Positions 1-64,000 of a DNA stretch of 64,000 nucleotides are shown one piece after another. Origin of the DNA: Candidatus Nitrosopumilus sp. (GTDB lineage Archaea; Thermoproteota; Nitrososphaeria; Nitrososphaerales; Nitrosopumilaceae); assembly GCA_029864335.1 (NCBI GenBank), contig JAOTTS010000006.1:1-64000 (forward strand), written 5' to 3'. Each line of letters opens with the position of its first letter. Position 1 is the first letter of the stretch. A program made the position numbers and the translations under genes. Below the pieces are notes generated by a model. It saw only the letters and a list, made by a program, of their open reading frames with translations. It was not told the origin of the DNA and ran no database searches.

Positions 1-497
1 GACTGTTGAATTTTATTAAACTTAGAACGGATCTCTTGATCAAAATCTTCAGATTTTTTTATTTCAGGAAATTTTCCTTCAAATATGTAACCTATTTTTG
101 CGTAATAATCTGAAGGATAATCTGGTTTAAGATAATTTTTTCCAAAAACTTCAACAATTCTCTTTAATTGATTCTCATCCAGATGCAGTCCGTCCTCTTT
201 CGTAAGAAATCTTAATCTAAACATTGCATAATGCTCACATGTTCTTTTCAAAGTTCCGTCCTCTCTTCTCAATGAAAGCGGTAATGCCGGTTCCGCATTT
301 TCCATTTCATGTGGGAAAAATTTCCATAGTTCATCCCAAAGATCCGCAATTATTTTCTTTACATCTTCTTCACCTTTCAAAAATCTTTTAAGAAACGGAA
401 CTGCAAACGCACGATCAAATCTTAGAAACTGATTTAAAAGAAGATATTTTGGTGGTTTTTCTTCCTCATCCCAGAGTCTTAAAAATGGCCCACCCAC
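1..497 (-). CDS. Unrecognised protein, runs off the left edge, probably lacks its N-terminus
   Basis: An open minus-strand frame of about 165 codons continues past position 1. The first usable start is a GTG at 497, with an in-frame stop at 507-509. The protein is soluble, charged and rich in aromatic residues (near the start GPFLRLWDEEEKPPKYLL, later DLWDELWKFFPHEM). It has no signal peptide or membrane segment, and I do not recognise the family. The first residues read like the interior of a domain rather than a natural start, and no ribosome site or TATA box is in the usual place. With the plus-strand fragment that overlaps its 5' end, this suggests a truncated gene at a recombination scar. 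The frame is well supported; the start is not. Confidence 0.55.
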   Translation of the reverse strand, partial: MGGPFLRLWDEEEKPPKYLLLNQFLRFDRAFAVPFLKRFLKGEEDVKKIIADLWDELWKFFPHEMENAEPALPLSLRREDGTLKRTCEHYAMFRLRFLTKEDGLHLDENQLKRIVEVFGKNYLKPDYPSDYYAKIGYIFEGKFPEIKKSEDFDQEIRSKFNKIQQ

Positions 498-596
498 AGT
501 ATTGATTTATGTTCAGACTGTCATGGAAAACATGAAAAATATCGTAACTATCTAAGAGATATTTGTCATATTGACATTGATAAAACAAAAAACTAG
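483..596 (+). pseudogene. Possible 3' remnant of an HNH-nuclease-like gene
   Basis: A 37-codon plus-strand frame between stops has no ATG, GTG or TTG near its 5' end. It reads like the C-terminal tail of a protein. The stretch SIDLCSDCHGKHEKYRNYL fits the L-C-x-x-C-H-x-x-x-H pattern at the end of many HNH endonucleases. It overlaps the 5' end of the minus-strand frame that runs off the left edge, so two gene fragments appear joined near 485-500. It could be chance, since it is short. The family link is an inference from one motif. Confidence 0.3.
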
Positions 597-610
597 CCTC
601 AAAAACTGTG

Positions 611-638
611 TTTAGACTAACTATTAGTTTAATCTAAA
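611..638. repeat. Imperfect inverted repeat upstream of the cupredoxin-like gene
   Basis: TTTAGA at 611-616 is mirrored by TCTAAA at 633-638. Inside lies a tighter dyad, ACTAA (616-620) and TTAGT (624-628). It sits about 50 bp upstream of the GTG start at 685, just before the AT-rich promoter stretch, where an upstream regulator could bind. The region is AT-rich, so chance is a real alternative. Confidence 0.35.
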
Positions 639-684
639 ATAATTTAGTAGCAAATTATAAACCAAATTAAAAGAAAAATTAATC

Positions 685-1581
685 GTGAAAGCAGTTGTAT
701 TTCTACTAACATTACTTGTTATTTCTTCAGGATATTTCATCAATGAATCCTTTGCTGAAATTTCTGAAAACCAGGCATTTCTTTTAGAAGGATCTGGGTT
801 TGCCGTAACTGAAGAATCAATTAGAATATCTGAAATTGATCTAGGACTCGCTTCTCAAAAACAAAGTGGAAGTACAATTAATTTTGTCACAGAAGATGGA
901 TTTGTTACTTTAGATAACAAAGAGTTTACAATCTCTAAATTAAATGGAAAATTTTTGCGTCAGGGTCAATATATTAGAATTAATGGAAATATAGAAAGTT
1001 CAAACGGGTTTGATACTTCGATTAGCTTCTTTGGAAGACTCGTTGAAGAAAGTAAAAACGCATCAGTTTATGGATTTACTGGAAGAATTACAACCCCTGA
1101 TGATAGTTACAAAGTACTCTACACTACAAAATTATCCAAACTATCTAAGATTACTCCAGTTTCTACAGAGTCAAAAAAATCCAGCGATCTAACTCTTCAT
1201 ATTCTTAGAGGTTCATCTGCACAAAAATCCATCAATGATCTTACTCCGGGAGTTAACACTGCAATTAATCTGCGCTTCTTTTCCAATGATAGAATTTCAG
1301 TACAACCAGGTACAACTATAACTATTGTAAATGATGATGTGGCATCTCATAGTATTATTAGTGGAAAAGAAAACTATGGGGATCGATACAATCCTTTTAA
1401 CCCAGATGGAAGAATTTCAACCGGTATCATTGCACCTGGAGAGTCAGTTAACATAACATTTGAGAATGCAGGATTCTACAGACTATATGATCCAAATTAT
1501 ACTTGGATGAAAATTATAGCATACGTCTTTCCAAATTCAGATAACCTGATTTTAGGCCAAGGTAAAAACTTGGGAAATTAA
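685..1581 (+). CDS. Secreted protein with degenerate cupredoxin-like C-terminal domain
   Basis: The 298-residue protein starts with a signal peptide (about residues 1-24, hydrophobic core VVFLLTLLVISSGYF). Residues about 30-150 form a beta-rich region. The last about 90 residues follow the plastocyanin/cupredoxin layout: an exposed His in DVASHSII, a GIIAPGESVNITFENAGFYRL turn and a final Met in NYTWMKII. The usual Cys and second His of a blue-copper site are not there (the loop reads YRLYDPNYTWM), so copper binding is doubtful. The GTG start lies about 25 bp after an AAATTATAAACC TATA-like box, which fits a leaderless mRNA. It overlaps the 3' end of convergent cbiE by 4 bp. A structural role on the cell surface is a guess. 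Confidence 0.75.
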   Translation: MKAVVFLLTLLVISSGYFINESFAEISENQAFLLEGSGFAVTEESIRISEIDLGLASQKQSGSTINFVTEDGFVTLDNKEFTISKLNGKFLRQGQYIRINGNIESSNGFDTSISFFGRLVEESKNASVYGFTGRITTPDDSYKVLYTTKLSKLSKITPVSTESKKSSDLTLHILRGSSAQKSINDLTPGVNTAINLRFFSNDRISVQPGTTITIVNDDVASHSIISGKENYGDRYNPFNPDGRISTGIIAPGESVNITFENAGFYRLYDPNYTWMKIIAYVFPNSDNLILGQGKNLGN

Positions 1582-2294
1582 TTTTCCCATTGCCATCGAT
1601 AATTCATATATGAATCCAAACTTGTTTGATTGAAAACCATTACTGACAAGTCAGAAAATTCTTTACCTTCCAAATCTTTTACAGTTCCTACAAAACTTGT
1701 TTCATTTTCAGTTGTTATTGCCTCATAAACATGAACCTTAATTTTACTAGTATCAAAATTATTTTTTCTAAGGTAAATTGAAATTTCTGAAGGCATAAAG
1801 TGTTTATCTGGTTGTTTTGGCCATGGTCTTGGAACTAAAATTACACTAAAACCATCAATCAATGCTTTTTGCAATTCTAATTTTTTATCTTCAATGGGTG
1901 TTGTAACATGCATTGTAATTACTTTAGATTTATCAAGAGGAACTTGAGCTCTTGATGCAGCAACCTGAATTGAACTAATTCCTGGAATGATTTCAACTTT
2001 ACCAAAAATTTCTATTAATCTATCTACAACCTCTGACTCTGAAAAATTTACATCACCAGTAAATGGAATCACTAATGTTCTATCACCAAGTTTTGGAAGA
2101 ATTTCTTGATAAGATTTTTCTTGATCATTCATAGTAATTTCATAAATTTCTTTTCCTTCAATTAGATGCTCTACTGTTTTTAGAGTGTATTTGTAACCAA
2201 TTATTACATCACAATTCTGAATAATCTCCTTAACAATCTCAGTTACATATTTTGGAGATCCAGGTCCAACACCAACAGCAAAAATTTTTCCCAA
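1578..2294 (-). CDS. cbiE: Cobalt-precorrin-7 (C5)-methyltransferase
   Basis: The enzyme uses S-adenosylmethionine to methylate C5 of the corrin ring in the anaerobic (early cobalt) cobalamin pathway in the cytoplasm. The 238-residue protein has the tetrapyrrole methylase fold: an N-terminal GVGPGSPKY loop, then DVIIGYKYTL, the central IPFTGDVNFSES segment that matches the VSSGDP-type loop, and IIPGISSIQVAASR. Length and motifs fit CbiE rather than CbiF or CbiL. It stands apart from the cbiT-cbiL-cbiF cluster near 42-44 kb. The upstream neighbour, on the same strand, ends 2 bp before its start codon, so the two are probably co-transcribed. Confidence 0.88.
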   Translation of the reverse strand: MGKIFAVGVGPGSPKYVTEIVKEIIQNCDVIIGYKYTLKTVEHLIEGKEIYEITMNDQEKSYQEILPKLGDRTLVIPFTGDVNFSESEVVDRLIEIFGKVEIIPGISSIQVAASRAQVPLDKSKVITMHVTTPIEDKKLELQKALIDGFSVILVPRPWPKQPDKHFMPSEISIYLRKNNFDTSKIKVHVYEAITTENETSFVGTVKDLEGKEFSDLSVMVFNQTSLDSYMNYRWQWEN

Positions 2295-2296
2295 TT

Positions 2297-2788
2297 TTAC
2301 TTTGTAAATTTCTGTCTGTCTTTAATATATTGCACAAAGGGTTCCCAATCAACCTTCATGTATTTCATAGGCTCTTTTACAGGGTATTTTACCCAATCTT
2401 GAGCAATTGAATACTGAAATTTCTCTTGTTTCCCATCCTTTTCATATTCTAACAGTAATAAACTTCCCCAATCTTTTTCTTCATAACTAATATTGGAAAT
2501 ATCATCAAATGACAACTCGATATTTCTTTCATCTTCTAAATCATTCATCAACTCTTTTTCATCATAGCCATCATGACGAATCATTGTATTTTTTGATTTG
2601 ATTAAATTTACCACTTGCCTTTGAGTAATGGCTTTCCACCAATTCATTTTTGATTCTGTTTTATGAATAAACATCAAATGTTTTTCAGTCAAAATCAGCA
2701 TTCCTTCTTTTCCACCAATTGAAAAGAACTTTTTAGATTCTCTCCAGACTGAAACTAAATGCGCCTGAATTTCCTCACCAGGTTGCAT
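2297..2788 (-). CDS. Conserved hypothetical protein, possible PH/GRAM-like fold
   Basis: 163 residues, soluble, no signal peptide. The start resembles PH-like or GRAM-like domains (GGKEGMLILTEKHLMFIHK, a strand-turn-strand pattern). Later come an acidic stretch (NDLEDERNIELSFDDI) and a beta-rich part with several Trp. No catalytic motif is apparent. It lies 2 bp upstream of cbiE on the same strand and probably shares its transcript. The fold is suggested from the pattern only. Confidence 0.7.
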   Translation of the reverse strand: MQPGEEIQAHLVSVWRESKKFFSIGGKEGMLILTEKHLMFIHKTESKMNWWKAITQRQVVNLIKSKNTMIRHDGYDEKELMNDLEDERNIELSFDDISNISYEEKDWGSLLLLEYEKDGKQEKFQYSIAQDWVKYPVKEPMKYMKVDWEPFVQYIKDRQKFTK

Positions 2789-2861
2789 ATTGATTATTTT
2801 GTATGGGGTTGTTAAAAACTAATACAATTACCTTTTATGTAAGCCGTTTTGAAAAAAAAGA

Positions 2862-4412
2862 TTGAATAAAATATTTTTGATAATAACTATGTCTATATTT
2901 TTAGCAAGTTTTGGAAATCAAGCATTTGCTCAAACTGTTAATTATCATGATCTAACTAATCCAGTAGTTATTTTGGAAACTAATTTAGGAAAAATTACTA
3001 TTGGATTTTTCTATGACGATGCACCAAAACATGTTGAAAATTTTATTAAATTATCTTTAAGTGGATATTATGATGGAACTCTCTTCCATAGAATTATCCC
3101 TGGTTTTATGATTCAAGGTGGTGATCCCAATACTGTTAATGGTGATCCCAATACTTGGGGAATTGGAGGTCCTGATGAAAGATTAAACGCAGAATTTAAC
3201 ACAATAAAGCATAATCGTGGAATTGTTTCAATGGCAAGATCAGCTGATCCAAACAGTGGAGGTTCACAATTTTTCATAATTCATAAAGATTCTAACTTTC
3301 TTGATGAACAATATACAATATTTGGTAGACTAGTAACTCAAGAAAGTTTTGATACACTTGATAAAATTGCTGAAGTTCAAACAGAAACCAACGATAGACC
3401 TATAGATCCTGAAAAGGTAAGAATTATAAAAGCTACAGTTGCAAGTGAATCTGACATTCCAAATCTTCTTGTATTATCTGAGCCTGAACGAGTACAATCT
3501 ATTGCAACTTCATCAACTGGGAATCAAAAATATGAGAGCACCGAACATGGAATTGCATTTAGTGTACCTGAAGGTTGGTTATTACAACAACCTGATAAAA
3601 CTCAACCAAACTCTCCTGATGTAGTTGCTGTTGGACCAAAAATAGGTGAGATCAACCCAGTAATCTCCTTAACAGTACAACAAACCAATCAAAGAAGTCT
3701 TGATGACCTAATTTCTGAAAAAACTGAAACAATAAAACAAGTAGTTGAATCTGGAGACTTGAGTATAATTTCTCAAGAAAAAACAACTGTTCATGGTAAT
3801 GAAGCATATGTAATTAATGCAGAAGGAAACTTTTCATCAAATGGCCAAACATATAATGTAAAATTTAGAGAAATTATGATTTATGACACTGAAAAATTTT
3901 ACACTATTTCATATAGTAATGGAATAAATGAGTTTGATTCCCAACTCCCAAGATTTGAAGAAACAATTAATTCTTTTAAAATTTTAACCGAATCAAATGA
4001 AAACAATAATCTTTCTTCAAAATCCAATGAAACTCAAGGAGGCGGTTGCTTAATTGCAACTGCAACATATGGATCTGAACTTGCCCCACAAGTTCAACAA
4101 CTAAGAGAACTTAGAGATAATACAATACTATCAACAGAGTCAGGAACAGTATTTATAACCGAATTCAATCAATTTTACTACTCATTTTCTCCAGTAATAG
4201 CTGATTTTGAGCGGGAAAATCCTGTTTTCAAAGAAATAGTAAAATTCTCAATTACTCCAATGTTATCTTCACTATTAATTTTAAATTATATCGATATCGA
4301 TTCTGAAGAAGAAATGTTAGGATATGGTATAGGAATAATTGTAATGAATATGGGCATGTACTTTATGGCTCCTGTAATTATTGTGTATAGTTTAAAAAGA
4401 AAATTTCTGTAA
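2862..4412 (+). CDS. Secreted cyclophilin-type peptidyl-prolyl isomerase with PsbP-like domain and CFI-box C-terminus
   Basis: Residues 1-23 are a signal peptide after a TTG start. Residues about 28-195 are a cyclophilin domain with FHRIIPGFMIQGGD, the GGSQFFI strand and a late NDRPIDPEKVRI; the active-site Arg and Phe/Met/Gln residues are present, so prolyl isomerase activity outside the membrane is likely. Residues about 225-375 begin EHGIAFSVPEGWLLQQP, a PsbP-like domain common in archaeal surface proteins. After a Ser/Asn-rich linker comes GGGCLIATATYGSEL (Cys near residue 396), the signature of the CFI-box C-terminal domain, followed by hydrophobic segments that would anchor the protein. 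It probably helps fold secreted proteins. No operon partner is visible. Confidence 0.85.
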   Translation: MNKIFLIITMSIFLASFGNQAFAQTVNYHDLTNPVVILETNLGKITIGFFYDDAPKHVENFIKLSLSGYYDGTLFHRIIPGFMIQGGDPNTVNGDPNTWGIGGPDERLNAEFNTIKHNRGIVSMARSADPNSGGSQFFIIHKDSNFLDEQYTIFGRLVTQESFDTLDKIAEVQTETNDRPIDPEKVRIIKATVASESDIPNLLVLSEPERVQSIATSSTGNQKYESTEHGIAFSVPEGWLLQQPDKTQPNSPDVVAVGPKIGEINPVISLTVQQTNQRSLDDLISEKTETIKQVVESGDLSIISQEKTTVHGNEAYVINAEGNFSSNGQTYNVKFREIMIYDTEKFYTISYSNGINEFDSQLPRFEETINSFKILTESNENNNLSSKSNETQGGGCLIATATYGSELAPQVQQLRELRDNTILSTESGTVFITEFNQFYYSFSPVIADFERENPVFKEIVKFSITPMLSSLLILNYIDIDSEEEMLGYGIGIIVMNMGMYFMAPVIIVYSLKRKFL

Positions 4413-4462
4413 ATTCTAGATTTGTTTTTTCATTTTAAAAATTAATAAAATAAATTTATGAA

Positions 4463-5818
4463 TTACCAAACATCATCTACTTCATCTAATACTCTGTATT
4501 CTTTTTCAGGTTCACGTCTCATGAATTTTAATCTAGAAATATCTCTATCAAAGAAAACATCTGCTGTCCAATCAAGAAATACTCTAAAACGCTTATCCCA
4601 TGTGGGTATTTTTGACAAGTAAACATTTCTCCAAAGAAGCCATGCTACCATACCATGAATGTTCATTCCCAAAAATGTGGCAATCCCTGTTCTTTTTCCA
4701 ATTATTGCCATCTGACCTTTTGATTCATAAACAAATTTTGTTTTTTCTTGATTTTTAATTAAAGAATAAAGATTTTTAGCTGCAATCTTTGCTTGAGCTT
4801 CTGCAATTTGAGCAGTAGGTGCAAAAGGTCTTTGAGTTTTTGGATCTAAAAATAATGCACAATCTCCTATTGCAAAAACTCCTGAAAAATCAACTACTTC
4901 TAGATTGTCATCAACAATAATTTTCCCCTTGTCTGTTTTGAATAATGATCTTTTGATAGTATTAACTGGAGTCACACCAGCAGTCCAAATCACAGTTTTT
5001 GATTGAATAGAACTTACCATTGAATCATCAATTGTATCTTTGTCAACATCTAATTTTTTCATCATAACTTCATCTCCATTAAAACTCGTCACAGCTGTTT
5101 GAAGCTTTATCTCAACTCCATGTCCAGTTAATTTTTCTTGTGCAAACTTTGCAAGACTTTCACTAAATCCAGGTAAAATATTTGGCAATGCTTCTAAAAC
5201 AATTACACGAATGTCTTCTCTTTTGATATTTGGATAATATTTTCTTATATCCAAAAGAAGATCTATTAATTCTCCTGCCGTTTCTATTCCTGCAAAACCT
5301 CCACCTACAATAACAAATGTTAGGAGACTTTTCTTTAAAATTGGATTAGTTTCATTTTCAGCTTGCTCAAGCATATCAATAATTCTATTCCTTACAAGAA
5401 CTGCATCATTGAGTGTCTTCATTTGGTATGCATTCTTTTCAAGATCACTCATTCCAAAAAAGTTGGTTTCACTACCTAATGCAACAACTAGAAAATCATA
5501 ATGAATTGAAATACCTCTTTTGTCTCTACTTCCCCATAAATTTACAATCTTTCCATATGGATCAATGTTTTTAACTCTACCTTCGTAAAAAACTGCCTTT
5601 TTTGTAATTGTTCTAATTGGCATCACAATGTGCCTAGTTTCAATCATTCCAGATGCTACCTGAGGTAACATCGGTGTAAACAACAAGAAATTATCCTCGC
5701 TGACTAAAACAATCTCGATTTCTGAATCATTCTTAAAATATCCCTCCAATTTTCTCGTACATTCTAGGCCTGCAAAACCTCCACCTAAAATAACAATTTT
5801 TTTCTTGTTTCGAGCCAT
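4463..5818 (-). CDS. ndh: Type II NADH dehydrogenase (NAD(P)/FAD-dependent oxidoreductase)
   Basis: The 451-residue flavoprotein passes electrons from NAD(P)H to quinone at the inner membrane face without pumping protons. It has two Rossmann motifs: KIVILGGGFAGLECTRKLE at the N-terminus for FAD, and FVIVGGGFAGIETAGEL near residue 165 for NAD(P)H. GVFAIGDCALF near residue 315 is the second FAD contact. The C-terminal 80 residues, with several aromatic and basic residues (GMVAWLLWRNVYLSKIPTWDKRFRVFLDW), fit the amphipathic membrane anchor of this family. Sulfide:quinone reductase is less likely because its redox cysteines are not evident. It appears monocistronic. Confidence 0.88.
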   Translation of the reverse strand: MARNKKKIVILGGGFAGLECTRKLEGYFKNDSEIEIVLVSEDNFLLFTPMLPQVASGMIETRHIVMPIRTITKKAVFYEGRVKNIDPYGKIVNLWGSRDKRGISIHYDFLVVALGSETNFFGMSDLEKNAYQMKTLNDAVLVRNRIIDMLEQAENETNPILKKSLLTFVIVGGGFAGIETAGELIDLLLDIRKYYPNIKREDIRVIVLEALPNILPGFSESLAKFAQEKLTGHGVEIKLQTAVTSFNGDEVMMKKLDVDKDTIDDSMVSSIQSKTVIWTAGVTPVNTIKRSLFKTDKGKIIVDDNLEVVDFSGVFAIGDCALFLDPKTQRPFAPTAQIAEAQAKIAAKNLYSLIKNQEKTKFVYESKGQMAIIGKRTGIATFLGMNIHGMVAWLLWRNVYLSKIPTWDKRFRVFLDWTADVFFDRDISRLKFMRREPEKEYRVLDEVDDVW

Positions 5819-5893
5819 TTATCTTTCCCACAAAATTACTGAATATATCCTATGAGATCAATACCTGAAATGATATTATTATTTACAAAATTT

Positions 5894-6559
5894 TCAGGCT
5901 CTCATTATATCTGAATGTAAAATATCATAAGCCCTTGATGCATCCTTTTCATTTAGAATAATAATTATACTATCTTGGCTGAAAAATGCATTTACAAGCT
6001 CAATTCCATTTGCATGCAATACCTCGGCAACATAAGAAACCACATCTGATTGGTTTTGTGTATTAGGTATTGAGATTCTAATCTTTGCAAGACCGGTACT
6101 GAACATATCATCCCTACTTGGCACATTGCTGAAAATTTGTCTAATGTCCTCTAAATCTTCAGTAAGAAATCTAAAAGAATCAGATAATCTAAAAAACTCA
6201 TAATTGTTTGTAATCTTTGAAAATTTGTCTAAAATGGCCATAGGATCCATATCATTTGATTCTTTGACTGAAAATTTAATGTCCATAATTCCATCAGTTA
6301 ATGCCAATCTTGCATTTTTCAAAACTGATTCATCTCTGACCTCTTCTTTGATTTCAAATGAATCTGCATACCGCTTTATTGCAACTACTACTGTATTGAG
6401 ATTGACCGAATTTCCAAGAATTTTTTCAATCTCTGGTTGAATCTTTACAGCTAATGCTGTATAGTTTATCAAATCCATTTTCATGCAGTCATAAATAGAG
6501 CGATTTCTAGTAATGATCTCTCTTACAACCTCGGGAATAGACATGCTTGCAACTCTCAT
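5894..6559 (-). CDS. ACT-domain protein of unknown role
   Basis: 221 residues, soluble. The N-terminal about 65 residues (SIPEVVREIITRNRSIYDCMKMDLINYTALA) look helical, like a DNA- or protein-binding helical domain. The C-terminal part has two repeats of an ACT-type pattern, the last in residues about 150-221 (ISIPNTQNQSDVVSYVAEVLHANGIELVNAF then SIIIILNEKDASRAYDIL). ACT domains usually sense amino acids. No enzyme domain is attached, so it may be a stand-alone regulator. It faces hsp20 across about 100 bp. Confidence 0.75.
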   Translation of the reverse strand: MRVASMSIPEVVREIITRNRSIYDCMKMDLINYTALAVKIQPEIEKILGNSVNLNTVVVAIKRYADSFEIKEEVRDESVLKNARLALTDGIMDIKFSVKESNDMDPMAILDKFSKITNNYEFFRLSDSFRFLTEDLEDIRQIFSNVPSRDDMFSTGLAKIRISIPNTQNQSDVVSYVAEVLHANGIELVNAFFSQDSIIIILNEKDASRAYDILHSDIMRA

Positions 6560-6624
6560 TAAAATTCTTATAATATGTCAATTATAATAGGATTATGTAA
6601 GAAATCAAGGAAATTATAATAATC

Positions 6625-6633
6625 TTTATATAA
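6625..6633 (+). promoter_or_regulatory. TATA box of hsp20
   Basis: TTTATATAA lies 25-31 bp before the first possible start codon of the Hsp20 gene. That is the spacing expected for an archaeal TBP site feeding a nearly leaderless mRNA. Confidence 0.6.
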
Positions 6634-6657
6634 TGTCATATACATTACATAACATAG

Positions 6658-7164
6658 GTGAATATGACAATGTTCTTTGATAGTGAATTTGATAGAATCT
6701 TCAAGAGAATGTCAAACTCTTTTTTTGATATAGATGACATTTTTGAGGAATTCAAGGGTAATGGTTCTACCTCTGGTCCATATTATTATGGATATACAAT
6801 GACCGTTGGTCCAGATGGAAAACCTGTTGTAAAGGAGTACGGAAATGTTAAACCAGGCCTTCTCCCAACTTCTGATACACGAGAACCAGTAGTCGATACA
6901 ATTGTCGATGAAAAAGAAAAAGTAGTAAAACTCATAGCTGAGATGCCAGGAGTTGAAAAGACTGATGTCAAAATTGTTGTTGAAAATAATATTGTAGATC
7001 TTTCTGCAGAACATGATCAAAAGAAATATCATGTAAAAGTTCCAGTACAACAAAAAATTGATGAGAACTCTGCAAAGGCTTCTTACAAAAATGGAGTTTT
7101 GGAAATTCTCTTCAAGTTAATTGAAGAAGAAAAACCAAAAGGCAAAACGGTGGAGGTTGAATAA
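6658..7164 (+). CDS. hsp20: Small heat shock protein (Hsp20/alpha-crystallin family)
   Basis: 168 residues. An ATP-independent holdase that binds unfolding proteins in the cytoplasm as oligomers. The alpha-crystallin domain spans about residues 75-165 (VDTIVDEKEKVVKLIAEMPGVEKTDVKI, then NGVLEILFKL, the usual A-x-x-x-x-G-V-L motif). The N-terminal arm is rich in Phe and Asp. The start is either GTG 6658 or ATG 6664: AGGTG at 6656-6660 could be a ribosome site for the ATG, while the TATA spacing suits either. The next gene, a CDC48-type ATPase, follows after 27 bp, which makes a protein-quality-control operon likely. Confidence 0.88.
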   Translation: MNMTMFFDSEFDRIFKRMSNSFFDIDDIFEEFKGNGSTSGPYYYGYTMTVGPDGKPVVKEYGNVKPGLLPTSDTREPVVDTIVDEKEKVVKLIAEMPGVEKTDVKIVVENNIVDLSAEHDQKKYHVKVPVQQKIDENSAKASYKNGVLEILFKLIEEEKPKGKTVEVE

Positions 7165-7191
7165 ACCCCCCAAAATTTTTGAGGTAATGAT

Positions 7192-9345
7192 ATGAGTGAA
7201 ATTATTGTAAGAATAGATGAAATTCCGCAGCAACATGTTAGAATGGGTAGAGCAATAATTGATCCAAAAATTATTGAGGATCAAAATTGGAGTAGCGGAC
7301 AAATTTTAGAATTAACATATAACAAAAAAACACATGTAAAACTTTGGCCAGGAAATCCTGAAGAATATGGTACAGGAATTATAAAAATAGATGGAATAAC
7401 AAGACAAAATATTGGAGCAGCAATTGGAGATAAAATCTCTATAAAATCTGTTGAAGCATTCAATGCTGAACAAATTACATTATCTCCAACTGAAAAATTA
7501 GCAATTGATGAAGAACAACTACATTATGTAATGATTAATTCATTCCAAAATCATGTGTTTACTGTACATGATTCAATTCAACTACAAAACCAAATGGGTG
7601 GAAAAATTCAATTTGTTGTAACTAATACAAAACCATCAAAACCAGTAATTGTTACTGAAAATACCGTATTCAAACTTGGTTCTATGACTAAAGCAGTTGA
7701 TGCATCTGTTCCAAGAATTACATATGATGAACTTGGAGGCTTAAAGCGCGAAGTTCTAAAAATCCGTGAGATGGTTGAACTTCCAATGAGACATCCGGAA
7801 TTGTTTGAGAAAATAGGTGTAGATGCTCCAAAGGGTGTATTGTTATATGGACCTCCAGGCACAGGAAAAACTCTTCTTGCAAAAGCAGTTGCAGGTGAAA
7901 CTAATGCTCATTTCATCTCTCTTAGTGGTCCTGAAATTATGGGTAAGCACTATGGAGAAAGCGAAGAGAGAATTAGAGAAATCTTTACACAAGCTGAAGA
8001 AAATGCACCAAGTATTATTTTCATTGATGAGATTGATTCAATTGCTCCAAAAAGAGATGAAGTATCTGGTGAACTTGAAAAGAGAATAGTTTCACAATTG
8101 TTAACATTGATGGATGGTATGAAATCTAGAGGAAAAGTTGTAGTTATTGCTGCTACTAATAGACCAGATTCAATTGATCCAGCACTAAGAAGACCTGGAA
8201 GATTTGACAGGGAAATTGAAATTGGAATTCCTGATGAAGAAGGAAGATTTGATATTCTTTCAATTCATACACGTGGAATGCCAATTGATAAAAAAGTTGA
8301 TCTTAAAGAAATCTCAAAGACTACACATGGATTTGTAGGAGCTGATTTGGAAGTATTAGCAAAAGAGGCTGCAATGATATCTCTACGTAAAATTCTTGAT
8401 GTTGAAAAAATTGATCTTAGTGAGGAAAAAATTTCTACAGAAATTCTACAAAAAATAAAGATTACTCGTGATGATTTTATAGATGCACTAAAAGAAGTTA
8501 AACCTAGTGCACTCCGAGAAGTTCAAGTACAAATTCCAAATATCACATGGGAAGATGTTGGAGGACTGGATACTCTAAAAGAGGAATTACTTGAAGCAGT
8601 TGAATGGCCTATGAAATACAAAGAAGCATATGATTATGTAAATGTCGAAGCTCCAAAAGGAATTCTATTACACGGTCCACCAGGAACTGGTAAAACACTA
8701 ATCGCAAAAGCTCTTGCAAAAATGACCGAGTCTAACTTTATCAGTATTAAGGGTCCTGAACTACTTTCAAAATGGGTAGGCGAATCTGAAAAAGGAGTAA
8801 GAGAAATTTTCAGAAAAGCACGACAAGCAGCACCATGTATAATCTTCTTAGATGAAGTTGATGCGTTAGTACCAAAAAGAGGTTCTGGAGAATTAAGTTC
8901 TCACGTTACTGAAAATGTTGTATCACAAATTCTAACTGAAATTGATGGTTTAGAAGAACTAAACAATGTATTGATTATTGGTGCAACAAACCGATTAGAT
9001 ATTGTTGATGAAGCACTTCTAAGACCAGGTAGATTTGATAGAATCATTGAAGTTCCTAATCCTGATACAAAAGGAAGACAACATATCTTTGAGATTCATA
9101 CCAAAAAGAAACCACTTGCTAGTGATGTAAATATTACAAAACTAGTTGAACTAACTGATGGTTTTAGTGGTGCAGAAATTGCAGCCATTGCAAACAGAGC
9201 AGCAATAACTGCTTTGAAGAGATATGTCAGTGGAAAATCTCAAAATGTCAAAGATATCAAAATCACTCAAAAAGATCTGATTGATTCAATCGATAAGGTA
9301 AAGCCTCAAAAAAAGGAGGCTTCTATCCCTCAATCCATAAAATAG
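7192..9345 (+). CDS. cdc48: CDC48/VAT-type AAA+ ATPase
   Basis: 717 residues in the order N-domain (about 1-180), D1 and D2 AAA modules. D1 has Walker [16 protein letters not shown], Walker [15 protein letters not shown] and the arginine-finger region [14 protein letters not shown]2 repeats these as [30 protein letters not shown] and [13 protein letters not shown]. The hexamer unfolds proteins by threading them through its pore and works with the proteasome. GAGGT at 7181-7185, 6 bp from the ATG, is a good ribosome site and fits a downstream gene of an hsp20-cdc48 transcript. Both ATPase sites look intact. These archaea often carry more than one CDC48 paralogue, so this may not be the only one. 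Confidence 0.93.
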
Positions 9346-9375
9346 TCTAAATACTAAGAGAGATGACAAAAATTA

Positions 9376-9594
9376 ATGAAACTTTATCTTGACTTTAACC
9401 CCTGCCAAGAGTGCAATACTATGATGACAGAACTAAGTAGTCCTGAGATGTTATTTGCTGATGAAAAAACTAGAGCAGATGAATCAGCAAAGTTTCTTCG
9501 ACACCTGACATACAACCACAACGAAGTAGTTCAAGCAGTAATGGAAGATCTTCCTAAACAAAAGAAAGATCAAGAGCCTGATTTCTACAAATAA
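9376..9594 (+). CDS. Small conserved hypothetical protein
   Basis: 72 residues with a Cys pair near the N-terminus (NPCQECNTMM) and a helical, charged remainder ending QEPDFYK. It starts 30 bp after cdc48. Two cysteines are too few for a classic zinc ribbon. No family is recognised. Confidence 0.6.
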   Translation: MKLYLDFNPCQECNTMMTELSSPEMLFADEKTRADESAKFLRHLTYNHNEVVQAVMEDLPKQKKDQEPDFYK

Positions 9595-9668
9595 TTCTCT
9601 TTTTCATTACTAGAAATTAGTAATCATATTCATATACAAAATTATTCTAGTTTGTCTTAGAAAATAAA

Positions 9669-10103
9669 ATGAAAACTAGTCAAATTTTTGGTTTAATTAT
9701 AATGATTCTCTTTACAAGTATATCATTTGTGTTTGCAATTGAAACAGAACAAGAACCAGAACCACCAGAAATGCCAGAGCCTTCTCCAGAACCAGAACCA
9801 ATTCGGATGCCAGAACCAGCACCTGCCCCTGCACCATTTCCGGGAGAAACTGAATCAGAAAAGGTAAAACGATTAACTGAAGAAAATGATAAACTAAAAC
9901 AACAAAATACCAATCTTCAAGGAGAAATATCTACTCTAAAAAATGAAAAGCAAAGATTACAAGAAAAGATATCAGAACTAAATGATACTATTGTAAGTCT
10001 TAAAGAAATCACAATGGAGCAAATACGTGTAATTATAGATTTGGCAAACAGACTAAAAGATGTATTATTTGAAAAAATATTTTCTCCTACAATTAACTTG
10101 TAG
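9669..10103 (+). CDS. Secreted or membrane-tethered protein with Pro/Glu repeat and coiled coil
   Basis: 144 residues. Residues 1-23 are a signal peptide or anchor (IFGLIIMILFTSISFVFA). Residues about 25-58 are a low-complexity Pro/Glu/Ala stretch (PEPSPEPEPIRMPEPAPAPA), probably extended. Residues about 62-125 are a heptad coiled coil (VKRLTEENDKLKQQNTNLQGE and ISTLKNEKQRLQEKISEL). The layout is a surface rod: exported anchor, stiff spacer, oligomerising helix. The gene is preceded by an AT-rich promoter and followed directly by a T-run, so it looks monocistronic. Function unknown. Confidence 0.75.
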   Translation: MKTSQIFGLIIMILFTSISFVFAIETEQEPEPPEMPEPSPEPEPIRMPEPAPAPAPFPGETESEKVKRLTEENDKLKQQNTNLQGEISTLKNEKQRLQEKISELNDTIVSLKEITMEQIRVIIDLANRLKDVLFEKIFSPTINL

Positions 10104-10105
10104 GA

Positions 10106-10113
10106 TTTTTTTT
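10106..10113 (+). terminator. Oligo-T terminator after the coiled-coil secreted gene
   Basis: A run of eight T begins 3 bp after the stop codon at 10103 and lies before the convergent TFB gene. Runs of this length are typical archaeal intrinsic terminators. Confidence 0.5.
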
Positions 10114-10120
10114 GAATAAT

Positions 10121-11041
10121 CTACTCAATTGGCTTTAATGTTTTCTTAATCAAGACCACTCTGTTTCTTATTGTAACATCGCTTACTCCAGATTCTACTG
10201 AAAATTTCTTTTGACTAATTTTTTCACCATTTATTATACATGCAAGGTACAATGAAGCAGCAGCTTGTGCTACGGGGTGTTTTCCAGCAGTAATATCTTC
10301 TTTCTCACATCGTTTTAGTATATCAAATGCATCTCGTTTGGTTTTTTCTTTCAAATTCATATTGTTTGAAATTTTTGAGATAAACGATGAGGTGTTGTAT
10401 TGATTTAGACTCAATTCAAGCTTTTTGATTATGGTTCTCAAATCTCGAGAAAGTATTCTTCTTTCAACATTTCCAGCACCAGCAATATCATCTAATGTCC
10501 TGGGTATGTTATTTTCTCTACATGCTGCATACAACGAGGCTGAAACCAATGAAGCCATTGTTCTTCCTCTAGTTAATTTTGCATTAACTGCTTTTCTGTA
10601 AATATAGGCAGCATTTTCGACAACATTATCTGGGATTCCTAACTTTGTTTTCATTCCATGAAGTAATGTAAAGGCCTTGCTTAATGCAACAGTCTTTCTT
10701 GATTTACTTCTTTGATCCCATATTCGTAATCTATTGAATTCATATTTTGTTTTATTAGATAATGCTTTTCCAGTAGAATCTTTATTGGTACCAATTACAG
10801 TTGATAATCCTTTATCATTCATTGTTAATGATGTTGCAGGACCTGTTCTTGCTAACTTCATAAAGTCTTCCTGAGTGTAACCATTACTTTCATATGATGC
10901 ATCAGACATGTTTTGCACTAGAATAAGACCGCAACCCCCACAAACAATTTCTCCTCTTTCAGAATCTGTTATTGCAGGATAGGTTTTGCAAGTATCTAGT
11001 TCACACTTAACATCATAATCATTTGAATAATTTTCTAACAC
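10121..11041 (-). CDS. tfb: Transcription initiation factor IIB (TFB), first copy
   Basis: 306 residues. It bridges TBP on the TATA/BRE element and RNA polymerase. An N-terminal zinc ribbon (residues about 13-38, ending IVCGGCGLIL) is followed by a B-finger/linker (GPATSLTMNDKGLSTVIG) and two cyclin folds (about 105-200 and 205-300; AAYIYRKAVNAKLTRGRTMASLVSA shows the first). The last helix reads VSDVTIRNRVVLIKKTL, so the C-terminus is intact. The start is a GTG at 11041. A CTTTTATTTG TATA-like stretch lies about 25 bp upstream and a 16-bp palindrome sits between it and the start. This is the undamaged TFB of the window. Confidence 0.92.
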   Translation of the reverse strand: MLENYSNDYDVKCELDTCKTYPAITDSERGEIVCGGCGLILVQNMSDASYESNGYTQEDFMKLARTGPATSLTMNDKGLSTVIGTNKDSTGKALSNKTKYEFNRLRIWDQRSKSRKTVALSKAFTLLHGMKTKLGIPDNVVENAAYIYRKAVNAKLTRGRTMASLVSASLYAACRENNIPRTLDDIAGAGNVERRILSRDLRTIIKKLELSLNQYNTSSFISKISNNMNLKEKTKRDAFDILKRCEKEDITAGKHPVAQAAASLYLACIINGEKISQKKFSVESGVSDVTIRNRVVLIKKTLKPIE

Positions 11042-11042
11042 T

Positions 11043-11058
11043 ACTAATAATTATTAGT
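11043..11058. promoter_or_regulatory. Perfect 16-bp palindrome at the TFB start site
   Basis: ACTAATAATTATTAGT is its own reverse complement. It ends 2 bp from the GTG start of the TFB gene and lies downstream of its likely TATA box, so it covers the expected transcription start. That is a classic repressor position. Low-complexity AT sequence is the alternative. Confidence 0.45.
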
Positions 11059-11218
11059 GATTATCAAATAAAAGGAAATTGTTTCAGGCAATTTTGTATT
11101 AAAATCATAACATTGCAAACCAAAAATTCCTAGAATTTCTTTAAAATTATCTTGTTAATTATAATACAATACACATTGTAATAAATGTTAAAAATGAAAA
11201 ATAATTTTTTTGAAAAAT

Positions 11219-11410
11219 CTATTTTCTTATTGATTCTAAAGAATGTCCACGGTTTGTAATCATTTGAGTTACTGCTTCAATTGTATAATCGATTCCATGT
11301 TCTTCTTCAAAATGATTTCTTAATTTTTCAATTAGTCCTACAGTTTTTTCTCCATCTAGGATAAATTCACACTCAAAACCATAGTCGTCACATCTTAGTT
11401 TAAGGGTCAT
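11219..11410 (-). CDS. DUF1059 family small protein
   Basis: 63 residues that match the pattern of DUF1059: LKLRCDDYGFECEFILDG at the start, HFEEEHGIDYT in the middle and a helical end. Two cysteines and the His-x-Asp region could bind metal, but no function is established. The downstream side is A/T-rich with U-runs in the transcript. It appears to stand alone. Confidence 0.75.
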   Translation of the reverse strand: MTLKLRCDDYGFECEFILDGEKTVGLIEKLRNHFEEEHGIDYTIEAVTQMITNRGHSLESIRK

Positions 11411-11482
11411 TTAGTCTGGAAAAATATTGAACCTATAAAAACCATAGACTTGTATCTCAAACCAAATCTGAATTAGGCACAA

Positions 11483-11514
11483 ATTAGTCTCAAATTCCTC
11501 CAAATAGCACTAAT
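11483..11514. repeat. Inverted repeat upstream of the fluoride channel gene
   Basis: ATTAGT (11483-11488) and ACTAAT (11509-11514) form 6-bp arms 20 bp apart, ending 26 bp before the start at 11541. The arm sequence matches the half-site of the palindrome at the first TFB. Possible regulator site, weak on its own. Confidence 0.25.
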
Positions 11515-11540
11515 AATGTCAGTTAATTTGTATGATGTAG

Positions 11541-11921
11541 ATGAAAGGTTTAGAATTTGTTTTTCTTGCAGTAGGTTCTGTACTTGGAGCATTTCTAAGA
11601 TACAAAATTACTGAATCTCCATTACTATTCAATACCTTACCTGTCAATGTTTTGATAGTCAATGTTGTTGGCGCATTTATCCTTGGGGCATTTGTAATAC
11701 TATCAGAACAATGGAATCTTGATGGCAGATATTCTTTGTTTGCCGCAGTAGGATTTTGTGGATCACTTACTACAATGTCATCGTTTGCACTTGATTCTAG
11801 TAATCTTCTTGAAAATAATCATTATGGATCACTTGCAATCAATGTTGTTACAAATATTGGTTTATCAATTACAGCATTAATTGGAGGAAAATCCTTAATG
11901 AGTGCAATAATTAATAATTAA
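11541..11921 (+). CDS. crcB: Fluoride ion channel CrcB/Fluc
   Basis: 126 residues with four membrane helices. It exports toxic fluoride as a dual-topology dimer. Family signatures are present: GSVLGAFLRYKITE near the start, NVVGAFILGAF in the second helix and GFCGSLTTMSSF (family GFCGGLTTFSTF) in the third, including the residues of the central sodium site and the Phe-rich channel wall. Length is typical of a single-domain Fluc. No fluoride riboswitch sequence is recognisable in the short leader. The downstream 76-residue gene follows after 5 bp and probably shares the transcript. Confidence 0.9.
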   Translation: MKGLEFVFLAVGSVLGAFLRYKITESPLLFNTLPVNVLIVNVVGAFILGAFVILSEQWNLDGRYSLFAAVGFCGSLTTMSSFALDSSNLLENNHYGSLAINVVTNIGLSITALIGGKSLMSAIINN

Positions 11922-11926
11922 TAGAA

Positions 11927-12157
11927 ATGGTCTACTCATATCAAGTTGTAAAATTTCAAACAATATCCTTTGTTCAAGGAACTCATTGGTCACAATCAGT
12001 TGGTGAAAAAGGAATTCTATACAAATCCCTCAAAGACCCATTTTCAAAGATTATTGTTCAATCATCTAATGGTTCAAAAAAACTATACCATGTACCAAAA
12101 GATAGAACAGTTGTTGTTACTAATGACACTGTTCATTTTCTAGGCGAACTGGCTTGA
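11927..12157 (+). CDS. Small conserved hypothetical protein
   Basis: 76 residues, basic and beta-rich (YQVVKFQTISFVQGTHWSQS, later VPKDRTVVVTNDTVHFLG), no membrane segment. It starts 5 bp after crcB and is probably co-transcribed. It ends exactly where the convergent gene's stop codon begins. Function unknown. Confidence 0.6.
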   Translation: MVYSYQVVKFQTISFVQGTHWSQSVGEKGILYKSLKDPFSKIIVQSSNGSKKLYHVPKDRTVVVTNDTVHFLGELA

Positions 12158-12430
12158 CTATGTAAAAAATTTGTCTACTTGATCTCTGTACTTTAGAGCA
12201 ATCTTTCCAAAATCTGCAAAATCTTCTGCAATCGGATATTTCATTTTCAATGCAAATTGATTTACAAATACAGATAACGCACTGCCAATAATTAGACTGT
12301 AAACTCCATCAGCTACATTATTTGAATATGGAAATGCAACTTTGATAAATGGCAAGTATGTCTCAGTCTGGGAAATCATTAACTTGATATGTTTTTCAAC
12401 ATACTCTTCAATATCAGCCGGAATAGCCAT
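12158..12430 (-). CDS. Conserved hypothetical helical protein
   Basis: 90 residues, mostly helical (IEEYVEKHIKLMISQTETYL, ADGVYSLIIGSALSVFVNQF). The central stretch is hydrophobic and could be a weak membrane or oligomer contact. Its stop abuts the stop of the plus-strand gene with no gap. Family not recognised. Confidence 0.6.
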   Translation of the reverse strand: MAIPADIEEYVEKHIKLMISQTETYLPFIKVAFPYSNNVADGVYSLIIGSALSVFVNQFALKMKYPIAEDFADFGKIALKYRDQVDKFFT

Positions 12431-12532
12431 TATTCTTATTTGAACTGATTTCTTATAAATAGAACTTTAATTCTTAGGCATGATAAATTCCAAAATCTAT
12501 AATTTTCAAAAAAGAATCCCTTCTTACTAGAT

Positions 12533-12745
12533 TTACCTTACAATTTGAGCTAGATACTTTTCCTTTCCCTTTCTACTTCTAGGTAAACATCGTAGTTGAC
12601 TTTTACAGCAAGGACAAACAATCCCATCAACTTCTACAAATATCTCACAATAATTACATCTTTTCTGTCCAGCTGCATATCTACCAATCTGTGAGGGTTT
12701 GAGAGCCTTGTATTTTTTGCATTCACCTACACAATAAGCCATCAA
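12533..12745 (-). CDS. Small zinc-ribbon protein
   Basis: 70 residues, strongly basic, with paired cysteines: CVGEC near the N-terminus, KRCNYCEIF, and VCPCCKSQLRC. These could bind one or two zinc ions. The basic tail (LPRSRKGKEKYLA) suggests contact with nucleic acid. The compact Cys-rich layout resembles small archaeal zinc proteins of unknown role. Confidence 0.65.
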   Translation of the reverse strand: MMAYCVGECKKYKALKPSQIGRYAAGQKRCNYCEIFVEVDGIVCPCCKSQLRCLPRSRKGKEKYLAQIVR

Positions 12746-12848
12746 TGATTAGTAAAATTATCAAAAAGATAAAACGTTTGATTGCACGCACTCACTTTTA
12801 TGAAATATTATAAAATAAAATTTATACCACTAATTTCATTTTTTATTA

Positions 12849-13148
12849 TTGGTTGAATTAGACAAGAAAGTATTTGGAAAAATAACCACTAAAGAAATTA
12901 TTGGTGCTGAGCCACCTGAAATACCTGATACCAAAGATAATCTTGAAAAAGAACTTGCAACTTTACTTTCAGAACTAGAATCATCCTCAAAAGAGAACCT
13001 TGAAAAATTACTAGAAGAGCAAAAAATTGCTGAAGATCACATTAACACTAGACCTGGTGCAATGGCTTTGGCTCAGAACAAAATAAAACTATTCAATGAA
13101 TATAGTAAAAAATACACTCAAAGAATTAAAGAAAAACTAGAATCTTAG
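12849..13148 (+). CDS. Conserved hypothetical coiled-coil protein
   Basis: 99 residues. A beta-like N-terminus (VFGKITTKEIIGAEPPEIPD) is followed by a long charged helix (ELATLLSELESSSKENLEKL, then basic KKYTQRIKEKLES). The start is TTG 12849. It overlaps the convergent gene by 4 bp. It may be an oligomerising helper protein; no specific family. Confidence 0.6.
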   Translation: MVELDKKVFGKITTKEIIGAEPPEIPDTKDNLEKELATLLSELESSSKENLEKLLEEQKIAEDHINTRPGAMALAQNKIKLFNEYSKKYTQRIKEKLES

Positions 13149-14092
13149 AGTTTCTTTTTTGGTCGTTTTTTACTAGATTTTTGTTTTTTCCTAACTAGTA
13201 AAGATATGATAGCCCCTGCAGGAATTCCTATAATTGTTCCAAGACTCACATAGGGAGCAATAAAGAAACTACCAATCCAAATTCCTCCATCTGTAGTTAA
13301 TTCCATAAACGTTCTAGGTCGCAAAACCACTGAAACTGTCTGTGAATCTTCTTTGTCTAATCCTATATCATCAGTATATGTTACAATGATTTGAAATGGA
13401 AGTTTGTATTCTGTATTTACTTCATCAATTGGTGAAATGATTTGAGATGTAATTGCTACCGGCGTATTTTTTTCTATTTTTGAGAAAGAATGCAGCGTTT
13501 CTCCTCTAAATTCAATGTCTTTTGGAGGAATTATTTTTATTCTGACATTTGTAATATCAATGTCTTTTGATAATACTTCGATCTCAATTGGAAACTCTGC
13601 ATTTGAAAAAATTGATTCAGGCATTTTTGTGTGTATAGTAACACTTGGATCTTCTTTTATTGTGATTAGAATTGCAATGTCGTGAAAAAATGGAGGTTGT
13701 GGTATTTCATTATTTGCAACAAGAACATGAGAATATTTTAAATTCAGAAAATGAATCCCAAGACTAACATCATTAGGAATTTGTAAACTGATATTTTCAC
13801 CATATGATCCTCCCTGAGCAAGTTTATCTAAAGTAATTCTATCTGCAGGCTCTATGATTAGTGCAGGTATTGCTGATAGTGAAAATCCAAATGAAATGTT
13901 TTCTTTATTTTCCCATCCATTATTTTTAATTAAAATTGAGATAACTCCCTCTCTTCCAACCACTATCTCTTCAGGATATGTAATTTGAATATCCATCCCT
14001 CCTTCCAGATTCTGCGTAATGGTCTCTGCATAAATTTCTGGAAACAAAACAAAGACTCCAACAAGTAGTGGAATAATCCAAATAAACTTCAT
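13145..14092 (-). CDS. Secreted or membrane-anchored beta-sandwich surface protein
   Basis: About 315 residues from the ATG at 14092, which gives a clean signal peptide (MKFIWIIPLLVGVFVLFPEI). An upstream start at 14140 would add 16 poor residues and is less likely. The exported part has Ig-like/NEW3-type repeats (VVGREGVISILIKNNGWENK; NAEFPIEIEVLSKDIDITNV). A membrane helix near the end (IAPYVSLGTIIGIPAGAIISLLV) and the very basic tail RKKQKSSKKRPKKKL place the C-terminus in the cytoplasm. An S-layer-associated or adhesion role is inferred. Confidence 0.72.
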   Translation of the reverse strand: MKFIWIIPLLVGVFVLFPEIYAETITQNLEGGMDIQITYPEEIVVGREGVISILIKNNGWENKENISFGFSLSAIPALIIEPADRITLDKLAQGGSYGENISLQIPNDVSLGIHFLNLKYSHVLVANNEIPQPPFFHDIAILITIKEDPSVTIHTKMPESIFSNAEFPIEIEVLSKDIDITNVRIKIIPPKDIEFRGETLHSFSKIEKNTPVAITSQIISPIDEVNTEYKLPFQIIVTYTDDIGLDKEDSQTVSVVLRPRTFMELTTDGGIWIGSFFIAPYVSLGTIIGIPAGAIISLLVRKKQKSSKKRPKKKL

Positions 14093-14131
14093 GCTTAGAA
14101 TTATCCAATAATGACTATTCAGTATTATTAT

Positions 14132-14141
14132 TAGCCTCAAA
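14132..14141 (+). promoter_or_regulatory. TAGCCTCAAA upstream element (second TFB)
   Basis: The same 10-mer occurs at 594-603 and 20343-20352, each time 50-110 bp upstream of a plus-strand gene. Its role is unknown. A near match, TAGTCTCAAA, is upstream of crcB. Confidence 0.25.
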
Positions 14142-14187
14142 TTTGGTATGAAATTTCAAGAAAAAAACTTGTTGATTCATAAATACC

Positions 14188-15118
14188 ATGAATTCTAGGA
14201 TTCTAGAAATAATCATAGTAAGTAAAGGTAAAGATCTGTGTCCAAGATGTGCACAGGGAAAACTAGTTACTGATAATGAATCAGGAGAAATGTTTTGCTC
14301 AAAGTGTGGATTTGTAATTACTGAAAAACTACAAGAAGCAGGACCCGAATGGAGATCCTTTACCCAAGATGAAGGTGGAAATAAGGTAAGAGCTGGTGCA
14401 CCAACATCACTCACAATGCATGACATGGGTCTTGCAACAATTATCAATCCTGTAAACAAAGACGCATCTGACAAACCACTTACATCATCAATGAAAAGTA
14501 CAATTGAAAGACTAAGAACTTGGGATAGTAGAAGTCAAGTTCATGAACCAGTTGATAGAAATTTCCGACAGGCATTTAGCGAATTAAACAGACTAAAAGA
14601 TAAACTAACAATTTCTGATGCAGTAATTGAGAAAGCGGCCTATATTTACAGAAAAGCACTAGAAAAAGGTCTAATTCGAGGTCGTTCCATTTCAGCTTTA
14701 ATAGCATCAGCTCTTTATGCTGCATGTCGTGATACTGAAACTCCAAGAAATCTTAAAGATGTAGAGCAAGCAGCTAACATCAAAAGAAAAGATATTGCAA
14801 GATGTTACAGATTACTAATCAAAGAACTTGATTTGAAGATGCCAGTAACTGATTCAATTCAATGTGTTGCAAGAATTGCAAGCAGGATTGGAATTGCTGA
14901 GAAAACAAAAAGATATGCAACAAAGGTGCTTAAAATGGCTCAAGACAATGAGATTTCAGCTGGAAAAGATCCATGGGATTGGCTGCTGCTGCATTGTATC
15001 TATCTTGTGTGAAAAACGGTGAGGATAAGACTCAACGTGATATTGCCGAAGCTGCAAATGTTACTGAAGTAACTATAGAAACAGGTACAAAGGGCTCAAA
15101 GAATCACTAGATCTATAA
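14188..15118 (+). pseudogene. tfb: Transcription initiation factor IIB (TFB), second copy, with two frameshifts
   Basis: The open frame runs 14188-15012 and encodes a normal TFB up to residue about 261: zinc ribbon (CPRCAQGK and FCSKCGFVI), linker GAPTSLTMHDMGLATII, first cyclin fold and most of the second. At about 14972 (GATCCATGGGA) one A appears to be missing; the +1 frame continues as MGLAAAALYLSCVKNGEDKT. At about 15077 (ACTATAGAAAC) a second A is missing; restoring it gives TIRNRYKGLKESLDL and a stop at 15116-15118. With both bases put back the protein is a full TFB of about 310 residues. Either the gene is recently broken, or both gaps are sequencing or assembly errors in A-runs; conserved reading sense on both sides favours error or very recent decay. 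Confidence 0.8.
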
Positions 15119-15119
15119 T

Positions 15120-16502
15120 CTATTTTCTTTGAGAATCTTCATTTGATTTAACAAATCCACCTTCAACTGATTCAGGAGGAGGAATCTTTTTTGATTTTCC
15201 TAACCCAATTGTTGTAATAATTACTGATGATAAAATGATAAAGAAAACAATCTGTGGATATGCTTCTGCATTTGATATGCCCATAGTAATTGGATACGTA
15301 GCAAGTACTGCAGCAGCCAGTCCCCTTGGAATCATAGCATTTGTTACTGCCCTATCTAAAAGAGAAAATCTCTTGGTTAGAGTTACTTTGCCAACAAATA
15401 TTCTTCCAAAATAAACAGCAATTGTAATGAAAATTCCAAATATGAGATACTCTACTTGCCCAAAACTTGCCATCAATCCTACAAACACAAAAAAGAAAGA
15501 TCTTACCAAAAATGTTAATTGGTTATGTGTAGGATCATCCATCTCAATTTTTGGTAGCTTAAACCTGAGTATTTTTGAAAGATGTCTTTTGTTTCCAATC
15601 ATTAAACCAAACACTAGAGCTGTTAAAGCACCGGACTCTCCAAAAGAATTTGCCAAGAAAAATAAAACAAATAAAATACCTAATGTCAACATGTATGCGT
15701 GCTGAGCATTTCCAAACTTTGTTGAAACATACATCCAAGGAATTCCTACACCAAATCCAAGTACTAAGCCTACAATAACTGCTCTTCCAAGAGTTTCTTC
15801 CAATGTTTGCAGATCAAAATGTCCTGCAAATACTGCTTCAAATAATATGAATGCAATAATTGTAGCTAAAATATCAGTTAGTGCAGATTCAAAACTTAAC
15901 ATAGATTTGGTTTCTTCGGAAATTTTGATATTTCTGACAAGACCAAAAACAATTGCAGAACTACTTCCACCAACAATTGAACCTAACAAAATACTTTCTA
16001 ACCATAACCATCCTAAAGCAAAATGAGCAGCAAATGTAATCATGGCAACAGATAAGATGAAACCTAAAACTGCTAGTGTTACTGAAAAATGTGCAGTTCT
16101 TATAACATGTTTGATGTCAAGATTCAATCCCCCATCAAACATGATAATTATTAGTGCAAGTGCTGCAAAGTATGGAACTACTTGGATAACGGCTTCTGGT
16201 TGAATTAACCCAAAAACTGGTCCTATTATCACTCCAAGAATCATCAAAAATGCTACATCAGGAATTCCTGTTTTTTTGAAGAATGCCTCTCCTGCAACTC
16301 CAAGAAAAATTACAACACCTGCTGCAAGTAAAATAACATGAGCTGAAGCAATTGGCCCATCTTGAATAGATAATGTACCTATAGAATCCTGTAATTCTGT
16401 AAGTTTATCTAAAATTGAACTTGAATCAAAATTAGATAATGGAATAAAATCTTCCATTTGCCCTCTAAACAACTGCAATACCGATAAAATTATGGGATTC
16501 AT
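15120..16502 (-). CDS. Monovalent cation/proton antiporter, CPA1/NhaP type
   Basis: 460 residues with about 12 membrane helices. It exchanges Na+ or K+ for H+ and helps keep pH and ion balance. Visible motifs are IMFDGGLNLDIKHVI in an early helix, GGSSSAIVFGLVRN, and SALTDILATIIAFILFEAVF, which carries the acidic pair-like core (E/S...D) of the CPA family. The extra N-terminal about 40 residues before the first helix are soluble. The C-terminus is a short charged tail, without TrkA-type domains. Which cation it carries cannot be read from the sequence. It converges on the second TFB with 1 bp between. Confidence 0.85.
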   Translation of the reverse strand: MNPIILSVLQLFRGQMEDFIPLSNFDSSSILDKLTELQDSIGTLSIQDGPIASAHVILLAAGVVIFLGVAGEAFFKKTGIPDVAFLMILGVIIGPVFGLIQPEAVIQVVPYFAALALIIIMFDGGLNLDIKHVIRTAHFSVTLAVLGFILSVAMITFAAHFALGWLWLESILLGSIVGGSSSAIVFGLVRNIKISEETKSMLSFESALTDILATIIAFILFEAVFAGHFDLQTLEETLGRAVIVGLVLGFGVGIPWMYVSTKFGNAQHAYMLTLGILFVLFFLANSFGESGALTALVFGLMIGNKRHLSKILRFKLPKIEMDDPTHNQLTFLVRSFFFVFVGLMASFGQVEYLIFGIFITIAVYFGRIFVGKVTLTKRFSLLDRAVTNAMIPRGLAAAVLATYPITMGISNAEAYPQIVFFIILSSVIITTIGLGKSKKIPPPESVEGGFVKSNEDSQRK

Positions 16503-16618
16503 TTATGATTAGAACTATACTTTTCCAGAAGGAAATTAAATCAGATTTATTTGATAATTTTAGCTCCTTGATTGATTTTAGATACACATTAAATCAACAA
16601 TGACAATAGATTTCTTAC

Positions 16619-17161
16619 TTGAGTGCCACAAATCAACTACGTGCTGATCATGATCAAGTTCGTCGTTTGGAAAAAATAGTGTTCAAATGTTCTGATGAAC
16701 TCTATAAAGGAACAAAAATCCCATTTTCAGACCTGACAAAAATCACCATAGTTATTTCAGAATTTATCGATTCAATTCATCACTCAAGAGAAGAAGATTC
16801 GTATTTTCCATGTGTTGCAAGCTATGATACTCTAAAAGAAGAAATTCGAAAATTTATGATAGAACATGAATTTGGAAGGAATATTGCCCGACAAATATCA
16901 CATTATCTAAAAAGATGGAAAGATGGAGAAGATGCACAAGAACCAGTATCAAGATATTTGAGAACATATGCTATATTCCTCAATGATCATCTTAACAAAG
17001 AAAACAAATTCTTTGATGATGCAGAAGCAAATGTATTATCTAAAGAAGAAGAAATTGAAATGTATGAACAATACAGATCAGTATTTGCAATAGTAAAAAA
17101 AGTCGATGAAATGATTAAAGAGATTGATTATTTAGAAAACCAACCTTGGGCTAAAAATTAA
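16619..17161 (+). CDS. Hemerythrin HHE-domain protein
   Basis: 180 residues, all helical. The His/Glu ligands of a non-haem di-iron site appear in order: LRADHDQVRRLE, SIHHSREEDSYFP, IEHEFGRNIARQ, and LNDHLNKENKFFDD. This is the pattern of HHE proteins that bind O2 or NO or respond to iron or oxidative stress. The start is TTG 16619. The C-terminal 40 residues extend past the four-helix bundle. It is followed by cysC after a separate promoter-like stretch. Confidence 0.82.
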   Translation: MSATNQLRADHDQVRRLEKIVFKCSDELYKGTKIPFSDLTKITIVISEFIDSIHHSREEDSYFPCVASYDTLKEEIRKFMIEHEFGRNIARQISHYLKRWKDGEDAQEPVSRYLRTYAIFLNDHLNKENKFFDDAEANVLSKEEEIEMYEQYRSVFAIVKKVDEMIKEIDYLENQPWAKN

Positions 17162-17198
17162 CGTAAGCTCTTTATGGGTTGTTTTGATATTTTTATTA

Positions 17199-17714
17199 AT
17201 GAAACCTTTTGTTCTTTGGATGACTGGTCTTCCTTGTTCAGGAAAGACTACAATCGTAAAAGACTTGCAAAAAGATATTCCAAATTTGGCAATGCTTGAT
17301 GGAGATGAACTACGAGAATGGTTCTCCCCAAAAGACTTTTCAAAAGCAGGACGTGATGAGCATAACAAAAAAGTTGCTTATTTGGCTAAGCTTTTGTTAA
17401 ATCATGGCGTTCCAAGTGTAGTATCTCTAGTTTCACCATATTCTGAAAACAGAAAAAACGCTAAAGAAATTATTGATGCTGGTAATCAGTTTGCAGAAGT
17501 TTATGTAAAATGTTCACTTGCAAAATGTGAAGAAAGAGATGTCAAAGGCATGTATGCCAAGGCAAGAAAAGGAGAAATTAAGGGCTTTACAGGAATTGAT
17601 GATCCCTATGAGGCTCCTGAAAATGCTGATTTGGTAATTGATACAGAAAACGAATCTCTTTCAGATAGTGCAAACAAAGTAAAGGACTTTCTTAAAGAAA
17701 GAAACCTACTCTAA
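17199..17714 (+). CDS. cysC: Adenylylsulfate kinase (APS kinase)
   Basis: About 171 residues. It phosphorylates APS to PAPS with ATP. The P-loop is GLPCSGKTTIV, followed by DGDELREWF (family DGDNVR), then FSKAGRDEHNKKVAYLAKLL and the lid region KGEIKGFTGIDDPYE, which matches the APS kinase signature. The ATG at 17199 is preferred over a TTG at 17184: CTTTATGG about 27 bp upstream makes a leaderless mRNA starting near this ATG. The 3' end overlaps convergent cysQ by 9 bp. With cysQ it makes a PAPS production and PAP removal pair. Confidence 0.9.
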   Translation: MKPFVLWMTGLPCSGKTTIVKDLQKDIPNLAMLDGDELREWFSPKDFSKAGRDEHNKKVAYLAKLLLNHGVPSVVSLVSPYSENRKNAKEIIDAGNQFAEVYVKCSLAKCEERDVKGMYAKARKGEIKGFTGIDDPYEAPENADLVIDTENESLSDSANKVKDFLKERNLL

Positions 17715-18521
17715 TTTTTTAAACTCTTCAATAATTTTATCATGAATTAATCCATTTGTTACCAAAATTCCGTTTTGGTGATAAACCTCTTTGTTGTTGT
17801 ATGTGATATCATTTCCTAACATGTCTGTCATTTTCCCTCCAGCTTCTAAAATTATACAATAAGAAGCAGCAGAATCCCACTCTTTCATTTTATTTGTAGT
17901 TGTAATATATGCCTCAGCTTCTCCTGAGCTAATTTTTCCTACCTTTAATGAGCTACCAATACTAGTAAAATCTTCAATACCTAATTTTTGGATAAACAAT
18001 TTTTCTTTATCAGACAAGTGATGTCTTGAACCAACTGTTCTACATTTTGAAAGATCTGAAACTTTTGTTACAGTTATTTTCTTCCATTCATCATTAGAAT
18101 ATCTAAATGCACCACTTCCTTTTTGTGCAACAAACAATGTTTTTTCTGTAGGCCAACCAATAACTCCAAGAATTGGTTTTTTATTTTTAATTAGTCCAAT
18201 CATAATTGTAAATTCACCTGTTTTATCAATAAAATCAGAAGTTCCATCAAGCGGATCTACTATCCAAATAGTATCTTCTGATAATCTACTAAGATCATCA
18301 TTATCTTCTTCAGATAATATCGGATGTTTTGTTTGTGAAAGAATCTCTTTGATGATATCGTTGCTTTTAATATCTGCTTCTGTAATTGGGGAATTATCGC
18401 TTTTTGTAAATGACTCAAAATCTCCTTGATAAATTTCTAAAATTACTTTACCTGCCATTTTAACAGCCTTGATAGCAATTTCTAATTCAGGAATCTTGTC
18501 TATTATTGGAATATCTTTCAA
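17706..18521 (-). CDS. cysQ: 3'(2'),5'-bisphosphate nucleotidase CysQ (inositol monophosphatase fold)
   Basis: 271 residues. Likely removes the 3'-phosphate of PAP, the by-product of PAPS use. The Mg/Li-sensitive phosphatase motifs are in place: ILSEEDNDD (family EED), WIVDPLDGTSDFIDKTGEF (family DPLDGTxxF) and MKEWDSAASYCIILEAGG (family WDxAA). The neighbouring cysC, overlapping tail to tail, supports the PAP role over inositol phosphatase or fructose-bisphosphatase. Substrate assignment is still inference, since the fold is shared. Confidence 0.82.
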   Translation of the reverse strand: MKDIPIIDKIPELEIAIKAVKMAGKVILEIYQGDFESFTKSDNSPITEADIKSNDIIKEILSQTKHPILSEEDNDDLSRLSEDTIWIVDPLDGTSDFIDKTGEFTIMIGLIKNKKPILGVIGWPTEKTLFVAQKGSGAFRYSNDEWKKITVTKVSDLSKCRTVGSRHHLSDKEKLFIQKLGIEDFTSIGSSLKVGKISSGEAEAYITTTNKMKEWDSAASYCIILEAGGKMTDMLGNDITYNNKEVYHQNGILVTNGLIHDKIIEEFKKLE

Positions 18522-18530
18522 TTGAAATAC

Positions 18531-18740
18531 CTAAGTTGTAAGTTCTGGTTTTAATGTCCAAGCAACTCCTAGAACAATAAATGGAATTGACATAATTCCA
18601 ATTATTCCAAGAATTGTATTAAATTGTGATTCTGAAACTTCTGGATTATTCACTATCCATGGTAGCGGTAATGTAATAATCACCCAAATTATCCCTAAAA
18701 GTATTATCAATTTAGCTTTTGATTTTCTATCTTTCATCAT
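18531..18740 (-). CDS. Small membrane protein with two helices
   Basis: 69 residues: a basic N-terminus (MMKDRKSKAK), helix one (LIILLGIIWVIITLPLPWI), a short acidic loop and helix two (LGIIGIMSIPFIVLGVAWT). It lies 9 bp upstream of cysQ on the same strand and may be co-transcribed. Function unknown. Confidence 0.6.
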   Translation of the reverse strand: MMKDRKSKAKLIILLGIIWVIITLPLPWIVNNPEVSESQFNTILGIIGIMSIPFIVLGVAWTLKPELTT

Positions 18741-18777
18741 TTTTTGTACTTCTGTGGTATATTAAATTCATGTGAAT

Positions 18778-19521
18778 TCATTTAATTGATTCTCCTCCAT
18801 CCACAGCAAGAATTGCTCCTGTAGTCCAAGAGGCATCATCTGACGCAAAATACAATACTGCTTTTCCTACTTCTTCAGGTTGACCAATTCTGCCTATTGG
18901 GTGTTCGTTATCCATGAATTCTTTATCTTTTTGAGTTTTCAAAAATGGTTTTGTCATATCTGTATCTACTACTCCAGGGCAAATACAATTTACACGGATC
19001 TTATCTTTAGCATATTCAAGTGCCCAACATTTTGTTAGCAAAATCAATGCAGCTTTTGCTGCAGAGTATGCATCAGCATTAAATCCTTGATATGCCTTTA
19101 ATCCTGCATCTGATGAAATATTAATTATTGAACCTGATGTTTTTTGTAGATATGGAATTACCTCCTTGGTAAATCTAAACTGCCCAGTAAGATTTACATC
19201 TAAAACCTCATTCCATTCATCTTCATCAATATCATGTAGTTCCTTAATTTTTGGAAAAATTCCAGCATTATTTACAAGAATATCTATTTTACCAAATTTC
19301 TCAATTGTTTTTTCTACTACATTTTTCACATCATCCTTGTTTCTGATGTTAGCTACAATACCTATTGAATTTGGAATCTCTGATGATGCTTTCTCTAATG
19401 TTTCTTGATTTTTTGCTGTAATCACGACCGTTGCCCCATTTTCTGATAAAATTTTTGCAGTAGCTAATCCTATTCCACGACTTCCACCTGTAACTAGCGC
19501 AACTTTTCTAGATAATCTCAT
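18778..19521 (-). CDS. Short-chain dehydrogenase/reductase (FabG-like)
   Basis: 247 residues. Classical SDR: NAD(P)-binding TGGSRGIGLATA at residues about 11-22, the NNAG strand (LVNNAGIFP), catalytic Ser in INISSDAGL and the Y-x-x-x-K in AYSAAKAALILL. The closing TGAILAVDGGESIK is typical of 3-oxoacyl-ACP reductase-like enzymes. The substrate cannot be told; a keto-acid or sugar alcohol is as possible as an acyl thioester, since archaea lack a standard fatty acid synthase. Appears monocistronic. Confidence 0.85.
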   Translation of the reverse strand: MRLSRKVALVTGGSRGIGLATAKILSENGATVVITAKNQETLEKASSEIPNSIGIVANIRNKDDVKNVVEKTIEKFGKIDILVNNAGIFPKIKELHDIDEDEWNEVLDVNLTGQFRFTKEVIPYLQKTSGSIINISSDAGLKAYQGFNADAYSAAKAALILLTKCWALEYAKDKIRVNCICPGVVDTDMTKPFLKTQKDKEFMDNEHPIGRIGQPEEVGKAVLYFASDDASWTTGAILAVDGGESIK

Positions 19522-19624
19522 TAGTTTTTAGATAGAAAATCGTAATTTATATCCCAATTGACTCACAATTAGGCATAAAATATTTTATAAAACACATAAA
19601 ATTTTTATAAAATTTTATAAAAAA

Positions 19625-19635
19625 TTTTAAATACT
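19625..19635 (+). promoter_or_regulatory. TATA-like box ahead of a candidate RNA gene
   Basis: TTTTAAATACT lies in a very A/T-rich tract 25-30 bp ahead of the foldable block that begins near 19658. No coding start follows on the plus strand within 150 bp, so this promoter, if used, would drive a non-coding RNA. Confidence 0.35.
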
Positions 19636-19657
19636 TAAAGTTAGTATAGTAATTAAT

Positions 19658-19789
19658 GTCAATAGATAAAATTTCTATCGACTAGTATTGCGTAACCCCG
19701 CAGAACGAAAAAGGTAATCAGACATTTAGCATCTGAGAAAGAGAGGAAATCTCTCAAAGTTCTGCAATAAAGTGGTTTACGCCTCTTTT
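19658..19789 (+). ncRNA. Candidate structured RNA, unassigned
   Basis: Between two minus-strand genes lies a block that is clearly GC-richer than its flanks and folds with nested helices. Outer helix: GCGTAA plus CC (19690-19697) with GG plus TTTACGC (19774-19782, one bulged T). Next: GCAGAAC (19700-19706) with GTTCTGC (19759-19765), seven perfect pairs. Inside sit two hairpins: CAGA/TCTG (19719-19722, 19732-19735) and GAGAG/CTCTC (19741-19745, 19751-19755). A small hairpin ATAGA/TCTAT precedes it. A T-rich tail (TCTTTTAATTTT) ends it and a TATA-like box lies ahead, which favours the plus strand. It does not resemble tRNA, 5S, SRP, RNase P or a C/D box RNA. No ORF of note. Confidence 0.5.
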
Positions 19790-20219
19790 AATTTTGTAAA
19801 ATATCTACAGACACAGAACCCAATGTATTCCCATTTGGATTAATCATAATTGAAATTTCTTGTTTTTCAGAAATCAAAATTTCTTCTTGTCCGATATATT
19901 TCCATGTAAAATATTCAGAGATTCCTGTTTGGTGTGATGTACTTTCAAGCTTAAAATCTTCAGAAAAATCAAAATCTTCCCCATTTAATGTAATTGATAA
20001 AATTTCTGGACTACTCCCATTTGGAACAAATCTAAATGAATACTGACCTTCATCAATAAAAAATGAATTTCTATAAACTCCGTCAGAATATAAAGTATGA
20101 TCTGCAAGAGTTACATGAAACACAACATTGTTTTTCTCTATAGATTGATCTGATGCAAAATTTATTAGAAAAATACTAATGGCAACAACTATCGGAATTA
20201 TAATAATTTTTTTGTTCAC
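19788..20219 (-). CDS. Secreted or membrane-anchored hypothetical protein
   Basis: 143 residues. An N-terminal hydrophobic segment (IIIIPIVVAISIFLINFA) serves as signal or anchor. The rest is beta-rich and acidic (HVTLADHTLYSDGVYRNSFF; GEDFDFSEDFKLESTSHQTG) with no cysteines. It looks like a small extracytoplasmic domain. Its 3' end touches the T-rich tail of the candidate RNA gene. Function unknown. Confidence 0.65.
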   Translation of the reverse strand: MNKKIIIIPIVVAISIFLINFASDQSIEKNNVVFHVTLADHTLYSDGVYRNSFFIDEGQYSFRFVPNGSSPEILSITLNGEDFDFSEDFKLESTSHQTGISEYFTWKYIGQEEILISEKQEISIMINPNGNTLGSVSVDILQN

Positions 20220-20342
20220 TAAAACAAGTTCTAGAACCCATTAATCTTAAAGATTTTAGACCTAATAAGTAGAGTTTTCAGAGGTTACATCAATTTAATG
20301 TCAATATAACTATAATCCTGATTCCTACAGTAAAAAATAATC

Positions 20343-20352
20343 TAGCCTCAAA
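20343..20352 (+). promoter_or_regulatory. TAGCCTCAAA upstream element (CdvB paralogue)
   Basis: Third intergenic copy of this 10-mer in the window, 102 bp before the CdvB gene at 20454. The 235-bp intergenic region around it otherwise holds only AT-rich promoter-like sequence. Confidence 0.25.
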
Positions 20353-20453
20353 TGGTGTTGATATATAGTATTTAGTTTTAGTTAGTAAAATTTAATGTAC
20401 TGTTAATCATTCTTTACACCTGAGATTAAGTACATATTCTAAAACCAATCTCA

Positions 20454-21095
20454 ATGCCTAACTTATCAAAAGATTGGTCAAAGCAACCACAGCCAACTAT
20501 ATCTGAAAAAATTAATGATACTATCAAACCTAAAGGTGCATTAAAACCAAGAGTTCAGGATGGAATTAAAAAAATTAGAATTCAAATTAAAAAATTAGAT
20601 ACAATGTTAACAAACTTACAAGAACGTGATGCTAAACTATTTCAAAGAATTGTAGATGCAACACAAAAACATGATACTCAAACTACCAAAATTCTAGGAA
20701 ATGAATTAGCTGAGGTAAGAAAGGTTACTAAAATTTTAAGTGGTGCTAGAATAGCATTAGAACAAATTGAATTACGATTAACTACAACTAGTGATCTTGG
20801 AGACACTATTGTAACAATTATGCCAACAGTGGGTCTGATGAAAAATCTAAAATCTTCACTTGGCAAAATAATGCCTGGTGCTGAACAAGAAATCGGCCAA
20901 ATGGCAGAAATGCTTGGAGGATTTATGACAGATAGTTTCTCAGGTGATTCCGCATTTGGAATAGATGCAACTACTACTGCCGAATCTGAGAGCATTCTAA
21001 AAGAGGCTGCTGCTGTTGCAGAAAGTTCCACAGGAGAAATGTTTCCTTCAGTTCCTACAAGTACTCAACAAGCAACTAGTACAAAATTCTATTAA
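20454..21095 (+). CDS. cdvB: ESCRT-III-like cell division protein CdvB, paralogue 1
   Basis: 213 residues. ESCRT-III (Snf7) proteins form filaments that constrict membrane during division in these archaea, together with CdvA and the ATPase CdvC. The protein is helical and basic at the N-terminus (LKPRVQDGIKKIRIQIKKLD, DTMLTNLQERDAKLFQRIVD) and acidic later (GGFMTDSFSGDSAFG), as in the family. The C-terminus is short, with no winged helix, so CdvA contact through that part is not expected. A second copy with the same N-terminal plan (KPxGALKPR...) is at 45136. The stop is followed by a convergent coiled-coil gene after 11 bp. Confidence 0.85.
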   Translation: MPNLSKDWSKQPQPTISEKINDTIKPKGALKPRVQDGIKKIRIQIKKLDTMLTNLQERDAKLFQRIVDATQKHDTQTTKILGNELAEVRKVTKILSGARIALEQIELRLTTTSDLGDTIVTIMPTVGLMKNLKSSLGKIMPGAEQEIGQMAEMLGGFMTDSFSGDSAFGIDATTTAESESILKEAAAVAESSTGEMFPSVPTSTQQATSTKFY

Positions 21096-21106
21096 TTGTA
21101 AAATTT

Positions 21107-21571
21107 TTAATCAGTTAATGATTCTCTGGATTCTTTAATTCTTTTAACCCTGTTACCTTCATCATCAATTACTTTATCAACACCTGAAAGTTTCTCTCTT
21201 AAACTATTGATGATTGTGCCCACCTCATCAGCCTCATTTTCTACCTGCTGTCTCTTATTGGCAAGTTCCTTAATTCCTCTATTTTCCTCGTCTATATACT
21301 CACTAACTTTTTGAAGTTTTTCTTTAAGATTCTTAATATCTACTGATTCTTCTTCAATGTCTTTTTCAAGCAATGTTCTCTTATCTTTTAGATTTTTAAT
21401 CATTAAACCGACATAATCTATTGCTTCTTCTAATTTTGCACGTTTTCCCATCAACTCCCCGATTCCAATCTCACTTGCAGATTCAATTGTTGAATTAGAT
21501 TCTATAATTTCAGAATTTTCATTTTCTTTTTCCATTTCTCCACCCTCTTCATTTTTGAATTTATCAAACAT
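21107..21571 (-). CDS. Coiled-coil protein next to CdvB
   Basis: 154 residues. After an acidic start (GGEMEKENENSEIIESNSTI), residues about 40-150 are one long coiled coil with repeating heptads (RAKLEEAIDYVGLMIKNLKDK; GIKELANKRQQVENEADEVG). Three blocks of about 35 residues look alike, each with a V/I-G-x-x-I-N/K-x-L core followed by K/R. It is not a Snf7 protein. It is convergent with cdvB; a shared division or cytoskeletal role is only suggested by position. Confidence 0.7.
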   Translation of the reverse strand: MFDKFKNEEGGEMEKENENSEIIESNSTIESASEIGIGELMGKRAKLEEAIDYVGLMIKNLKDKRTLLEKDIEEESVDIKNLKEKLQKVSEYIDEENRGIKELANKRQQVENEADEVGTIINSLREKLSGVDKVIDDEGNRVKRIKESRESLTD

Positions 21572-21696
21572 TTTATGATTTTCTTTTCAAAATGGGAATA
21601 AAAAGTTATTATGAATCTCAAAGCTGACCTTGTGAATGATTTTTATTCAATTTAAGAAAAAAATGATGATTATCTCATAGATATTGAATTTCTAAA

Positions 21697-22347
21697 TTAT
21701 TGGTTAAAACCATTAGATTTTTCTGAATTAATACTTAATTCTCCAATCTGTAAAAGCTTGATATTTTGTTCTGTCTCAGGATTTTTTAAACCAGAAATCA
21801 TAAAGGAAATAGCAAATACATTTTCTTCACCTGTTTCTGCTATTTTTCCAGAAAATATGACTCTGTAACTTAGATCCTTATCAGAGTCTATCTCATGCAT
21901 TACCACATGAGAATCATTGGATTTTCTACTTAATTCCAAGTTAAACTCTTTTTCTTCAAGATTTAACACACCATTTGCAGTAATCTTCCATAGATTTTCT
22001 CCAACTTTTGATGCTTTTCCATCAAAAAGGACGATTCCTGAGTGATATGCCTTATAATTTACATATGCCCAACTAAATATTTGATCTTCAAAAGATAGCA
22101 GTCTCTACATGTCCTCTTCTGAAACATCAGTTGGTAAAACATAATGTTGAAGTTTTAACTTTCCATCTATTACTTTTTCAGTTAGAATTGTCCAAAGTCT
22201 ATCTTTTTTCACATTTTTTGAAATCTTTATCTTTTCCTCTTGACTTTCTTGTGATTCTGCAAATGAATAGTTTACAGATAATGTTGAAGCAAGAAGCATC
22301 AAAAGAATGAGTATTCCTTTAATAGTTCTTTTTCGAGGTTTTACCAT
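21697..22347 (-). pseudogene. Secreted protein interrupted by an in-frame amber codon
   Basis: Two open pieces lie in one frame: 22347-22105 (80 residues with a signal peptide, LLMLLASTLSVNYSFAES) and a continuation to the stop at 21697. They are separated only by a TAG at 22105-22107 and no shift. Reading through gives about 216 residues: SEEDM, stop, RLLSFEDQIFSWAYVNYK, then a beta-rich domain (SGIVLFDGKASKVGENLWKI; NLEEKEFNLELS). That layout resembles residues about 40-150 of the secreted gene at 685. A nonsense mutation or sequencing error is the simple reading; recoding is unlikely, as nothing else here points to pyrrolysine. The continuation could not be translated well from its own ATG at 21969. 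Confidence 0.7.
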
Positions 22348-22374
22348 GAGTAGACATTGCTTGAATGATAGTTT

Positions 22375-22402
22375 AGGAACGGCTAGGAAACATCCTGTTC
22401 CT
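22375..22402. promoter_or_regulatory. Nested inverted repeats (GGAAC/GTTCC) in the promoter of the secreted gene
   Basis: AGGAAC (22375-22380) faces GTTCCT (22397-22402), and AGGA (22385-22388) faces TCCT (22393-22396) inside it. The block lies between the minus-strand TATA box (GTATATAAGG in that sense, about 22401-22410) and the start at 22347. This is a fitting repressor site. Confidence 0.5.
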
Positions 22403-22592
22403 TATATACAAAATTTCAACAAAATATCCAAAAATCTACCAAAATTCACTCAATTTTACAAAAACATGAAAAATAAGATTTTTTTAAAGAAAATCATCTT
22501 TTTCTAACCAATTTTTTAGGTGTACATTTTTCCAGAATTTTTCTTCCCGCATCCATTTTCACAAAAAATCATCATTTTTTTTACTGAAATGG

Positions 22593-22634
22593 GTGTTCCG
22601 CTTTGTGTTCCGCTATGAAGTTTCAAAATGTTCC
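22593..22634. promoter_or_regulatory. Three TGTTCC boxes upstream of the winged-helix regulator
   Basis: GTGTTCCGCT occurs twice, at 22593-22602 and 22605-22614, a 12-bp step (about one helical turn), and TGTTCC again at 22629-22634. The same box is in the divergent promoter at 22396-22401. The 317-bp divergent region holds nothing else of note. These are likely operator sites for a dimeric regulator, plausibly the product of the adjacent gene. Confidence 0.5.
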
Positions 22635-22663
22635 TCATAAACTAAGTAGTTCTATACTAGAGC

Positions 22664-22951
22664 ATGTTAAAACAACAATACAGGTCCGAAATGGGCATAA
22701 TGGGTGATATCTTAGACGTTACCGCCGATGGCGGTCGTAATGGAATCATTGTATCTGCAATCTCTCGCAAAGCCAACCTGTCTCACTATGCAGTACTAGA
22801 CAAATGTGAGAAACTAGTAGAAGCTGGCTTAGTCGAATCCGTCAAAAATGATAGGAATAGGGTCTTTTTGATTACCGAAAAAGGACTCCAATTTTTCCAG
22901 GAATTTAAGAGGTTTCAGGGACTAGTAGAAAGCATGAATCTAAGGTATTGA
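22664..22951 (+). CDS. Winged helix-turn-helix transcriptional regulator
   Basis: 95 residues, about one HTH_45/ArnR-like winged helix. The first helix (SEMGIMGDILDVTADGGRNG) leads to IVSAISRKANLSHYAVLDKCEKL (the helix-turn-helix) and the wing VKNDRNRVFLITEKGLQFF. These single-domain regulators are abundant in Nitrososphaerota. It starts a three-gene operon with a membrane-anchored HTH protein (4 bp to the next gene). Multiple TGTTCC boxes in its own promoter suggest autoregulation. Confidence 0.85.
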   Translation: MLKQQYRSEMGIMGDILDVTADGGRNGIIVSAISRKANLSHYAVLDKCEKLVEAGLVESVKNDRNRVFLITEKGLQFFQEFKRFQGLVESMNLRY

Positions 22952-22955
22952 TCCA

Positions 22956-23987
22956 ATGAATCCTGAAATCGTACCAATTCATAGGAAAGAGTTTCTTCGA
23001 GAAGATGGAATGCTTTTTGTAAGGACTGAGGGTATCCTCGAAACAATGGTTAAAGCACCTTTGATAATTGCTAGCTTAATCGTTGTTGCTTTAGCAATGC
23101 CTATTCAGACCTCATTCAGCTCTACTCGATCTCTTGATCTCATACTTTATTCAGATGGTTCTGCACATGTATCATCACAATTAGACGTGGATCCTTTAGA
23201 TCCCGATTTTGAGGTTAATCTATTTGGTCCCTCAATTGATAATTTTGTAGCAGTTGGTGAAAATGGATTTTTACTATCTAGTGAAATAATTGATGATAAA
23301 GTAACTATCGATACTTTTGGAACATCTTCTATTACAGTTGATTATGATATTCATGACTTAATTTCCAAAGAAGGAAGAGTTTGGACTTTTTCCCTTGATT
23401 CACCAACTGATTATTCATTACTAATGCCACAAAACTCTATAATTGTTGGCATGAATGCATTACCATCAAATATGATTATAATAAATGATCAAACACAATT
23501 GGAACTAAGTACTGGTTTATCAGAAATTAATTATATTCTTGGAACTACAAACCCACCAGTAACAAACCCACCAGTAACAAACAATGAACAGTCTACCCTT
23601 GATTTTTTTACAATTTCAATTATTAGTATCTCCATTACAGCTGCTGTAGTTGGAGCAATTACTGTGATTAAAAGAAAACAAACAAAATCATTACCTGTTA
23701 TACAAAATGAAATTACTGAATCTGAAACAAAGACTAACTTCCATGATCCTGAAACCATTTTCAATCTTAGACCTGAAATGCGTGAGGATGATAAAGAAAT
23801 TATAAAATTTATTTCTGAAAATGGTGGGCAAGTTTTAGAAAGTGATTTAAGAAAAAAATTCCTTCAACCAAGAACTACCATGTGGAGAACAGTTAAACGA
23901 CTAGAAAGACAAGGAGTAATTGAAATTGCTAAAAAAGACTTGCAAAATCTTGTTAAACTAAAAAAAGAATTGGAGGAAGAAGAATGA
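22956..23987 (+). CDS. Membrane-anchored protein with cytoplasmic winged-helix domain
   Basis: 343 residues as drawn. A signal/anchor (ASLIVVALAMPIQTSFS) is at residues about 35-57. The beta-rich part at about 60-210 would be outside, with an (NPPVT)2 repeat at its end, followed by a membrane helix (TISIISISITAAVVGAITVI). Residues about 270-343 are a winged helix (DDKEIIKFISENGGQVLESD; MWRTVKRLERQGVIEIAK). The plan matches archaeal membrane-bound HTH proteins (COG2512-like) that sense outside and bind DNA inside. An internal ATG at 23046 would give a cleaner signal peptide. The start at 22956 is 4 bp after the regulator's stop. It overlaps the next gene by 4 bp (ATGA). Confidence 0.8.
   Translation: MNPEIVPIHRKEFLREDGMLFVRTEGILETMVKAPLIIASLIVVALAMPIQTSFSSTRSLDLILYSDGSAHVSSQLDVDPLDPDFEVNLFGPSIDNFVAVGENGFLLSSEIIDDKVTIDTFGTSSITVDYDIHDLISKEGRVWTFSLDSPTDYSLLMPQNSIIVGMNALPSNMIIINDQTQLELSTGLSEINYILGTTNPPVTNPPVTNNEQSTLDFFTISIISISITAAVVGAITVIKRKQTKSLPVIQNEITESETKTNFHDPETIFNLRPEMREDDKEIIKFISENGGQVLESDLRKKFLQPRTTMWRTVKRLERQGVIEIAKKDLQNLVKLKKELEEEE
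23549..23580 (+). repeat. Tandem 15-bp repeat encoding (NPPVT)2
   Basis: A 15-bp unit (core ACCCACCAGTAACAA) occurs twice in a row and codes for NPPVTNPPVT just before the membrane helix of the HTH protein. The identical DNA of both units suggests a recent duplication. Confidence 0.6.
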
Positions 23988-25018
23988 AAACTATAGTAAC
24001 CTTCGGATTATTCATTTTAATTGCTAGTATGGTTCTTGGTGGGGCTACAAGTAATGTTTATGCCCAAGATGATTTGACAATCCTTCTAAAACTTGCAAAA
24101 CGTGCACAAAACCAAGTTCAAAATCAAATTTCTTCTGAATCTCCAGATAAAATAAAAAGATTATTTGAAGAAGGGGTTCAAAATGTCAATTCACTCGAAA
24201 AAACAATTAGAAATAATGATGTTGATTCTGCAAAAAAACATTTTCTTACTGCAATGAAGATTTTTACTCAAATTTCTAGACAATCAACATCATCAGATGT
24301 TCCTACGAAAGAATCAACATCTGAAGTTGCAGCAAAAACAGCATTAGATTCTGCAAGATCAAGTATTAAAGATCCATCAAATAATCTTCAAAGATTACAA
24401 GTTTATGTAAATAGTCTAAAAACGATTGCTAAAAAACATAATGCCTCAATTGACTTTTCTGATCTTGATGAATTATTTAGATTATCTAAACAACAAATTA
24501 ATGATAATCAATTTGCTTTAGCATTAGATACACTTCAGAAAATTAAAGAAATCATTGTAGAAGTTAATAAAGAAATTCGAGATGAAGCATCAAAACAAGA
24601 ATCTCAACGTGCTAAAGAATATGCTCAAAAATATCTAGAACAATTAGATAGATTAATTGAAAATGCCAAAAAACAGGACGTATCCGATGAAATAATCAAA
24701 AAATTAGAAAATGCCCGAGAAAATCTCTCATCAGCAGATAACCCAAATGATATAATCAAAGAAATTAGAAAAATCTTGTCAATAAAGAAACAGTTTGAAT
24801 TAACAAAAAATGATAGACTGGAATCTAGAGTATTACAAGTTGAAAAAACCATATCTAGATTATCTCAAATGGATATAGTAGATCAAGATGATTTGGCTAA
24901 TGCTAGAGATACACTTCAAAGCATTAAACGTGATTTGTATGATGGAAAATTTGATACTGCTAATGAACTTTTGAGAGATTTGGCAAAACAATTACAAGAA
25001 ATTAAAAATTCTCTCTGA
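23984..25018 (+). CDS. Secreted all-helical protein, third gene of the regulator operon
   Basis: 344 residues. The signal peptide is residues 1-27 (FGLFILIASMVLGGATSNVYA). The mature part is helical and charged with a periodic pattern (VNSLEKTIRNNDVDSAKKHF; LEQLDRLIENAKKQDVSDEI; LESRVLQVEKTISRLSQMD; DLANARDTLQSIKRDLYDG), like a TPR-free helical hairpin repeat. GGAGG at 23972-23976 is a clear ribosome site 7 bp from the ATG, and the start overlaps the previous stop. It is therefore coupled to the membrane-anchored HTH protein and may be its extracytoplasmic partner. No known family. Confidence 0.75.
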   Translation: MKTIVTFGLFILIASMVLGGATSNVYAQDDLTILLKLAKRAQNQVQNQISSESPDKIKRLFEEGVQNVNSLEKTIRNNDVDSAKKHFLTAMKIFTQISRQSTSSDVPTKESTSEVAAKTALDSARSSIKDPSNNLQRLQVYVNSLKTIAKKHNASIDFSDLDELFRLSKQQINDNQFALALDTLQKIKEIIVEVNKEIRDEASKQESQRAKEYAQKYLEQLDRLIENAKKQDVSDEIIKKLENARENLSSADNPNDIIKEIRKILSIKKQFELTKNDRLESRVLQVEKTISRLSQMDIVDQDDLANARDTLQSIKRDLYDGKFDTANELLRDLAKQLQEIKNSL

Positions 25019-25062
25019 TGCTCATCATAAACTTCATATACATTTTCTAAGCAACATTGAAC

Positions 25063-25257
25063 ATGGCTTCTAAAGCAATCATAGTTGGAGTAGGTATCCC
25101 TATGATTATTGTTGGTGCTTTGATGGCTTGGTTATGGGCTCCATTAGAAGGAATTTATCAAAATCAAGTAGAACTTGTTGGAAGCACTATTGGAATTTTG
25201 GGAGTGGTGTTTTTCATCTCTGGATTATTTTATACAAAAGAACCTGTAATGCATTAG
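25063..25257 (+). CDS. Small membrane protein with two helices
   Basis: 64 residues from the ATG at 25063 (a TTG six bases earlier is less likely). Two helices (AIIVGVGIPMIIVGALMAWLW and VGSTIGILGVVFFISGLFYT) joined by a short polar loop. It stands between the helical secreted protein and queE. Function unknown. Confidence 0.6.
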   Translation: MASKAIIVGVGIPMIIVGALMAWLWAPLEGIYQNQVELVGSTIGILGVVFFISGLFYTKEPVMH

Positions 25258-25298
25258 AAACTCATTGAATAAATAATGAAAAAAATTACGATTATTAC

Positions 25299-26012
25299 TT
25301 GAAAGTAAGATTATTTGAGATATTTACATCCGTTGAAGGTGAAGGAATTCTTTATGGAACAAAGACTCTATTTGTGAGACTTGCAGGATGTCCTTTTACT
25401 TGTTTTTATTGTGATACTAAAGAATCTCTTCCACTTGACTCTGGAACAGAATATACAATTGAAGAAGCTAATCAACTAATTGACACTAATCTTAAAAGCC
25501 AAACTTACAAAGTAAATTTTACCGGTGGTGATCCACTAATTCAACATCAAGCAGTAGCATTACTTGCAAAACATATTCAAGATAAAAAAATCCCAACATA
25601 TCTTGAATCATCATGTTTTGACATTGATAGATTTAATCATGTGTTACCATTTATTGATATTGTCAAAATTGAATTTAAAACAAAAGACTCTGATTTTATA
25701 GATTCTAAACATTATGAAAAATTAATTGGCCATACAACGAAATGTCTTAAATCATCTATCCAAGCAAAAAAAATAACTTATATCAAAATTGTTGTTAGCT
25801 CTAAAACTAAACTAGATGAATTTAAAGAATTAATAAATCAAATTTTTAAAATTGTTTCTAAAGATGATATAGATGGATTTATCATTCAACCAACATATGG
25901 TATTTCTGAACCATCATTAGAACTATTATTGAATTTGTATGACATTGTATATCCTCATTATATTGATGTCAAAGTAGTTCCTCAATTACACAAATTTATT
26001 GGAGCTCCATAA
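25299..26012 (+). CDS. queE: 7-carboxy-7-deazaguanine synthase (radical SAM)
   Basis: 237 residues. It converts 6-carboxytetrahydropterin to CDG, a precursor of preQ0 and archaeosine. The radical-SAM iron-sulfur cysteines are Cys31, Cys35 and Cys38 (GCPFTCFYCD; a C-x3-C-x2-C spacing), with the typical N-terminus FEIFTSVEGEGILYG and the glycine motif NFTGGDPLIQ. The start is TTG 25299. folE lies 50 bp downstream and queC is close by on the other strand, so three steps of preQ0 synthesis sit within 2.3 kb. QueD was not seen here. Confidence 0.9.
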   Translation: MKVRLFEIFTSVEGEGILYGTKTLFVRLAGCPFTCFYCDTKESLPLDSGTEYTIEEANQLIDTNLKSQTYKVNFTGGDPLIQHQAVALLAKHIQDKKIPTYLESSCFDIDRFNHVLPFIDIVKIEFKTKDSDFIDSKHYEKLIGHTTKCLKSSIQAKKITYIKIVVSSKTKLDEFKELINQIFKIVSKDDIDGFIIQPTYGISEPSLELLLNLYDIVYPHYIDVKVVPQLHKFIGAP

Positions 26013-26074
26013 CGTTAGCACCTGTTAAAAATCTAATTAGGTTCAAATACTAGAAAAATGCTGTGAAAATATAC

Positions 26075-26632
26075 ATGGACAAAGAACGTGTAAAAAAACT
26101 TGTTAGAGAACTAATTATTGAAATTGGTGAGGATCCTACACGTGAGGGTTTACGAGAAACTCCAGATAGAATTGCAAGCATGTACAAAGAAATCTTTGGC
26201 GGATATGACTCTGATTCAGAATTATCTGTACAATTTTCAGAAGATTCTGATGTAGTAATTGCACGTGATATTCAATTTTATTCAATGTGCGAACACCATA
26301 TGTTACCATTTTTTGGAAAAATTCACATTGCTTATTCCCCAAATGGGAGGGTTTTTGGTATTTCAAAACTTGTAAGATTGGTTGAAAAATTTTCAAAAAG
26401 ACTACAAATCCAAGAGCGATTGACCAAGAATATTGCAGATGAATTATACGCTCAAGGCGTAAAAGGCGTTGTTGTTTTAGCTGATGCAGAACATCTTTGC
26501 ATGAAAATGCGTGGTGTTAGAAATGATGCAACACTTTCCTCATCAGCATTTAGAGGAATTTATGAGAAAAAAGAAGAAAAAGCAGGAATAATGACACTCA
26601 TTAGAAAACGTGCCTCAGACTCTTCTTTCTAG
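26075..26632 (+). CDS. folE: GTP cyclohydrolase I, type IA
   Basis: About 185 residues. It opens GTP to dihydroneopterin triphosphate, the first step towards preQ0/archaeosine and possibly tetrahydropterins. Zinc ligands are in MCEHHMLPFFGK (Cys and His) and LCMKMRGV (Cys), the N-terminus EDPTREGLRETPDRIA is the family signature, and KLVRLVEKFSKRLQIQERLT is the dimer/active-site segment. ATG 26075 is preferred to GTG 26063: it matches family starts and lies about 25 bp after an A/T box. Archaea commonly use the MptA type instead, so the IA form is notable. Confidence 0.9.
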   Translation: MDKERVKKLVRELIIEIGEDPTREGLRETPDRIASMYKEIFGGYDSDSELSVQFSEDSDVVIARDIQFYSMCEHHMLPFFGKIHIAYSPNGRVFGISKLVRLVEKFSKRLQIQERLTKNIADELYAQGVKGVVVLADAEHLCMKMRGVRNDATLSSSAFRGIYEKKEEKAGIMTLIRKRASDSSF

Positions 26633-26676
26633 GCTTATACTGAAAAATTAAATAATCAACATATTTGATTACCAGC

Positions 26677-26928
26677 ATGGGAGTAAATCCATATGTCCAC
26701 ATTCCGAAAGAATCTTGGCCAAGCTGGACATGGTATGCAATAGAATGTGTAATTGTTTTAGCAATTTCTATGGTAACATCAAGTAAAATTACTGATTCTA
26801 TTGAAGGACTTGACCCACAAACACAAAACTATCTGTTTATGGGAATTGTAGGATTAATCTTCTTAGCTTGGTATATTGGAATAAGAGGTTTTATTCTAAA
26901 AAAGAAAATTCTTCGAAACAAATACTAG
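26677..26928 (+). CDS. Small membrane protein, two helices
   Basis: 83 residues from the ATG at 26677 (TTG 26665 is possible). Aromatic start (VHIPKESWPSWTWYAIECV), helix one (ECVIVLAISMVTS) and helix two (LFMGIVGLIFLAWYIGIRGF), then a basic tail KKKILRNKY. It ends 2 bp before the convergent queC stop. Unknown function; no sign of a role in preQ0 synthesis beyond position. Confidence 0.6.
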   Translation: MGVNPYVHIPKESWPSWTWYAIECVIVLAISMVTSSKITDSIEGLDPQTQNYLFMGIVGLIFLAWYIGIRGFILKKKILRNKY

Positions 26929-26930
26929 AA

Positions 26931-27605
26931 TTATTTAAAATATTTTGTTTTGTCAATGATACCAGCTTTTTCAAATGCAATTTTTCTATTATTACAAGAT
27001 TCACAAATCCCACAATGATATTTTTTATTTGAATAACAACTCCAAGTATTAAAAATAGAATCTCCTAATATTTTCATTCCAGATTTTAGCAAATCACTTT
27101 TTGATAATCCCTCACGGTAAGGAGACCAAATTTCTATATTTCTTCGTAATCTTGATTTAATTCCATCAATCTCACCCTGATTAAATGCGGCTTCAAGTTT
27201 TTTAGCAAAAATTGGTCTACAATCAGGATAATGTTTGTCTCCAGTATGTGCACCATATACAACTAATTCTGCATTAAGTGTAAAAGCCCAAGCAGATGCA
27301 ATTGATAGAAATACAGCATTTCTAATTGGTACTACTATTGAATACTCAAATTTGCTTGGAATTTTCTTTTTTGAACTAGTTAAAACATTAGAATCACCAT
27401 ACAATTCTTTCATAAAGCCAATATCGATTATTTTATGCTGTTTTAATCCAAGTTTTTTTGCAAAAGATTTTGCTGCTATAATTTCATTATCTGCCTTTTG
27501 TCCGTATGAAAATGTAATTCCGTATAACTCATATTTTGATTTCAAAAACGAAACTGCACAAACTGAATCTACTCCTCCACTAAATACAATAACTGCTTTT
27601 TTCAT
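26931..27605 (-). CDS. queC: 7-cyano-7-deazaguanine synthase
   Basis: 224 residues. It converts CDG to preQ0 using ATP and ammonia. The PP-loop FSGGVDSVCAVSFL is at the N-terminus, PIRNAVFLSIASAWAF is the family core, and a zinc site near the C-terminus is built from CYSNKKYHCGICESCNN. The start ATG at 27605 overlaps nothing; thrB ends 16 bp upstream on the same strand, so they may share a transcript. Confidence 0.92.
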   Translation of the reverse strand: MKKAVIVFSGGVDSVCAVSFLKSKYELYGITFSYGQKADNEIIAAKSFAKKLGLKQHKIIDIGFMKELYGDSNVLTSSKKKIPSKFEYSIVVPIRNAVFLSIASAWAFTLNAELVVYGAHTGDKHYPDCRPIFAKKLEAAFNQGEIDGIKSRLRRNIEIWSPYREGLSKSDLLKSGMKILGDSIFNTWSCYSNKKYHCGICESCNNRKIAFEKAGIIDKTKYFK

Positions 27606-27621
27606 ATTACTTCAAAAGTCA

Positions 27622-28539
27622 TTATTTCTTATTTACTGCACCTTTACTTGGTTTACAGATTATTGTTTGACATTTAATATTTGCAGATGCAAATCCTTTG
27701 GACATTGCCAAACTAATCTTTTTCAAATTGGCAGATTTTTGTGAAAATGCAATAATCGAGGGCCCTGCACCACTAATTGTAACACCTAATGCACCTGCTT
27801 TTAGAGCGTTTTCCTTTACTTTAGCATAACCTGGAATCATATGTTGTCTTGCTGGCTCAACTATGACATCTTTTATTGAATTTCCTATCAATTCTGAATC
27901 TTTTTTCATAAACCCTGCAACAATTGCAGATGCATTTGATATATTCAAAACACTATCCGTAAATTTCACATTCTTTGGAATTACTCCTCTTGATACTTTG
28001 GTTTTCTTTTTTGGTACATCAAGTTTTGGGACTACAACACACATTCGAAGATTGATTGGAGGATCTATCCAAATTACATCCAATGGATTAGTCTTAACAA
28101 TGACAAATCCTCCTAGAACTGAAGCTGCAACATTATCATAATGAATTGTTCCGGCACTGGCTTTTTCACCAGAACCTGCAAATTCTACCAAACTGTTTCC
28201 ATCAAGTCCGAGTCCAAATAATTTATCAAATGCCACTGCAGTTGCAGCTGCTGATGCAGCACTACTGCCCATCCCAAACCCTGCAGGAACTCCTTTTTTT
28301 ATTTTAATTTCAATTCCGCTTTTAATTTTGAATCTTTTTATCATATTTTTTACTACTAATCCTGCAGTATTATTTTCAGGATTTGTAGGAATTTTGTCTT
28401 CGGTAATTATTGTGATCCCGCTTTTAGTTTTTGTTAATGTAATTTCATCATAAAATGCATCTATTGCTAATCCAAATACATCAAATCCTGGGCCTAGATT
28501 AGCAGTAGATGACGGTGCTTTTACAGAAATCGATTTCAT
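27622..28539 (-). CDS. thrB: Homoserine kinase
   Basis: 305 residues, GHMP kinase fold. It phosphorylates homoserine on the path to threonine. Visible motifs are the N-terminal SVKAPSSTANLGPGFDVFGL, the ATP-binding PAGFGMGSSAASAAATAV, and the late GVTISGAGPSIIAF. Other GHMP kinases (mevalonate kinase, shikimate kinase) differ in the N-terminal motif. The start shares bases with the stop of the upstream GPN gene (TAATG), so translation is probably coupled. Confidence 0.9.
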   Translation of the reverse strand: MKSISVKAPSSTANLGPGFDVFGLAIDAFYDEITLTKTKSGITIITEDKIPTNPENNTAGLVVKNMIKRFKIKSGIEIKIKKGVPAGFGMGSSAASAAATAVAFDKLFGLGLDGNSLVEFAGSGEKASAGTIHYDNVAASVLGGFVIVKTNPLDVIWIDPPINLRMCVVVPKLDVPKKKTKVSRGVIPKNVKFTDSVLNISNASAIVAGFMKKDSELIGNSIKDVIVEPARQHMIPGYAKVKENALKAGALGVTISGAGPSIIAFSQKSANLKKISLAMSKGFASANIKCQTIICKPSKGAVNKK

Positions 28540-29297
28540 TAATCTTCTACCTCTTCACCCAAATTAAGAATTCTGCTCAAAGCACTTTCGAGATTTACTA
28601 GACCCTCTCCTGTTACATTAGAAATTGGAATCAATCCCTGTGCAAATCCTCCTAAATTCAAACCTCGTAAAATGTTTGTTGTCAATGAATAGGTATCCCC
28701 ATCTGCTTCTTTAGAAATTGCATTCTCTAAAGTATTCAAATTTGTCGACCATTGTAATATTTCTTTTAACTTGTCCTCAATAAGATCTGTTTTAGTTACT
28801 ACATTGATTGTAGGCAAATTCAAACGTAATCTAATTGAAGTTGCAAGAAGTGCAATTGAAACAAAATTAACTGGAGTAGTAATTAATGCACCATCAAAAA
28901 GAAAAATATTTGTTTTTTCATCTGATGAAATATTTTCTACAAGAAACCGTCCACTAGAGCGATATGCAAATAATTCAATTTGACCTGGTGTATCAACAAT
29001 AAGATAATCTGGATTTATTCTGTTTACTTCATTTTGAATATCATCAATTTTTGCTGCAATCAAATCATTTGCCATAATCATTGCACCATTTGGGCCAAGA
29101 TCATATTGATGCATTATAGATACAATATCTACATAATCTCTGACATCAATATCACAAGTATATGGCATACTTTCAACTCCTGGATCTAAATTCAAAACAG
29201 CTACAAAAGCTCCATTTTTTGTATAATAATCATATAACTTTGATGTGAGTAATGATTTTCCAGAACCGGCTGTACCAGAAATAAAAATAGTTTTCAA
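28539..29297 (-). CDS. GPN-loop GTPase
   Basis: 252 residues. P-loop GTPase of the GPN family: Walker A SGTAGSGKSLLT, the diagnostic Gly-Pro-Asn loop in YDLGPNGAMIMAND, switch II VDTPGQIELFA and the base-specificity motif NVVTKTDLI. Eukaryal relatives help assemble and import RNA polymerase; the archaeal role is unsettled. It heads the GPN-thrB-queC run on this strand. A divergent 335-bp region lies upstream. Confidence 0.9.
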   Translation of the reverse strand: MKTIFISGTAGSGKSLLTSKLYDYYTKNGAFVAVLNLDPGVESMPYTCDIDVRDYVDIVSIMHQYDLGPNGAMIMANDLIAAKIDDIQNEVNRINPDYLIVDTPGQIELFAYRSSGRFLVENISSDEKTNIFLFDGALITTPVNFVSIALLATSIRLRLNLPTINVVTKTDLIEDKLKEILQWSTNLNTLENAISKEADGDTYSLTTNILRGLNLGGFAQGLIPISNVTGEGLVNLESALSRILNLGEEVED

Positions 29298-29428
29298 ACC
29301 TGACTAATTCTTTATTTGCTTATATTTCAAACTAACTTGATTATCTAATTCTCAGAAATTCCAAATTGGCATTAAAAAATTTAATAAAATTCCACATTTT
29401 CTTTATCTGATTCTATTTCATTTTATTT

Positions 29429-29533
29429 ATGATTGAAAGGATATATGAAAAAGAAAATTATCTTAAAGATTTAATGATAAAACGAGAAAGAAACCTCTCT
29501 AATTTTGATATGTTGGATTCATTATTTGCATAA
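29429..29533 (+). CDS. Possible 34-residue peptide
   Basis: ATG at 29429 opens a short frame (MIERIYEKENYLKDLMIKRE and so on, ending DMLDSLFA) with a stop at 29531-29533. It is highly charged and helical. It lies alone in the 335-bp gap between the GPN gene and the membrane protein, after an ATTTTATTTATG stretch that could include a TATA box. Without a clear ribosome site or homologue it may be noise. The rest of the gap shows only AT-rich promoter-like sequence. Confidence 0.25.
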   Translation: MIERIYEKENYLKDLMIKRERNLSNFDMLDSLFA

Positions 29534-29654
29534 CTTCAAAATCAACAAAAAACATCCATTAAATCATTTTTTCGTGCCTAATTTTAGATGTATATTTTTT
29601 GATGACTAGGTATTTACTCAACTTTCATATTTGATTCCTCAAAAAAATTATCAA

Positions 29655-30659
29655 ATGAACTGGAGACTTGTTGCTATTCCTATTACATTAATTCCTATTT
29701 TCATTATTGCTATTCAGTTTGATATACAATTAGATGACGTCTTGGCAATTGGAATTTTTCCATTTGTTGGTGGTGTTATAGCAATGATGATCAAATTAGG
29801 TTTACAGGGAATCAAATTTGCATATATTACAAGAAAATATCTTGGAAGTTTTGATTCATTTTTCAAATTAGTAGGTGTCAGAGTTGGAAGTGAATTTATC
29901 AAATTTACAACTCCTATGTTTGTTGGAGCAGAATTTGTTGTAATATATTATTTACATAAGAAAGGAGTTAATCCTGCAAAAGCAGCATGGATTGCAATTA
30001 TGGATATTGTAACTGAAGTATTTGCAGCAGGTTTGTTATCTATAATGGCAGGAATTATTGCATTGCTAAATGGCGCATATGTAGTTGCAGCTGTAATTTT
30101 AGCTACTAGTATTATTATTACATCTTTATGGATGGTCATGTTCTTTCTTTCATCTAAGCATACATTCCAAGTTCCAAAAATATTGGCAAATCTTGCAAAA
30201 AGATTTGGAAAAGAGAAAGGTGCAAAAGCTATTGATAAAACAAACATTTGGATGGAAGAAGTATGTACTATGAGTAGAGAAAATTTAAAAACTCCTGAAT
30301 CCAAAAAAATCTTTACAATTTCCTTTTTGTTTTCACTTGCATCTTGGTCATTTTATGGAATTTCATTTATGATCATTGCAATGGGTACTGGTTATGCCAT
30401 TAGTGCATTTGATTCTATCATGGCAGTAATGGGCGCAAATGCAATTGGAAATTTGCCAATTACTATAGGTGGTTCTGGTTTGGCTGAGTTTGGAATTGTT
30501 GCATATCTAAATAACCTAGACCCTTTTGCATTTAAAATTCCTGAAGGAATTGTTGCTTGGGATGCAGTTATTGGTTGGCGAATTGCGACATATTACGTAC
30601 CAATTGTGATTACCTGGTTACTTTTAGTAAAATTAGCCTTGAGTAAAATATCTAAATGA
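29655..30659 (+). CDS. Flippase-like membrane protein (LPG synthase TM/UPF0104 family)
   Basis: About 334 residues from ATG 29655 (a TTG at 29631 adds 8 residues). It has about eight membrane helices: an N-terminal pair, the LVGVRVGSEFIKFTTPMFVGAE segment, and the late GANAIGNLPITIGGSGLAEFGIV, which is the typical family motif. Relatives are flippase-like subunits for lipids or lipid-linked sugars. The substrate here is unknown; polar-lipid or glycan export is plausible because AglB and Dol-P-Man-like genes are in the window. Confidence 0.75.
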   Translation: MNWRLVAIPITLIPIFIIAIQFDIQLDDVLAIGIFPFVGGVIAMMIKLGLQGIKFAYITRKYLGSFDSFFKLVGVRVGSEFIKFTTPMFVGAEFVVIYYLHKKGVNPAKAAWIAIMDIVTEVFAAGLLSIMAGIIALLNGAYVVAAVILATSIIITSLWMVMFFLSSKHTFQVPKILANLAKRFGKEKGAKAIDKTNIWMEEVCTMSRENLKTPESKKIFTISFLFSLASWSFYGISFMIIAMGTGYAISAFDSIMAVMGANAIGNLPITIGGSGLAEFGIVAYLNNLDPFAFKIPEGIVAWDAVIGWRIATYYVPIVITWLLLVKLALSKISK

Positions 30660-30705
30660 TCTGCCACATAGAAACCACTTTATCTTTAAACGATTTTTTT
30701 GATTT

Positions 30706-31506
30706 GTGAATTTCAAAAACAAAGTAGTTCTAATTACCGGTGCATCATCTGGAATTGGTAAAAAAACTGCAATAGAATTTGCTAAACTAGGTGCTGACAT
30801 TATTTTAGTAGCAAGAAGAAAAGATAAACTTGAACAAATTTCAAATGAATTAAAAAAATTTCAGATAACTACATTAGTTTGCCAATGTGATGTTTCAAAA
30901 AAAGATCAAGTAAAAGAAATGTCAGAAGCAGTCTTAGAAAAATTTGATTCAATTGATATTTTGGTAAATAATGCTGGATTTGCAATATATGGCTCTGTTT
31001 CTGATCTTTCTATTAATGACATAGAGTCACAGATGGAAACAAATTATTTTGGTATGATTTATTGTATCAAAAAATTTCTCCCATCAATGTTAAAGAAAAA
31101 ATCTGGTCATATAGTAAATGTTGCATCTGTTGCAGCAAGTTTTGGTTTACCTGGAATTGCTTCATACTGTGCATCTAAATTTGCAATGTTGGGATTTTCA
31201 GAAGGTCTTAAACATGAACTAAAAGATACTGGAGTAGGAATTACAGTTGTGAGTCCAATAATGGTCAGAACTAACTTTTTTGATCATTCTTCATTCGAAA
31301 AAATGCCAAAATATTCTCCTACATCACTTGATCCTAAAACTGTAGCAAAAGCAATTCTTAAAGCTGCAAATTCTTCAAGATTAGAAATTGTTGTTCCTTC
31401 AGTTGTACGTGGAGCAATATGGATGAAAAGTACATTTCCTTTTTTTATAAATCCAATATTAGGAAAATCCTTCAAAAAGCAATTAGATTCTACAAAACAG
31501 AATTAA
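30706..31506 (+). CDS. Short-chain dehydrogenase/reductase
   Basis: 266 residues. NAD(P)-binding TGASSGIGKKTAIEFAK, Arg/Lys-rich VARRKDKLEQIS (favours NADP), LVNNAGFAIYG, the catalytic Ser in NVASVAASFGLPG and YCASKFAML for Y-x-x-x-K. The C-terminal part is longer than FabG and basic/hydrophobic (IWMKSTFPFFINPILGK), as in membrane-associated SDRs. The substrate is unknown. Start GTG 30706; it ends 2 bp before the convergent acidic protein. Confidence 0.85.
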   Translation: MNFKNKVVLITGASSGIGKKTAIEFAKLGADIILVARRKDKLEQISNELKKFQITTLVCQCDVSKKDQVKEMSEAVLEKFDSIDILVNNAGFAIYGSVSDLSINDIESQMETNYFGMIYCIKKFLPSMLKKKSGHIVNVASVAASFGLPGIASYCASKFAMLGFSEGLKHELKDTGVGITVVSPIMVRTNFFDHSSFEKMPKYSPTSLDPKTVAKAILKAANSSRLEIVVPSVVRGAIWMKSTFPFFINPILGKSFKKQLDSTKQN

Positions 31507-31508
31507 TT

Positions 31509-31910
31509 TTATTCTTCTAGGTCATCGTCTGCAGATTCACTAGAGCCTACATCTAGCAATTCTAATGATTTTAATTCAAATTGATAAATTGCATTCATTT
31601 CAATTTCTTTTTCTTTTTCTAGGTATTCTGAAACTTTTTTGCTTAATGGAGCCTTGTGCTGATCAAAAGTAAATTCATACACAACTCCTTTCTCCAAATC
31701 TCCAATTTTGATCTTTTTAGATAAATCCATTGTAACAATATGTCTTCCATCCTCAACTGGATCATACAATTGTGCATCTATTTTGTTATCTTCATTATAC
31801 ATTTCTAAAACATAACCTGTTTTTTTCATCTGTTTTGGTTTCTCAAATTTTGCATTTTGGATTTCATCTGTAACCCAATCAGGAATATCACCTTCTTTCT
31901 TTTTTACCAT
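31509..31910 (-). CDS. Conserved hypothetical protein, OB-like
   Basis: 133 residues. The middle reads like a small beta-barrel (KKTGYVLEMYNEDNKIDAQL; GVVYEFTFDQHKAPLSKKV), with a basic N-terminus and a Glu/Asp/Ser-rich tail (LLDVGSSESADDDLEE). It follows the zinc-ribbon gene by 11 bp on the same strand and is probably in one transcript with it. Function unknown. Confidence 0.6.
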   Translation of the reverse strand: MVKKKEGDIPDWVTDEIQNAKFEKPKQMKKTGYVLEMYNEDNKIDAQLYDPVEDGRHIVTMDLSKKIKIGDLEKGVVYEFTFDQHKAPLSKKVSEYLEKEKEIEMNAIYQFELKSLELLDVGSSESADDDLEE

Positions 31911-31921
31911 ACTAAATCACT

Positions 31922-32230
31922 CTAGCTTTCTGCTTTTTCTTTTTTACTTTTTTGCCACCAGTCTAAATAATCATCATGTTTGTCATCACGTGTTCTTTCT
32001 TTTTGATTTAGTTTGTATCTAATATCCGATATCTGCTCTCTTGTTGCGTATAATCCACATCTTTTACAAATGAAATGCTTTGTTGCAGAATCCATTTTCA
32101 TTGGAATTTCAATTTCATCGAATAATTTGTATAAATCATCTCTGCCTCTGTCTTCTTCTGGAGTTTCTGCTTCATACTTTGCTTGAATCTTCTTTTTCTC
32201 TCTTGATGTACATTCCGGACAGTTAGGCAC
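31922..32230 (-). CDS. Zinc-ribbon protein, conserved in archaea of this group
   Basis: 102 residues. One Cys pair lies at the N-terminus (MPNCPECTSREKKK) and another at ICKRCGLYATREQ, enough for a split zinc ribbon around an acidic insert (EAETPEEDRGRDDLYKLFDE). The C-terminal helix is highly charged. GTG start at 32230, with a TTTTATGG TATA-like box about 38 bp upstream. It heads a two-gene transcript and probably binds RNA or protein. Confidence 0.65.
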   Translation of the reverse strand: MPNCPECTSREKKKIQAKYEAETPEEDRGRDDLYKLFDEIEIPMKMDSATKHFICKRCGLYATREQISDIRYKLNQKERTRDDKHDDYLDWWQKSKKEKAES

Positions 32231-32290
32231 TGCTAATTTTGCTTAATTTTTTCCATAAAAGCGTTCCCACATTCTTTATAGATTGATATT

Positions 32291-32359
32291 GATCTGACAC
32301 GCGGATTTTTTCATCATCCCTTGCGGTCCGTTCGCCCATCGAAATCCCGCGTGCCAGAT
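32291..32359. ncRNA. Candidate structured RNA with long GC-rich stem, strand undecided
   Basis: A 69-bp GC-rich island in an AT-rich gap folds into one long stem. ATCTG (32292-32296) pairs with CAGAT (32355-32359), CACGCGG (32298-32304) with CCGCGTG (32347-32353), ATTT (32305-32308) with AAAT (32342-32345). That is sixteen pairs broken by one mismatch and one bulged C. The 33-base loop contains GCG/CGC (32323-32325, 32333-32335). On the minus strand the loop carries a GCAA between ACC and GGG, and GATGATGA, which contains a C-box consensus; no D box follows on that strand. TATA-like boxes exist on both sides (CTTTATAG near 32273; ATTATTTTAAG in the minus sense near 32370). No known RNA family is recognised. 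Confidence 0.45.
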
Positions 32360-32383
32360 GAGCAAAATTCTTAAAATAATCTA

Positions 32384-33616
32384 TTATCTCTTTTCTTCTA
32401 ATATTTGAGCAGCAATCTTTGCTGAATTTTCTGCTCCATTAGGAACAAACTTTTTTGAAAATTCATTCAAATTTTCTTCAAATTGTTCATAATTTTTCTT
32501 AATTTTGGATATTGCATTGATTACCTGGATAGTTTTTGTAGCGAGTATTCCTAGATTCTTATCTTGGGCCCATAAGATATTATTTGTATGTTCATCATAA
32601 ATGGGAATTCCAATAATTGGCTTTGATTTTACGCCCATTATCTCACCCATTACAGTATGTGAACCATTGACAACTGCATATTTACATAAATTTAGAATTG
32701 TATCTTTTTCATGTTCTGAAAGAAAACCAATATCGATTTGTATCCAATCTATTTTTTTATCTAATGCTTCTGAAATTGAATATTTCTTACCATTTTTTCC
32801 TGTTACAGAATCAATGTTTGGTTCATTTCTTGCATGTGAAATAATTCTTTTTTCATTTCTCATATCATCATGGTGAAATACTTTTTCGTATCTTTGACCA
32901 GTTCCATCATTTGTAGATTTGTTTCCTGTCCTCATCCAATATCCAAATTCATTATTTTCCACTAATTTTTCAAGATCTGTTCTATCTTCACTTCTAATTT
33001 GTTTACTAGTGAAATGACCTACATAGATAACTTTCTCTTTAACTTCTTTTATGAAATTTAGATTGTATTCACACATTGTATAAGGAGGTGGAGAATCTGC
33101 AACAAGAATTTTTGTTGCTTTTGCAATTTGTTTTGCTACAAAAATTAATGATGGATAAAGATACGCTCTTGAATTATATAGTTTTGGTCTAAATTGATTT
33201 GTTACAAATAAACTTGGAATGTTTCGATTTTTTGCCAAAATATTAGAACCCACATCTCCATCATTAATTACCAAATCAAATTTTTCTTTGTTGTAGAGTT
33301 TTCTTTCTTCTCTCAAATAATTTGCAATTTGTCTTACTAATGGTGGGTTTTTTGAAATTGGTAATAACAAATTCATTAAAGACATTATAACACTGGGACC
33401 GAATTTTCCATCAATTGGAGTAGGCATCAATATCTCATGAATTTTCTCTTTTTGGTCTGGAAACTTTTTTAATAATTTTTCATAAACATGATCCTTACTT
33501 GAAAAATGAATTTCAAATTTTTCATTAACAAAATCTCCTAATACCTCGTTTAGTCTCATCATTCTAGAATAGTGACCACTTCCCCATGGATAGATGAATT
33601 CTCCTATTTTGAGCAC
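32384..33616 (-). CDS. Glycosyltransferase-like protein (MJ1255/GT28-type fold)
   Basis: 410 residues. The N-terminus KIGEFIYPWGSGHYSRMMRL is the Gly/His nucleotide-sugar motif typical of UDP-glycosyltransferase-like (GT-B) proteins, and the C-terminal half holds the second Rossmann-like lobe with CKYAVVNGSHTVMGEIMGVKS, matching the GT28 donor-site pattern (GGxxTxxE). No membrane segment. Relatives are annotated as conserved glycosyltransferases of unknown acceptor. The start is GTG 33616. It may act in cell-surface glycan synthesis. Confidence 0.75.
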   Translation of the reverse strand: MLKIGEFIYPWGSGHYSRMMRLNEVLGDFVNEKFEIHFSSKDHVYEKLLKKFPDQKEKIHEILMPTPIDGKFGPSVIMSLMNLLLPISKNPPLVRQIANYLREERKLYNKEKFDLVINDGDVGSNILAKNRNIPSLFVTNQFRPKLYNSRAYLYPSLIFVAKQIAKATKILVADSPPPYTMCEYNLNFIKEVKEKVIYVGHFTSKQIRSEDRTDLEKLVENNEFGYWMRTGNKSTNDGTGQRYEKVFHHDDMRNEKRIISHARNEPNIDSVTGKNGKKYSISEALDKKIDWIQIDIGFLSEHEKDTILNLCKYAVVNGSHTVMGEIMGVKSKPIIGIPIYDEHTNNILWAQDKNLGILATKTIQVINAISKIKKNYEQFEENLNEFSKKFVPNGAENSAKIAAQILEEKR

Positions 33617-33646
33617 AATATGGAACCAATTATGCCGTTTAAATTC

Positions 33647-34819
33647 TCAGTGATTTTCTTCAAATGAATCTAAAATATCATGAATATTATTGGAACCTAC
33701 TTTAACTGAAATCTTTTTCTTTGTTTTAAGGGCATTCTCTACTTCTTTTTTTGCATAAATTGGAACTTCATTGGAAGTGATAGAGACTATATTTTCTAGT
33801 TTTTTAAGATTCCTTTCTAGTCCTATCTCTTTTGCATCATTAAACAAACTAGAATCTACTCCAGCAAGTGGTATTATTGGAATTTTCTTTTTTTCAAATA
33901 CACGTATTAATGAATTATCAATAAAGTTTGAAGAAAATATCAATGATGATAATGACATTGATACACGACTATTTGAATACTGCAACATTATCTCTAAAAT
34001 TGAATTTACGTAGATCAAATAATTTTTAATTCCAGCAGGTTTGATTTTTATCTCAAAAAATTCTAATTTAACAATATCTTGTACAAGTCTTGGTAGAATT
34101 TTATTTATAATTTTAGCTAGATTCATCAATTCTGATTTTTGTCTATAACAAACAATTATCTTTACATCATTTCCTTGTTTAATGGTTTCAAAACATGAAA
34201 CAGCAGATAATTCATCATATATTGCACAAATTGTTTTTTGATTTTGTAATTCATATGGAATACCGCCATTGCCTTTATCTGAGAAAATACAGACATATGC
34301 ATTGTTTTTTGTTAAATATGAATACAATAATTTATCATAATTCTCATCTGTTCCAGGATGAGCTCCAAGATTTTGTTTCTTTTCAATAATATTTGATGTG
34401 GCAGCAATTTCAACATCTTTGGTAAGAAATCCTTTTGATGTTCCTTCAACTTTTACTAAAAATCTTTCTCCTTTTAGAAGTAAATTTCCACCTGTAGATG
34501 TAATTTCTGAAACAATATCTTGAAAATCATTTTTAATCTGTCTTGCAATTGCTATTTTTTCAATTCCAAATAATAGATTGATAGCAGATGATGCAAATAC
34601 AGGATCATTTGAATCAACTAAAATTATATCATCATCACGTTTGACTGATTTAAATTGTTGATTTTTTATCTTAAGAATTTTTTTAATATTTGTAATTAGT
34701 TGTGAAATTTTATTTTTTGAAAAAATATTTGGAAAAACCACTACATATGATATTTCATCCATAGTTTCTAAATTGAAATCTACTTGTTTATAATTTAGGA
34801 TAAAATTTCGGGTAATCAA
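33647..34819 (-). CDS. ThiI-like THUMP protein with lost PP-loop
   Basis: 390 residues. The N-terminal about 180 residues resemble the ferredoxin-like and THUMP region of tRNA 4-thiouridine synthase ThiI (NLLLKGERFLVKVEGTSKGFLTKD is the conserved strand pair; CIFSDKGNGGIPYELQNQK aligns with the KGPGGLPVG segment). Where ThiI has SGGIDS, this protein has AIYDELSA, so ATP binding for thiolation looks lost. The C-terminal half is poorly recognisable and has no catalytic Cys-pair motif I can point to. It could be a tRNA-binding chaperone or modification cofactor. TTG start at 34819; a later ATG (34762) is possible. The paralogy is clear, the activity is not. Confidence 0.65.
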   Translation of the reverse strand: MITRNFILNYKQVDFNLETMDEISYVVVFPNIFSKNKISQLITNIKKILKIKNQQFKSVKRDDDIILVDSNDPVFASSAINLLFGIEKIAIARQIKNDFQDIVSEITSTGGNLLLKGERFLVKVEGTSKGFLTKDVEIAATSNIIEKKQNLGAHPGTDENYDKLLYSYLTKNNAYVCIFSDKGNGGIPYELQNQKTICAIYDELSAVSCFETIKQGNDVKIIVCYRQKSELMNLAKIINKILPRLVQDIVKLEFFEIKIKPAGIKNYLIYVNSILEIMLQYSNSRVSMSLSSLIFSSNFIDNSLIRVFEKKKIPIIPLAGVDSSLFNDAKEIGLERNLKKLENIVSITSNEVPIYAKKEVENALKTKKKISVKVGSNNIHDILDSFEENH

Positions 34820-34846
34820 TATAAAACAAATACTTTATGGGAAAAT

Positions 34847-35563
34847 GTGGTACAATTTATACAAGAACAAGTAGATGATTTAAACTCTAAAATTAACACA
34901 ACAGAGGAAGCACTTCAGTGGGTTTCAGATAATCTTCACCCTAAGGTTGCAAAAGCTTCTAGCTTTGGTGCAGAAGATGCTGTAGTAATGGATATCATGC
35001 TAAAAATTAATCCAAAATTTCGATTCTTTACATTAGATACTGGAAGACTACCACAAGAAACCTATGACATAATAGATATTGTAGGCAAAAAATACAATAT
35101 TTCAATTGAAGTTCTCTTTCCTGATACAAAAGAAGTAGAAAATATGGTTAGAGAAAAAGGAATGAATCTATTCTATGAAAGTATAGAGAATAGGAAACTT
35201 TGTTGTGAAATTCGTAAAGTCCATCCAATGAACAAAATGCTAAAAACTTTGGATGGTTGGATTACAGGATTGAGACGAGAGCAGACCAAAAATCGAGAAA
35301 ATGTAACAATGTTTCAACTAGATAACGGACATGGAGGAATTCTAAAAATTAATCCAATAATTGATTGGACATGGGATCAAATTCAAGAATATATCAAAAA
35401 GAATAATCTGCCCTACAACAGTCTTCTTGACAAAGGCTATTTTAGTATTGGTTGTGAGCCTTGTACCAGAGCAACAAAGCCTGGAGAAGACATTCGTGCA
35501 GGAAGATGGTGGTGGGAGCAGGGAGGAAATAAAGAGTGTGGCCTTCATATAGACCCTCAATAG
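34847..35563 (+). CDS. cysH: APS/PAPS reductase with [4Fe-4S] cysteines
   Basis: 238 residues. It reduces adenylylsulfate to sulfite. The PP-loop-like [30 protein letters not shown] and [12 protein letters not shown] are all present; the cysteine pairs (KLCCEI and GCEPCT) form the iron-sulfur site of the APS-reducing type. The C-terminal catalytic ECGLH is intact. Start GTG 34847. Its TAG stop shares a base with the likely GTG of sat (TAGTG), so the two form a coupled operon: sulfate to APS to sulfite. Confidence 0.9.
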
Positions 35564-36716
35564 TGGAATAAACATATCAGAAAATAATTCAATTAAACCA
35601 CATGGAGGAATTCTAGTAAACAGAATCAACAAGATTGATCCAACTGGACTATTCTCAATTACAATTACAGAAGATCTCGCAAATGATGTTGAAAATATTG
35701 CAGATGGAATATTTAGTCCACTTGAGGGATTTTTGGGACAAAAAGATTTTGAAAGTGTTGTTTCACAAGGAAGATTGATAAATGATTTAGCTTGGACTAT
35801 TCCAATAGTCCTTGATGTTGATGAACAAACTGCTTCTAAAATGAAAGAATCAAAAGATGTGTTGTTAAAAAATCCAGATGGAGTTGGAGTTGCAGTTTTG
35901 CATGTTGATGAAACATATTCTTTTGATAAAGAAAAAACTGTTCAAGGAGTATATGGAACAAATGATAGTTCTCATCCAGGTGTTGCAAAGACCATGTCAA
36001 TGCAGGATTATTTGATAGGAGGAAAAATTGACTATATTCAAAGACCAAATGATACCGAAATTAGAAAAAATAGACTAACACCTAATCAGACACGAGAAGC
36101 ATTTGCTAAAGCAGGATGGAAGACAATTTGTGCATTTCAAACCAGAAATCCTCCACATGTTGCACATGAGATGTTACAAAAGACATCAATTACTACACGA
36201 GATGGAGTATTTGTCAATCCAATTATTGGCAAGAAAAAGTCAGGCGACTTTATTGATGAAATTATTGTAAAATGCTATGAAACCATGATAAAATCATACT
36301 ATCCAAAAAACAGATGTATGCTTGGAACTCTACACACTGAAATGAAATATGCTGGTCCAAAAGAAGCAATTCATCACGCAATTATGAGACAAAATTATGG
36401 ATGTACACATATTATTATTGGACGAGACCATGCAGGTGTTGGAAAATTTTATGATCCTTTTGCTGCACAAAAAATCTTTGATGACTATCCAGAATTAGAA
36501 ATTGCTCCAGTATTTTTCCCACCATTCTTCTATTGTAAGAAATGTCTTACATATACAACTCCTAAAGCATGTCCACATGGTGATGATGACAAAGAGCAAA
36601 TAAGTGGAACTAAACTAAGAGAAATGATTCAAAATGGTCAAGCACCTTCTGAATTTATTCTAAGACCAGAAGTAGCTAAGGTAATTTTAGATCATCCTAA
36701 ACCATTTGTTGATTAG
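35563..36716 (+). CDS. sat: Sulfate adenylyltransferase (ATP sulfurylase), start disturbed by a one-base gap
   Basis: It makes APS from ATP and sulfate. Motifs: [11 protein letters not shown] (ATP-binding HxxH), [14 protein letters not shown], and a C-terminal zinc-like [17 protein letters not shown]. The protein from about 35565 on is intact, beginning with [18 protein letters not shown] and [14 protein letters not shown]. No ATG, GTG or TTG lies in its frame before TTG 35733, which would cut off 56 conserved residues. The GTG at 35563, in the TAGTG overlap with cysH, is one base out of frame; adding one A in GGAATAAAC (35565-35573) restores it. The likely cause is a dropped A in an A-run, as in the second TFB. 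Function is probably unaffected in the real genome. Confidence 0.8.
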
Positions 36717-36746
36717 ATTTTTATTCAATCAAATTTGTTCTAGCTT

Positions 36747-37412
36747 GTGAAGTATATTTTTCTAGTATTGTTTTTAGGATTTTTTATCACTCCTGTATTT
36801 GCTCAAGAATTAGCAAATCCATCATTACTTCTTGATACAATAGAAATTCCTGCAGATGAATTCAATCGAATCTTGCGAGATGCACCAGTAGTAATTCTTG
36901 ATGATGTTCATGCTGTTAGCTGGCAAGTAACAATTGATAATAATCTACTATATGCAAATCCAAATGGAAACGCAGTTTTTAGACTATATGATCATGATAC
37001 TCACGATGAATTTATTGAAGTTGGTATGGGAGCTCAACCTGACAACAAGTTTTGGGTAGCAGTCCAAACTCCTAAAGAAGGATACATTGTAGTTCATAAA
37101 GATCTAGATAGAGGTTGGTACCCACAAGCCAAATCTATCGTATCATTTACTGATAGAGCAGGACTTACTGTAAACAATGGAGCAAGAATTGTAGTTACCA
37201 ATTTGGATATTGGTACATTTGCAATTGATTCGTATTCAGTCTATGGAATGGAAGGCTCATCTGATCCTCCTGCAGTTAACTCTGGTAGCATGATTGTGGA
37301 ATTTCTTTCTGGTGATCCTGCAAAGAATGCTCTTGCTTTATTTCCATTTTACATTGCAACAGGTGTTGGAATCATAGTTGGAGTGTTATTTCTAACTAAG
37401 AAGCGTTCTTAG
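36747..37412 (+). CDS. Secreted beta-sandwich protein with C-terminal membrane anchor
   Basis: 221 residues. Signal peptide (IFLVLFLGFFITPVFAQ), a beta-rich exported domain (PVVILDDVHAVSWQVTIDNN; KEGYIVVHKDLDRGWYPQAK), then a C-terminal helix (ALFPFYIATGVGIIVGVLFL) ending in basic TKKRS. Cysteine-free. The layout is a single-pass surface protein. Its 3' end overlaps convergent nth by 17 bp. Function unknown. Confidence 0.65.
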   Translation: MKYIFLVLFLGFFITPVFAQELANPSLLLDTIEIPADEFNRILRDAPVVILDDVHAVSWQVTIDNNLLYANPNGNAVFRLYDHDTHDEFIEVGMGAQPDNKFWVAVQTPKEGYIVVHKDLDRGWYPQAKSIVSFTDRAGLTVNNGARIVVTNLDIGTFAIDSYSVYGMEGSSDPPAVNSGSMIVEFLSGDPAKNALALFPFYIATGVGIIVGVLFLTKKRS

Positions 37413-38046
37413 TTTTGTAATATTTGCAACTTTTCTTAATCTTACAAACATGACACATTGGAGAAATTGGCTTGCAAATATTCTGGCCATACATCACAAA
37501 TGTATCATTAATATCAATCCAGTATTTTTTTTGAATTTTCTTCATTAATTCTTGTTCTGTCTCTTCAGGATTTTTGGTATTGACTAATCCTAATCTGTTT
37601 GAGATTCTATGAACATGAATATCTACTGGAATTGCAGGCTTTTCAAATGCATATACTAGTACACAATTAGCAGTCTTTCTTCCAACTCCTGGCAGCTGTA
37701 CCAAAGTATCCAAATCATCTGGAACTACTCCTCTGTATTTTTTATCAATAATCTTTGCAACCTCGATTATTCTTTTTGATTTTACATGATAGAATCCAAT
37801 TGATTTTATAATTTTCTCTACGTCTTTTATTTTCGCTTTTGCAAGTTCTTTTGGATTTTTATATTTTAAGAATAATGCTTTTACTGCCTTTGTTGTAGCT
37901 TCATCTTTGGTTCTAGCAGAAAGTATTGTTCCAATTAGAATACTAAAAGGCCCGGTTTCGGCATCATGAAGGTCTTGTAATGCTGTAATTCTTGGTGGCT
38001 TTACAGAATTCATTGTCTCAGTCATTCCACGAAGAATTTTTTCCAT
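37396..38046 (-). CDS. nth: Endonuclease III (DNA glycosylase/AP lyase)
   Basis: About 216 residues from the ATG at 38046; the frame is open to 38100, but the extra 18 residues are not typical and overlap the promoter. It removes oxidised pyrimidines and cuts the AP site. The helix-hairpin-helix with catalytic Lys is in LVQLPGVGRKTANCVLVYAF, the catalytic Asp in AIPVDIHVHR, and a C-x6-C-x2-C-x5-C cluster near the C-terminus (CKPISPMCHVCKIKKSC) holds the [4Fe-4S] site. It faces the aconitase-X genes across a short gap (38047-38099) that holds AAGTATTATAACTG, a possible shared TATA region. Confidence 0.9.
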   Translation of the reverse strand: MEKILRGMTETMNSVKPPRITALQDLHDAETGPFSILIGTILSARTKDEATTKAVKALFLKYKNPKELAKAKIKDVEKIIKSIGFYHVKSKRIIEVAKIIDKKYRGVVPDDLDTLVQLPGVGRKTANCVLVYAFEKPAIPVDIHVHRISNRLGLVNTKNPEETEQELMKKIQKKYWIDINDTFVMYGQNICKPISPMCHVCKIKKSCKYYKTKNAS

Positions 38047-38099
38047 TTTCAACAAAAATCTACGTACAAGTATTATAACTGTAATAACAAAGATTTCCA

Positions 38100-39254
38100 T
38101 TGGAACTTACTAGAGATGAAGAATCTGCATTAAAAGGCGAACAGGGAGAAATTATGCAGATGGCATATAGAATTTTAGTTGCAACAGGTGAGGCAACTGA
38201 TGCTGAGAAATTAATCCCAATTGAATGGGCTCATCTTTCTGGTGTAAATTATAACACAATTGGTGATGCAGGTGAAGAATTTCTCTCTAGTATTAGCAAT
38301 GATGCAAGAGTTACAGTAAAAACAACTCTTAATCCAATGGGGTTTGATATTGACAACGTTGCAAACTATGGATTAGATGAAAATTTTATCTCAAAGCAAC
38401 TATCTATTAAAAACTCATATGAGATAATGGGTGTAATTCCTTCATTTTCATGCATTCCTTATGAGATTTTTGATATTCCAAAAAATGGAACACAAGTCGC
38501 ATTTGCTGAATCCAATGCAGCAATCCATGCAAATTCTTTTGATAATCTAAAAACAAACAAGGAAAGTGCATTTAGTGCACTTGCAAGTGCAATAGTTGGA
38601 AAAAGCCCTTATTCTTCAATAAGAAAAGATGACACACCAAACATTATAATTAACATGAAAGTAAAAAATCCAAATGAATTGACATATGGAATACTAGGAT
38701 TTTTTGCAGGAAAAGTTGGAGATACATCTGTAAATATCTCTGGTCTTGCAGAGATGGATAAAAGACAATGCAAAGCAATGTGTGGTGGAATGGGAACATC
38801 TGGAACCTGCGCTAAATTTATTTTTGGTGATGGTGATTCCGATTGTGAAAAAATAGATTTTGATGAAAAAGAGATGCAAAATGTTCATGATGAGCTAAAT
38901 ACTGCAGAAAAAGGTGATTTGATAACGCTTGGCAGCCCTCAATTGGGTTTAGATGAGATATCTGATCTTACAAGTATGCTAAAGGGAAGATCTTTTCAAA
39001 AGAGATGTATGGTTTTTTGTCCTAGAACTGTAAAGGAGCAAGCAAAAAAAATTGGATACATAACAGAACTTGAACGTGCAGGATGCGAAATTCTTTCTGA
39101 TTGTTGTACATGTTTGACTCCTTTGATAAACAAAGAAAATGTTGATGCAGTCACTACAAATAGTATCAAGGGCGCATTTTATCTTAAAAATTCTAATGGT
39201 GTAGATGTAAATCTGAAATCCTTATCACAAATAGTTCAAGATGAAACAAGATGA
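38100..39254 (+). CDS. Phosphomevalonate dehydratase large subunit (aconitase X catalytic domain)
   Basis: 384 residues. In the archaeal mevalonate pathway it dehydrates 5-phosphomevalonate to trans-anhydromevalonate 5-phosphate with an iron-sulfur cluster. The AcnX signatures are visible: MELTRDEESALKGEQGEIMQ at the start, AFAESNAAIHANS (substrate site), GMGTSGTCAKFIFGDGDSD and ILSDCCTCLTPLI, which carries the cluster cysteines. The small subunit follows with a 4-bp ATGA overlap, so the enzyme is split as in other archaea. The start is TTG. The pathway is needed for isoprenoid lipids. Confidence 0.88.
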   Translation: MELTRDEESALKGEQGEIMQMAYRILVATGEATDAEKLIPIEWAHLSGVNYNTIGDAGEEFLSSISNDARVTVKTTLNPMGFDIDNVANYGLDENFISKQLSIKNSYEIMGVIPSFSCIPYEIFDIPKNGTQVAFAESNAAIHANSFDNLKTNKESAFSALASAIVGKSPYSSIRKDDTPNIIINMKVKNPNELTYGILGFFAGKVGDTSVNISGLAEMDKRQCKAMCGGMGTSGTCAKFIFGDGDSDCEKIDFDEKEMQNVHDELNTAEKGDLITLGSPQLGLDEISDLTSMLKGRSFQKRCMVFCPRTVKEQAKKIGYITELERAGCEILSDCCTCLTPLINKENVDAVTTNSIKGAFYLKNSNGVDVNLKSLSQIVQDETR

Positions 39255-39640
39255 ATAAAATTCTAGTTGCAGGAAAAGTTCAAGGAATTGTTTTAAAATC
39301 TGAAAACCCTATTAACTTTCTAGGTACTGTTGATAAAAAAACAGGAATTATCAGCGATAACAATCATAATCTATTTGGAAAATCAATCAAAGATGTAATT
39401 CTTGTGTTTCCATCAGGGGTAGGTAGTAGTGTTGGTGCCTATACAATTTATTCAATAAAATCAAATAATTCAGCACCTCTTGCAATGATATGTCAAAAAG
39501 CAGATCTTACAGTAGCTACAGGTTGTGCATTAGCAAATATTCCATTAATTACAATTTCAAATGAAGAATTCAATGCTATCAAAAATGGAATGAAAATATC
39601 TCTTGATACTAGTTCTTCTAATCTAATTCAGTATCAGTAA
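39251..39640 (+). CDS. Phosphomevalonate dehydratase small subunit (aconitase X swivel domain)
   Basis: 129 residues. The swivel domain closes over the active site of the large subunit encoded just upstream. Visible pattern: KILVAGKVQGIVLKSENPIN, GKSIKDVILVFPSGVGSSVG and ALANIPLITI, a typical swivelling beta/alpha core. ATG overlaps the large-subunit stop (ATGA), so translation is coupled. Its 3' end overlaps convergent rqcH by 23 bp. Confidence 0.88.
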   Translation: MNKILVAGKVQGIVLKSENPINFLGTVDKKTGIISDNNHNLFGKSIKDVILVFPSGVGSSVGAYTIYSIKSNNSAPLAMICQKADLTVATGCALANIPLITISNEEFNAIKNGMKISLDTSSSNLIQYQ

Positions 39641-41564
39641 ACTTTTGAATTTCTAAATCCCCAATACTAATTTCTTTGATCTGGCTTTTACCAGAAGGTA
39701 AAACACGGACAAATTCATCAAGATTAATTTTTTTTGTAATATCTTCATGCATTTTTAAAAATTCAATTCGTATTTTTTTTGCAACATCAACTAATTCTAA
39801 TCCATGTGGTTCAATTAATGCATAACAAATTGAATTTCTTTTAATTGGTTCTGGTGGACCACATGTTAAGGCATAATCATCATCTTGTGGTATAATTCCT
39901 ACTGCAAGTTTGAGAGTATCTGATTTGATAAAATTTCTTTTTCCCTCAATTGTAAAGGAACCTTTTGGTAGAAATTCTCCACTTGGAGCAGATTTTTTTA
40001 CTTGTTCTGGATTTACCCAAAAAGCGCTAATACCATACATTCCTTCTTTCCATGCACGACTAAAACAAACAGTTGCATGTGCAACTTCATTCATACTTCT
40101 ATCTGGTGCCTTTTCTGCTTCTTTTAGAATGAAAAATGGTGAACCAAAAATATCTCCATGAAATATCTTATCGTTTTTTACTAAATGCTTTCTAACTACA
40201 GCAGAATTTGATGCAGCATCTCTTCCACCAATTGTGAGTAAACCGTCAGATGTGAAAAACCATCTATATCTTTCATACCAATTTTTCTTTCTAATTTCTG
40301 AAATCATACTTACATCTTTTTCAGATTCTGTTTTGTTTTGTAATTTTTCTAACTTTCTCAATGTCTTTTCTTTGATTTCTTGAATTGAATTTATTGCACC
40401 TGATTGTTTTTTGGCTTCATTAAATAATGCAGATGCAATTGATTGAAGTGGAGCTTTATTGTTGATTTTTATTTTTTCATCTTGAATTACAATTAATGAA
40501 ATTCCTTTTTCTGTGATTAATTTTGCATTATGTTTCACTAAAATTTCTTGAGCAGAATTATCTTCTATTGATATAATTCCACGTGAAATCATTTCAAAAA
40601 GTGAATTTGCTACATTTGTGATGTTTTTTGATCTTTCTTTTACTATTTCAATTGCTTTTTCCTGTTCAGAAATCTTAGTTTGAAGTTCTTTAATTTTTTT
40701 ATCAGAACCACTTGATTGAATTAATTTTCCTTTATTAACTATATTTTCAGTAAAAACAGTATCCAACCCCTCAATAAAGCTATTAGCTTTTGTGACTTCA
40801 CCTTGTAATTTTCCTAATCTTATTGGAAGAACTTCAACTTTCTCATTTCTGATAATCACTGGTTCATGATTTCCTGATACTACATCTGAAACAATCTTTT
40901 TTGTAGTATCAAAAATTCTCTTTATTTCTTCGAATGTTAACAGATTGCCTGTTTTTTTCCCATCAACATTTGCAATTTTAAATACCCCTTCAACATATTT
41001 TTTTGGTAAACCCAAAGTTCGACCAAACCATTTTGCAGAAAGTAAATCTGTTGTTTTAAGATCTTCAAAATCTGATTCTAATATGTTAAAAATATCTAAT
41101 CCACTTGATGGTGGTTGAACATATTCTAATCCCACACTGAGCTTTCTGTGTCTAACTTCTATTGAATGCTGCAATGCTAGAATCTTCATATCACTATTAC
41201 AGAGTAAAATATTTCCATCTCCAAAAAATTCCCCTACCAAAACAAATTCTTTTCCAAATCCTTCAAATGTAAAGTATGCAATTCTTTCTGCACCAATTTG
41301 TTCTATTTTTTTTAATCTTAATCTTAGGAGATCACTTCGTAATCTTTTGAGTAATTTGTTAGGTTCAATCTGATCAATTTTTACCTTAGTTAACCAAACC
41401 CCTGATGTTGAAATCATCATGAATAGATCACTTTTCTCAGTATGGTGAAGCTTGAAGAGAATACTATCTTTTGTAACACCATAAATGTTACTGATATAGT
41501 AGTCTTGAACTTGCTCTAAAATTTGATTTACCAAATATCGTAGTTCTATTCCAGATAATGTCAT
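39618..41564 (-). CDS. rqcH: RqcH/NFACT-family ribosome quality control protein
   Basis: 648 residues. NFACT-N domain (MTLSGIELRYLVNQILEQVQ; later ASTSG-type core), a long middle coiled coil (about 290-350: ELQTKISEQEKAIEIVKERSK) and the NFACT-R domain near 430-540 (NWYERYRWFFTSDGLLTIGGRD, VVRKHL). The conserved archaeal/bacterial relatives bind stalled large ribosomal subunits and add Ala or similar tails. The C-terminal about 80 residues are beta-rich. It is single-copy in the window and convergent with the phosphomevalonate genes. Confidence 0.85.
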   Translation of the reverse strand: MTLSGIELRYLVNQILEQVQDYYISNIYGVTKDSILFKLHHTEKSDLFMMISTSGVWLTKVKIDQIEPNKLLKRLRSDLLRLRLKKIEQIGAERIAYFTFEGFGKEFVLVGEFFGDGNILLCNSDMKILALQHSIEVRHRKLSVGLEYVQPPSSGLDIFNILESDFEDLKTTDLLSAKWFGRTLGLPKKYVEGVFKIANVDGKKTGNLLTFEEIKRIFDTTKKIVSDVVSGNHEPVIIRNEKVEVLPIRLGKLQGEVTKANSFIEGLDTVFTENIVNKGKLIQSSGSDKKIKELQTKISEQEKAIEIVKERSKNITNVANSLFEMISRGIISIEDNSAQEILVKHNAKLITEKGISLIVIQDEKIKINNKAPLQSIASALFNEAKKQSGAINSIQEIKEKTLRKLEKLQNKTESEKDVSMISEIRKKNWYERYRWFFTSDGLLTIGGRDAASNSAVVRKHLVKNDKIFHGDIFGSPFFILKEAEKAPDRSMNEVAHATVCFSRAWKEGMYGISAFWVNPEQVKKSAPSGEFLPKGSFTIEGKRNFIKSDTLKLAVGIIPQDDDYALTCGPPEPIKRNSICYALIEPHGLELVDVAKKIRIEFLKMHEDITKKINLDEFVRVLPSGKSQIKEISIGDLEIQKFTDTELD

Positions 41565-41668
41565 AAATATAATATTTTATATCTAAAATTATACCCTTGC
41601 TATAATATGCTCAAATTTTGACCAAAGATATTAAACATGGTCTGTCTGAGTCACGCTAGAAATTTACT

Positions 41669-42148
41669 TTGGCAAAATTCAAAAAGAAAAAATCTGAACC
41701 TACTTCTGGACCTGATGATTCAAAAAAAGAATCAGTAAAAGAGAATCTCGCTGATATTCCTAAAACAGAAAAATCTGCATCTATTCCTGAGGCTCCATCA
41801 ACTGATCCTCCTGTTAGTGTGGCTGAGAAAAGTGAAAAAGATAGAAAATTAAATAAATTATTTTGGATGCGTGTTGTCTTGGCAGTAATAGCTGGTACTG
41901 TTGCAACTATTATCTTTGAAGATATTGAAGGTGAAGAGAGAAGATGGGCATCAATTGCATTTATGATAATCGTATTTTTTGGAACAATTATAGTTGCAAA
42001 GGGAATGAAAATGCAATTACCATCTTCAGATAGAAAAAAAATAGTTACACAAGCTATTGGTAGCTATGTCTTTTTATACTTGTTTACTTGGATTGTAACT
42101 TATACACTATATCATGCAGGAAGTGTTTCTAGCGGAATCAATATCTAA
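41669..42148 (+). CDS. Membrane protein with charged N-terminal tail
   Basis: 159 residues. The first about 65 residues are basic and Ser/Pro/Glu-rich (AKFKKKKSEPTSGPDDSKKE), followed by three helices (WMRVVLAVIAGTVATIIFED; WASIAFMIIVFFGTIIVAKG; AIGSYVFLYLFTWIVTYTLY). TTG start 41669. It lies 13-20 bp before cbiT and may share the cobalamin transcript, but its sequence shows no link to that pathway. Function unknown. Confidence 0.65.
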   Translation: MAKFKKKKSEPTSGPDDSKKESVKENLADIPKTEKSASIPEAPSTDPPVSVAEKSEKDRKLNKLFWMRVVLAVIAGTVATIIFEDIEGEERRWASIAFMIIVFFGTIIVAKGMKMQLPSSDRKKIVTQAIGSYVFLYLFTWIVTYTLYHAGSVSSGINI

Positions 42149-42167
42149 AAACAAATGACGATTGCAT

Positions 42168-42758
42168 ATGTGGAATTACAAAACACCTGGAATTCCTGAT
42201 GAATATTTTGAGAGAACAGAAAATGTCCCAATCACAAAAGAAGAAGTAAGAACCATTCAAATTAGCAAAGCTCGATTAAAACCAGGCCAAACTGTATATG
42301 ATATTGGTTGTGGTAGTGGTTCCATTTCTATTGAAGCTGGATTACAAATTGAATCATCAGGTAAAGTATTGGCAATTGATCATGATGAAAATGCAATAGA
42401 TTTAACAAAAAAGAACATGAAGAAGTTTGGTCTTTCAAATATTGCAGTAATCTTTGGAGATGCAAAAGAAAAGATACAAGATCTTCAAGAAGCTGATGTC
42501 ATATTTATTGGAGGAACAGGTGGTGATACTAGAGATATAGTCGAACTATCTGAGAATAAACTAAAATCAGGCGGTAGAATCGTTATTGGAATAATTTTAA
42601 TTGAGACTCTTTATTCTGTTTTACAAATTTTAGATAAATTACAATTTGAATCTGTAGACATTACTCAGGTAACTATATCTAAAAGTAGAAAAACTAGTAC
42701 TGGAACTATGATGCTTGCTAGAAATCCTGTAACTATTATTTCTGCTACTAGAGTCTAA
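42168..42758 (+). CDS. cbiT: Cobalt-precorrin-6B C15-methyltransferase (decarboxylating)
   Basis: 196 residues from ATG 42168 (MWNYKTPGIPDEYFERTENV, the family start). It methylates C15 and removes the C12 acetate carboxyl with SAM. The SAM motif is YDIGCGSGSISIEAGL, followed by VLAIDHDENAIDLTKKN and DVIFIGGTGGDTRDI, as in CbiT. CbiE, its usual partner (fused in bacteria as CobL), is encoded at 1578. It begins the cbiT-cbiL-cbiF run. Confidence 0.9.
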   Translation: MWNYKTPGIPDEYFERTENVPITKEEVRTIQISKARLKPGQTVYDIGCGSGSISIEAGLQIESSGKVLAIDHDENAIDLTKKNMKKFGLSNIAVIFGDAKEKIQDLQEADVIFIGGTGGDTRDIVELSENKLKSGGRIVIGIILIETLYSVLQILDKLQFESVDITQVTISKSRKTSTGTMMLARNPVTIISATRV

Positions 42759-42794
42759 TCTAGATTTTTAATTGGGAACAAAATCATATTTTTT

Positions 42795-43517
42795 ATGCCT
42801 GGATTAATTGGAATTGGTGTGGGACCTGGAGATCCAGAATTACTTACAGTCAAAGCAGTAAATGCAATACATAATGCAGATATTATTATATGTCCAGCTT
42901 CCAAAGAAAACAGACCTAGCATTGCATTATCAGTAGTTTCTTCTTTAATTGATAAATCAAAAAATCAAGAAATTGTAAAATTAATCTTTCCAATGACTAA
43001 AGATAAAGATATTCTAGAAGAAACATGGAAAAAAAATGCAAAGATAATGGCAGAAACTGTCTTATCTGGAAAAAATGTTGTATATCTAACAGTTGGTGAT
43101 CCTTATCTGTACAGTACTTGGATATACATGCACAAGGATCTTAAAGAAAACTATCCAGATATGGAAATTAGTGTAATTCCTGGCATTGTTTCCATGTTTA
43201 CATTTGCATCAAAGGTTGGTGTCAGTATTGCAGAAGGTGCAGAAAAGGTTGCAATTATTCCATCATGCTATGATCTATCTAGTGTAAAAGAAATAGCAAA
43301 AAATTCTGAGACAATGGTTTTTCTAAAGGATGGAAGATATTTTGATCAAGTGATTAAAGTTCTAAAAGAATCTGGATTTCCTGATGATTCAATATTTGCA
43401 ATAGGACAAGATCTTGGAACAGACCATGAAATTATTCGAAAACTCACTTTGGGTGAAGTAAACGATGATACATTAACTACAAAATATTTCTCAATATTGG
43501 TGGTAAAACGTGTCTGA
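42795..43517 (+). CDS. cbiL: Precorrin-2/cobalt-factor II C20-methyltransferase
   Basis: 240 residues, tetrapyrrole methylase fold. N-terminal IGVGPGDPELLTVKAVNAI, TVGDPYLYSTWIYMHKDL (the GDPxxYST active-site loop is typical of C20 enzymes) and VIPGIVSMFTFASK. It adds the first extra methyl group of the anaerobic cobalamin route. It ends by overlapping cbiF (8 bp), so the pair is translationally coupled. Confidence 0.9.
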   Translation: MPGLIGIGVGPGDPELLTVKAVNAIHNADIIICPASKENRPSIALSVVSSLIDKSKNQEIVKLIFPMTKDKDILEETWKKNAKIMAETVLSGKNVVYLTVGDPYLYSTWIYMHKDLKENYPDMEISVIPGIVSMFTFASKVGVSIAEGAEKVAIIPSCYDLSSVKEIAKNSETMVFLKDGRYFDQVIKVLKESGFPDDSIFAIGQDLGTDHEIIRKLTLGEVNDDTLTTKYFSILVVKRV

Positions 43518-44274
43518 TGTATTCTTTGTTGGATGTGGCCCTGGAGATCCTGATCTAATTACAATTAAAGCTAAAAAAATAATTCAGAATGCAGATGTAG
43601 TAGTTTATTCTGGATCTTTAATTCCAGAACCAGTTTTGAAATTTTGTAAAAAAGGAAAACTCTATGATGCAGCAAAACTAGTAAGGGAAGAAATTTTTGA
43701 ACTGTTATATAAAAATGCAAAAAAAGACAAACTTGTTGTGAGATTACATGATGGTGATCCATCAATTTATGGCGCAATTAAAGAACAAATTGATAATCTT
43801 GAGAAAAAAGGAATCAAATCAGTTGTTGTGCCTGGTATAACTGCATTTCTAGCCTCAGCTGCAGCCCTTGGAACTCAGCTAACTCTTCCTGGTGTTACTC
43901 AGACAATTATAGTTACAAGAGCAGAATCTAGAACCAAAGTTCCTAAACATGAAAAAATATCTGAACTTGCAAAACATAAAGCTACATTGATCTTTTATCT
44001 CAGTGTACACTTACTTTCTAAACTAGTAAAAGAAGCAATAGCAGGTGGGTATAAAAAAACAACACCAGTTGCAGTTGTATATCATGCTAGCTGGAAAGAT
44101 CAAAAAATAATTAAAGGAACACTTGAAAATATTATTAATAAAATTAAAGAGGAAAAAATTACTAGAACAGCAATTATAATAATTAGTGATGTAATTGATC
44201 CAAAAACATATGAATATTCTAAACTATATGATAAAAAATTTAGTCATGGTTACAGAAAAGCTAAAGTCAAATAG
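43510..44274 (+). CDS. cbiF: Cobalt-precorrin-4 C11-methyltransferase
   Basis: 254 residues. VFFVGCGPGDPDLITIKAKK, YSGSLIPEPVL and LHDGDPSIYGAIKEQ fit CbiF/CobM; VVPGITAFLASAAAL is the SAM region. GTG start 43510 lies inside the end of cbiL. The C-terminus overlaps the convergent racemase-like gene by 8 bp. It methylates C11 of the ring in the same path as CbiE, T and L. Confidence 0.9.
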   Translation: MSDVFFVGCGPGDPDLITIKAKKIIQNADVVVYSGSLIPEPVLKFCKKGKLYDAAKLVREEIFELLYKNAKKDKLVVRLHDGDPSIYGAIKEQIDNLEKKGIKSVVVPGITAFLASAAALGTQLTLPGVTQTIIVTRAESRTKVPKHEKISELAKHKATLIFYLSVHLLSKLVKEAIAGGYKKTTPVAVVYHASWKDQKIIKGTLENIINKIKEEKITRTAIIIISDVIDPKTYEYSKLYDKKFSHGYRKAKVK

Positions 44275-45031
44275 ATAAAAAATTTACTTTATTTTTAATC
44301 CCGATATTTTTTAATTTGTTTTGAAATTTTTTGGTATCTCCCGATGTAAATATTTTCAATGTATTTCTTTTTGATTGTTTATTTTTAATTTTTAAAAAAA
44401 TCTTTTTTGCAATTATATTTCCTGGATCTAGAAATTTAACATATGGATATTCTTTTTCTAATAATGGTTTCAAAAATGGCAAATGAGTACTAGATAATGT
44501 TATTGTATCAATACCATTTTGAGATATTTTTTGATCTAAAATTTTTTTGATAATTTTTTTACAATATTGTTTATTTGTAATAAATTTTCCACATTCAACT
44601 AATTCTACAAGATCAGAAGCATTTATCTTAATAATTTTCAAAGATTTTAGAAAATTATTTTTTTTAATGTATTGATTCAAACCTTCACTGTTAATTGCAC
44701 TCTCTGTTGCTAGTATTGCAATTTGTTTTGTTTTGGATATCTTTTTAGCATAATCTAATGGCGGTTTTACATCAATTATTTTCTGTGTTGCCAAATTAAG
44801 CATTAGACTTGGTGTATTAGATGCAACAACTATGTAAGCTGGTGAAAATTGTTTCTGCAATAGACTGATATTTTTTTCTATTATTTTATTTAATTGAGCA
44901 TGTGATTTTGTTCCATAAGGATAATTTTGACTATCTGCAAAATAGATAATTTCAGCCTTGAATATTTTTTGCATTGCACAAATAATGGATAATGAGCCTA
45001 AACCAGAATCAAAAATTGCAATTCTTATCAC
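44267..45031 (-). CDS. Glutamate racemase-like protein lacking both catalytic cysteines
   Basis: 254 residues. The fold is clearly Asp/Glu racemase (MurI): IAIFDSGLGSLSI, YFADSQNYPYGTKS and the second-lobe pattern are all in place. The two catalytic cysteines are not: the first motif reads VVASNTPSL (MurI: VACNTASA, Ser71 here) and the second ITLSSTHLPFL (MurI: LGCTHYPLL). Asp8/Ser9, Asn72, Thr73 and the Thr-His are retained. Racemisation by the usual two-base cysteine mechanism is therefore not expected. These archaea lack peptidoglycan, so a role in D-glutamate supply is not obvious. It is next to cobalamin genes on the opposite strand; no functional link is visible. Confidence 0.8.
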   Translation of the reverse strand: MIRIAIFDSGLGSLSIICAMQKIFKAEIIYFADSQNYPYGTKSHAQLNKIIEKNISLLQKQFSPAYIVVASNTPSLMLNLATQKIIDVKPPLDYAKKISKTKQIAILATESAINSEGLNQYIKKNNFLKSLKIIKINASDLVELVECGKFITNKQYCKKIIKKILDQKISQNGIDTITLSSTHLPFLKPLLEKEYPYVKFLDPGNIIAKKIFLKIKNKQSKRNTLKIFTSGDTKKFQNKLKNIGIKNKVNFLSI

Positions 45032-45135
45032 AATTAATCTTAAAAGATCTTGAATAATATTTGTTAACTTTATTTACTCTAAAGTTGATCTAAATCCACA
45101 CCGTCAATTAAGACTAAATTTCTAAACTTGCAATC

Positions 45136-45786
45136 ATGCCAAACTTCGATAAGACTTGGGCTCGGCAAGAGACCCAAAGCGTAACTGGCAAACTCCGTGA
45201 AGCAGTAAAGCCTCAAGGTGCATTAAAACCACGAATTCAAACTGCAGTAAACAAACTACAAGTCCAAATATCAAAAATGGACTCTATGTTAGGTAAACTG
45301 CATGAAAGAGATACGCAACTCTTTCAAAGAGTCGTGACTGCAATGCAGCAACATGATACTAGCACAAGTAGAGTTTTGTCTAACGAATTAGCTGAAATTC
45401 GTAAAGTTACAAAGATGCTCGGCAATGCAAGAATGTCATTAGAACAAGTCCAACTAAGACTGACAACTATTCATGATCTTGGTGATGCTATGGTAGCAAT
45501 TGGACCAGCAATGTCTACAATGAAGGGATTGAAGTCATCGCTAGGAAGATTCATGCCAGAAGCTGATTCAGAATTGAATAGTATGACCCAGACACTTAAT
45601 GGACTTATGATGGATTCTTTGGCAGGAGATTCATTTAACATGGAATCTGATGTTTCAAGTGAAGAAACCGAAAAGATTCTACAAGAAGCATCTGCAGTAG
45701 CCGAACAACAGATAGGAGATAAATTCCCCTCTGTACCATCTTCAACTGGACTTTCGTCACAATCCTCTACTTCCACCTTTGAGTAG
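45136..45786 (+). CDS. cdvB: ESCRT-III-like cell division protein CdvB, paralogue 2
   Basis: 216 residues. Same plan as the protein at 20454: N-terminal TGKLREAVKPQGALKPRIQT (basic helix 1), SMLGKLHERDTQLFQRVV, ARMSLEQVQLRLTTIHDLGD and an acidic C-terminal part (EEILQEASAVAEQQIGDKFP in outline). It is probably a filament subunit in division. Like its paralogue it lacks a CdvA-binding winged helix. Start ATG 45136; upstream about 100 bp carry AT-rich promoter sequence. Standing alone, it may have its own control, separate from the 20454 copy. Confidence 0.87.
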   Translation: MPNFDKTWARQETQSVTGKLREAVKPQGALKPRIQTAVNKLQVQISKMDSMLGKLHERDTQLFQRVVTAMQQHDTSTSRVLSNELAEIRKVTKMLGNARMSLEQVQLRLTTIHDLGDAMVAIGPAMSTMKGLKSSLGRFMPEADSELNSMTQTLNGLMMDSLAGDSFNMESDVSSEETEKILQEASAVAEQQIGDKFPSVPSSTGLSSQSSTSTFE

Positions 45787-45833
45787 ACAGATAGGACGAA
45801 TTGTTCATTCTTTTTGTTTTAATTTCAAAGAAA

Positions 45834-47000
45834 TTATGATAGTAATTTCTCTTTAAAAGTCCATTTTTTGTTTAAAACAAAGTTTCCAAATGCTGCAGTT
45901 ATTACAGCCAAAATTAAGGCTAATGGATAAGATACTTCGTTACTATCTACAAGAAAATAGACTACTCCTAATTGTACTAAGGCACCTAATGAGCTAAACA
46001 TTGCAAACTTTCCATATTGGGAAATTGTCTTTTTTATGCTGAAATCCCTGTCTCCAAATGTCCATGTTTTGTTTAAAATAAAATTTGTAGAAATTGATGC
46101 AGCTATTCCTATAACATTTGCATGTAAATACCATAAATCAGAAATTCCTCCAGCAAACAGTAATGAAATCATATAATTTACAATAAATCCTGAAGCTCCA
46201 ACTGTGTAGAACCTTCCTGCTTTATACAGAAATTTGACAGATGAGCGTTTTTCCTGTTTTTCGTATGGTTTACCATATCGATATAATTTCCAAACGGATC
46301 TGTAATAATCAAAAATTGTTTTCATAGTTAATTTACTAGATCCTAATTCTCTGTCTTGAAAAGTATATGGAATTTCTTTGATGTTAACATCTCTTGTTTT
46401 TACTAGAATTTCTAAAAGAATTTTGTAACCAATAGCATCAATGTTTAATCCTTTGATGATATTTCGTTTGAATGCAAAAAAGCCAGACATCGGATCTTTT
46501 GTATTTATTCCCAATCCTTTTTTTGCAATTAAAGTTGCAAATTTACTCATAATTTTTCTTTTTAATGACCATCCCTGAATTTTTCCACCCTTGATATAAC
46601 GTGATGCTACCACAATATCATATTGATATTTTTTTATTGATTCAATTAGTTTTGGAATAATTTGTGGCGGATGAGAAAAGTCACTATCCATCACTACGAT
46701 TGTATCTCCTTTAGCCTGTTGAATTCCGTTAAGGATTGCAGAGCCAAGACCATCCTTGGCTTTTCTATGGATAATTTCTATAGTATAATCTGCAATTTTT
46801 TTAACATTTTTCAAATAATCTTCTACTAACCTTCCTGTTCCATCAGGGGAGTTATCATCAACTACAATTGCTTGTGTTGGGACATTTTTTGGTAATATCT
46901 CTCCAATAGAACGTAAAATCTTGATAATATTTTCAGATTCATTGTATGTAGGAATTATTATAGAAATCTGACTGCTCTCACCAATTCTTTGTTTTAACAT
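45834..47000 (-). CDS. Dolichyl-phosphate mannosyltransferase-like glycosyltransferase with GtrA-like domain
   Basis: 388 residues. Residues about 12-235 are GT2 (GT-A fold): SIIIPTYNESENIIKIL, VVDDNSPDGTGRLVEDYL, VVMDSDFSHPPQIIPKL (the DSD metal motif) and the family FRDRELGSSKLTMKT-like YTFQDRELGSSKLTMK. Residues about 250-385 are four membrane helices of GtrA type (RFYTVGASGFIVNYMISLLF; ASISTNFILNKTWTF). Together it should load a polyprenyl phosphate with a sugar for N-glycosylation; AglB at 59 kb is the likely user. Start ATG 47000. Confidence 0.88.
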   Translation of the reverse strand: MLKQRIGESSQISIIIPTYNESENIIKILRSIGEILPKNVPTQAIVVDDNSPDGTGRLVEDYLKNVKKIADYTIEIIHRKAKDGLGSAILNGIQQAKGDTIVVMDSDFSHPPQIIPKLIESIKKYQYDIVVASRYIKGGKIQGWSLKRKIMSKFATLIAKKGLGINTKDPMSGFFAFKRNIIKGLNIDAIGYKILLEILVKTRDVNIKEIPYTFQDRELGSSKLTMKTIFDYYRSVWKLYRYGKPYEKQEKRSSVKFLYKAGRFYTVGASGFIVNYMISLLFAGGISDLWYLHANVIGIAASISTNFILNKTWTFGDRDFSIKKTISQYGKFAMFSSLGALVQLGVVYFLVDSNEVSYPLALILAVITAAFGNFVLNKKWTFKEKLLS

Positions 47001-47052
47001 CCTACTCGATCACAAAATTTGATGGATATTAAAACTTAATTCTGTTTAATCA

Positions 47053-48510
47053 CTAAGGAAATGCTACAGATTCAGAGAGAATTGAATCTACTTCATTTAC
47101 GTCTATTCTAGTTTGTTCCATAGAGTCCCTTCTTCTAATTGTTACAGTTTCATCTTCCAATGTCTGGTGATCAATAGTTATTGCAAAGGGAGCTCCAATT
47201 TCATCCAGTCTTCTATATCTTCTACCTATTGCTCCAGAATGATCCAAAAATACATCAAATTTTCTTTTTATGTGTAGAAAAATCTCATCTGTTTTCTCCT
47301 TTAATCCGTCTTTTTTTACCAATGATAGTATTCCAACATGAATAGGAGCTAGATATGGCTTGAGAGATAACACAATTCTCTCATGTTCTTTATCATCTTT
47401 TAGACTGTGCTCCAAAATTGTGTATAGACTTCTGTCAATTCCCATTGAAATCTCAAAGACATGAGGTAAAACTTTTTCATCATTATCCATTACCTCAAAT
47501 TTCTCCTTACTTTTTGTTGAATGACTAGATAAATCATAGTCCGATCTATAGTTACATGCAACAAGTTCTAGCCATCCAATTGTAGTTTCTACTTCAAAAT
47601 CAAACGCAACTTCGGCGTAGAATGCCTTTTCTTTATCACCAAGTTTTCTAAATCTGCTTTTTGAAATATCAACTCCTGTTTTTTCATAAAATTCAGTTAA
47701 TATCCCCAAGTAATATGCAACAAACTTGTTTGGGATAATTCCTGACTCTACTGCTTCTTTGCATGTCATAGAGACAGGTTCGGAATCTATTTGAACTCGA
47801 ATTACTATTTTTTCAATTTCTAAAAAGTTTTCCACCTCCTGTAATTTTTTTGGATTACAAAACACTTCAATTTCTGCCTGGTAAAATTCTCTTAAGCGCA
47901 ACAGACTTTGTCTTGGTGCTATCTCATTTCTGAAACTCTTTCCAACCTGAGCAATTCCTAAAGGAAGTTTTCCTCGCATGGTCTTAAACAGTCTTGGAAA
48001 ATCTACAAAGATTGATTGACAAGTTTCTGGTCTAAGATATGCTTCTTCTTCTTGAGGACCAATACCAACTTTAAACATCATATTGAATTTTTTGGTCTTA
48101 TCAAAGTCTCCTTTACATTTAGGGCACTTTATGTTGTTTTGTGAAATGGCATTATCAAATTCATTCAAATCTGCACTTTCAGGAATTTCAACTTGTGCAA
48201 TTTCAGCAATTGTTCTATCTGCTCTAAATGTAGAATTACATTTTGTACATTTGATTATAGGATCAGCAAAATTTCCAAGATGACCTGATGCCTCAAAAAC
48301 TGATTTTGACATAATTTGGGAGCCATCAATCTCAAGCATTCCATCTCGTCTGACAAGCTCTCTTCTCCAAAGTTCAAGGAATTTATTTTTTAATCCTACT
48401 CCAGATGGTCCATATTCCCAAAACCCCGCATGTGCATCTGCATATACTTCACAGCTAGGAAAATAAAATCCACGTTCAAGTGCCAATTTCATTACATCTT
48501 CATAATTCAT
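47053..48510 (-). CDS. glyS: Glycyl-tRNA synthetase (class II, alpha2 type)
   Basis: 485 residues. Motif 1 region VYADAHAGFWEYGPSGVGLK, motif 2 GIAQVGKSFRNEIAPRQSLLRLREFYQAE and motif 3 IDRSLYTILEH with the ATP-binding Arg. The insertion between 85 and 140 carries cysteines (KCTKCNST and IKCPKCKGD), possibly a zinc site. The C-terminal anticodon-binding domain ends around VDSILSESVAFP. A tRNA-Gly (CCC) is encoded in the same window, 8 kb away. Downstream is the glycosyltransferase; upstream is nfo, 31 bp away. Confidence 0.93.
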   Translation of the reverse strand: MNYEDVMKLALERGFYFPSCEVYADAHAGFWEYGPSGVGLKNKFLELWRRELVRRDGMLEIDGSQIMSKSVFEASGHLGNFADPIIKCTKCNSTFRADRTIAEIAQVEIPESADLNEFDNAISQNNIKCPKCKGDFDKTKKFNMMFKVGIGPQEEEAYLRPETCQSIFVDFPRLFKTMRGKLPLGIAQVGKSFRNEIAPRQSLLRLREFYQAEIEVFCNPKKLQEVENFLEIEKIVIRVQIDSEPVSMTCKEAVESGIIPNKFVAYYLGILTEFYEKTGVDISKSRFRKLGDKEKAFYAEVAFDFEVETTIGWLELVACNYRSDYDLSSHSTKSKEKFEVMDNDEKVLPHVFEISMGIDRSLYTILEHSLKDDKEHERIVLSLKPYLAPIHVGILSLVKKDGLKEKTDEIFLHIKRKFDVFLDHSGAIGRRYRRLDEIGAPFAITIDHQTLEDETVTIRRRDSMEQTRIDVNEVDSILSESVAFP

Positions 48511-48541
48511 TATTCAATTCCTTCATCCATGAAATAAATTT

Positions 48542-49381
48542 CTACGCAAATTCCTTTGCTTTTTTAATATTCTCAAAGTCATCTCTTTCATCATCAATAG
48601 GTGTCTCCAAAATTATTGGAATTTTTTCCTTGTTTGCAAACTTTACTATGGCAGAAATTCCTTTCTTTCCAATTCCTCCTAATCCTAAATGATAATGTCT
48701 ATCCAAATTACAGCCAAGTTCACCTTTTGCATCATTTAGATGCAAAATTTTTAAATTCTCAATTCCAACATACTTATCAAATTTAAAAAATGTTTCCTTT
48801 ACTTTTTCCTCTGTTCGTAGATCATATCCTGCAACAAATGCATGACAAGAATCAATACAGACACCAAATTTTTTTGCAGGCTTTAATTGCTTAAAGATTT
48901 CACCCAACTGTTTAAAGTCAGAACCCACAGAATTTTTCTGACCTGCAGTGTTCTCTAATAAAATTACTACATCATTTTTTGTTTTTCCAGCTTTTGTCAA
49001 CCCCTCAACAAGGCGTTTAATTCCTGTTTCTTCTCCAGTTCCTAAATGGCTTCCAAGATGTGTTACAAGATATGGAATTCCCAACTGTGCACATCTCTCA
49101 ACTTCATTAATCAAACTGTTTACTGATTTTTTAAATCCATCATCTTTTGGTGATGCAAGATTTGGTAAATATGGCATATGTGCACATGTTGCAAATCTGT
49201 CAATTTTACTTGCCTTTAATTTTGATTTGAAATTTATAATACCTTCTTTTGATAGTTCCTTTGCATGCCATCCTCTTGGATTTCTAGTAAATATCTGAAA
49301 AGCAGAACACTCTCTCTCCACTGCATTGTCTACTGCTTTATCAATTGATCCTGAAATTGAGACGTGACAACCGATCTGCAT
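48542..49381 (-). CDS. nfo: Endonuclease IV (AP endonuclease)
   Basis: 279 residues from the ATG at 49381 (MQIGCHVSISGSIDKAVDNA). It cuts DNA 5' of abasic sites using three zinc ions. TIM-barrel ligands are seen in HVSISG, AHMPYLPNLAS, THLGSHLGTG, ENTAGQ (Glu), CIDSCHAFVAGYD, LNDAKGELGCNLDRHYHLG and a late ETP. A TTG nine bases upstream is possible but less likely. The gene is in line with glyS on the same strand. Confidence 0.9.
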   Translation of the reverse strand: MQIGCHVSISGSIDKAVDNAVERECSAFQIFTRNPRGWHAKELSKEGIINFKSKLKASKIDRFATCAHMPYLPNLASPKDDGFKKSVNSLINEVERCAQLGIPYLVTHLGSHLGTGEETGIKRLVEGLTKAGKTKNDVVILLENTAGQKNSVGSDFKQLGEIFKQLKPAKKFGVCIDSCHAFVAGYDLRTEEKVKETFFKFDKYVGIENLKILHLNDAKGELGCNLDRHYHLGLGGIGKKGISAIVKFANKEKIPIILETPIDDERDDFENIKKAKEFA

Positions 49382-49464
49382 GTTTAACAATTTTCTTAAA
49401 ACATAATTTAAACCAGCATCAACCCAAAAACCAGATTTTTATGTAAATTAAGTAAATTATTATC

Positions 49465-50490
49465 ATGATTGCATTAGGCCAGGATGAAATAGCAAAGTAT
49501 CCATTCTTGGCAGATGCTGGACAATATCTCAAAGATAAGGGATTTTCATTAGAACAGTTTGGAACAGATCCTGATCTAAAACAACTCATAGACAAGGCAT
49601 ATGATAGAATCCTAGTAGCAGCAGATGGAAAAATCTACAAGTCGGATCTAATTGAAGATCATGTCTCAAAAGAGGCAGCGCTTCCAAGAGAAGTTTTTTC
49701 ATTTCTATTGGCTATTGTACTGCTAAAACTATGTGGTATGCATACTCTTATCAAGAGATTTGCACTAGCAGAAGCTAGACGTGCAGAAAAGTATCTTGAA
49801 AGAGATCTCTCAAATATTTCAGATGAATCAAAAAAAGAACTGGCAATTAGAGTAATTGATGATCTCTTTTCAGTTCAGGTTGAAAAACAAGATGATTATT
49901 TTGTAATTCCAGTATCTGATTATCTTAAACATTCAATAAATTTTCATGAAAGAGAATGGAAATTAATCAATAGACATATAGAAAATGGATTGGTATTTTT
50001 AACTCCACATGAAACAGTTCGATTGATAAGAAAAGAATTAGGAACATATATCAATTCAAAAATTATCAATGCAAAAACTCCTGCAATGATTCCTGGATTT
50101 GAAGATTCAGTAAACAAACTTGCATTACTATCTAAAAAATTTGCAACTTTTACTGTAACCACTGGAGAATATCCACCATGCATTAAACACGCAATTGATG
50201 TACTTGAGAAAGGTGAAAATCTGCCACACTCTGGAAGATTCATGTTAGCAACTTTTCTTCTATCAAAGGGTCAAACAGTTAATCAAATTGCACCACTATT
50301 CAAAAACGCTCCTGACTACAATCAACGCATTACACTGTATCAACTGAATCATCTAGCAGGAACTTCTGGAAGTGGAACTCAATATTCTTGTCCTTCATGT
50401 GAGAAACTAAAAACACAAAGTCTCTGTTTTGCAACATCAGAATGTGATAATATCATCAATCCATTACAATTTGGAAAGAAGAGAAAATAA
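49465..50490 (+). CDS. priL: DNA primase large subunit
   Basis: 341 residues. It partners PriS to make RNA/DNA primers. The iron-sulfur cysteines are spaced in PPCIKHAID, a region ending SCPSCEKLKTQSLCF and a distal CDN. An N-terminal helical domain (KYPFLADAGQYLKDKGFSLE) precedes it. The stop overlaps the start of priS by one base (TAATG), so they are made in equal amounts. Confidence 0.92.
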   Translation: MIALGQDEIAKYPFLADAGQYLKDKGFSLEQFGTDPDLKQLIDKAYDRILVAADGKIYKSDLIEDHVSKEAALPREVFSFLLAIVLLKLCGMHTLIKRFALAEARRAEKYLERDLSNISDESKKELAIRVIDDLFSVQVEKQDDYFVIPVSDYLKHSINFHEREWKLINRHIENGLVFLTPHETVRLIRKELGTYINSKIINAKTPAMIPGFEDSVNKLALLSKKFATFTVTTGEYPPCIKHAIDVLEKGENLPHSGRFMLATFLLSKGQTVNQIAPLFKNAPDYNQRITLYQLNHLAGTSGSGTQYSCPSCEKLKTQSLCFATSECDNIINPLQFGKKRK

Positions 50491-51611
50491 TGCAAGAATC
50501 TGATATAAAATTCTTAGAAGAATCATTCAAAAAATATTATTTTGAGCATTTTGATCTTATTCGAGTACCTGAAAGAACATCAGAGCGAGAATTTGGATAT
50601 CAAAAATTCAATTCAGGAATGACTCGTCATATCCAAATCAAAGATGATAAAGAATTACATCTATTATTTATGCAAAATGTGCCATCTGACGTTTATTGTT
50701 CAAATGCATATTACTCATTTCCAAATTTACCAATGAATGAAAAAGATTGGAAAGAGGCAGATCTTATCTTTGATATTGATGCAAAAGATCTCAATTTACT
50801 ATGTAGAGAAAGTCATACAATATCAATATGTAATGAATGCAATGAAATCTCAAAAAAATTAAAACAATGCAGAAAATGTAATTCAACAAAATTAGAAAAA
50901 AAATCTTTACCGTGCAAAAATTGTATTGATTCATCAAAAGATGAAGTATTTAAATTATTTAAAATTCTAGTTGATGATTTTGCAATAAATAAGGAAAACA
51001 TACATGTCTATTTTTCTGGTAATGAAGGTTTTCATGTTTATGTGTATAATTCACAATTCCAACAAATAGGTTCTAGAGAAAGATCAGAACTGTCTGATTA
51101 TATCATGTTACGTGGTGCTATTCCTGAAACTTTTGGAATGAAGAAATTCAAACCAAATCGTTCATCTTTTCCAGACTTTGATGACAAAGGATGGAAAGGA
51201 AGATTCTCAAAATATATGTATGGAACAAAATCAAAACGTTCAAAAATTATTTCTGAATTACTTGTAAATGGTTATTCTTCTTTTCAAAAAACACTCGATA
51301 ATGTATCTGAAAATATTGGAGTAAAAATTGATCCAAATGTTACCATGGATATTCATAGAATTTTTAGATTGCCTGGTTCTATTAACAGCAAAAGTGGTCT
51401 TACAAAAATTCTTTGTAAAGATATATCAAAATTTGATCCATATAATGAAGCATCCTTTCTTAGTGATGATACTATAGAAATTTTAGCAAATTCTCCACTA
51501 GAATTTAAATTAAAAAACAAAAAATTCGGGCCATACAACAATGAAAAAGTAACCGTTCCAATATTTGCAGCAGTCTATATGATTTGTAAAAAATTGGCAA
51601 GAATTGCTTAA
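50490..51611 (+). CDS. priS: DNA primase small (catalytic) subunit
   Basis: 373 residues. Catalytic Asp pair is in DLIFDIDAKDLN; a zinc knuckle follows (SICNECNEISKKLKQCRKCN and CKNCID). Conserved HVYFSGNEGFHVYV and MDIHRIFRLPGSINSKSGL are seen in the C-terminal half. It starts 1 bp into the end of priL. Together they start DNA strands in replication. Confidence 0.93.
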   Translation: MQESDIKFLEESFKKYYFEHFDLIRVPERTSEREFGYQKFNSGMTRHIQIKDDKELHLLFMQNVPSDVYCSNAYYSFPNLPMNEKDWKEADLIFDIDAKDLNLLCRESHTISICNECNEISKKLKQCRKCNSTKLEKKSLPCKNCIDSSKDEVFKLFKILVDDFAINKENIHVYFSGNEGFHVYVYNSQFQQIGSRERSELSDYIMLRGAIPETFGMKKFKPNRSSFPDFDDKGWKGRFSKYMYGTKSKRSKIISELLVNGYSSFQKTLDNVSENIGVKIDPNVTMDIHRIFRLPGSINSKSGLTKILCKDISKFDPYNEASFLSDDTIEILANSPLEFKLKNKKFGPYNNEKVTVPIFAAVYMICKKLARIA

Positions 51612-51652
51612 TTTTGCTGGTAAGACATTAATTTACCAAATCTTAACAAAAT

Positions 51653-54514
51653 TTGATTTTGTATAGCGCCTCTACTGATAAGCAAGCTCCACCTCCTGAT
51701 GCTGGAAAATTCATCAGACTAGGAATTGTAGTCATAATTGGTATAGTAATTTTTGCAATGGTAGGAAATCAAGCAGTAATTTTATCAATGAATTTCACTG
51801 AATTTGGAGACCAGTTCAGTAAACCTCTCTATTACACACTTGTCTCTACAATAATTCTCTCAGCAATTGCTCTTGTTCGTATAAATATTTCTGGAAGATC
51901 TTCGATTTTCTGGTATGTCATTAGAACAGCAATTGGATTTATTGGAAGTGGTGGGCAACAACCAATTTCAAATAATATCTCAAGTTTTAAAGAATACAAA
52001 CTATCGTCTCCACAATTTGTAATATGGCAAATTACTAAAATTTTGCTTTTTGGAGCATTCTTTGCAAATATCATGTTTGGATTTGCAGCAATCTCATTTA
52101 TCGATGGTAATTATCTAGGAATTGAAAATCTACCAAAACTATTCTCCTTGCCTTTTGTAACTCCTGATAATAATCCAAATTATGCAGCTGAAAATGTTGT
52201 TCCAATGATTCCTGCCTTAGTAATATTAATTCCTCCATTACTTGCAGCAATTGGATTACGACTGTTTTTGTATGTTGGAATTCATAGAATAATTAATGTA
52301 ATTACTTCATTTTTGCAGGACTCAAACAACGGAAAGCCCAGATATCTAAACTATGTTTCAACAATTGAGGGAATAATTGGTATTGGAATAATTTGGGCAG
52401 GTTTTAATCTCTTCTTTACTGATCAAATTGATTACAATACACGATATATCATTGGTGGTACACTTCTCATAGGCTTTGCACTAATTGCATTTTCAGTAGT
52501 TGATAGAATTAGAGCACGTGTTCTCACTCATATGTTTAAGAGAGATGTTTACATTAGAATTCTAAGTATTATTGCAATTGCAATAATTATTGCAGGTGTA
52601 GTTTCTGTTAACAACAGTATAGCTGACGCAAAGAAGATTGAATTTTTAGGTCCTTATACAGCTCAACAAATTGGAGTAAATCGATATCTTGGTGAATTAA
52701 ATAATATACAAGAAAATATTCATGATGTTCAGCTTACATCTGTTTCTGCAAATAATATCAAAAATTATGTAAATCAACATAGTGATGTGCTTAATGTCAT
52801 TAGAGTTTGGGATTGGGAAGCAGCTTTTGCCAAATTAAAGCCTGAGATTGGTCTTATTCCATATGTGGACTTTGAAGATAATGATATTCTCCGCTTTAAC
52901 AATACTCTTTATTGGACTGCCTCTATGAAACCAATTCTGCCAACATCTGTTAGTCTTGAAAATAGATGGTATAACGAACATCTCGTATACACTCATGTTC
53001 CTAATGGATTCTTAACACTTGAAGCAACTGATGGACAGATTGTTGATAGTGGTGAATTTTTCAAACAAAGAGAGATCTATTATGGAGAGGGAGGATTATT
53101 TGAACAAACTTGGTCTGGTTATCCAAATTCGAGAGGCTCTAACAGTGCAGAACTAGGAGGAGTATCTTATTCAGGTATAGGTGGATTAGATGTTTCACCA
53201 CCACTAAGTTGGATCTTTGAGCCAAACTTTTTACTTTCATTTCCAGCCGAATCAGTCCACATTATGAGATACAAAGACCTACATGACAGAATGGAAATAC
53301 TGTATCCTTACTTCCTTTATGATTTGTTTGGAAAAGAACTAGATTCACTTCCTGTAACTGATGGAGAAAATTCCTATTGGCTGATTCCATTAATTATTGG
53401 ATTTGATACTAATGATGTTCCATGGTCAGTTGGTAATCCATACTTGCGTTTGATAGGTTATGCACTAGTAGATTCTTACAACGGTGATATTCAATTACTA
53501 AAGACTGGAGATGATTTCTTTTCAGATATGTTTGCTAGTCAGTATTCTGAACAATTCAAACCAATGCCGGCTTGGCTAGAAGAACAAATCAGATATCCAG
53601 TTGAATTATTCAATTGGAAAACAGAGATGTATAATATTTATCACGTAACTAATGTTGAGACATTTATTCAAGCAAATGAATTCTATGAAATTCCACGTGG
53701 CCTTGATACCTATTACGTTGAAGCAAAACCTCCAGGATTTGCACAAACTGAATTCTTAGGATTACTTTCATTAGAATTAAGAGGTTCTCAAGGAAGAAAC
53801 CTTGCAGGATATATGGTAGTTGAAAATGATCTTACTAATCTAGGAAATCTACAATTCTATGAAGTTCCACTAAACTCTACAACCAAACTGATTGGTCCTA
53901 CTGCAGTTAGAGAAGCATTAGACAGAGACCCAGAATTTGCTCAACTAAAGACACTTTTGAGAAATCCAAGAATTGGTGATAATATTTTGTATCGCGTAGG
54001 AGATCATGATATTTACTTTATTCCTGTATATACTGCTGGAGCTGGTGGTGTAGTTGCACAACTAGGTACAATTGCAGCAGTTGGAGCAGCATTTACTGGA
54101 GAATATTATGTTGGACTAGGTGAAACCCAGGAAAAAGCATTTGAAGCTTATTTGAAGAAAGTTTCTGGCGTAGCACCAACTGCAACCACTGCCGATGTTA
54201 GTTACGTTGAACTAATCAGAAGTGACAGAATTGATATTATAAAATCTGTATTTGAAGAAAATAATATTACAGTATCTGAACCAACATCAATTCAAATTCC
54301 ATTATCATTCAATGAAGGTCAACTGTTCTTCTTTACTGAAAGTGATCGTATAAACACCGAAGAATTCCTTAATGAATTCATTGATGACTTTGTAAAGCCA
54401 CGCAGTGATAGAGTATTCATGTGGAAAGAAGAAAATAATCTCAACATTGGAACAATATTTGTCAAAGATGGAATATCTGAGATACACTATGTCTCAATTG
54501 AGGTAGGCAACTAA
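51653..54514 (+). CDS. UPF0182-family giant membrane protein
   Basis: 953 residues with seven or so membrane helices in the first about 330 residues (LGIVVIIGIVIFAMVGNQ; YTLVSTIILSAIALVRIN; ILFGAFFANIMFGFAAISF; IIAIAIIIAGVVSV). A very large region (residues about 335-953) then lies outside the cell and is beta-rich (LEATDGQIVDSGEFFKQREI). The family is widespread in bacteria and in these archaea; its role is unknown. TTG start 51653. The next gene begins 1 bp after its stop, so the glutamine amidotransferase is probably in the same transcript. Confidence 0.85.
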   Translation: MILYSASTDKQAPPPDAGKFIRLGIVVIIGIVIFAMVGNQAVILSMNFTEFGDQFSKPLYYTLVSTIILSAIALVRINISGRSSIFWYVIRTAIGFIGSGGQQPISNNISSFKEYKLSSPQFVIWQITKILLFGAFFANIMFGFAAISFIDGNYLGIENLPKLFSLPFVTPDNNPNYAAENVVPMIPALVILIPPLLAAIGLRLFLYVGIHRIINVITSFLQDSNNGKPRYLNYVSTIEGIIGIGIIWAGFNLFFTDQIDYNTRYIIGGTLLIGFALIAFSVVDRIRARVLTHMFKRDVYIRILSIIAIAIIIAGVVSVNNSIADAKKIEFLGPYTAQQIGVNRYLGELNNIQENIHDVQLTSVSANNIKNYVNQHSDVLNVIRVWDWEAAFAKLKPEIGLIPYVDFEDNDILRFNNTLYWTASMKPILPTSVSLENRWYNEHLVYTHVPNGFLTLEATDGQIVDSGEFFKQREIYYGEGGLFEQTWSGYPNSRGSNSAELGGVSYSGIGGLDVSPPLSWIFEPNFLLSFPAESVHIMRYKDLHDRMEILYPYFLYDLFGKELDSLPVTDGENSYWLIPLIIGFDTNDVPWSVGNPYLRLIGYALVDSYNGDIQLLKTGDDFFSDMFASQYSEQFKPMPAWLEEQIRYPVELFNWKTEMYNIYHVTNVETFIQANEFYEIPRGLDTYYVEAKPPGFAQTEFLGLLSLELRGSQGRNLAGYMVVENDLTNLGNLQFYEVPLNSTTKLIGPTAVREALDRDPEFAQLKTLLRNPRIGDNILYRVGDHDIYFIPVYTAGAGGVVAQLGTIAAVGAAFTGEYYVGLGETQEKAFEAYLKKVSGVAPTATTADVSYVELIRSDRIDIIKSVFEENNITVSEPTSIQIPLSFNEGQLFFFTESDRINTEEFLNEFIDDFVKPRSDRVFMWKEENNLNIGTIFVKDGISEIHYVSIEVGN

Positions 54515-55057
54515 TTGCTCTTAGTTGTTGATAATGGTTCAGTCTATACAAAAAATTTAACTGATTTTTTAACCAAAAAAAATATTTTATTTGAAAAACA
54601 GACTCCTCAACTTCTTAATCTAAACTTACTTGAAAATTTTGATTGTTTCATTTTATCTGGAAGGAGAAAAAATGAAAAAAAGACAAATGAAATTAATTCC
54701 AAAATAATTTATTATTCTATTAAAAATAATGTTAAATTACTTGGAATTTGCTATGGTGCAGAAATTTTGGCTCTTACATTAGGTGGAACAATTCGAAAAA
54801 CTAAATCTCTTCAAAAAGGAAATGAAACAATCAAAATTTTAAAAGATAATTCGATTTCTAGTAATTCTTTACAAGTTTTTGAAAGTCATGGATTTGAAAT
54901 ATCTCAATTACCTTCTATTTTAATTCCTCTTGCAGAATCGAATAATTGTAAATATGAAATTATTCAATATAATAAAAAGCCAATTTTTGGAACCCAATTT
55001 CATCCGGAGATGACTAAAGATGGTAATGATTTAATTGAAAAATTCTGTTTTCTTTGA
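54515..55057 (+). CDS. Class I glutamine amidotransferase (GuaA-A-like)
   Basis: 180 residues. Nucleophile Cys in LGICYGAEILAL and catalytic His/Glu in FGTQFHPEM match the glutaminase subunit of archaeal GMP synthetase or other GATases. It is slightly short and lacks GuaA's synthetase half, so it must work with a separate partner. The TTG start lies right after the UPF0182 stop. Alternatives are an anthranilate or carbamoyl-phosphate type; the motif spacing fits GuaA best. Confidence 0.75.
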   Translation: MLLVVDNGSVYTKNLTDFLTKKNILFEKQTPQLLNLNLLENFDCFILSGRRKNEKKTNEINSKIIYYSIKNNVKLLGICYGAEILALTLGGTIRKTKSLQKGNETIKILKDNSISSNSLQVFESHGFEISQLPSILIPLAESNNCKYEIIQYNKKPIFGTQFHPEMTKDGNDLIEKFCFL

Positions 55058-55091
55058 TTGATTTTAATAACTCTTAAAATTTCTTTTATTT

Positions 55092-56054
55092 ATGGAACAA
55101 GAAGATCACGAATTATTTTTACCTCTTGTTGAAGAAGAAAATATCTGCCTTCCATTACCCATCAACGTTGTATCAAAGTATTGGAATGTTGAATTATCAA
55201 TGGTAGAAGCTATTGAGACTGCCAAAAAATATTCCGGATTTAGTGGTAGTATACTTATCGAAGGAATAGAATTAGCAGAAAGACATGGCCTAACATGTAA
55301 GATAGTAAATTCATCTTTATCAGAATTGAAAAAAATTATTGATTCTGGAATACCACCAATTGTCATTCTTCCAGGGATTCCAGAAATTACTCAACATGCA
55401 TCAATCATTACTGGTTATGATGATAAAGAAAAGACAATTCTTCATTATATTCAGAAAGGTAATCTAGAGGGGGAACAACAGGAAGGAGCAATACCTGAAG
55501 AAATTTTTAATAAAGAATGGTCTGAAGAAGGACGATTATTGATATTATTAGCTTCATCAGATATTTTATCTTCTTTAAAACTTGAAAATGATTCTACTGA
55601 TAAATCAAATCGATTATGTCTTATCTCTGAACGACAAAATATTCTCAAAAACTCTTCTGATGCACTTAAATCGTTAAAACAAGCCTTAGAAATTTTCCCA
55701 GATAATTCTACTGCTTTACATCAATTGGGCTCTATAATGAATGAACAAAATTCTCCTAACTGTGTAAATTTTTATGAAAAATGTTTAGACATCAATAAAA
55801 GGTCATATTTGACTTACAATGGTTTAGGAAATTTTTATCTTAAAACAAATCAATTTGAAAAAGCAGAAAACTATTACACAAAGGCTATTGAAATAAATCC
55901 AAAAAGATCTGCTAAAATTTACAAAAATAGAGCATATCTAAGAGAAAAACAAAACAAAAATTCTGAAGCAAAAGATGATCTTAAAAATTATCTAAAATAT
56001 TATCCAAAAGCTCCTGATAGAGGAATTATTGAACAAGCAATTAGAGAGTTATAA
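55092..56054 (+). CDS. C39-like peptidase domain fused to TPR repeats
   Basis: 320 residues. Residues about 10-155 resemble bacterial C39-like (double-glycine) peptidases: a Cys in NICLPLPINVVSKYW, FSGSILIEGIELAERHGLTC, and a His in QHASIITGYDDKEKT. The Asp/Glu third ligand is plausible but not certain. Residues about 190-320 are TPR repeats (LKQALEIFPDNSTALHQLGS; YNGLGNFYLKTNQFEKAENY; EIEINPKRSA-type). No export signal. It may process peptides or have lost activity. The following tRNA is on the other strand. Confidence 0.7.
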   Translation: MEQEDHELFLPLVEEENICLPLPINVVSKYWNVELSMVEAIETAKKYSGFSGSILIEGIELAERHGLTCKIVNSSLSELKKIIDSGIPPIVILPGIPEITQHASIITGYDDKEKTILHYIQKGNLEGEQQEGAIPEEIFNKEWSEEGRLLILLASSDILSSLKLENDSTDKSNRLCLISERQNILKNSSDALKSLKQALEIFPDNSTALHQLGSIMNEQNSPNCVNFYEKCLDINKRSYLTYNGLGNFYLKTNQFEKAENYYTKAIEINPKRSAKIYKNRAYLREKQNKNSEAKDDLKNYLKYYPKAPDRGIIEQAIREL

Positions 56055-56128
56055 TGCGGAGTGCGGGATTTGAACCCGCGGCCTTCAGCTTGGGAAGCTG
56101 ACGTCATACCAGACTAAACTAACTCCGC
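56055..56128 (-). tRNA. tRNA-Gly (anticodon CCC)
   Basis: Reading the minus strand: acceptor GCGGAGT pairs with ACTCCGC before discriminator A; the anticodon stem is TCAGC/GCTGA around the loop TTCCCAA, giving anticodon CCC; the T arm has GCGGG-TTCAAAT-CCCGC. No intron is needed. No CCA is encoded (expected in archaea to be added later). The only tRNA in the window. Confidence 0.95.
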
Positions 56129-56180
56129 TTAGAAGAGATTGATTGACTATGATTAAATATCTTAATTAGAAAACTAATAC

Positions 56181-56354
56181 ATGGATGCAAGATGTCCTGA
56201 ATGTGAAAAAGTTGCCATCTTAGACGACGACGTTACCAATGTAAAATGCCCTCATTGTAACTTTGAAGCAGATTATGATTCATATCTTGAAATCATGAAA
56301 GATCAGGCAATTAATATGGCAACAGATTATATTCCAGATCGACCAGGAATGTAA
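56181..56354 (+). CDS. Small zinc-ribbon protein, 57 residues
   Basis: Begins MDARCPECEKVAILDDDV and continues VKCPHCNFEADYDSYLEIM. The two C-P-x-C pairs 16 residues apart form a zinc ribbon; the tail is helical and acidic. It lies between the tRNA and a second small ribbon gene on the opposite strand. The ATG lies 24 bp after an AAATATCTTAAT box. Conserved small proteins of this type are common in these archaea; function unknown. Confidence 0.6.
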   Translation: MDARCPECEKVAILDDDVTNVKCPHCNFEADYDSYLEIMKDQAINMATDYIPDRPGM

Positions 56355-56477
56355 TTACCAATAATTTCCTTTATCAGAACAATCTAAGTGCGCACCACAA
56401 TTAGGACAAAACATATGACATGCTTGCATGTCTACCATAATTTTATCACACCTTGGACATCTAATGTCCTCTCCCAT
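56355..56477 (-). CDS. Small zinc-ribbon protein, 40 residues
   Basis: MGEDIRCPRCDKIMVDMQAC followed by FCPNCGAHLDCSD. The C-P-R-C and C-P-N-C pairs are those of a zinc ribbon and resemble the zinc-finger tails of ribosome- or RNA polymerase-binding proteins. The stop abuts the neighbour's stop (56354) with no gap. Below the usual length cutoff but the cysteine spacing supports it. Confidence 0.55.
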   Translation of the reverse strand: MGEDIRCPRCDKIMVDMQACHMFCPNCGAHLDCSDKGNYW

Positions 56478-56550
56478 AACTATCCAAGGTAATCTTAATT
56501 TAAAAATAATGTCCAAAGGTTAATTAGTCGTTCAACTTTTTTTGGAATAA

Positions 56551-56961
56551 TTGGCAAACTTCAAACTTACAATTTCAGATATTAAAGGAAAGTCAGTTTC
56601 AAAAGAGCTCAAAGATAGTGATGCTAATCCTTTGTTAGGTTTACAGCTTAGAAATGAAACTGATGCATCAATTGTTGGACTATCTGGCAAATTAAAACTC
56701 ACTGGAGGAAGTGACAAATCTGGAATTCCTATGAGAAATGATGTTCACGGTTCTGCAAGAAAAAAAGTTCTTCTTTCTAAAGGTGTAGGTCTGCAAGATG
56801 CAGAAACTGGACAAAGAAAGAGAAAACTAATGCGTGGAAATACAGTATCTGAAGAAATCTATCAAGTAAATTGTAAATTTGATGGAGAATTACCAGTTGA
56901 AGCTCCTCCTGAATCTTCAGGAGAATCTATAGAAGAAAAAACTGAAGATAAAAAAGAATAA
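56551..56961 (+). CDS. rps6e: Ribosomal protein eS6
   Basis: 136 residues. Small-subunit protein at the tRNA path. The core (FKLTISDIKGKSVSKELKDS; GSGDKSGIPMR-like; the basic loop KKVLLSKGVGLQDAETGQRK) matches archaeal S6e, with a short acidic C-terminus (EEKTEDKKE). It starts the rps6e-aIF2 gamma-PIN run, a common archaeal arrangement. Confidence 0.93.
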   Translation: MANFKLTISDIKGKSVSKELKDSDANPLLGLQLRNETDASIVGLSGKLKLTGGSDKSGIPMRNDVHGSARKKVLLSKGVGLQDAETGQRKRKLMRGNTVSEEIYQVNCKFDGELPVEAPPESSGESIEEKTEDKKE

Positions 56962-56992
56962 CTTAACATATACCGATTCTTCATTTTGAGTC

Positions 56993-58255
56993 ATGCATTG
57001 GAGAGAAACACTTCCTGATTGGTACATCAAAAAATATGGATATCAACCATGTGTTAACATTGGGACAGCAGGTCATGTAGATCATGGAAAAACTACTCTA
57101 ATTCAAGCGTTAACTGGTTCTTGGACAAGTGTTCATAGTCAAGAATTAAAACGAGGAATTACAATTCGTGTAGGTTATTCTGATGCTGCATTTTACAAAT
57201 GTAATAATTGTGAGGAACCTTTAGGTTATTCTACAACTCCAAAATGTAAAAATTGTGGAAAAGAAAGTGAACTATCCAGAGTTGTAAGTTTTGTAGATAG
57301 TCCCGGACACGAAAGTCTGATGGCAAATATGCTTTCAGGTTCTGCTTTGATGGATGGTGCTTTGTTATTAGTTGCTGCAAATGAAAAAGTTCCTAAACCT
57401 CAAACCAAAGAACACCTTTTAGCTCTTCAAACACTTGGTATACAACAAATAGTTGTAGTTCAAAACAAAGTCGATTTACTTCCTTACAAAGAAGTGATGG
57501 CAAACTATCAAGACATTACAAAATTTGTTAAAGGAACTTTTGCTGCAAAATCACCAATAATTCCAATTTCAGCTCAATCTGGATTAAATATTGATGCACT
57601 TATTGGTTCTATAGAATCAACAATCAAAACTCCAGAAAGGGATGAAAAGAAAGACACTGTTATGCATGTTTTACGGTCTTTTGATGTAAACAAGCCTGGT
57701 ATAAAATTAAAAGATATTAAGGGAGGTGTAATTGGTGGAAGTCTTACTCAAGGAGTTTTTAAAATTGGGGATGAAATTGAGATTAAACCTGGTATTATGA
57801 ATGAGAAAAAAAAGTTATACGAACCACTACTTACAGAAATTACATCTTTAGGTACTGCAGCAGGAATTGTTGAATCAGTCAAACCTGGTGGACTAGTTGC
57901 AATAGGAACAAAATTAGATCCCTCAATGACTAGAAGTGATTCATTTATTGGATCAGTAATTGGAAAACCAGGCACTCTTCCTGAAAATTCTACTCAACTA
58001 AAACTTGAAGTAAATCTATTTGATGTTGCAGTAGGAATAACCGAGGATATCAAAGTCCAACCAATTCAATCAGGGGAATTACTTAGGCTCAATATTGGAA
58101 CTGCACCAGTATTAGGCAAGGTCACTAAAATAAAATCAAAAAACATTGAGATTGAACTTAGAAGACCTGCTTGCATCTTTGAAGGTGGTAATGTGGCAAT
58201 AAGTAGGAGAATTGATGAAAGGTGGAGATTAATTGGTGCAGGAATAATTGGTTGA
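56993..58255 (+). CDS. eif2g: Translation initiation factor aIF2 subunit gamma
   Basis: 420 residues. The GTPase of aIF2, which brings initiator Met-tRNA to the small subunit. G1 GTAGHVDHGKTTLIQAL, G3 VDSPGHESLM, G4 NKVDL and a zinc knuckle CNNCEEPLGYSTTPKCKNCG. Domains II and III are beta barrels. It overlaps the following PIN gene by 8 bp. The alpha subunit is at 61475; the beta subunit was not seen. Confidence 0.94.
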   Translation: MHWRETLPDWYIKKYGYQPCVNIGTAGHVDHGKTTLIQALTGSWTSVHSQELKRGITIRVGYSDAAFYKCNNCEEPLGYSTTPKCKNCGKESELSRVVSFVDSPGHESLMANMLSGSALMDGALLLVAANEKVPKPQTKEHLLALQTLGIQQIVVVQNKVDLLPYKEVMANYQDITKFVKGTFAAKSPIIPISAQSGLNIDALIGSIESTIKTPERDEKKDTVMHVLRSFDVNKPGIKLKDIKGGVIGGSLTQGVFKIGDEIEIKPGIMNEKKKLYEPLLTEITSLGTAAGIVESVKPGGLVAIGTKLDPSMTRSDSFIGSVIGKPGTLPENSTQLKLEVNLFDVAVGITEDIKVQPIQSGELLRLNIGTAPVLGKVTKIKSKNIEIELRRPACIFEGGNVAISRRIDERWRLIGAGIIG

Positions 58256-58616
58256 AGTAATCTGTGACACTAATTTTTTAATCCATTTGGCAACCAAACG
58301 AATCAAAAACATTGATAATCTTGATGTTGAGATTGGTTCCATTTCTTTTGTTGTACCAAAAGTAGTAATAACAGAGTTGAATAAATTACAAAAAATTCCT
58401 GAAAAAAAACAAGAAATTATTATGACTTTGAATTTTATTAAAAATTTAAAAATAATTCCTATTAATGGAAATTTTGCTGATAAGGAATTACTATCTTATG
58501 TAAAAGATAATAGATCCATAATTGGAACCATGGATAAGGAACTAAAAAAACAGATCAAGTATGCTGGAGGTTCCATAATTTCTTTATCAAATGATAAAAT
58601 TGTCTTAGAATCTTAG
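58248..58616 (+). CDS. PIN-domain protein (Fcf1/Utp24-like)
   Basis: 122 residues. PIN nuclease core: CDTNFLIHLATKR (first Asp), VITELNKL (Glu), NRSIIGTMDKELKKQIK (the later Asp of the metal site). It resembles archaeal relatives of Fcf1, which cut pre-rRNA. TTG start inside the aIF2 gamma end, so it is made with that factor. A toxin role is unlikely with no antitoxin gene nearby. Confidence 0.85.
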   Translation: MVEVICDTNFLIHLATKRIKNIDNLDVEIGSISFVVPKVVITELNKLQKIPEKKQEIIMTLNFIKNLKIIPINGNFADKELLSYVKDNRSIIGTMDKELKKQIKYAGGSIISLSNDKIVLES

Positions 58617-58646
58617 AAAAATTTAACTTTAAGACTTTGTTTAAAC

Positions 58647-59105
58647 ATGATGAAAGATATGATTTTAGAGAGTCCTGCTTTTCAAAATGGGGGAACAATT
58701 CCAAGAAAATATGGATATAAAAATGAAAATTTCAGTCCTTCATTAATTATTACTCAAGTTCCAAAAGAAACAAAATCACTGGTTTTGATCATGGATGATC
58801 CTGATGCAATGGGAGCAGTAGGAAAAGTTTGGGTTCATTGGGTTTTGTGGAATATTCCACCAAACATTCAAGAAATTGCAGAAAACTCTATACCTGGAAA
58901 TTCAATTGAGGGAAAAACAGATTTTGATGAAATTGGTTATGGTGGACCAGCACCACCAGATAAAGAACATCTCTATATTTTCAAACTTTATGCATTGGAC
59001 ATAGAACTACATTTAGAAAAAGGTTCAACAAAAACAGATCTTGAGAAATCTATGAAAAATCATATTCTTGTAGAATCAAAACTAGAAGGCAAATATGCTC
59101 CATAA
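58647..59105 (+). CDS. YbhB/YbcL family phosphatidylethanolamine-binding-like protein
   Basis: 152 residues. PEBP-like signatures: GGTIPRKYGYKNENFSP, LVLIMDDPDAMGAVGKVWVHWVLWNIPP and GYGGPAPPDKEHLYIFKLYAL. It is soluble, with no signal peptide. Function in archaea is unknown; ligand binding is assumed. A T8 run follows the stop by 28 bp. Confidence 0.88.
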   Translation: MMKDMILESPAFQNGGTIPRKYGYKNENFSPSLIITQVPKETKSLVLIMDDPDAMGAVGKVWVHWVLWNIPPNIQEIAENSIPGNSIEGKTDFDEIGYGGPAPPDKEHLYIFKLYALDIELHLEKGSTKTDLEKSMKNHILVESKLEGKYAP

Positions 59106-59133
59106 TAATACTTATTTTTGAAATTAACATTAA

Positions 59134-59141
59134 TTTTTTTT
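59134..59141 (+). terminator. Oligo-T terminator after the PEBP gene
   Basis: Eight T in a row, 28 bp after the stop at 59105 and 38 bp before the next gene. Confidence 0.45.
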
Positions 59142-59178
59142 AAAAAGAGTAATAAACATAAGCTAGTGTTCAAAACCA

Positions 59179-61308
59179 TTGAATTCACATGTTAGATTAT
59201 TTTCAATAGGAAAATTTGATTTTAAACTAAATCATCTCTTAATCATAGCAATTTTATCAATCTCCTTTTCAATGTCTTTTTTGATTAGATCACAACCTGC
59301 AAGTTATGGATGGGAATTAAATGAGTTTGATCCTTTCTTTAACTATAGAGCAACACAATATATTATTGATAATGGAATTGATTCTTATTTTGAATGGAAT
59401 GATGATTTAAGTTGGTATCCTCATGGTAGGGATGTTTCTCAGACATCACAAGTAATGCTGCATCTTACAGCAGCAATAACTTATTGGATTTTTGGCGCTG
59501 GCGGAAATCTTTATGACTTTACCATTTTATTTCCAGTAATTTTTGGTTCTTTAACAGCTATTCTTGTTTTTGCATTAGTTAGAACAATAGGAGGTAATAC
59601 AGCTGGATTATTTTCTGCATTACTTTTCTCAGTTTCTCTACCAATTATTATTCGTGGTCAAATTGGTTGGTTTAAATCAGAACCACTGGGTTTATTTTTT
59701 AGTATTTTAGCAATCTATCTTTTTTTAAGTGCATTAATCTCAAAAAATTACAAAGTCACAATACCAAAGATGGTTGCATCTGGAATTTTTATCATTTTTG
59801 GTTTATCTGCATGGGGTGGTGATCAATTTTTCATTTTACCCTTAGGTATTTTCTTTTTAACATTACCATTTTTGCGAGCAGATCATAAATTTTTGATTTT
59901 GATTATACCTATTTTTACAGTATCATCCATTCTCACATCATTAGCATTTGAAAGATTAGGAACCTATTTTATAATGGGATTAGGAGGATTATCATTAATC
60001 GTTCCTACAATTTTCTTAGTAACATGTATTGCTATACAACGTAAAAGTAGTGATAATACTAAACAAAGAAATGGATTATTATTTCTTATAGCAATCCTAA
60101 TTATTGGTTCAAGTATTCTTGTGATAAATGTTGATTCACAATTTATCCCACTACCTAGTTATAGATATCTAAATGCAATAAATCCATTTTTAACAACAAC
60201 TGATCCCCTTATTGATTCTGTTGCTGAGCATGCAACAACCACAATTGAACAATCTTTTCTATTTCATTCAATATTAATGATATTTGCTGGACTAGGAATT
60301 TGGATAATCCTTAAAAATTCCAGTAAATCTAATTTTATAAAAAATGATATGATTTCATTTGCGTTAATTATTGGATTGGTAGGAGTCTATGTTAGTTCTG
60401 CATTTGTAAGACTAGAAGTATTTGCATCATTATCAGTAATTATTTTATCTTCTTTAGGATTATCAGTATTGTTAAAAGAATTCTATACTAATAAAATAGA
60501 AATTAAAAAATCTAAAAATCTTATTCTGAAATCATCTTTTATTCTTGGAGTAATTTTACTACTGACAACACCCTTAATTTTTCCTATCAATGGAAATGTT
60601 TTTTCTACTACTAACAATCCACCTACAATCCTTAATGGAGGAACTACTTTTAGAATTAGCACTACCGATTGGATTGATGCTTTGGATTGGATTAAAAATA
60701 ACACTGAAAAGGATGCAATCATTGCTACTTGGTGGGATTATGGATACTGGATTGAAACAAAAGCTGAACGAGCTTCTCTCGCAGATAATTCCACTTTGAT
60801 TGATAGTATAATTAAAAAAATAGCATCTGCTTTCCTAAGTTCTCCTAATGAAGGAAGAAACATTTTACTTGAAATGGAATCTGATTATGTGGTTGTTTTT
60901 ATAGCTGGTCAAAGACTAGAAGTTGATAATGGTGATCAACCACTTTATGTTCTTGGTGGTGGTGGTGATGAATCAAAAAAACAATGGTTTATGAGAATTG
61001 CAAATGAACCTTTAGCCAAATATCTTCATTCTGATGGAATTAGTGGAACTGATTATTTTTGGAATGAGACATTATTAGGCAAAATGACTCCATTCACTCT
61101 TTTAGGATATGTAAATATGGCAAACAATCAACAATCTCAAACCTATCAACCAGGATTTACTGGAATATATACAAAAGATATTAAATTAACTGAAGATGGA
61201 AATGGACCATTAAGATTGGTATATTCTTCACCAAGTTTTGACGTTGGAAAAGGTGGGCAAGTTCTTGGAGTGTTTGTTTATGAAATTAACAAAGCCCACG
61301 TACCATAA
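59179..61308 (+). CDS. aglB: Oligosaccharyltransferase AglB/Stt3
   Basis: 709 residues. It moves a lipid-linked glycan onto Asn in N-x-S/T of exported proteins. About 13 membrane helices in the first 470 residues; NEFDPFFNYRATQYIIDNG carries the first acidic metal motif and DALDWIKNNTEKDAIIATWW plus DYGYWIE the WWDYG active-site motif near residue 520. The C-terminal globular domain follows. With the dolichyl-phosphate sugar transferase at 45834 it indicates surface N-glycosylation. Confidence 0.92.
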   Translation: MNSHVRLFSIGKFDFKLNHLLIIAILSISFSMSFLIRSQPASYGWELNEFDPFFNYRATQYIIDNGIDSYFEWNDDLSWYPHGRDVSQTSQVMLHLTAAITYWIFGAGGNLYDFTILFPVIFGSLTAILVFALVRTIGGNTAGLFSALLFSVSLPIIIRGQIGWFKSEPLGLFFSILAIYLFLSALISKNYKVTIPKMVASGIFIIFGLSAWGGDQFFILPLGIFFLTLPFLRADHKFLILIIPIFTVSSILTSLAFERLGTYFIMGLGGLSLIVPTIFLVTCIAIQRKSSDNTKQRNGLLFLIAILIIGSSILVINVDSQFIPLPSYRYLNAINPFLTTTDPLIDSVAEHATTTIEQSFLFHSILMIFAGLGIWIILKNSSKSNFIKNDMISFALIIGLVGVYVSSAFVRLEVFASLSVIILSSLGLSVLLKEFYTNKIEIKKSKNLILKSSFILGVILLLTTPLIFPINGNVFSTTNNPPTILNGGTTFRISTTDWIDALDWIKNNTEKDAIIATWWDYGYWIETKAERASLADNSTLIDSIIKKIASAFLSSPNEGRNILLEMESDYVVVFIAGQRLEVDNGDQPLYVLGGGGDESKKQWFMRIANEPLAKYLHSDGISGTDYFWNETLLGKMTPFTLLGYVNMANNQQSQTYQPGFTGIYTKDIKLTEDGNGPLRLVYSSPSFDVGKGGQVLGVFVYEINKAHVP

Positions 61309-61317
61309 AACTAATTT

Positions 61318-61473
61318 TTAATTATATCTCTCAGCCAATCTATATCTCATGTATTTATCATCAGGCGAAAATTTGGCTGAATGTGCTGAAATTGTTCTCT
61401 CATTACATTTTAAACACTTATCTTTCAAAGTATATTGATTACATTTAATACATTTTCTTAATTGAAATTTCAT
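61318..61473 (-). CDS. nop10: Nop10, H/ACA small RNP protein
   Basis: 51 residues. MKFQLRKCIKCNQYTLKDKC and LKCNERTIS supply the four-cysteine zinc site; HSAKFSPDDKYMRYRL is the family C-terminal helix that docks on Cbf5. Part of the pseudouridylation complex. It follows the aIF2 alpha stop by 1 bp (61475), and that gene pair is a well-known archaeal arrangement. The gene is shorter than 60 codons. Confidence 0.88.
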   Translation of the reverse strand: MKFQLRKCIKCNQYTLKDKCLKCNERTISAHSAKFSPDDKYMRYRLAERYN

Positions 61474-61474
61474 C

Positions 61475-62272
61475 TTAATTTTCTCTTGTTTTCTTTGATT
61501 CTTCTCTCGTAAATTTGAATGAGCCTTTTTTCTTTTCTATATTGGTTTGAATTTCTTCAATAATTGGTTTTAATGATTTTTCTGCATATTTGAAATTCTC
61601 TGACGTTATTGACAATCTATATTTTGGTGCTCCCAAATAAGTAATATCTATCGTAGGATCTTTTTTCAAAACATCCAATAATACTTTTTTAATTATTTCT
61701 ACTCCATCAGATTTTTCACATGTAATTTCTATAATTCCCCTAATTTCAACTGATGGAAGTTTGATCTTAGAACATATATCTCCAATTACAGTTACAGTTT
61801 TTTTTGCAAGTTTAAGATCCTTTACAGATTCTATACCATTTCTTCCAATCTCTATAAATGCATCATACACTGAATCAAATTTTGAATAAATACTATCTTC
61901 TAACTTTTCAATTTCTTCATCTGAAAGTTTTGCTTTTTCTTGAACATTTTGTAATAATGTTTTACCTTTTTCAAACTTTTTAACTTCTTTTAGTTTTTCT
62001 TTTTTCTGATCTTTTGATACTTGTTTTAATGATAGATCAATATCTCCTCGTTTAGAATTTACTTTTTTTACTAGTAGTACTTTTTTCTCCCCATCTTTGA
62101 CAAATCTACTTACTGATCTTATCCAACCTGGGGCAATCTCTGAAATATGTAAAAATCCTTGAATATCATCATATTCATCTAATGTTACATATGCTCCATG
62201 ATCCATTACCTTGGTAACAGTAGCCAGTACAATTTCTCCTTGTTCAGGCATCTCTTGGATTTCAGTAGACAT
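61475..62272 (-). CDS. eif2a: Translation initiation factor aIF2 subunit alpha
   Basis: 265 residues. Residues about 10-85 are an S1 domain (VLATVTKVMDHGAYVTLDEY; GFLHISEIAPGWIRSVS), followed by a helical domain and an alpha/beta C-terminal domain (TYLGAPKYRLSITSENFKYA). It carries no phosphorylatable Ser51-type context worth noting. With gamma (56993) it forms aIF2. Upstream cobA follows after about 40 bp. Confidence 0.93.
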   Translation of the reverse strand: MSTEIQEMPEQGEIVLATVTKVMDHGAYVTLDEYDDIQGFLHISEIAPGWIRSVSRFVKDGEKKVLLVKKVNSKRGDIDLSLKQVSKDQKKEKLKEVKKFEKGKTLLQNVQEKAKLSDEEIEKLEDSIYSKFDSVYDAFIEIGRNGIESVKDLKLAKKTVTVIGDICSKIKLPSVEIRGIIEITCEKSDGVEIIKKVLLDVLKKDPTIDITYLGAPKYRLSITSENFKYAEKSLKPIIEEIQTNIEKKKGSFKFTREESKKTREN

Positions 62273-62312
62273 TTCTTCTAAAACTCTTCAATGTGTAAAT
62301 TAATGTTGCTGG

Positions 62313-62846
62313 CTAGAAATCAATACCTTTCTTAGCCTTAACACCAAGTTGAAAAGGATGTTTTATCTCTCTCATTTCTGTGACTAAATCAGCTAGTTTG
62401 ATTATCTCATTTTTTGCATAATTTCCAGTTAATACCAAGTCTACTTCTATCGGTTTTGATTTGATTAAATTTAAAACATCATTGACAGATATTAAATCAA
62501 GATTTACCGCATAATTAACCTCATCTAAAATTACAATATCATAGTTACCTGATTGAATTTTCTCATTGCTAATTCTCATTGCTTCTTTGGCAGTCTCTTT
62601 GTGGTCTTCTTTTGAACTTTTATCATCTATTATTCCAACAAATCCTTTACCCACTGCAACCATTTCAAATTCTGGTTCAAGTCTCTTTGATGAATCCATT
62701 TCACCATAATGCCATGAACCTTTGATGAATTGAATCATACAAATCTTCTTTCCGTATCCGACTGCTCTTAGTGCAATCCCTAATGCTGCAGTAGTTTTAC
62801 CCTTACCTTTTCCCGTGTAAACAATAGTTAACCCATTTTCTTTCAT
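62313..62846 (-). CDS. cobA: Cob(I)yrinic acid a,c-diamide adenosyltransferase
   Basis: 177 residues. It makes the adenosyl ligand of coenzyme B12. P-loop YTGKGKGKTTAALGIALRA, MIQFIKGSWHYGE, a Walker-like IVILDEVNYAVNLDLIS and DLVTEMREIKHPF near the C-terminus match CobA/BtuR (not PduO). Divergent from cbiA across about 90 bp, so both may be under one promoter region. Confidence 0.92.
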   Translation of the reverse strand: MKENGLTIVYTGKGKGKTTAALGIALRAVGYGKKICMIQFIKGSWHYGEMDSSKRLEPEFEMVAVGKGFVGIIDDKSSKEDHKETAKEAMRISNEKIQSGNYDIVILDEVNYAVNLDLISVNDVLNLIKSKPIEVDLVLTGNYAKNEIIKLADLVTEMREIKHPFQLGVKAKKGIDF

Positions 62847-62934
62847 AAACCATGTTCCAACAATCTTACTAAAAACATTGAGAATCCAGCAAAAGATATC
62901 AATTTAAATAAAAAATGATTCTAGTCATGCAAAT

Positions 62935-64000
62935 TGAGAATTCCTAGAATTATAATAGCAGGTGCTACAAGTGGAGTTGGAAAAACATCTATTACATGTT
63001 CAATAATTCATACTTTACAAAAACATGGTTATTCGATTCAACCCTTTAAAGTAGGACCTGATTATATTGACCCTAGTTATCTTTCAAGTATTTCAAAAAA
63101 ACAGACATACAACTTGGATGTGTGGTTAATGGGAAAAAATCAACTATTACATAATTTTGTTTTAAATTCAAAATCTAACATTTCTGTAATAGAAGGTGTA
63201 ATGGGTTTCTATGATGGATTTGGAGGGGATACAAATTATGCTAGCACACATCATGTGGCTTCAATTACAGAATCTCCTGTTATCTTAGTTTTAGATGCAA
63301 GTAAAACAGCACGCTCTATTGCCGCAACTACACTTGGATTTATTAAATTTCATAGAAATTCCCATATTGCGGGAATAATTCTCAATAAAATAGGCAGCAA
63401 AAAACATGAGCTTTTGTGTAAATGTGCATTAGAAAAAACTAATATCCCAATCATAGGTATTATTCCAAATAATCCAGAATTAAATTTGGAATCACGTCAT
63501 CTTGGATTAATTTCAACATTGGATAATAAATTTCTAAAAAATAAAATTGAGAAAATTTCAAAAATAATTTCAAAATTTTTAGATATCAAACAAATAATTA
63601 AAATTTCAAAAAATACAATGTCATTAGAAAAAAAATCAAAACTTGTACATAAAAAAGCGAAAACTACTATTGCAGTAGCACTTGACACTTCATTTAATTT
63701 TTACTATCAAGATAATCTAGAAGCATTACGACGTGAAGGAGCAAATCTAAAATTTTTCAGTCCTATAAAAGATAAAATAATTCCAAAATGTGATGGACTC
63801 TACATTGGTGGTGGTTTTCCTGAAATTTTAGGTGATTTATTAGAAAAAAATCAAACAATGAAAAAAACAATTAAAAAATTATCTGAAAACAACCTTCCAA
63901 TTTATGCAGAATGTGGTGGTTTAATGTACCTAACAAAATCTATTCTATCTAACAATAAAAGACACAAAATGGTAGGTCTATTTGATGCTGACACTAAAAT
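62935..64000 (+). CDS. cbiA: Cobyrinic acid a,c-diamide synthase, runs off the right edge
   Basis: The frame opens at TTG 62935 and continues past 64000 for at least 355 codons. P-loop GATSGVGKTSITCSIIHTL, VGPDYIDPSYLSS, VIEGVMGFYDGFGGD and the glutaminase Cys in YAECGGLMYL are all present. It amidates the a and c side chains of cobyrinate with glutamine and ATP. No in-frame ATG lies before 62935. The amidotransferase domain's final His is beyond the edge. It stands opposite cobA and continues the B12 theme. Confidence 0.92.

Follow-up and report, generated by a model that had tools for sequence, protein, structure and literature searches.

Several known kinds of RNA carry a short open reading frame (ORF). 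Bacterial dual-function small RNAs of the SgrS/SgrT type are regulatory RNAs with a short ORF whose peptide is conserved and functional, leader-peptide attenuators of the trp and erm type consist of a short translated ORF followed by RNA helices and a U-run, and tmRNA is a structured RNA with a short ORF used by ribosomes. Few regulatory RNAs have been described from the Nitrosopumilaceae, ammonia oxidisers of sea and soil that rank among Earth's most abundant archaea. From marine group II Euryarchaeota, an abundant, unassigned ncRNA of 229 nt, Tan1, is known (PMC5069720). Small archaeal RNAs also occur on ribosomes: two reports on Haloferax volcanii describe the ribosome-associated ncRNAs Val-tRF and rancRNA_s194 and sRNAs with ribosome occupancy, many of them without evidence of coding (PMC8938821, PMC12482152).

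Here we describe a structured RNA gene of about 130 nt on the plus strand of a Candidatus Nitrosopumilus sp. sequence (the window, by which we mean the whole 64,000-nt stretch analysed; contig C46 of a 1.95 Mb assembly, GCA_029864335.1). Like SgrS/SgrT, it has a short ORF; those RNAs lack, however, a leaderless frame fixed at nine codons and abutting a helix, and the conserved functional peptide expected of a dual-function sRNA is not found here, where constraint on the peptide is weak (by a measure confounded by the overlapping hairpin P1). The short ORF, the helices directly after it and the U-run recall the trp and erm attenuators, but this RNA is autonomous, multi-copy and without a downstream target gene or regulatory codon run. 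Unlike tmRNA, it has no tRNA-like domain and carries its ORF at the 5' end; ARAGORN reports no tmRNA in the window, only a tRNA-Gly at 56055-56128. There is no Rfam match to an archaeal box C/D or H/ACA guide RNA, and the fold is a three-way junction, not guide hairpins. More generally, the window stretch has no match in Rfam 15 at the gathering threshold (the best at E<=10 are chance, at about 15 bits), which agrees with an initial annotation that had placed the RNA outside the common families, and ten divergent loci have none either, bar a tRNA elsewhere. To our knowledge, no described class of RNA has as its hallmark a leaderless ORF of fixed length placed against a helix. Tan1, at 229 nt, belongs to another phylum, and no relation to it has been shown (PMC5069720). 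The Haloferax RNAs are tRNA fragments or sRNAs, again of another phylum, and the available sections of those reports describe no fixed-length leaderless ORF with a covarying domain (PMC8938821, PMC12482152). The open-licence literature yielded no description of the RNA (subscription journals were outside the scope); it is the first member of an undescribed RNA family of the Nitrosopumilaceae.

The initial annotation had read positions 19658-19789 as a structured RNA gene: a GC-richer island with a seven-pair helix, two inner hairpins and an outer closing helix, between a TATA-like box and a T-run. All of these elements are present (Table 1; the helices are P3, P4 and P5, and P2, respectively), with a GC content of 37% in the RNA, 31% in the window and 13% in the 100 bases upstream, and with T at 69% in the aligned tail columns, compared with 34% over the window. 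P2 and P3 together make a long helix on which the hairpins P4 and P5 are borne. A plus-strand gene does occupy this interval, but its transcript most likely begins at 19656 and not at 19658: the TATA box ends at a distance from the A of an ATG that puts this ATG at the expected transcription start. The structured RNA gene is thus supported; what had been overlooked is a nine-codon ORF at the 5' end and a fifth helix, P1, inside it. Because this leaderless ORF is conserved, the label 'non-coding RNA gene' is probably incomplete.

Table 1 Features of the RNA gene, in window positions
Feature	Position	Strand	Remark
TATA box TTTTAAATA	19625-19633	+	final base 22 nt before A of ATG
Leaderless nine-codon ORF ATGTCAATAGATAAAATTTCTATCGACTAG (MSIDKISID*)	19656-19685	+	ATG start
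Helix P1, hairpin within ORF	19659-19681 (19659-19665 with 19675-19681)	+	
Helix P2, 5' arm	19690-19699	+	starts 4 nt past stop codon
Helix P2, 3' arm	19772-19782	+	outer helix, partner of 19690-19699
Helix P3, 5' arm GCAGAAC	19700-19706	+	
Helix P3, 3' arm GTTCTGC	19759-19765	+	
Helix P4, hairpin	19718-19736	+	sequence variable
Helix P5, hairpin GAGAGGAAATCTCTC	19741-19755	+	best-conserved element in types A-C
U-rich 3' end	19784-19797	+	probable termination region

On the plus strand, the predicted fold reaches -33.7 kcal/mol compared with -25.2 kcal/mol for shuffled sequences (z -2.5; 1 of 200 shuffles as good). A minus-strand RNA was rejected: stable as its fold is, promoter, U-tail, ORF and the conserved G-U pairs (which assign the RNA to the plus strand) all lie on the plus strand. 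We also make no claim for a helix between an AAAAAGG junction stretch and the U-tail, in which 87.8% of cells pair, yet 78-128 of 500 shuffles score as high. Ahead of the RNA, the stretch 19597-19634 is very AT-rich and partly palindromic, and positions 19598-19627 have a reverse match in the same genome.

Covariation across related genomes, above all compensatory change in GCAGAAC/GTTCTGC, had been named as the check on this structure. An alignment of 45 sequences made without reference to structure (A1) shows five helices with covariation, for example at pair 12-28 in P1 (A-U 20, U-G 14, U-A 10) and at pair 95-109 (G-C 37, A-U 8). In 65 diverse family sequences (A5), two-sided changes are seen at 32 of 36 base pairs, amounting to 273 cells where shuffled alignments give 70.6 (none of 500 shuffles as high), and 88.4% of cells are paired against 34-45% in slid controls. 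The A5 sequences were fitted to the model's structure, and their counts lean towards it; A1 agrees with them. Two-sided changes occur in all seven pairs of P1 (71.8% of cells paired), 7 of 10 in P2 (94.4%), 7 of 7 in P3 (95.1%), 7 of 7 in P4 and 4 of 5 in P5 (97.5%). The compensatory change looked for in P3 is hardly seen within the genus and emerges in every pair across the family. That this is a real structured RNA is practically certain; its transcription was not observed directly, as we had no RNA-seq data.

By DNA search, 36 of 61 relatives carry the locus, frequently as two copies. A covariance model built from A1 matches 220 of 250 Nitrosopumilaceae genomes, usually with one to three copies per genome, including 125 of 131 good family genomes and 18 of 22 genera. 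Beyond the family, no copy turned up in 300 genomes sampled across the order, in the other families among 300 genomes sampled across the phylum, or, with a broader model and lax filters, in 24 genomes from other families. The genomes are in part incomplete MAGs, and absence from a single one means little. Among records with organism names, the P3/P5 pattern occurs in Nitrosopumilus, Nitrosarchaeum, Nitrosotenuis and further thaumarchaeal MAGs, and among the P3/P5 matches listed (80 of 112) all are thaumarchaeal or unnamed archaeal records. Two records titled Nitrososphaeraceae (L174, L193) contain the RNA, though the sampled genomes of other families do not; they are perhaps mislabelled MAGs. 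Three genera (g29, g30 and g42; genomes G081, G082, G271 and G273) yielded no copy while having AmoA, perhaps by loss or because their copies are too divergent. A link to ammonia oxidation as such was rejected, as AmoA occurs both in other-family genomes without the RNA and in family genomes (g27, g29, g30, g42) for which only a weak copy or none was found. Viral carriage was rejected as well: viral contigs contain nothing that matches the P3/P5 pattern exactly, and blastn gave no match in phage records.

The window copy stands between a divergent gene at 18778-19521 (minus strand), which from our own reading of the sequence we take to be a short-chain dehydrogenase gene, and a convergent gene at 19788-20219 (minus strand), presumably encoding a small secreted or membrane-anchored protein; this gene order is conserved across genera. 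A short ORF beside helices and a U-run does look like an attenuator, and the RNA could in principle be a cis-regulatory leader, whether leader-peptide attenuator or riboswitch, of the gene downstream. We give this hardly any credence: a convergent gene lies downstream at the type A locus (43 loci) as well as at the type B one (19 loci, where the neighbour appears by eye to be PurP-like), no codon run is common to the peptides and their codons are not enriched for any single amino acid. Since no co-directional downstream gene is conserved at these 43 and 19 loci, the RNA is autonomous, with its own archaeal promoter and U-rich 3' end, which bears out the free-standing transcription unit proposed initially. 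It most likely acts in trans as an independent unit.

The ORF follows strict rules. In a blind set of copies, picked from genome contigs by the letters of P3 and P5 alone with the ORF ignored, a start codon lies 21-22 nt past the TATA box in 78 of 78 usable copies; the ORF has nine codons in 71 and eight in 7 (stops: TAA 48, TAG 26, TGA 4). In the family set of 118 copies, the TATA-to-start spacing is 21-22 nt in 112, starts are ATG (106), GTG (7) or TTG (5), and 114 have an ORF of 8-9 codons, with a stop-to-P2 spacer of 3-4 nt in 103 of these 114. Parsimony on a quick, rough tree gives about 33 stop-codon interchanges, yet the length of 8-9 codons holds in all but four copies (L115, L121, L143, L150). 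Because the copies are kin, these counts lack independence; what holds up phylogenetically is that starts, and likewise stops, have interchanged repeatedly. A pattern of the layout alone (TATA, 21-22 nt, start, 24 bases, stop-like, 2-8 nt, GCG) matches exactly four copies in the window's own genome (C46, C40, C50, C9) and nothing else there. Across six genomes, 16 of 17 matches have the family layout, compared with one match in all for the reversed control, making the RNA a strong annotation marker whose copies a single simple pattern recovers with almost no false matches.

Two kinds of exception deserve mention. In L047, L048 and L168 the first codon is ACA, GCT or ACT and the second TTG, with the stop still about 30 nt from the expected transcription start. 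The AT-rich, decayed copy L150:1131-1266 has weakened helices and a premature stop; helices and ORF have been lost together, and it is apparently a pseudogene.

One might still suppose a purely non-coding RNA whose 5' hairpin resembles an ORF by chance. P1 covaries, its pairing constrains bases that belong to the ORF as well and could partly fix the ORF's length, and a hairpin of fixed length would hold the frame. What such an RNA would not account for is the interchange of ATG, GTG and TTG at the transcription start and of TAA, TAG and TGA at the stop, where few copies have sense codons, or the lack of any comparable rule in the +1 and +2 frames, a lack also seen in the blind set. We consider this explanation very improbable. 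From these sequence patterns, it is highly probable that the ORF is translated; translation was not observed directly, in the absence of Ribo-seq or mass-spectrometry data.

The peptides themselves vary. The other three copies in the window's genome encode MSLDIQYIK* (G000:C40:1482-1621, minus strand; L052), MSLDIRHVE* (G000:C50:52656-52793, minus strand; L053) and MRKRVNFKP* (G000:C9:43182-43315, plus strand; L149). More distant paralogues, reached with a broader covariance model (R2), have different helices and even a GTG start and retain the nine codons (MRKDANSDK*, MQNRVNYNE*, VIVESLQMA*, MAEKSRQMT*). Among divergent copies, those of type D (L149, L151-L158, L132, L133, L135, L137, L142, L161, L162) retain the nine-codon ORF and P2 and have another hairpin, with the conserved loop GAGAAUGCUU, in place of P3-P5. 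In type E (L134, L144, L159, L160, L163, L164) the GTG start is constant (VIVESLQMA* and similar).

These data bear on whether the nine residues are the product, with the RNA fold controlling or stabilising their small mRNA. Start, frame and stop are retained in nearly all copies, and M-x-K-D near the N terminus is common to some types, as a peptide product would require. Across types, however, the peptides differ almost completely (MSLVVKSGD, MSKDIIPID, VIVESLQMA, MAEKSRQMT), and about 100 nt of conserved structure would serve just nine residues. Because pN/pS is 0.61 in type A (a measure confounded by the overlapping P1) and the differences between type B copies are nonsynonymous only, the peptide is, on sequence comparison, weakly constrained, and we regard a peptide product as improbable. 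Start, length, stop and distance to P2 are retained across copies while the peptides vary almost freely, which points to translation and termination, rather than peptide sequence, as what would count.

Our best reading is a trans-acting, ribosome-associated RNA in which translation and termination of the mini-ORF outweigh its peptide; this is inferred without binding data, and we put its probability at roughly 0.5. On archaeal leaderless mRNAs, ribosomes start at the 5' AUG, and the mRNA helicase of bacterial ribosomes is placed near +11. We infer that the leaderless 5' start codon would load a ribosome, which would open P1, read nine codons and terminate. Once the stop codon has entered the A site, nt 25-27 would occupy the P site (first base nt 25), and P2, starting at nt 34-35, would lie at the ribosome's mRNA entry, at about +11, so that the terminating ribosome may sit against the folded domain without unfolding it. 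As an ORF of 30 nt roughly equals one ribosome footprint in length, only one ribosome would be accommodated at a time, and the domain would stay intact beside exactly one. Less surely, the RNA may act in trans as a ribosome-associated regulator or translation sensor, perhaps holding the ribosome, with the peptide a by-product. The ribosome-coupled function as described rests on geometry, without ribosome data, and we hold it tentatively, at a little short of even odds. More doubtful, if still possible, is an RNA class that loads exactly one ribosome on a leaderless ORF of footprint length and terminates it against a folded domain, termination itself and not the peptide being the signal or action; if true, ammonia-oxidising archaea would have an RNA that senses translation or holds ribosomes. 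Ribosome association is plausible by analogy with the archaeal RNAs known from Haloferax (PMC8938821, PMC12482152); binding data are lacking.

A direct contact of P5 with the ribosome, Shine-Dalgarno-like, was not adopted and is kept only as an idea: complementarity to the 16S anti-Shine-Dalgarno is modest (-9.4 compared with -7.9 kcal/mol for shuffled sequences) and missing in several type D copies. No exact match to the 16S 3' end was found in the window's own assembly. The P5 of type E reads AGGAGGUAAUC, a near-complement of the 16S 3' end.

The same weak peptide constraint, together with a stop that always precedes P2, would also suit a mini-ORF that is merely protective, halting ribosomes loaded at the 5' AUG before they unfold the domain or guarding the 5' end from decay, while the trans-acting domain works elsewhere by protein binding or base pairing; the highly conserved letters of P5 and P3 are as expected for a protein or RNA target. 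Such protection needs no start codon, as loss of the AUG would do as well, yet the start is retained or swapped for GTG or TTG in place, and a fixed length with 3-4 nt spacing exceeds what it would need. We judge it unlikely; were protection the ORF's sole role, the RNA would better be called a new family of a known kind.

A family-wide RNA defined by a leaderless ORF whose length and distance to a helix are fixed and whose sequence is variable raises the testable question of whether translation termination can be an RNA's working step.
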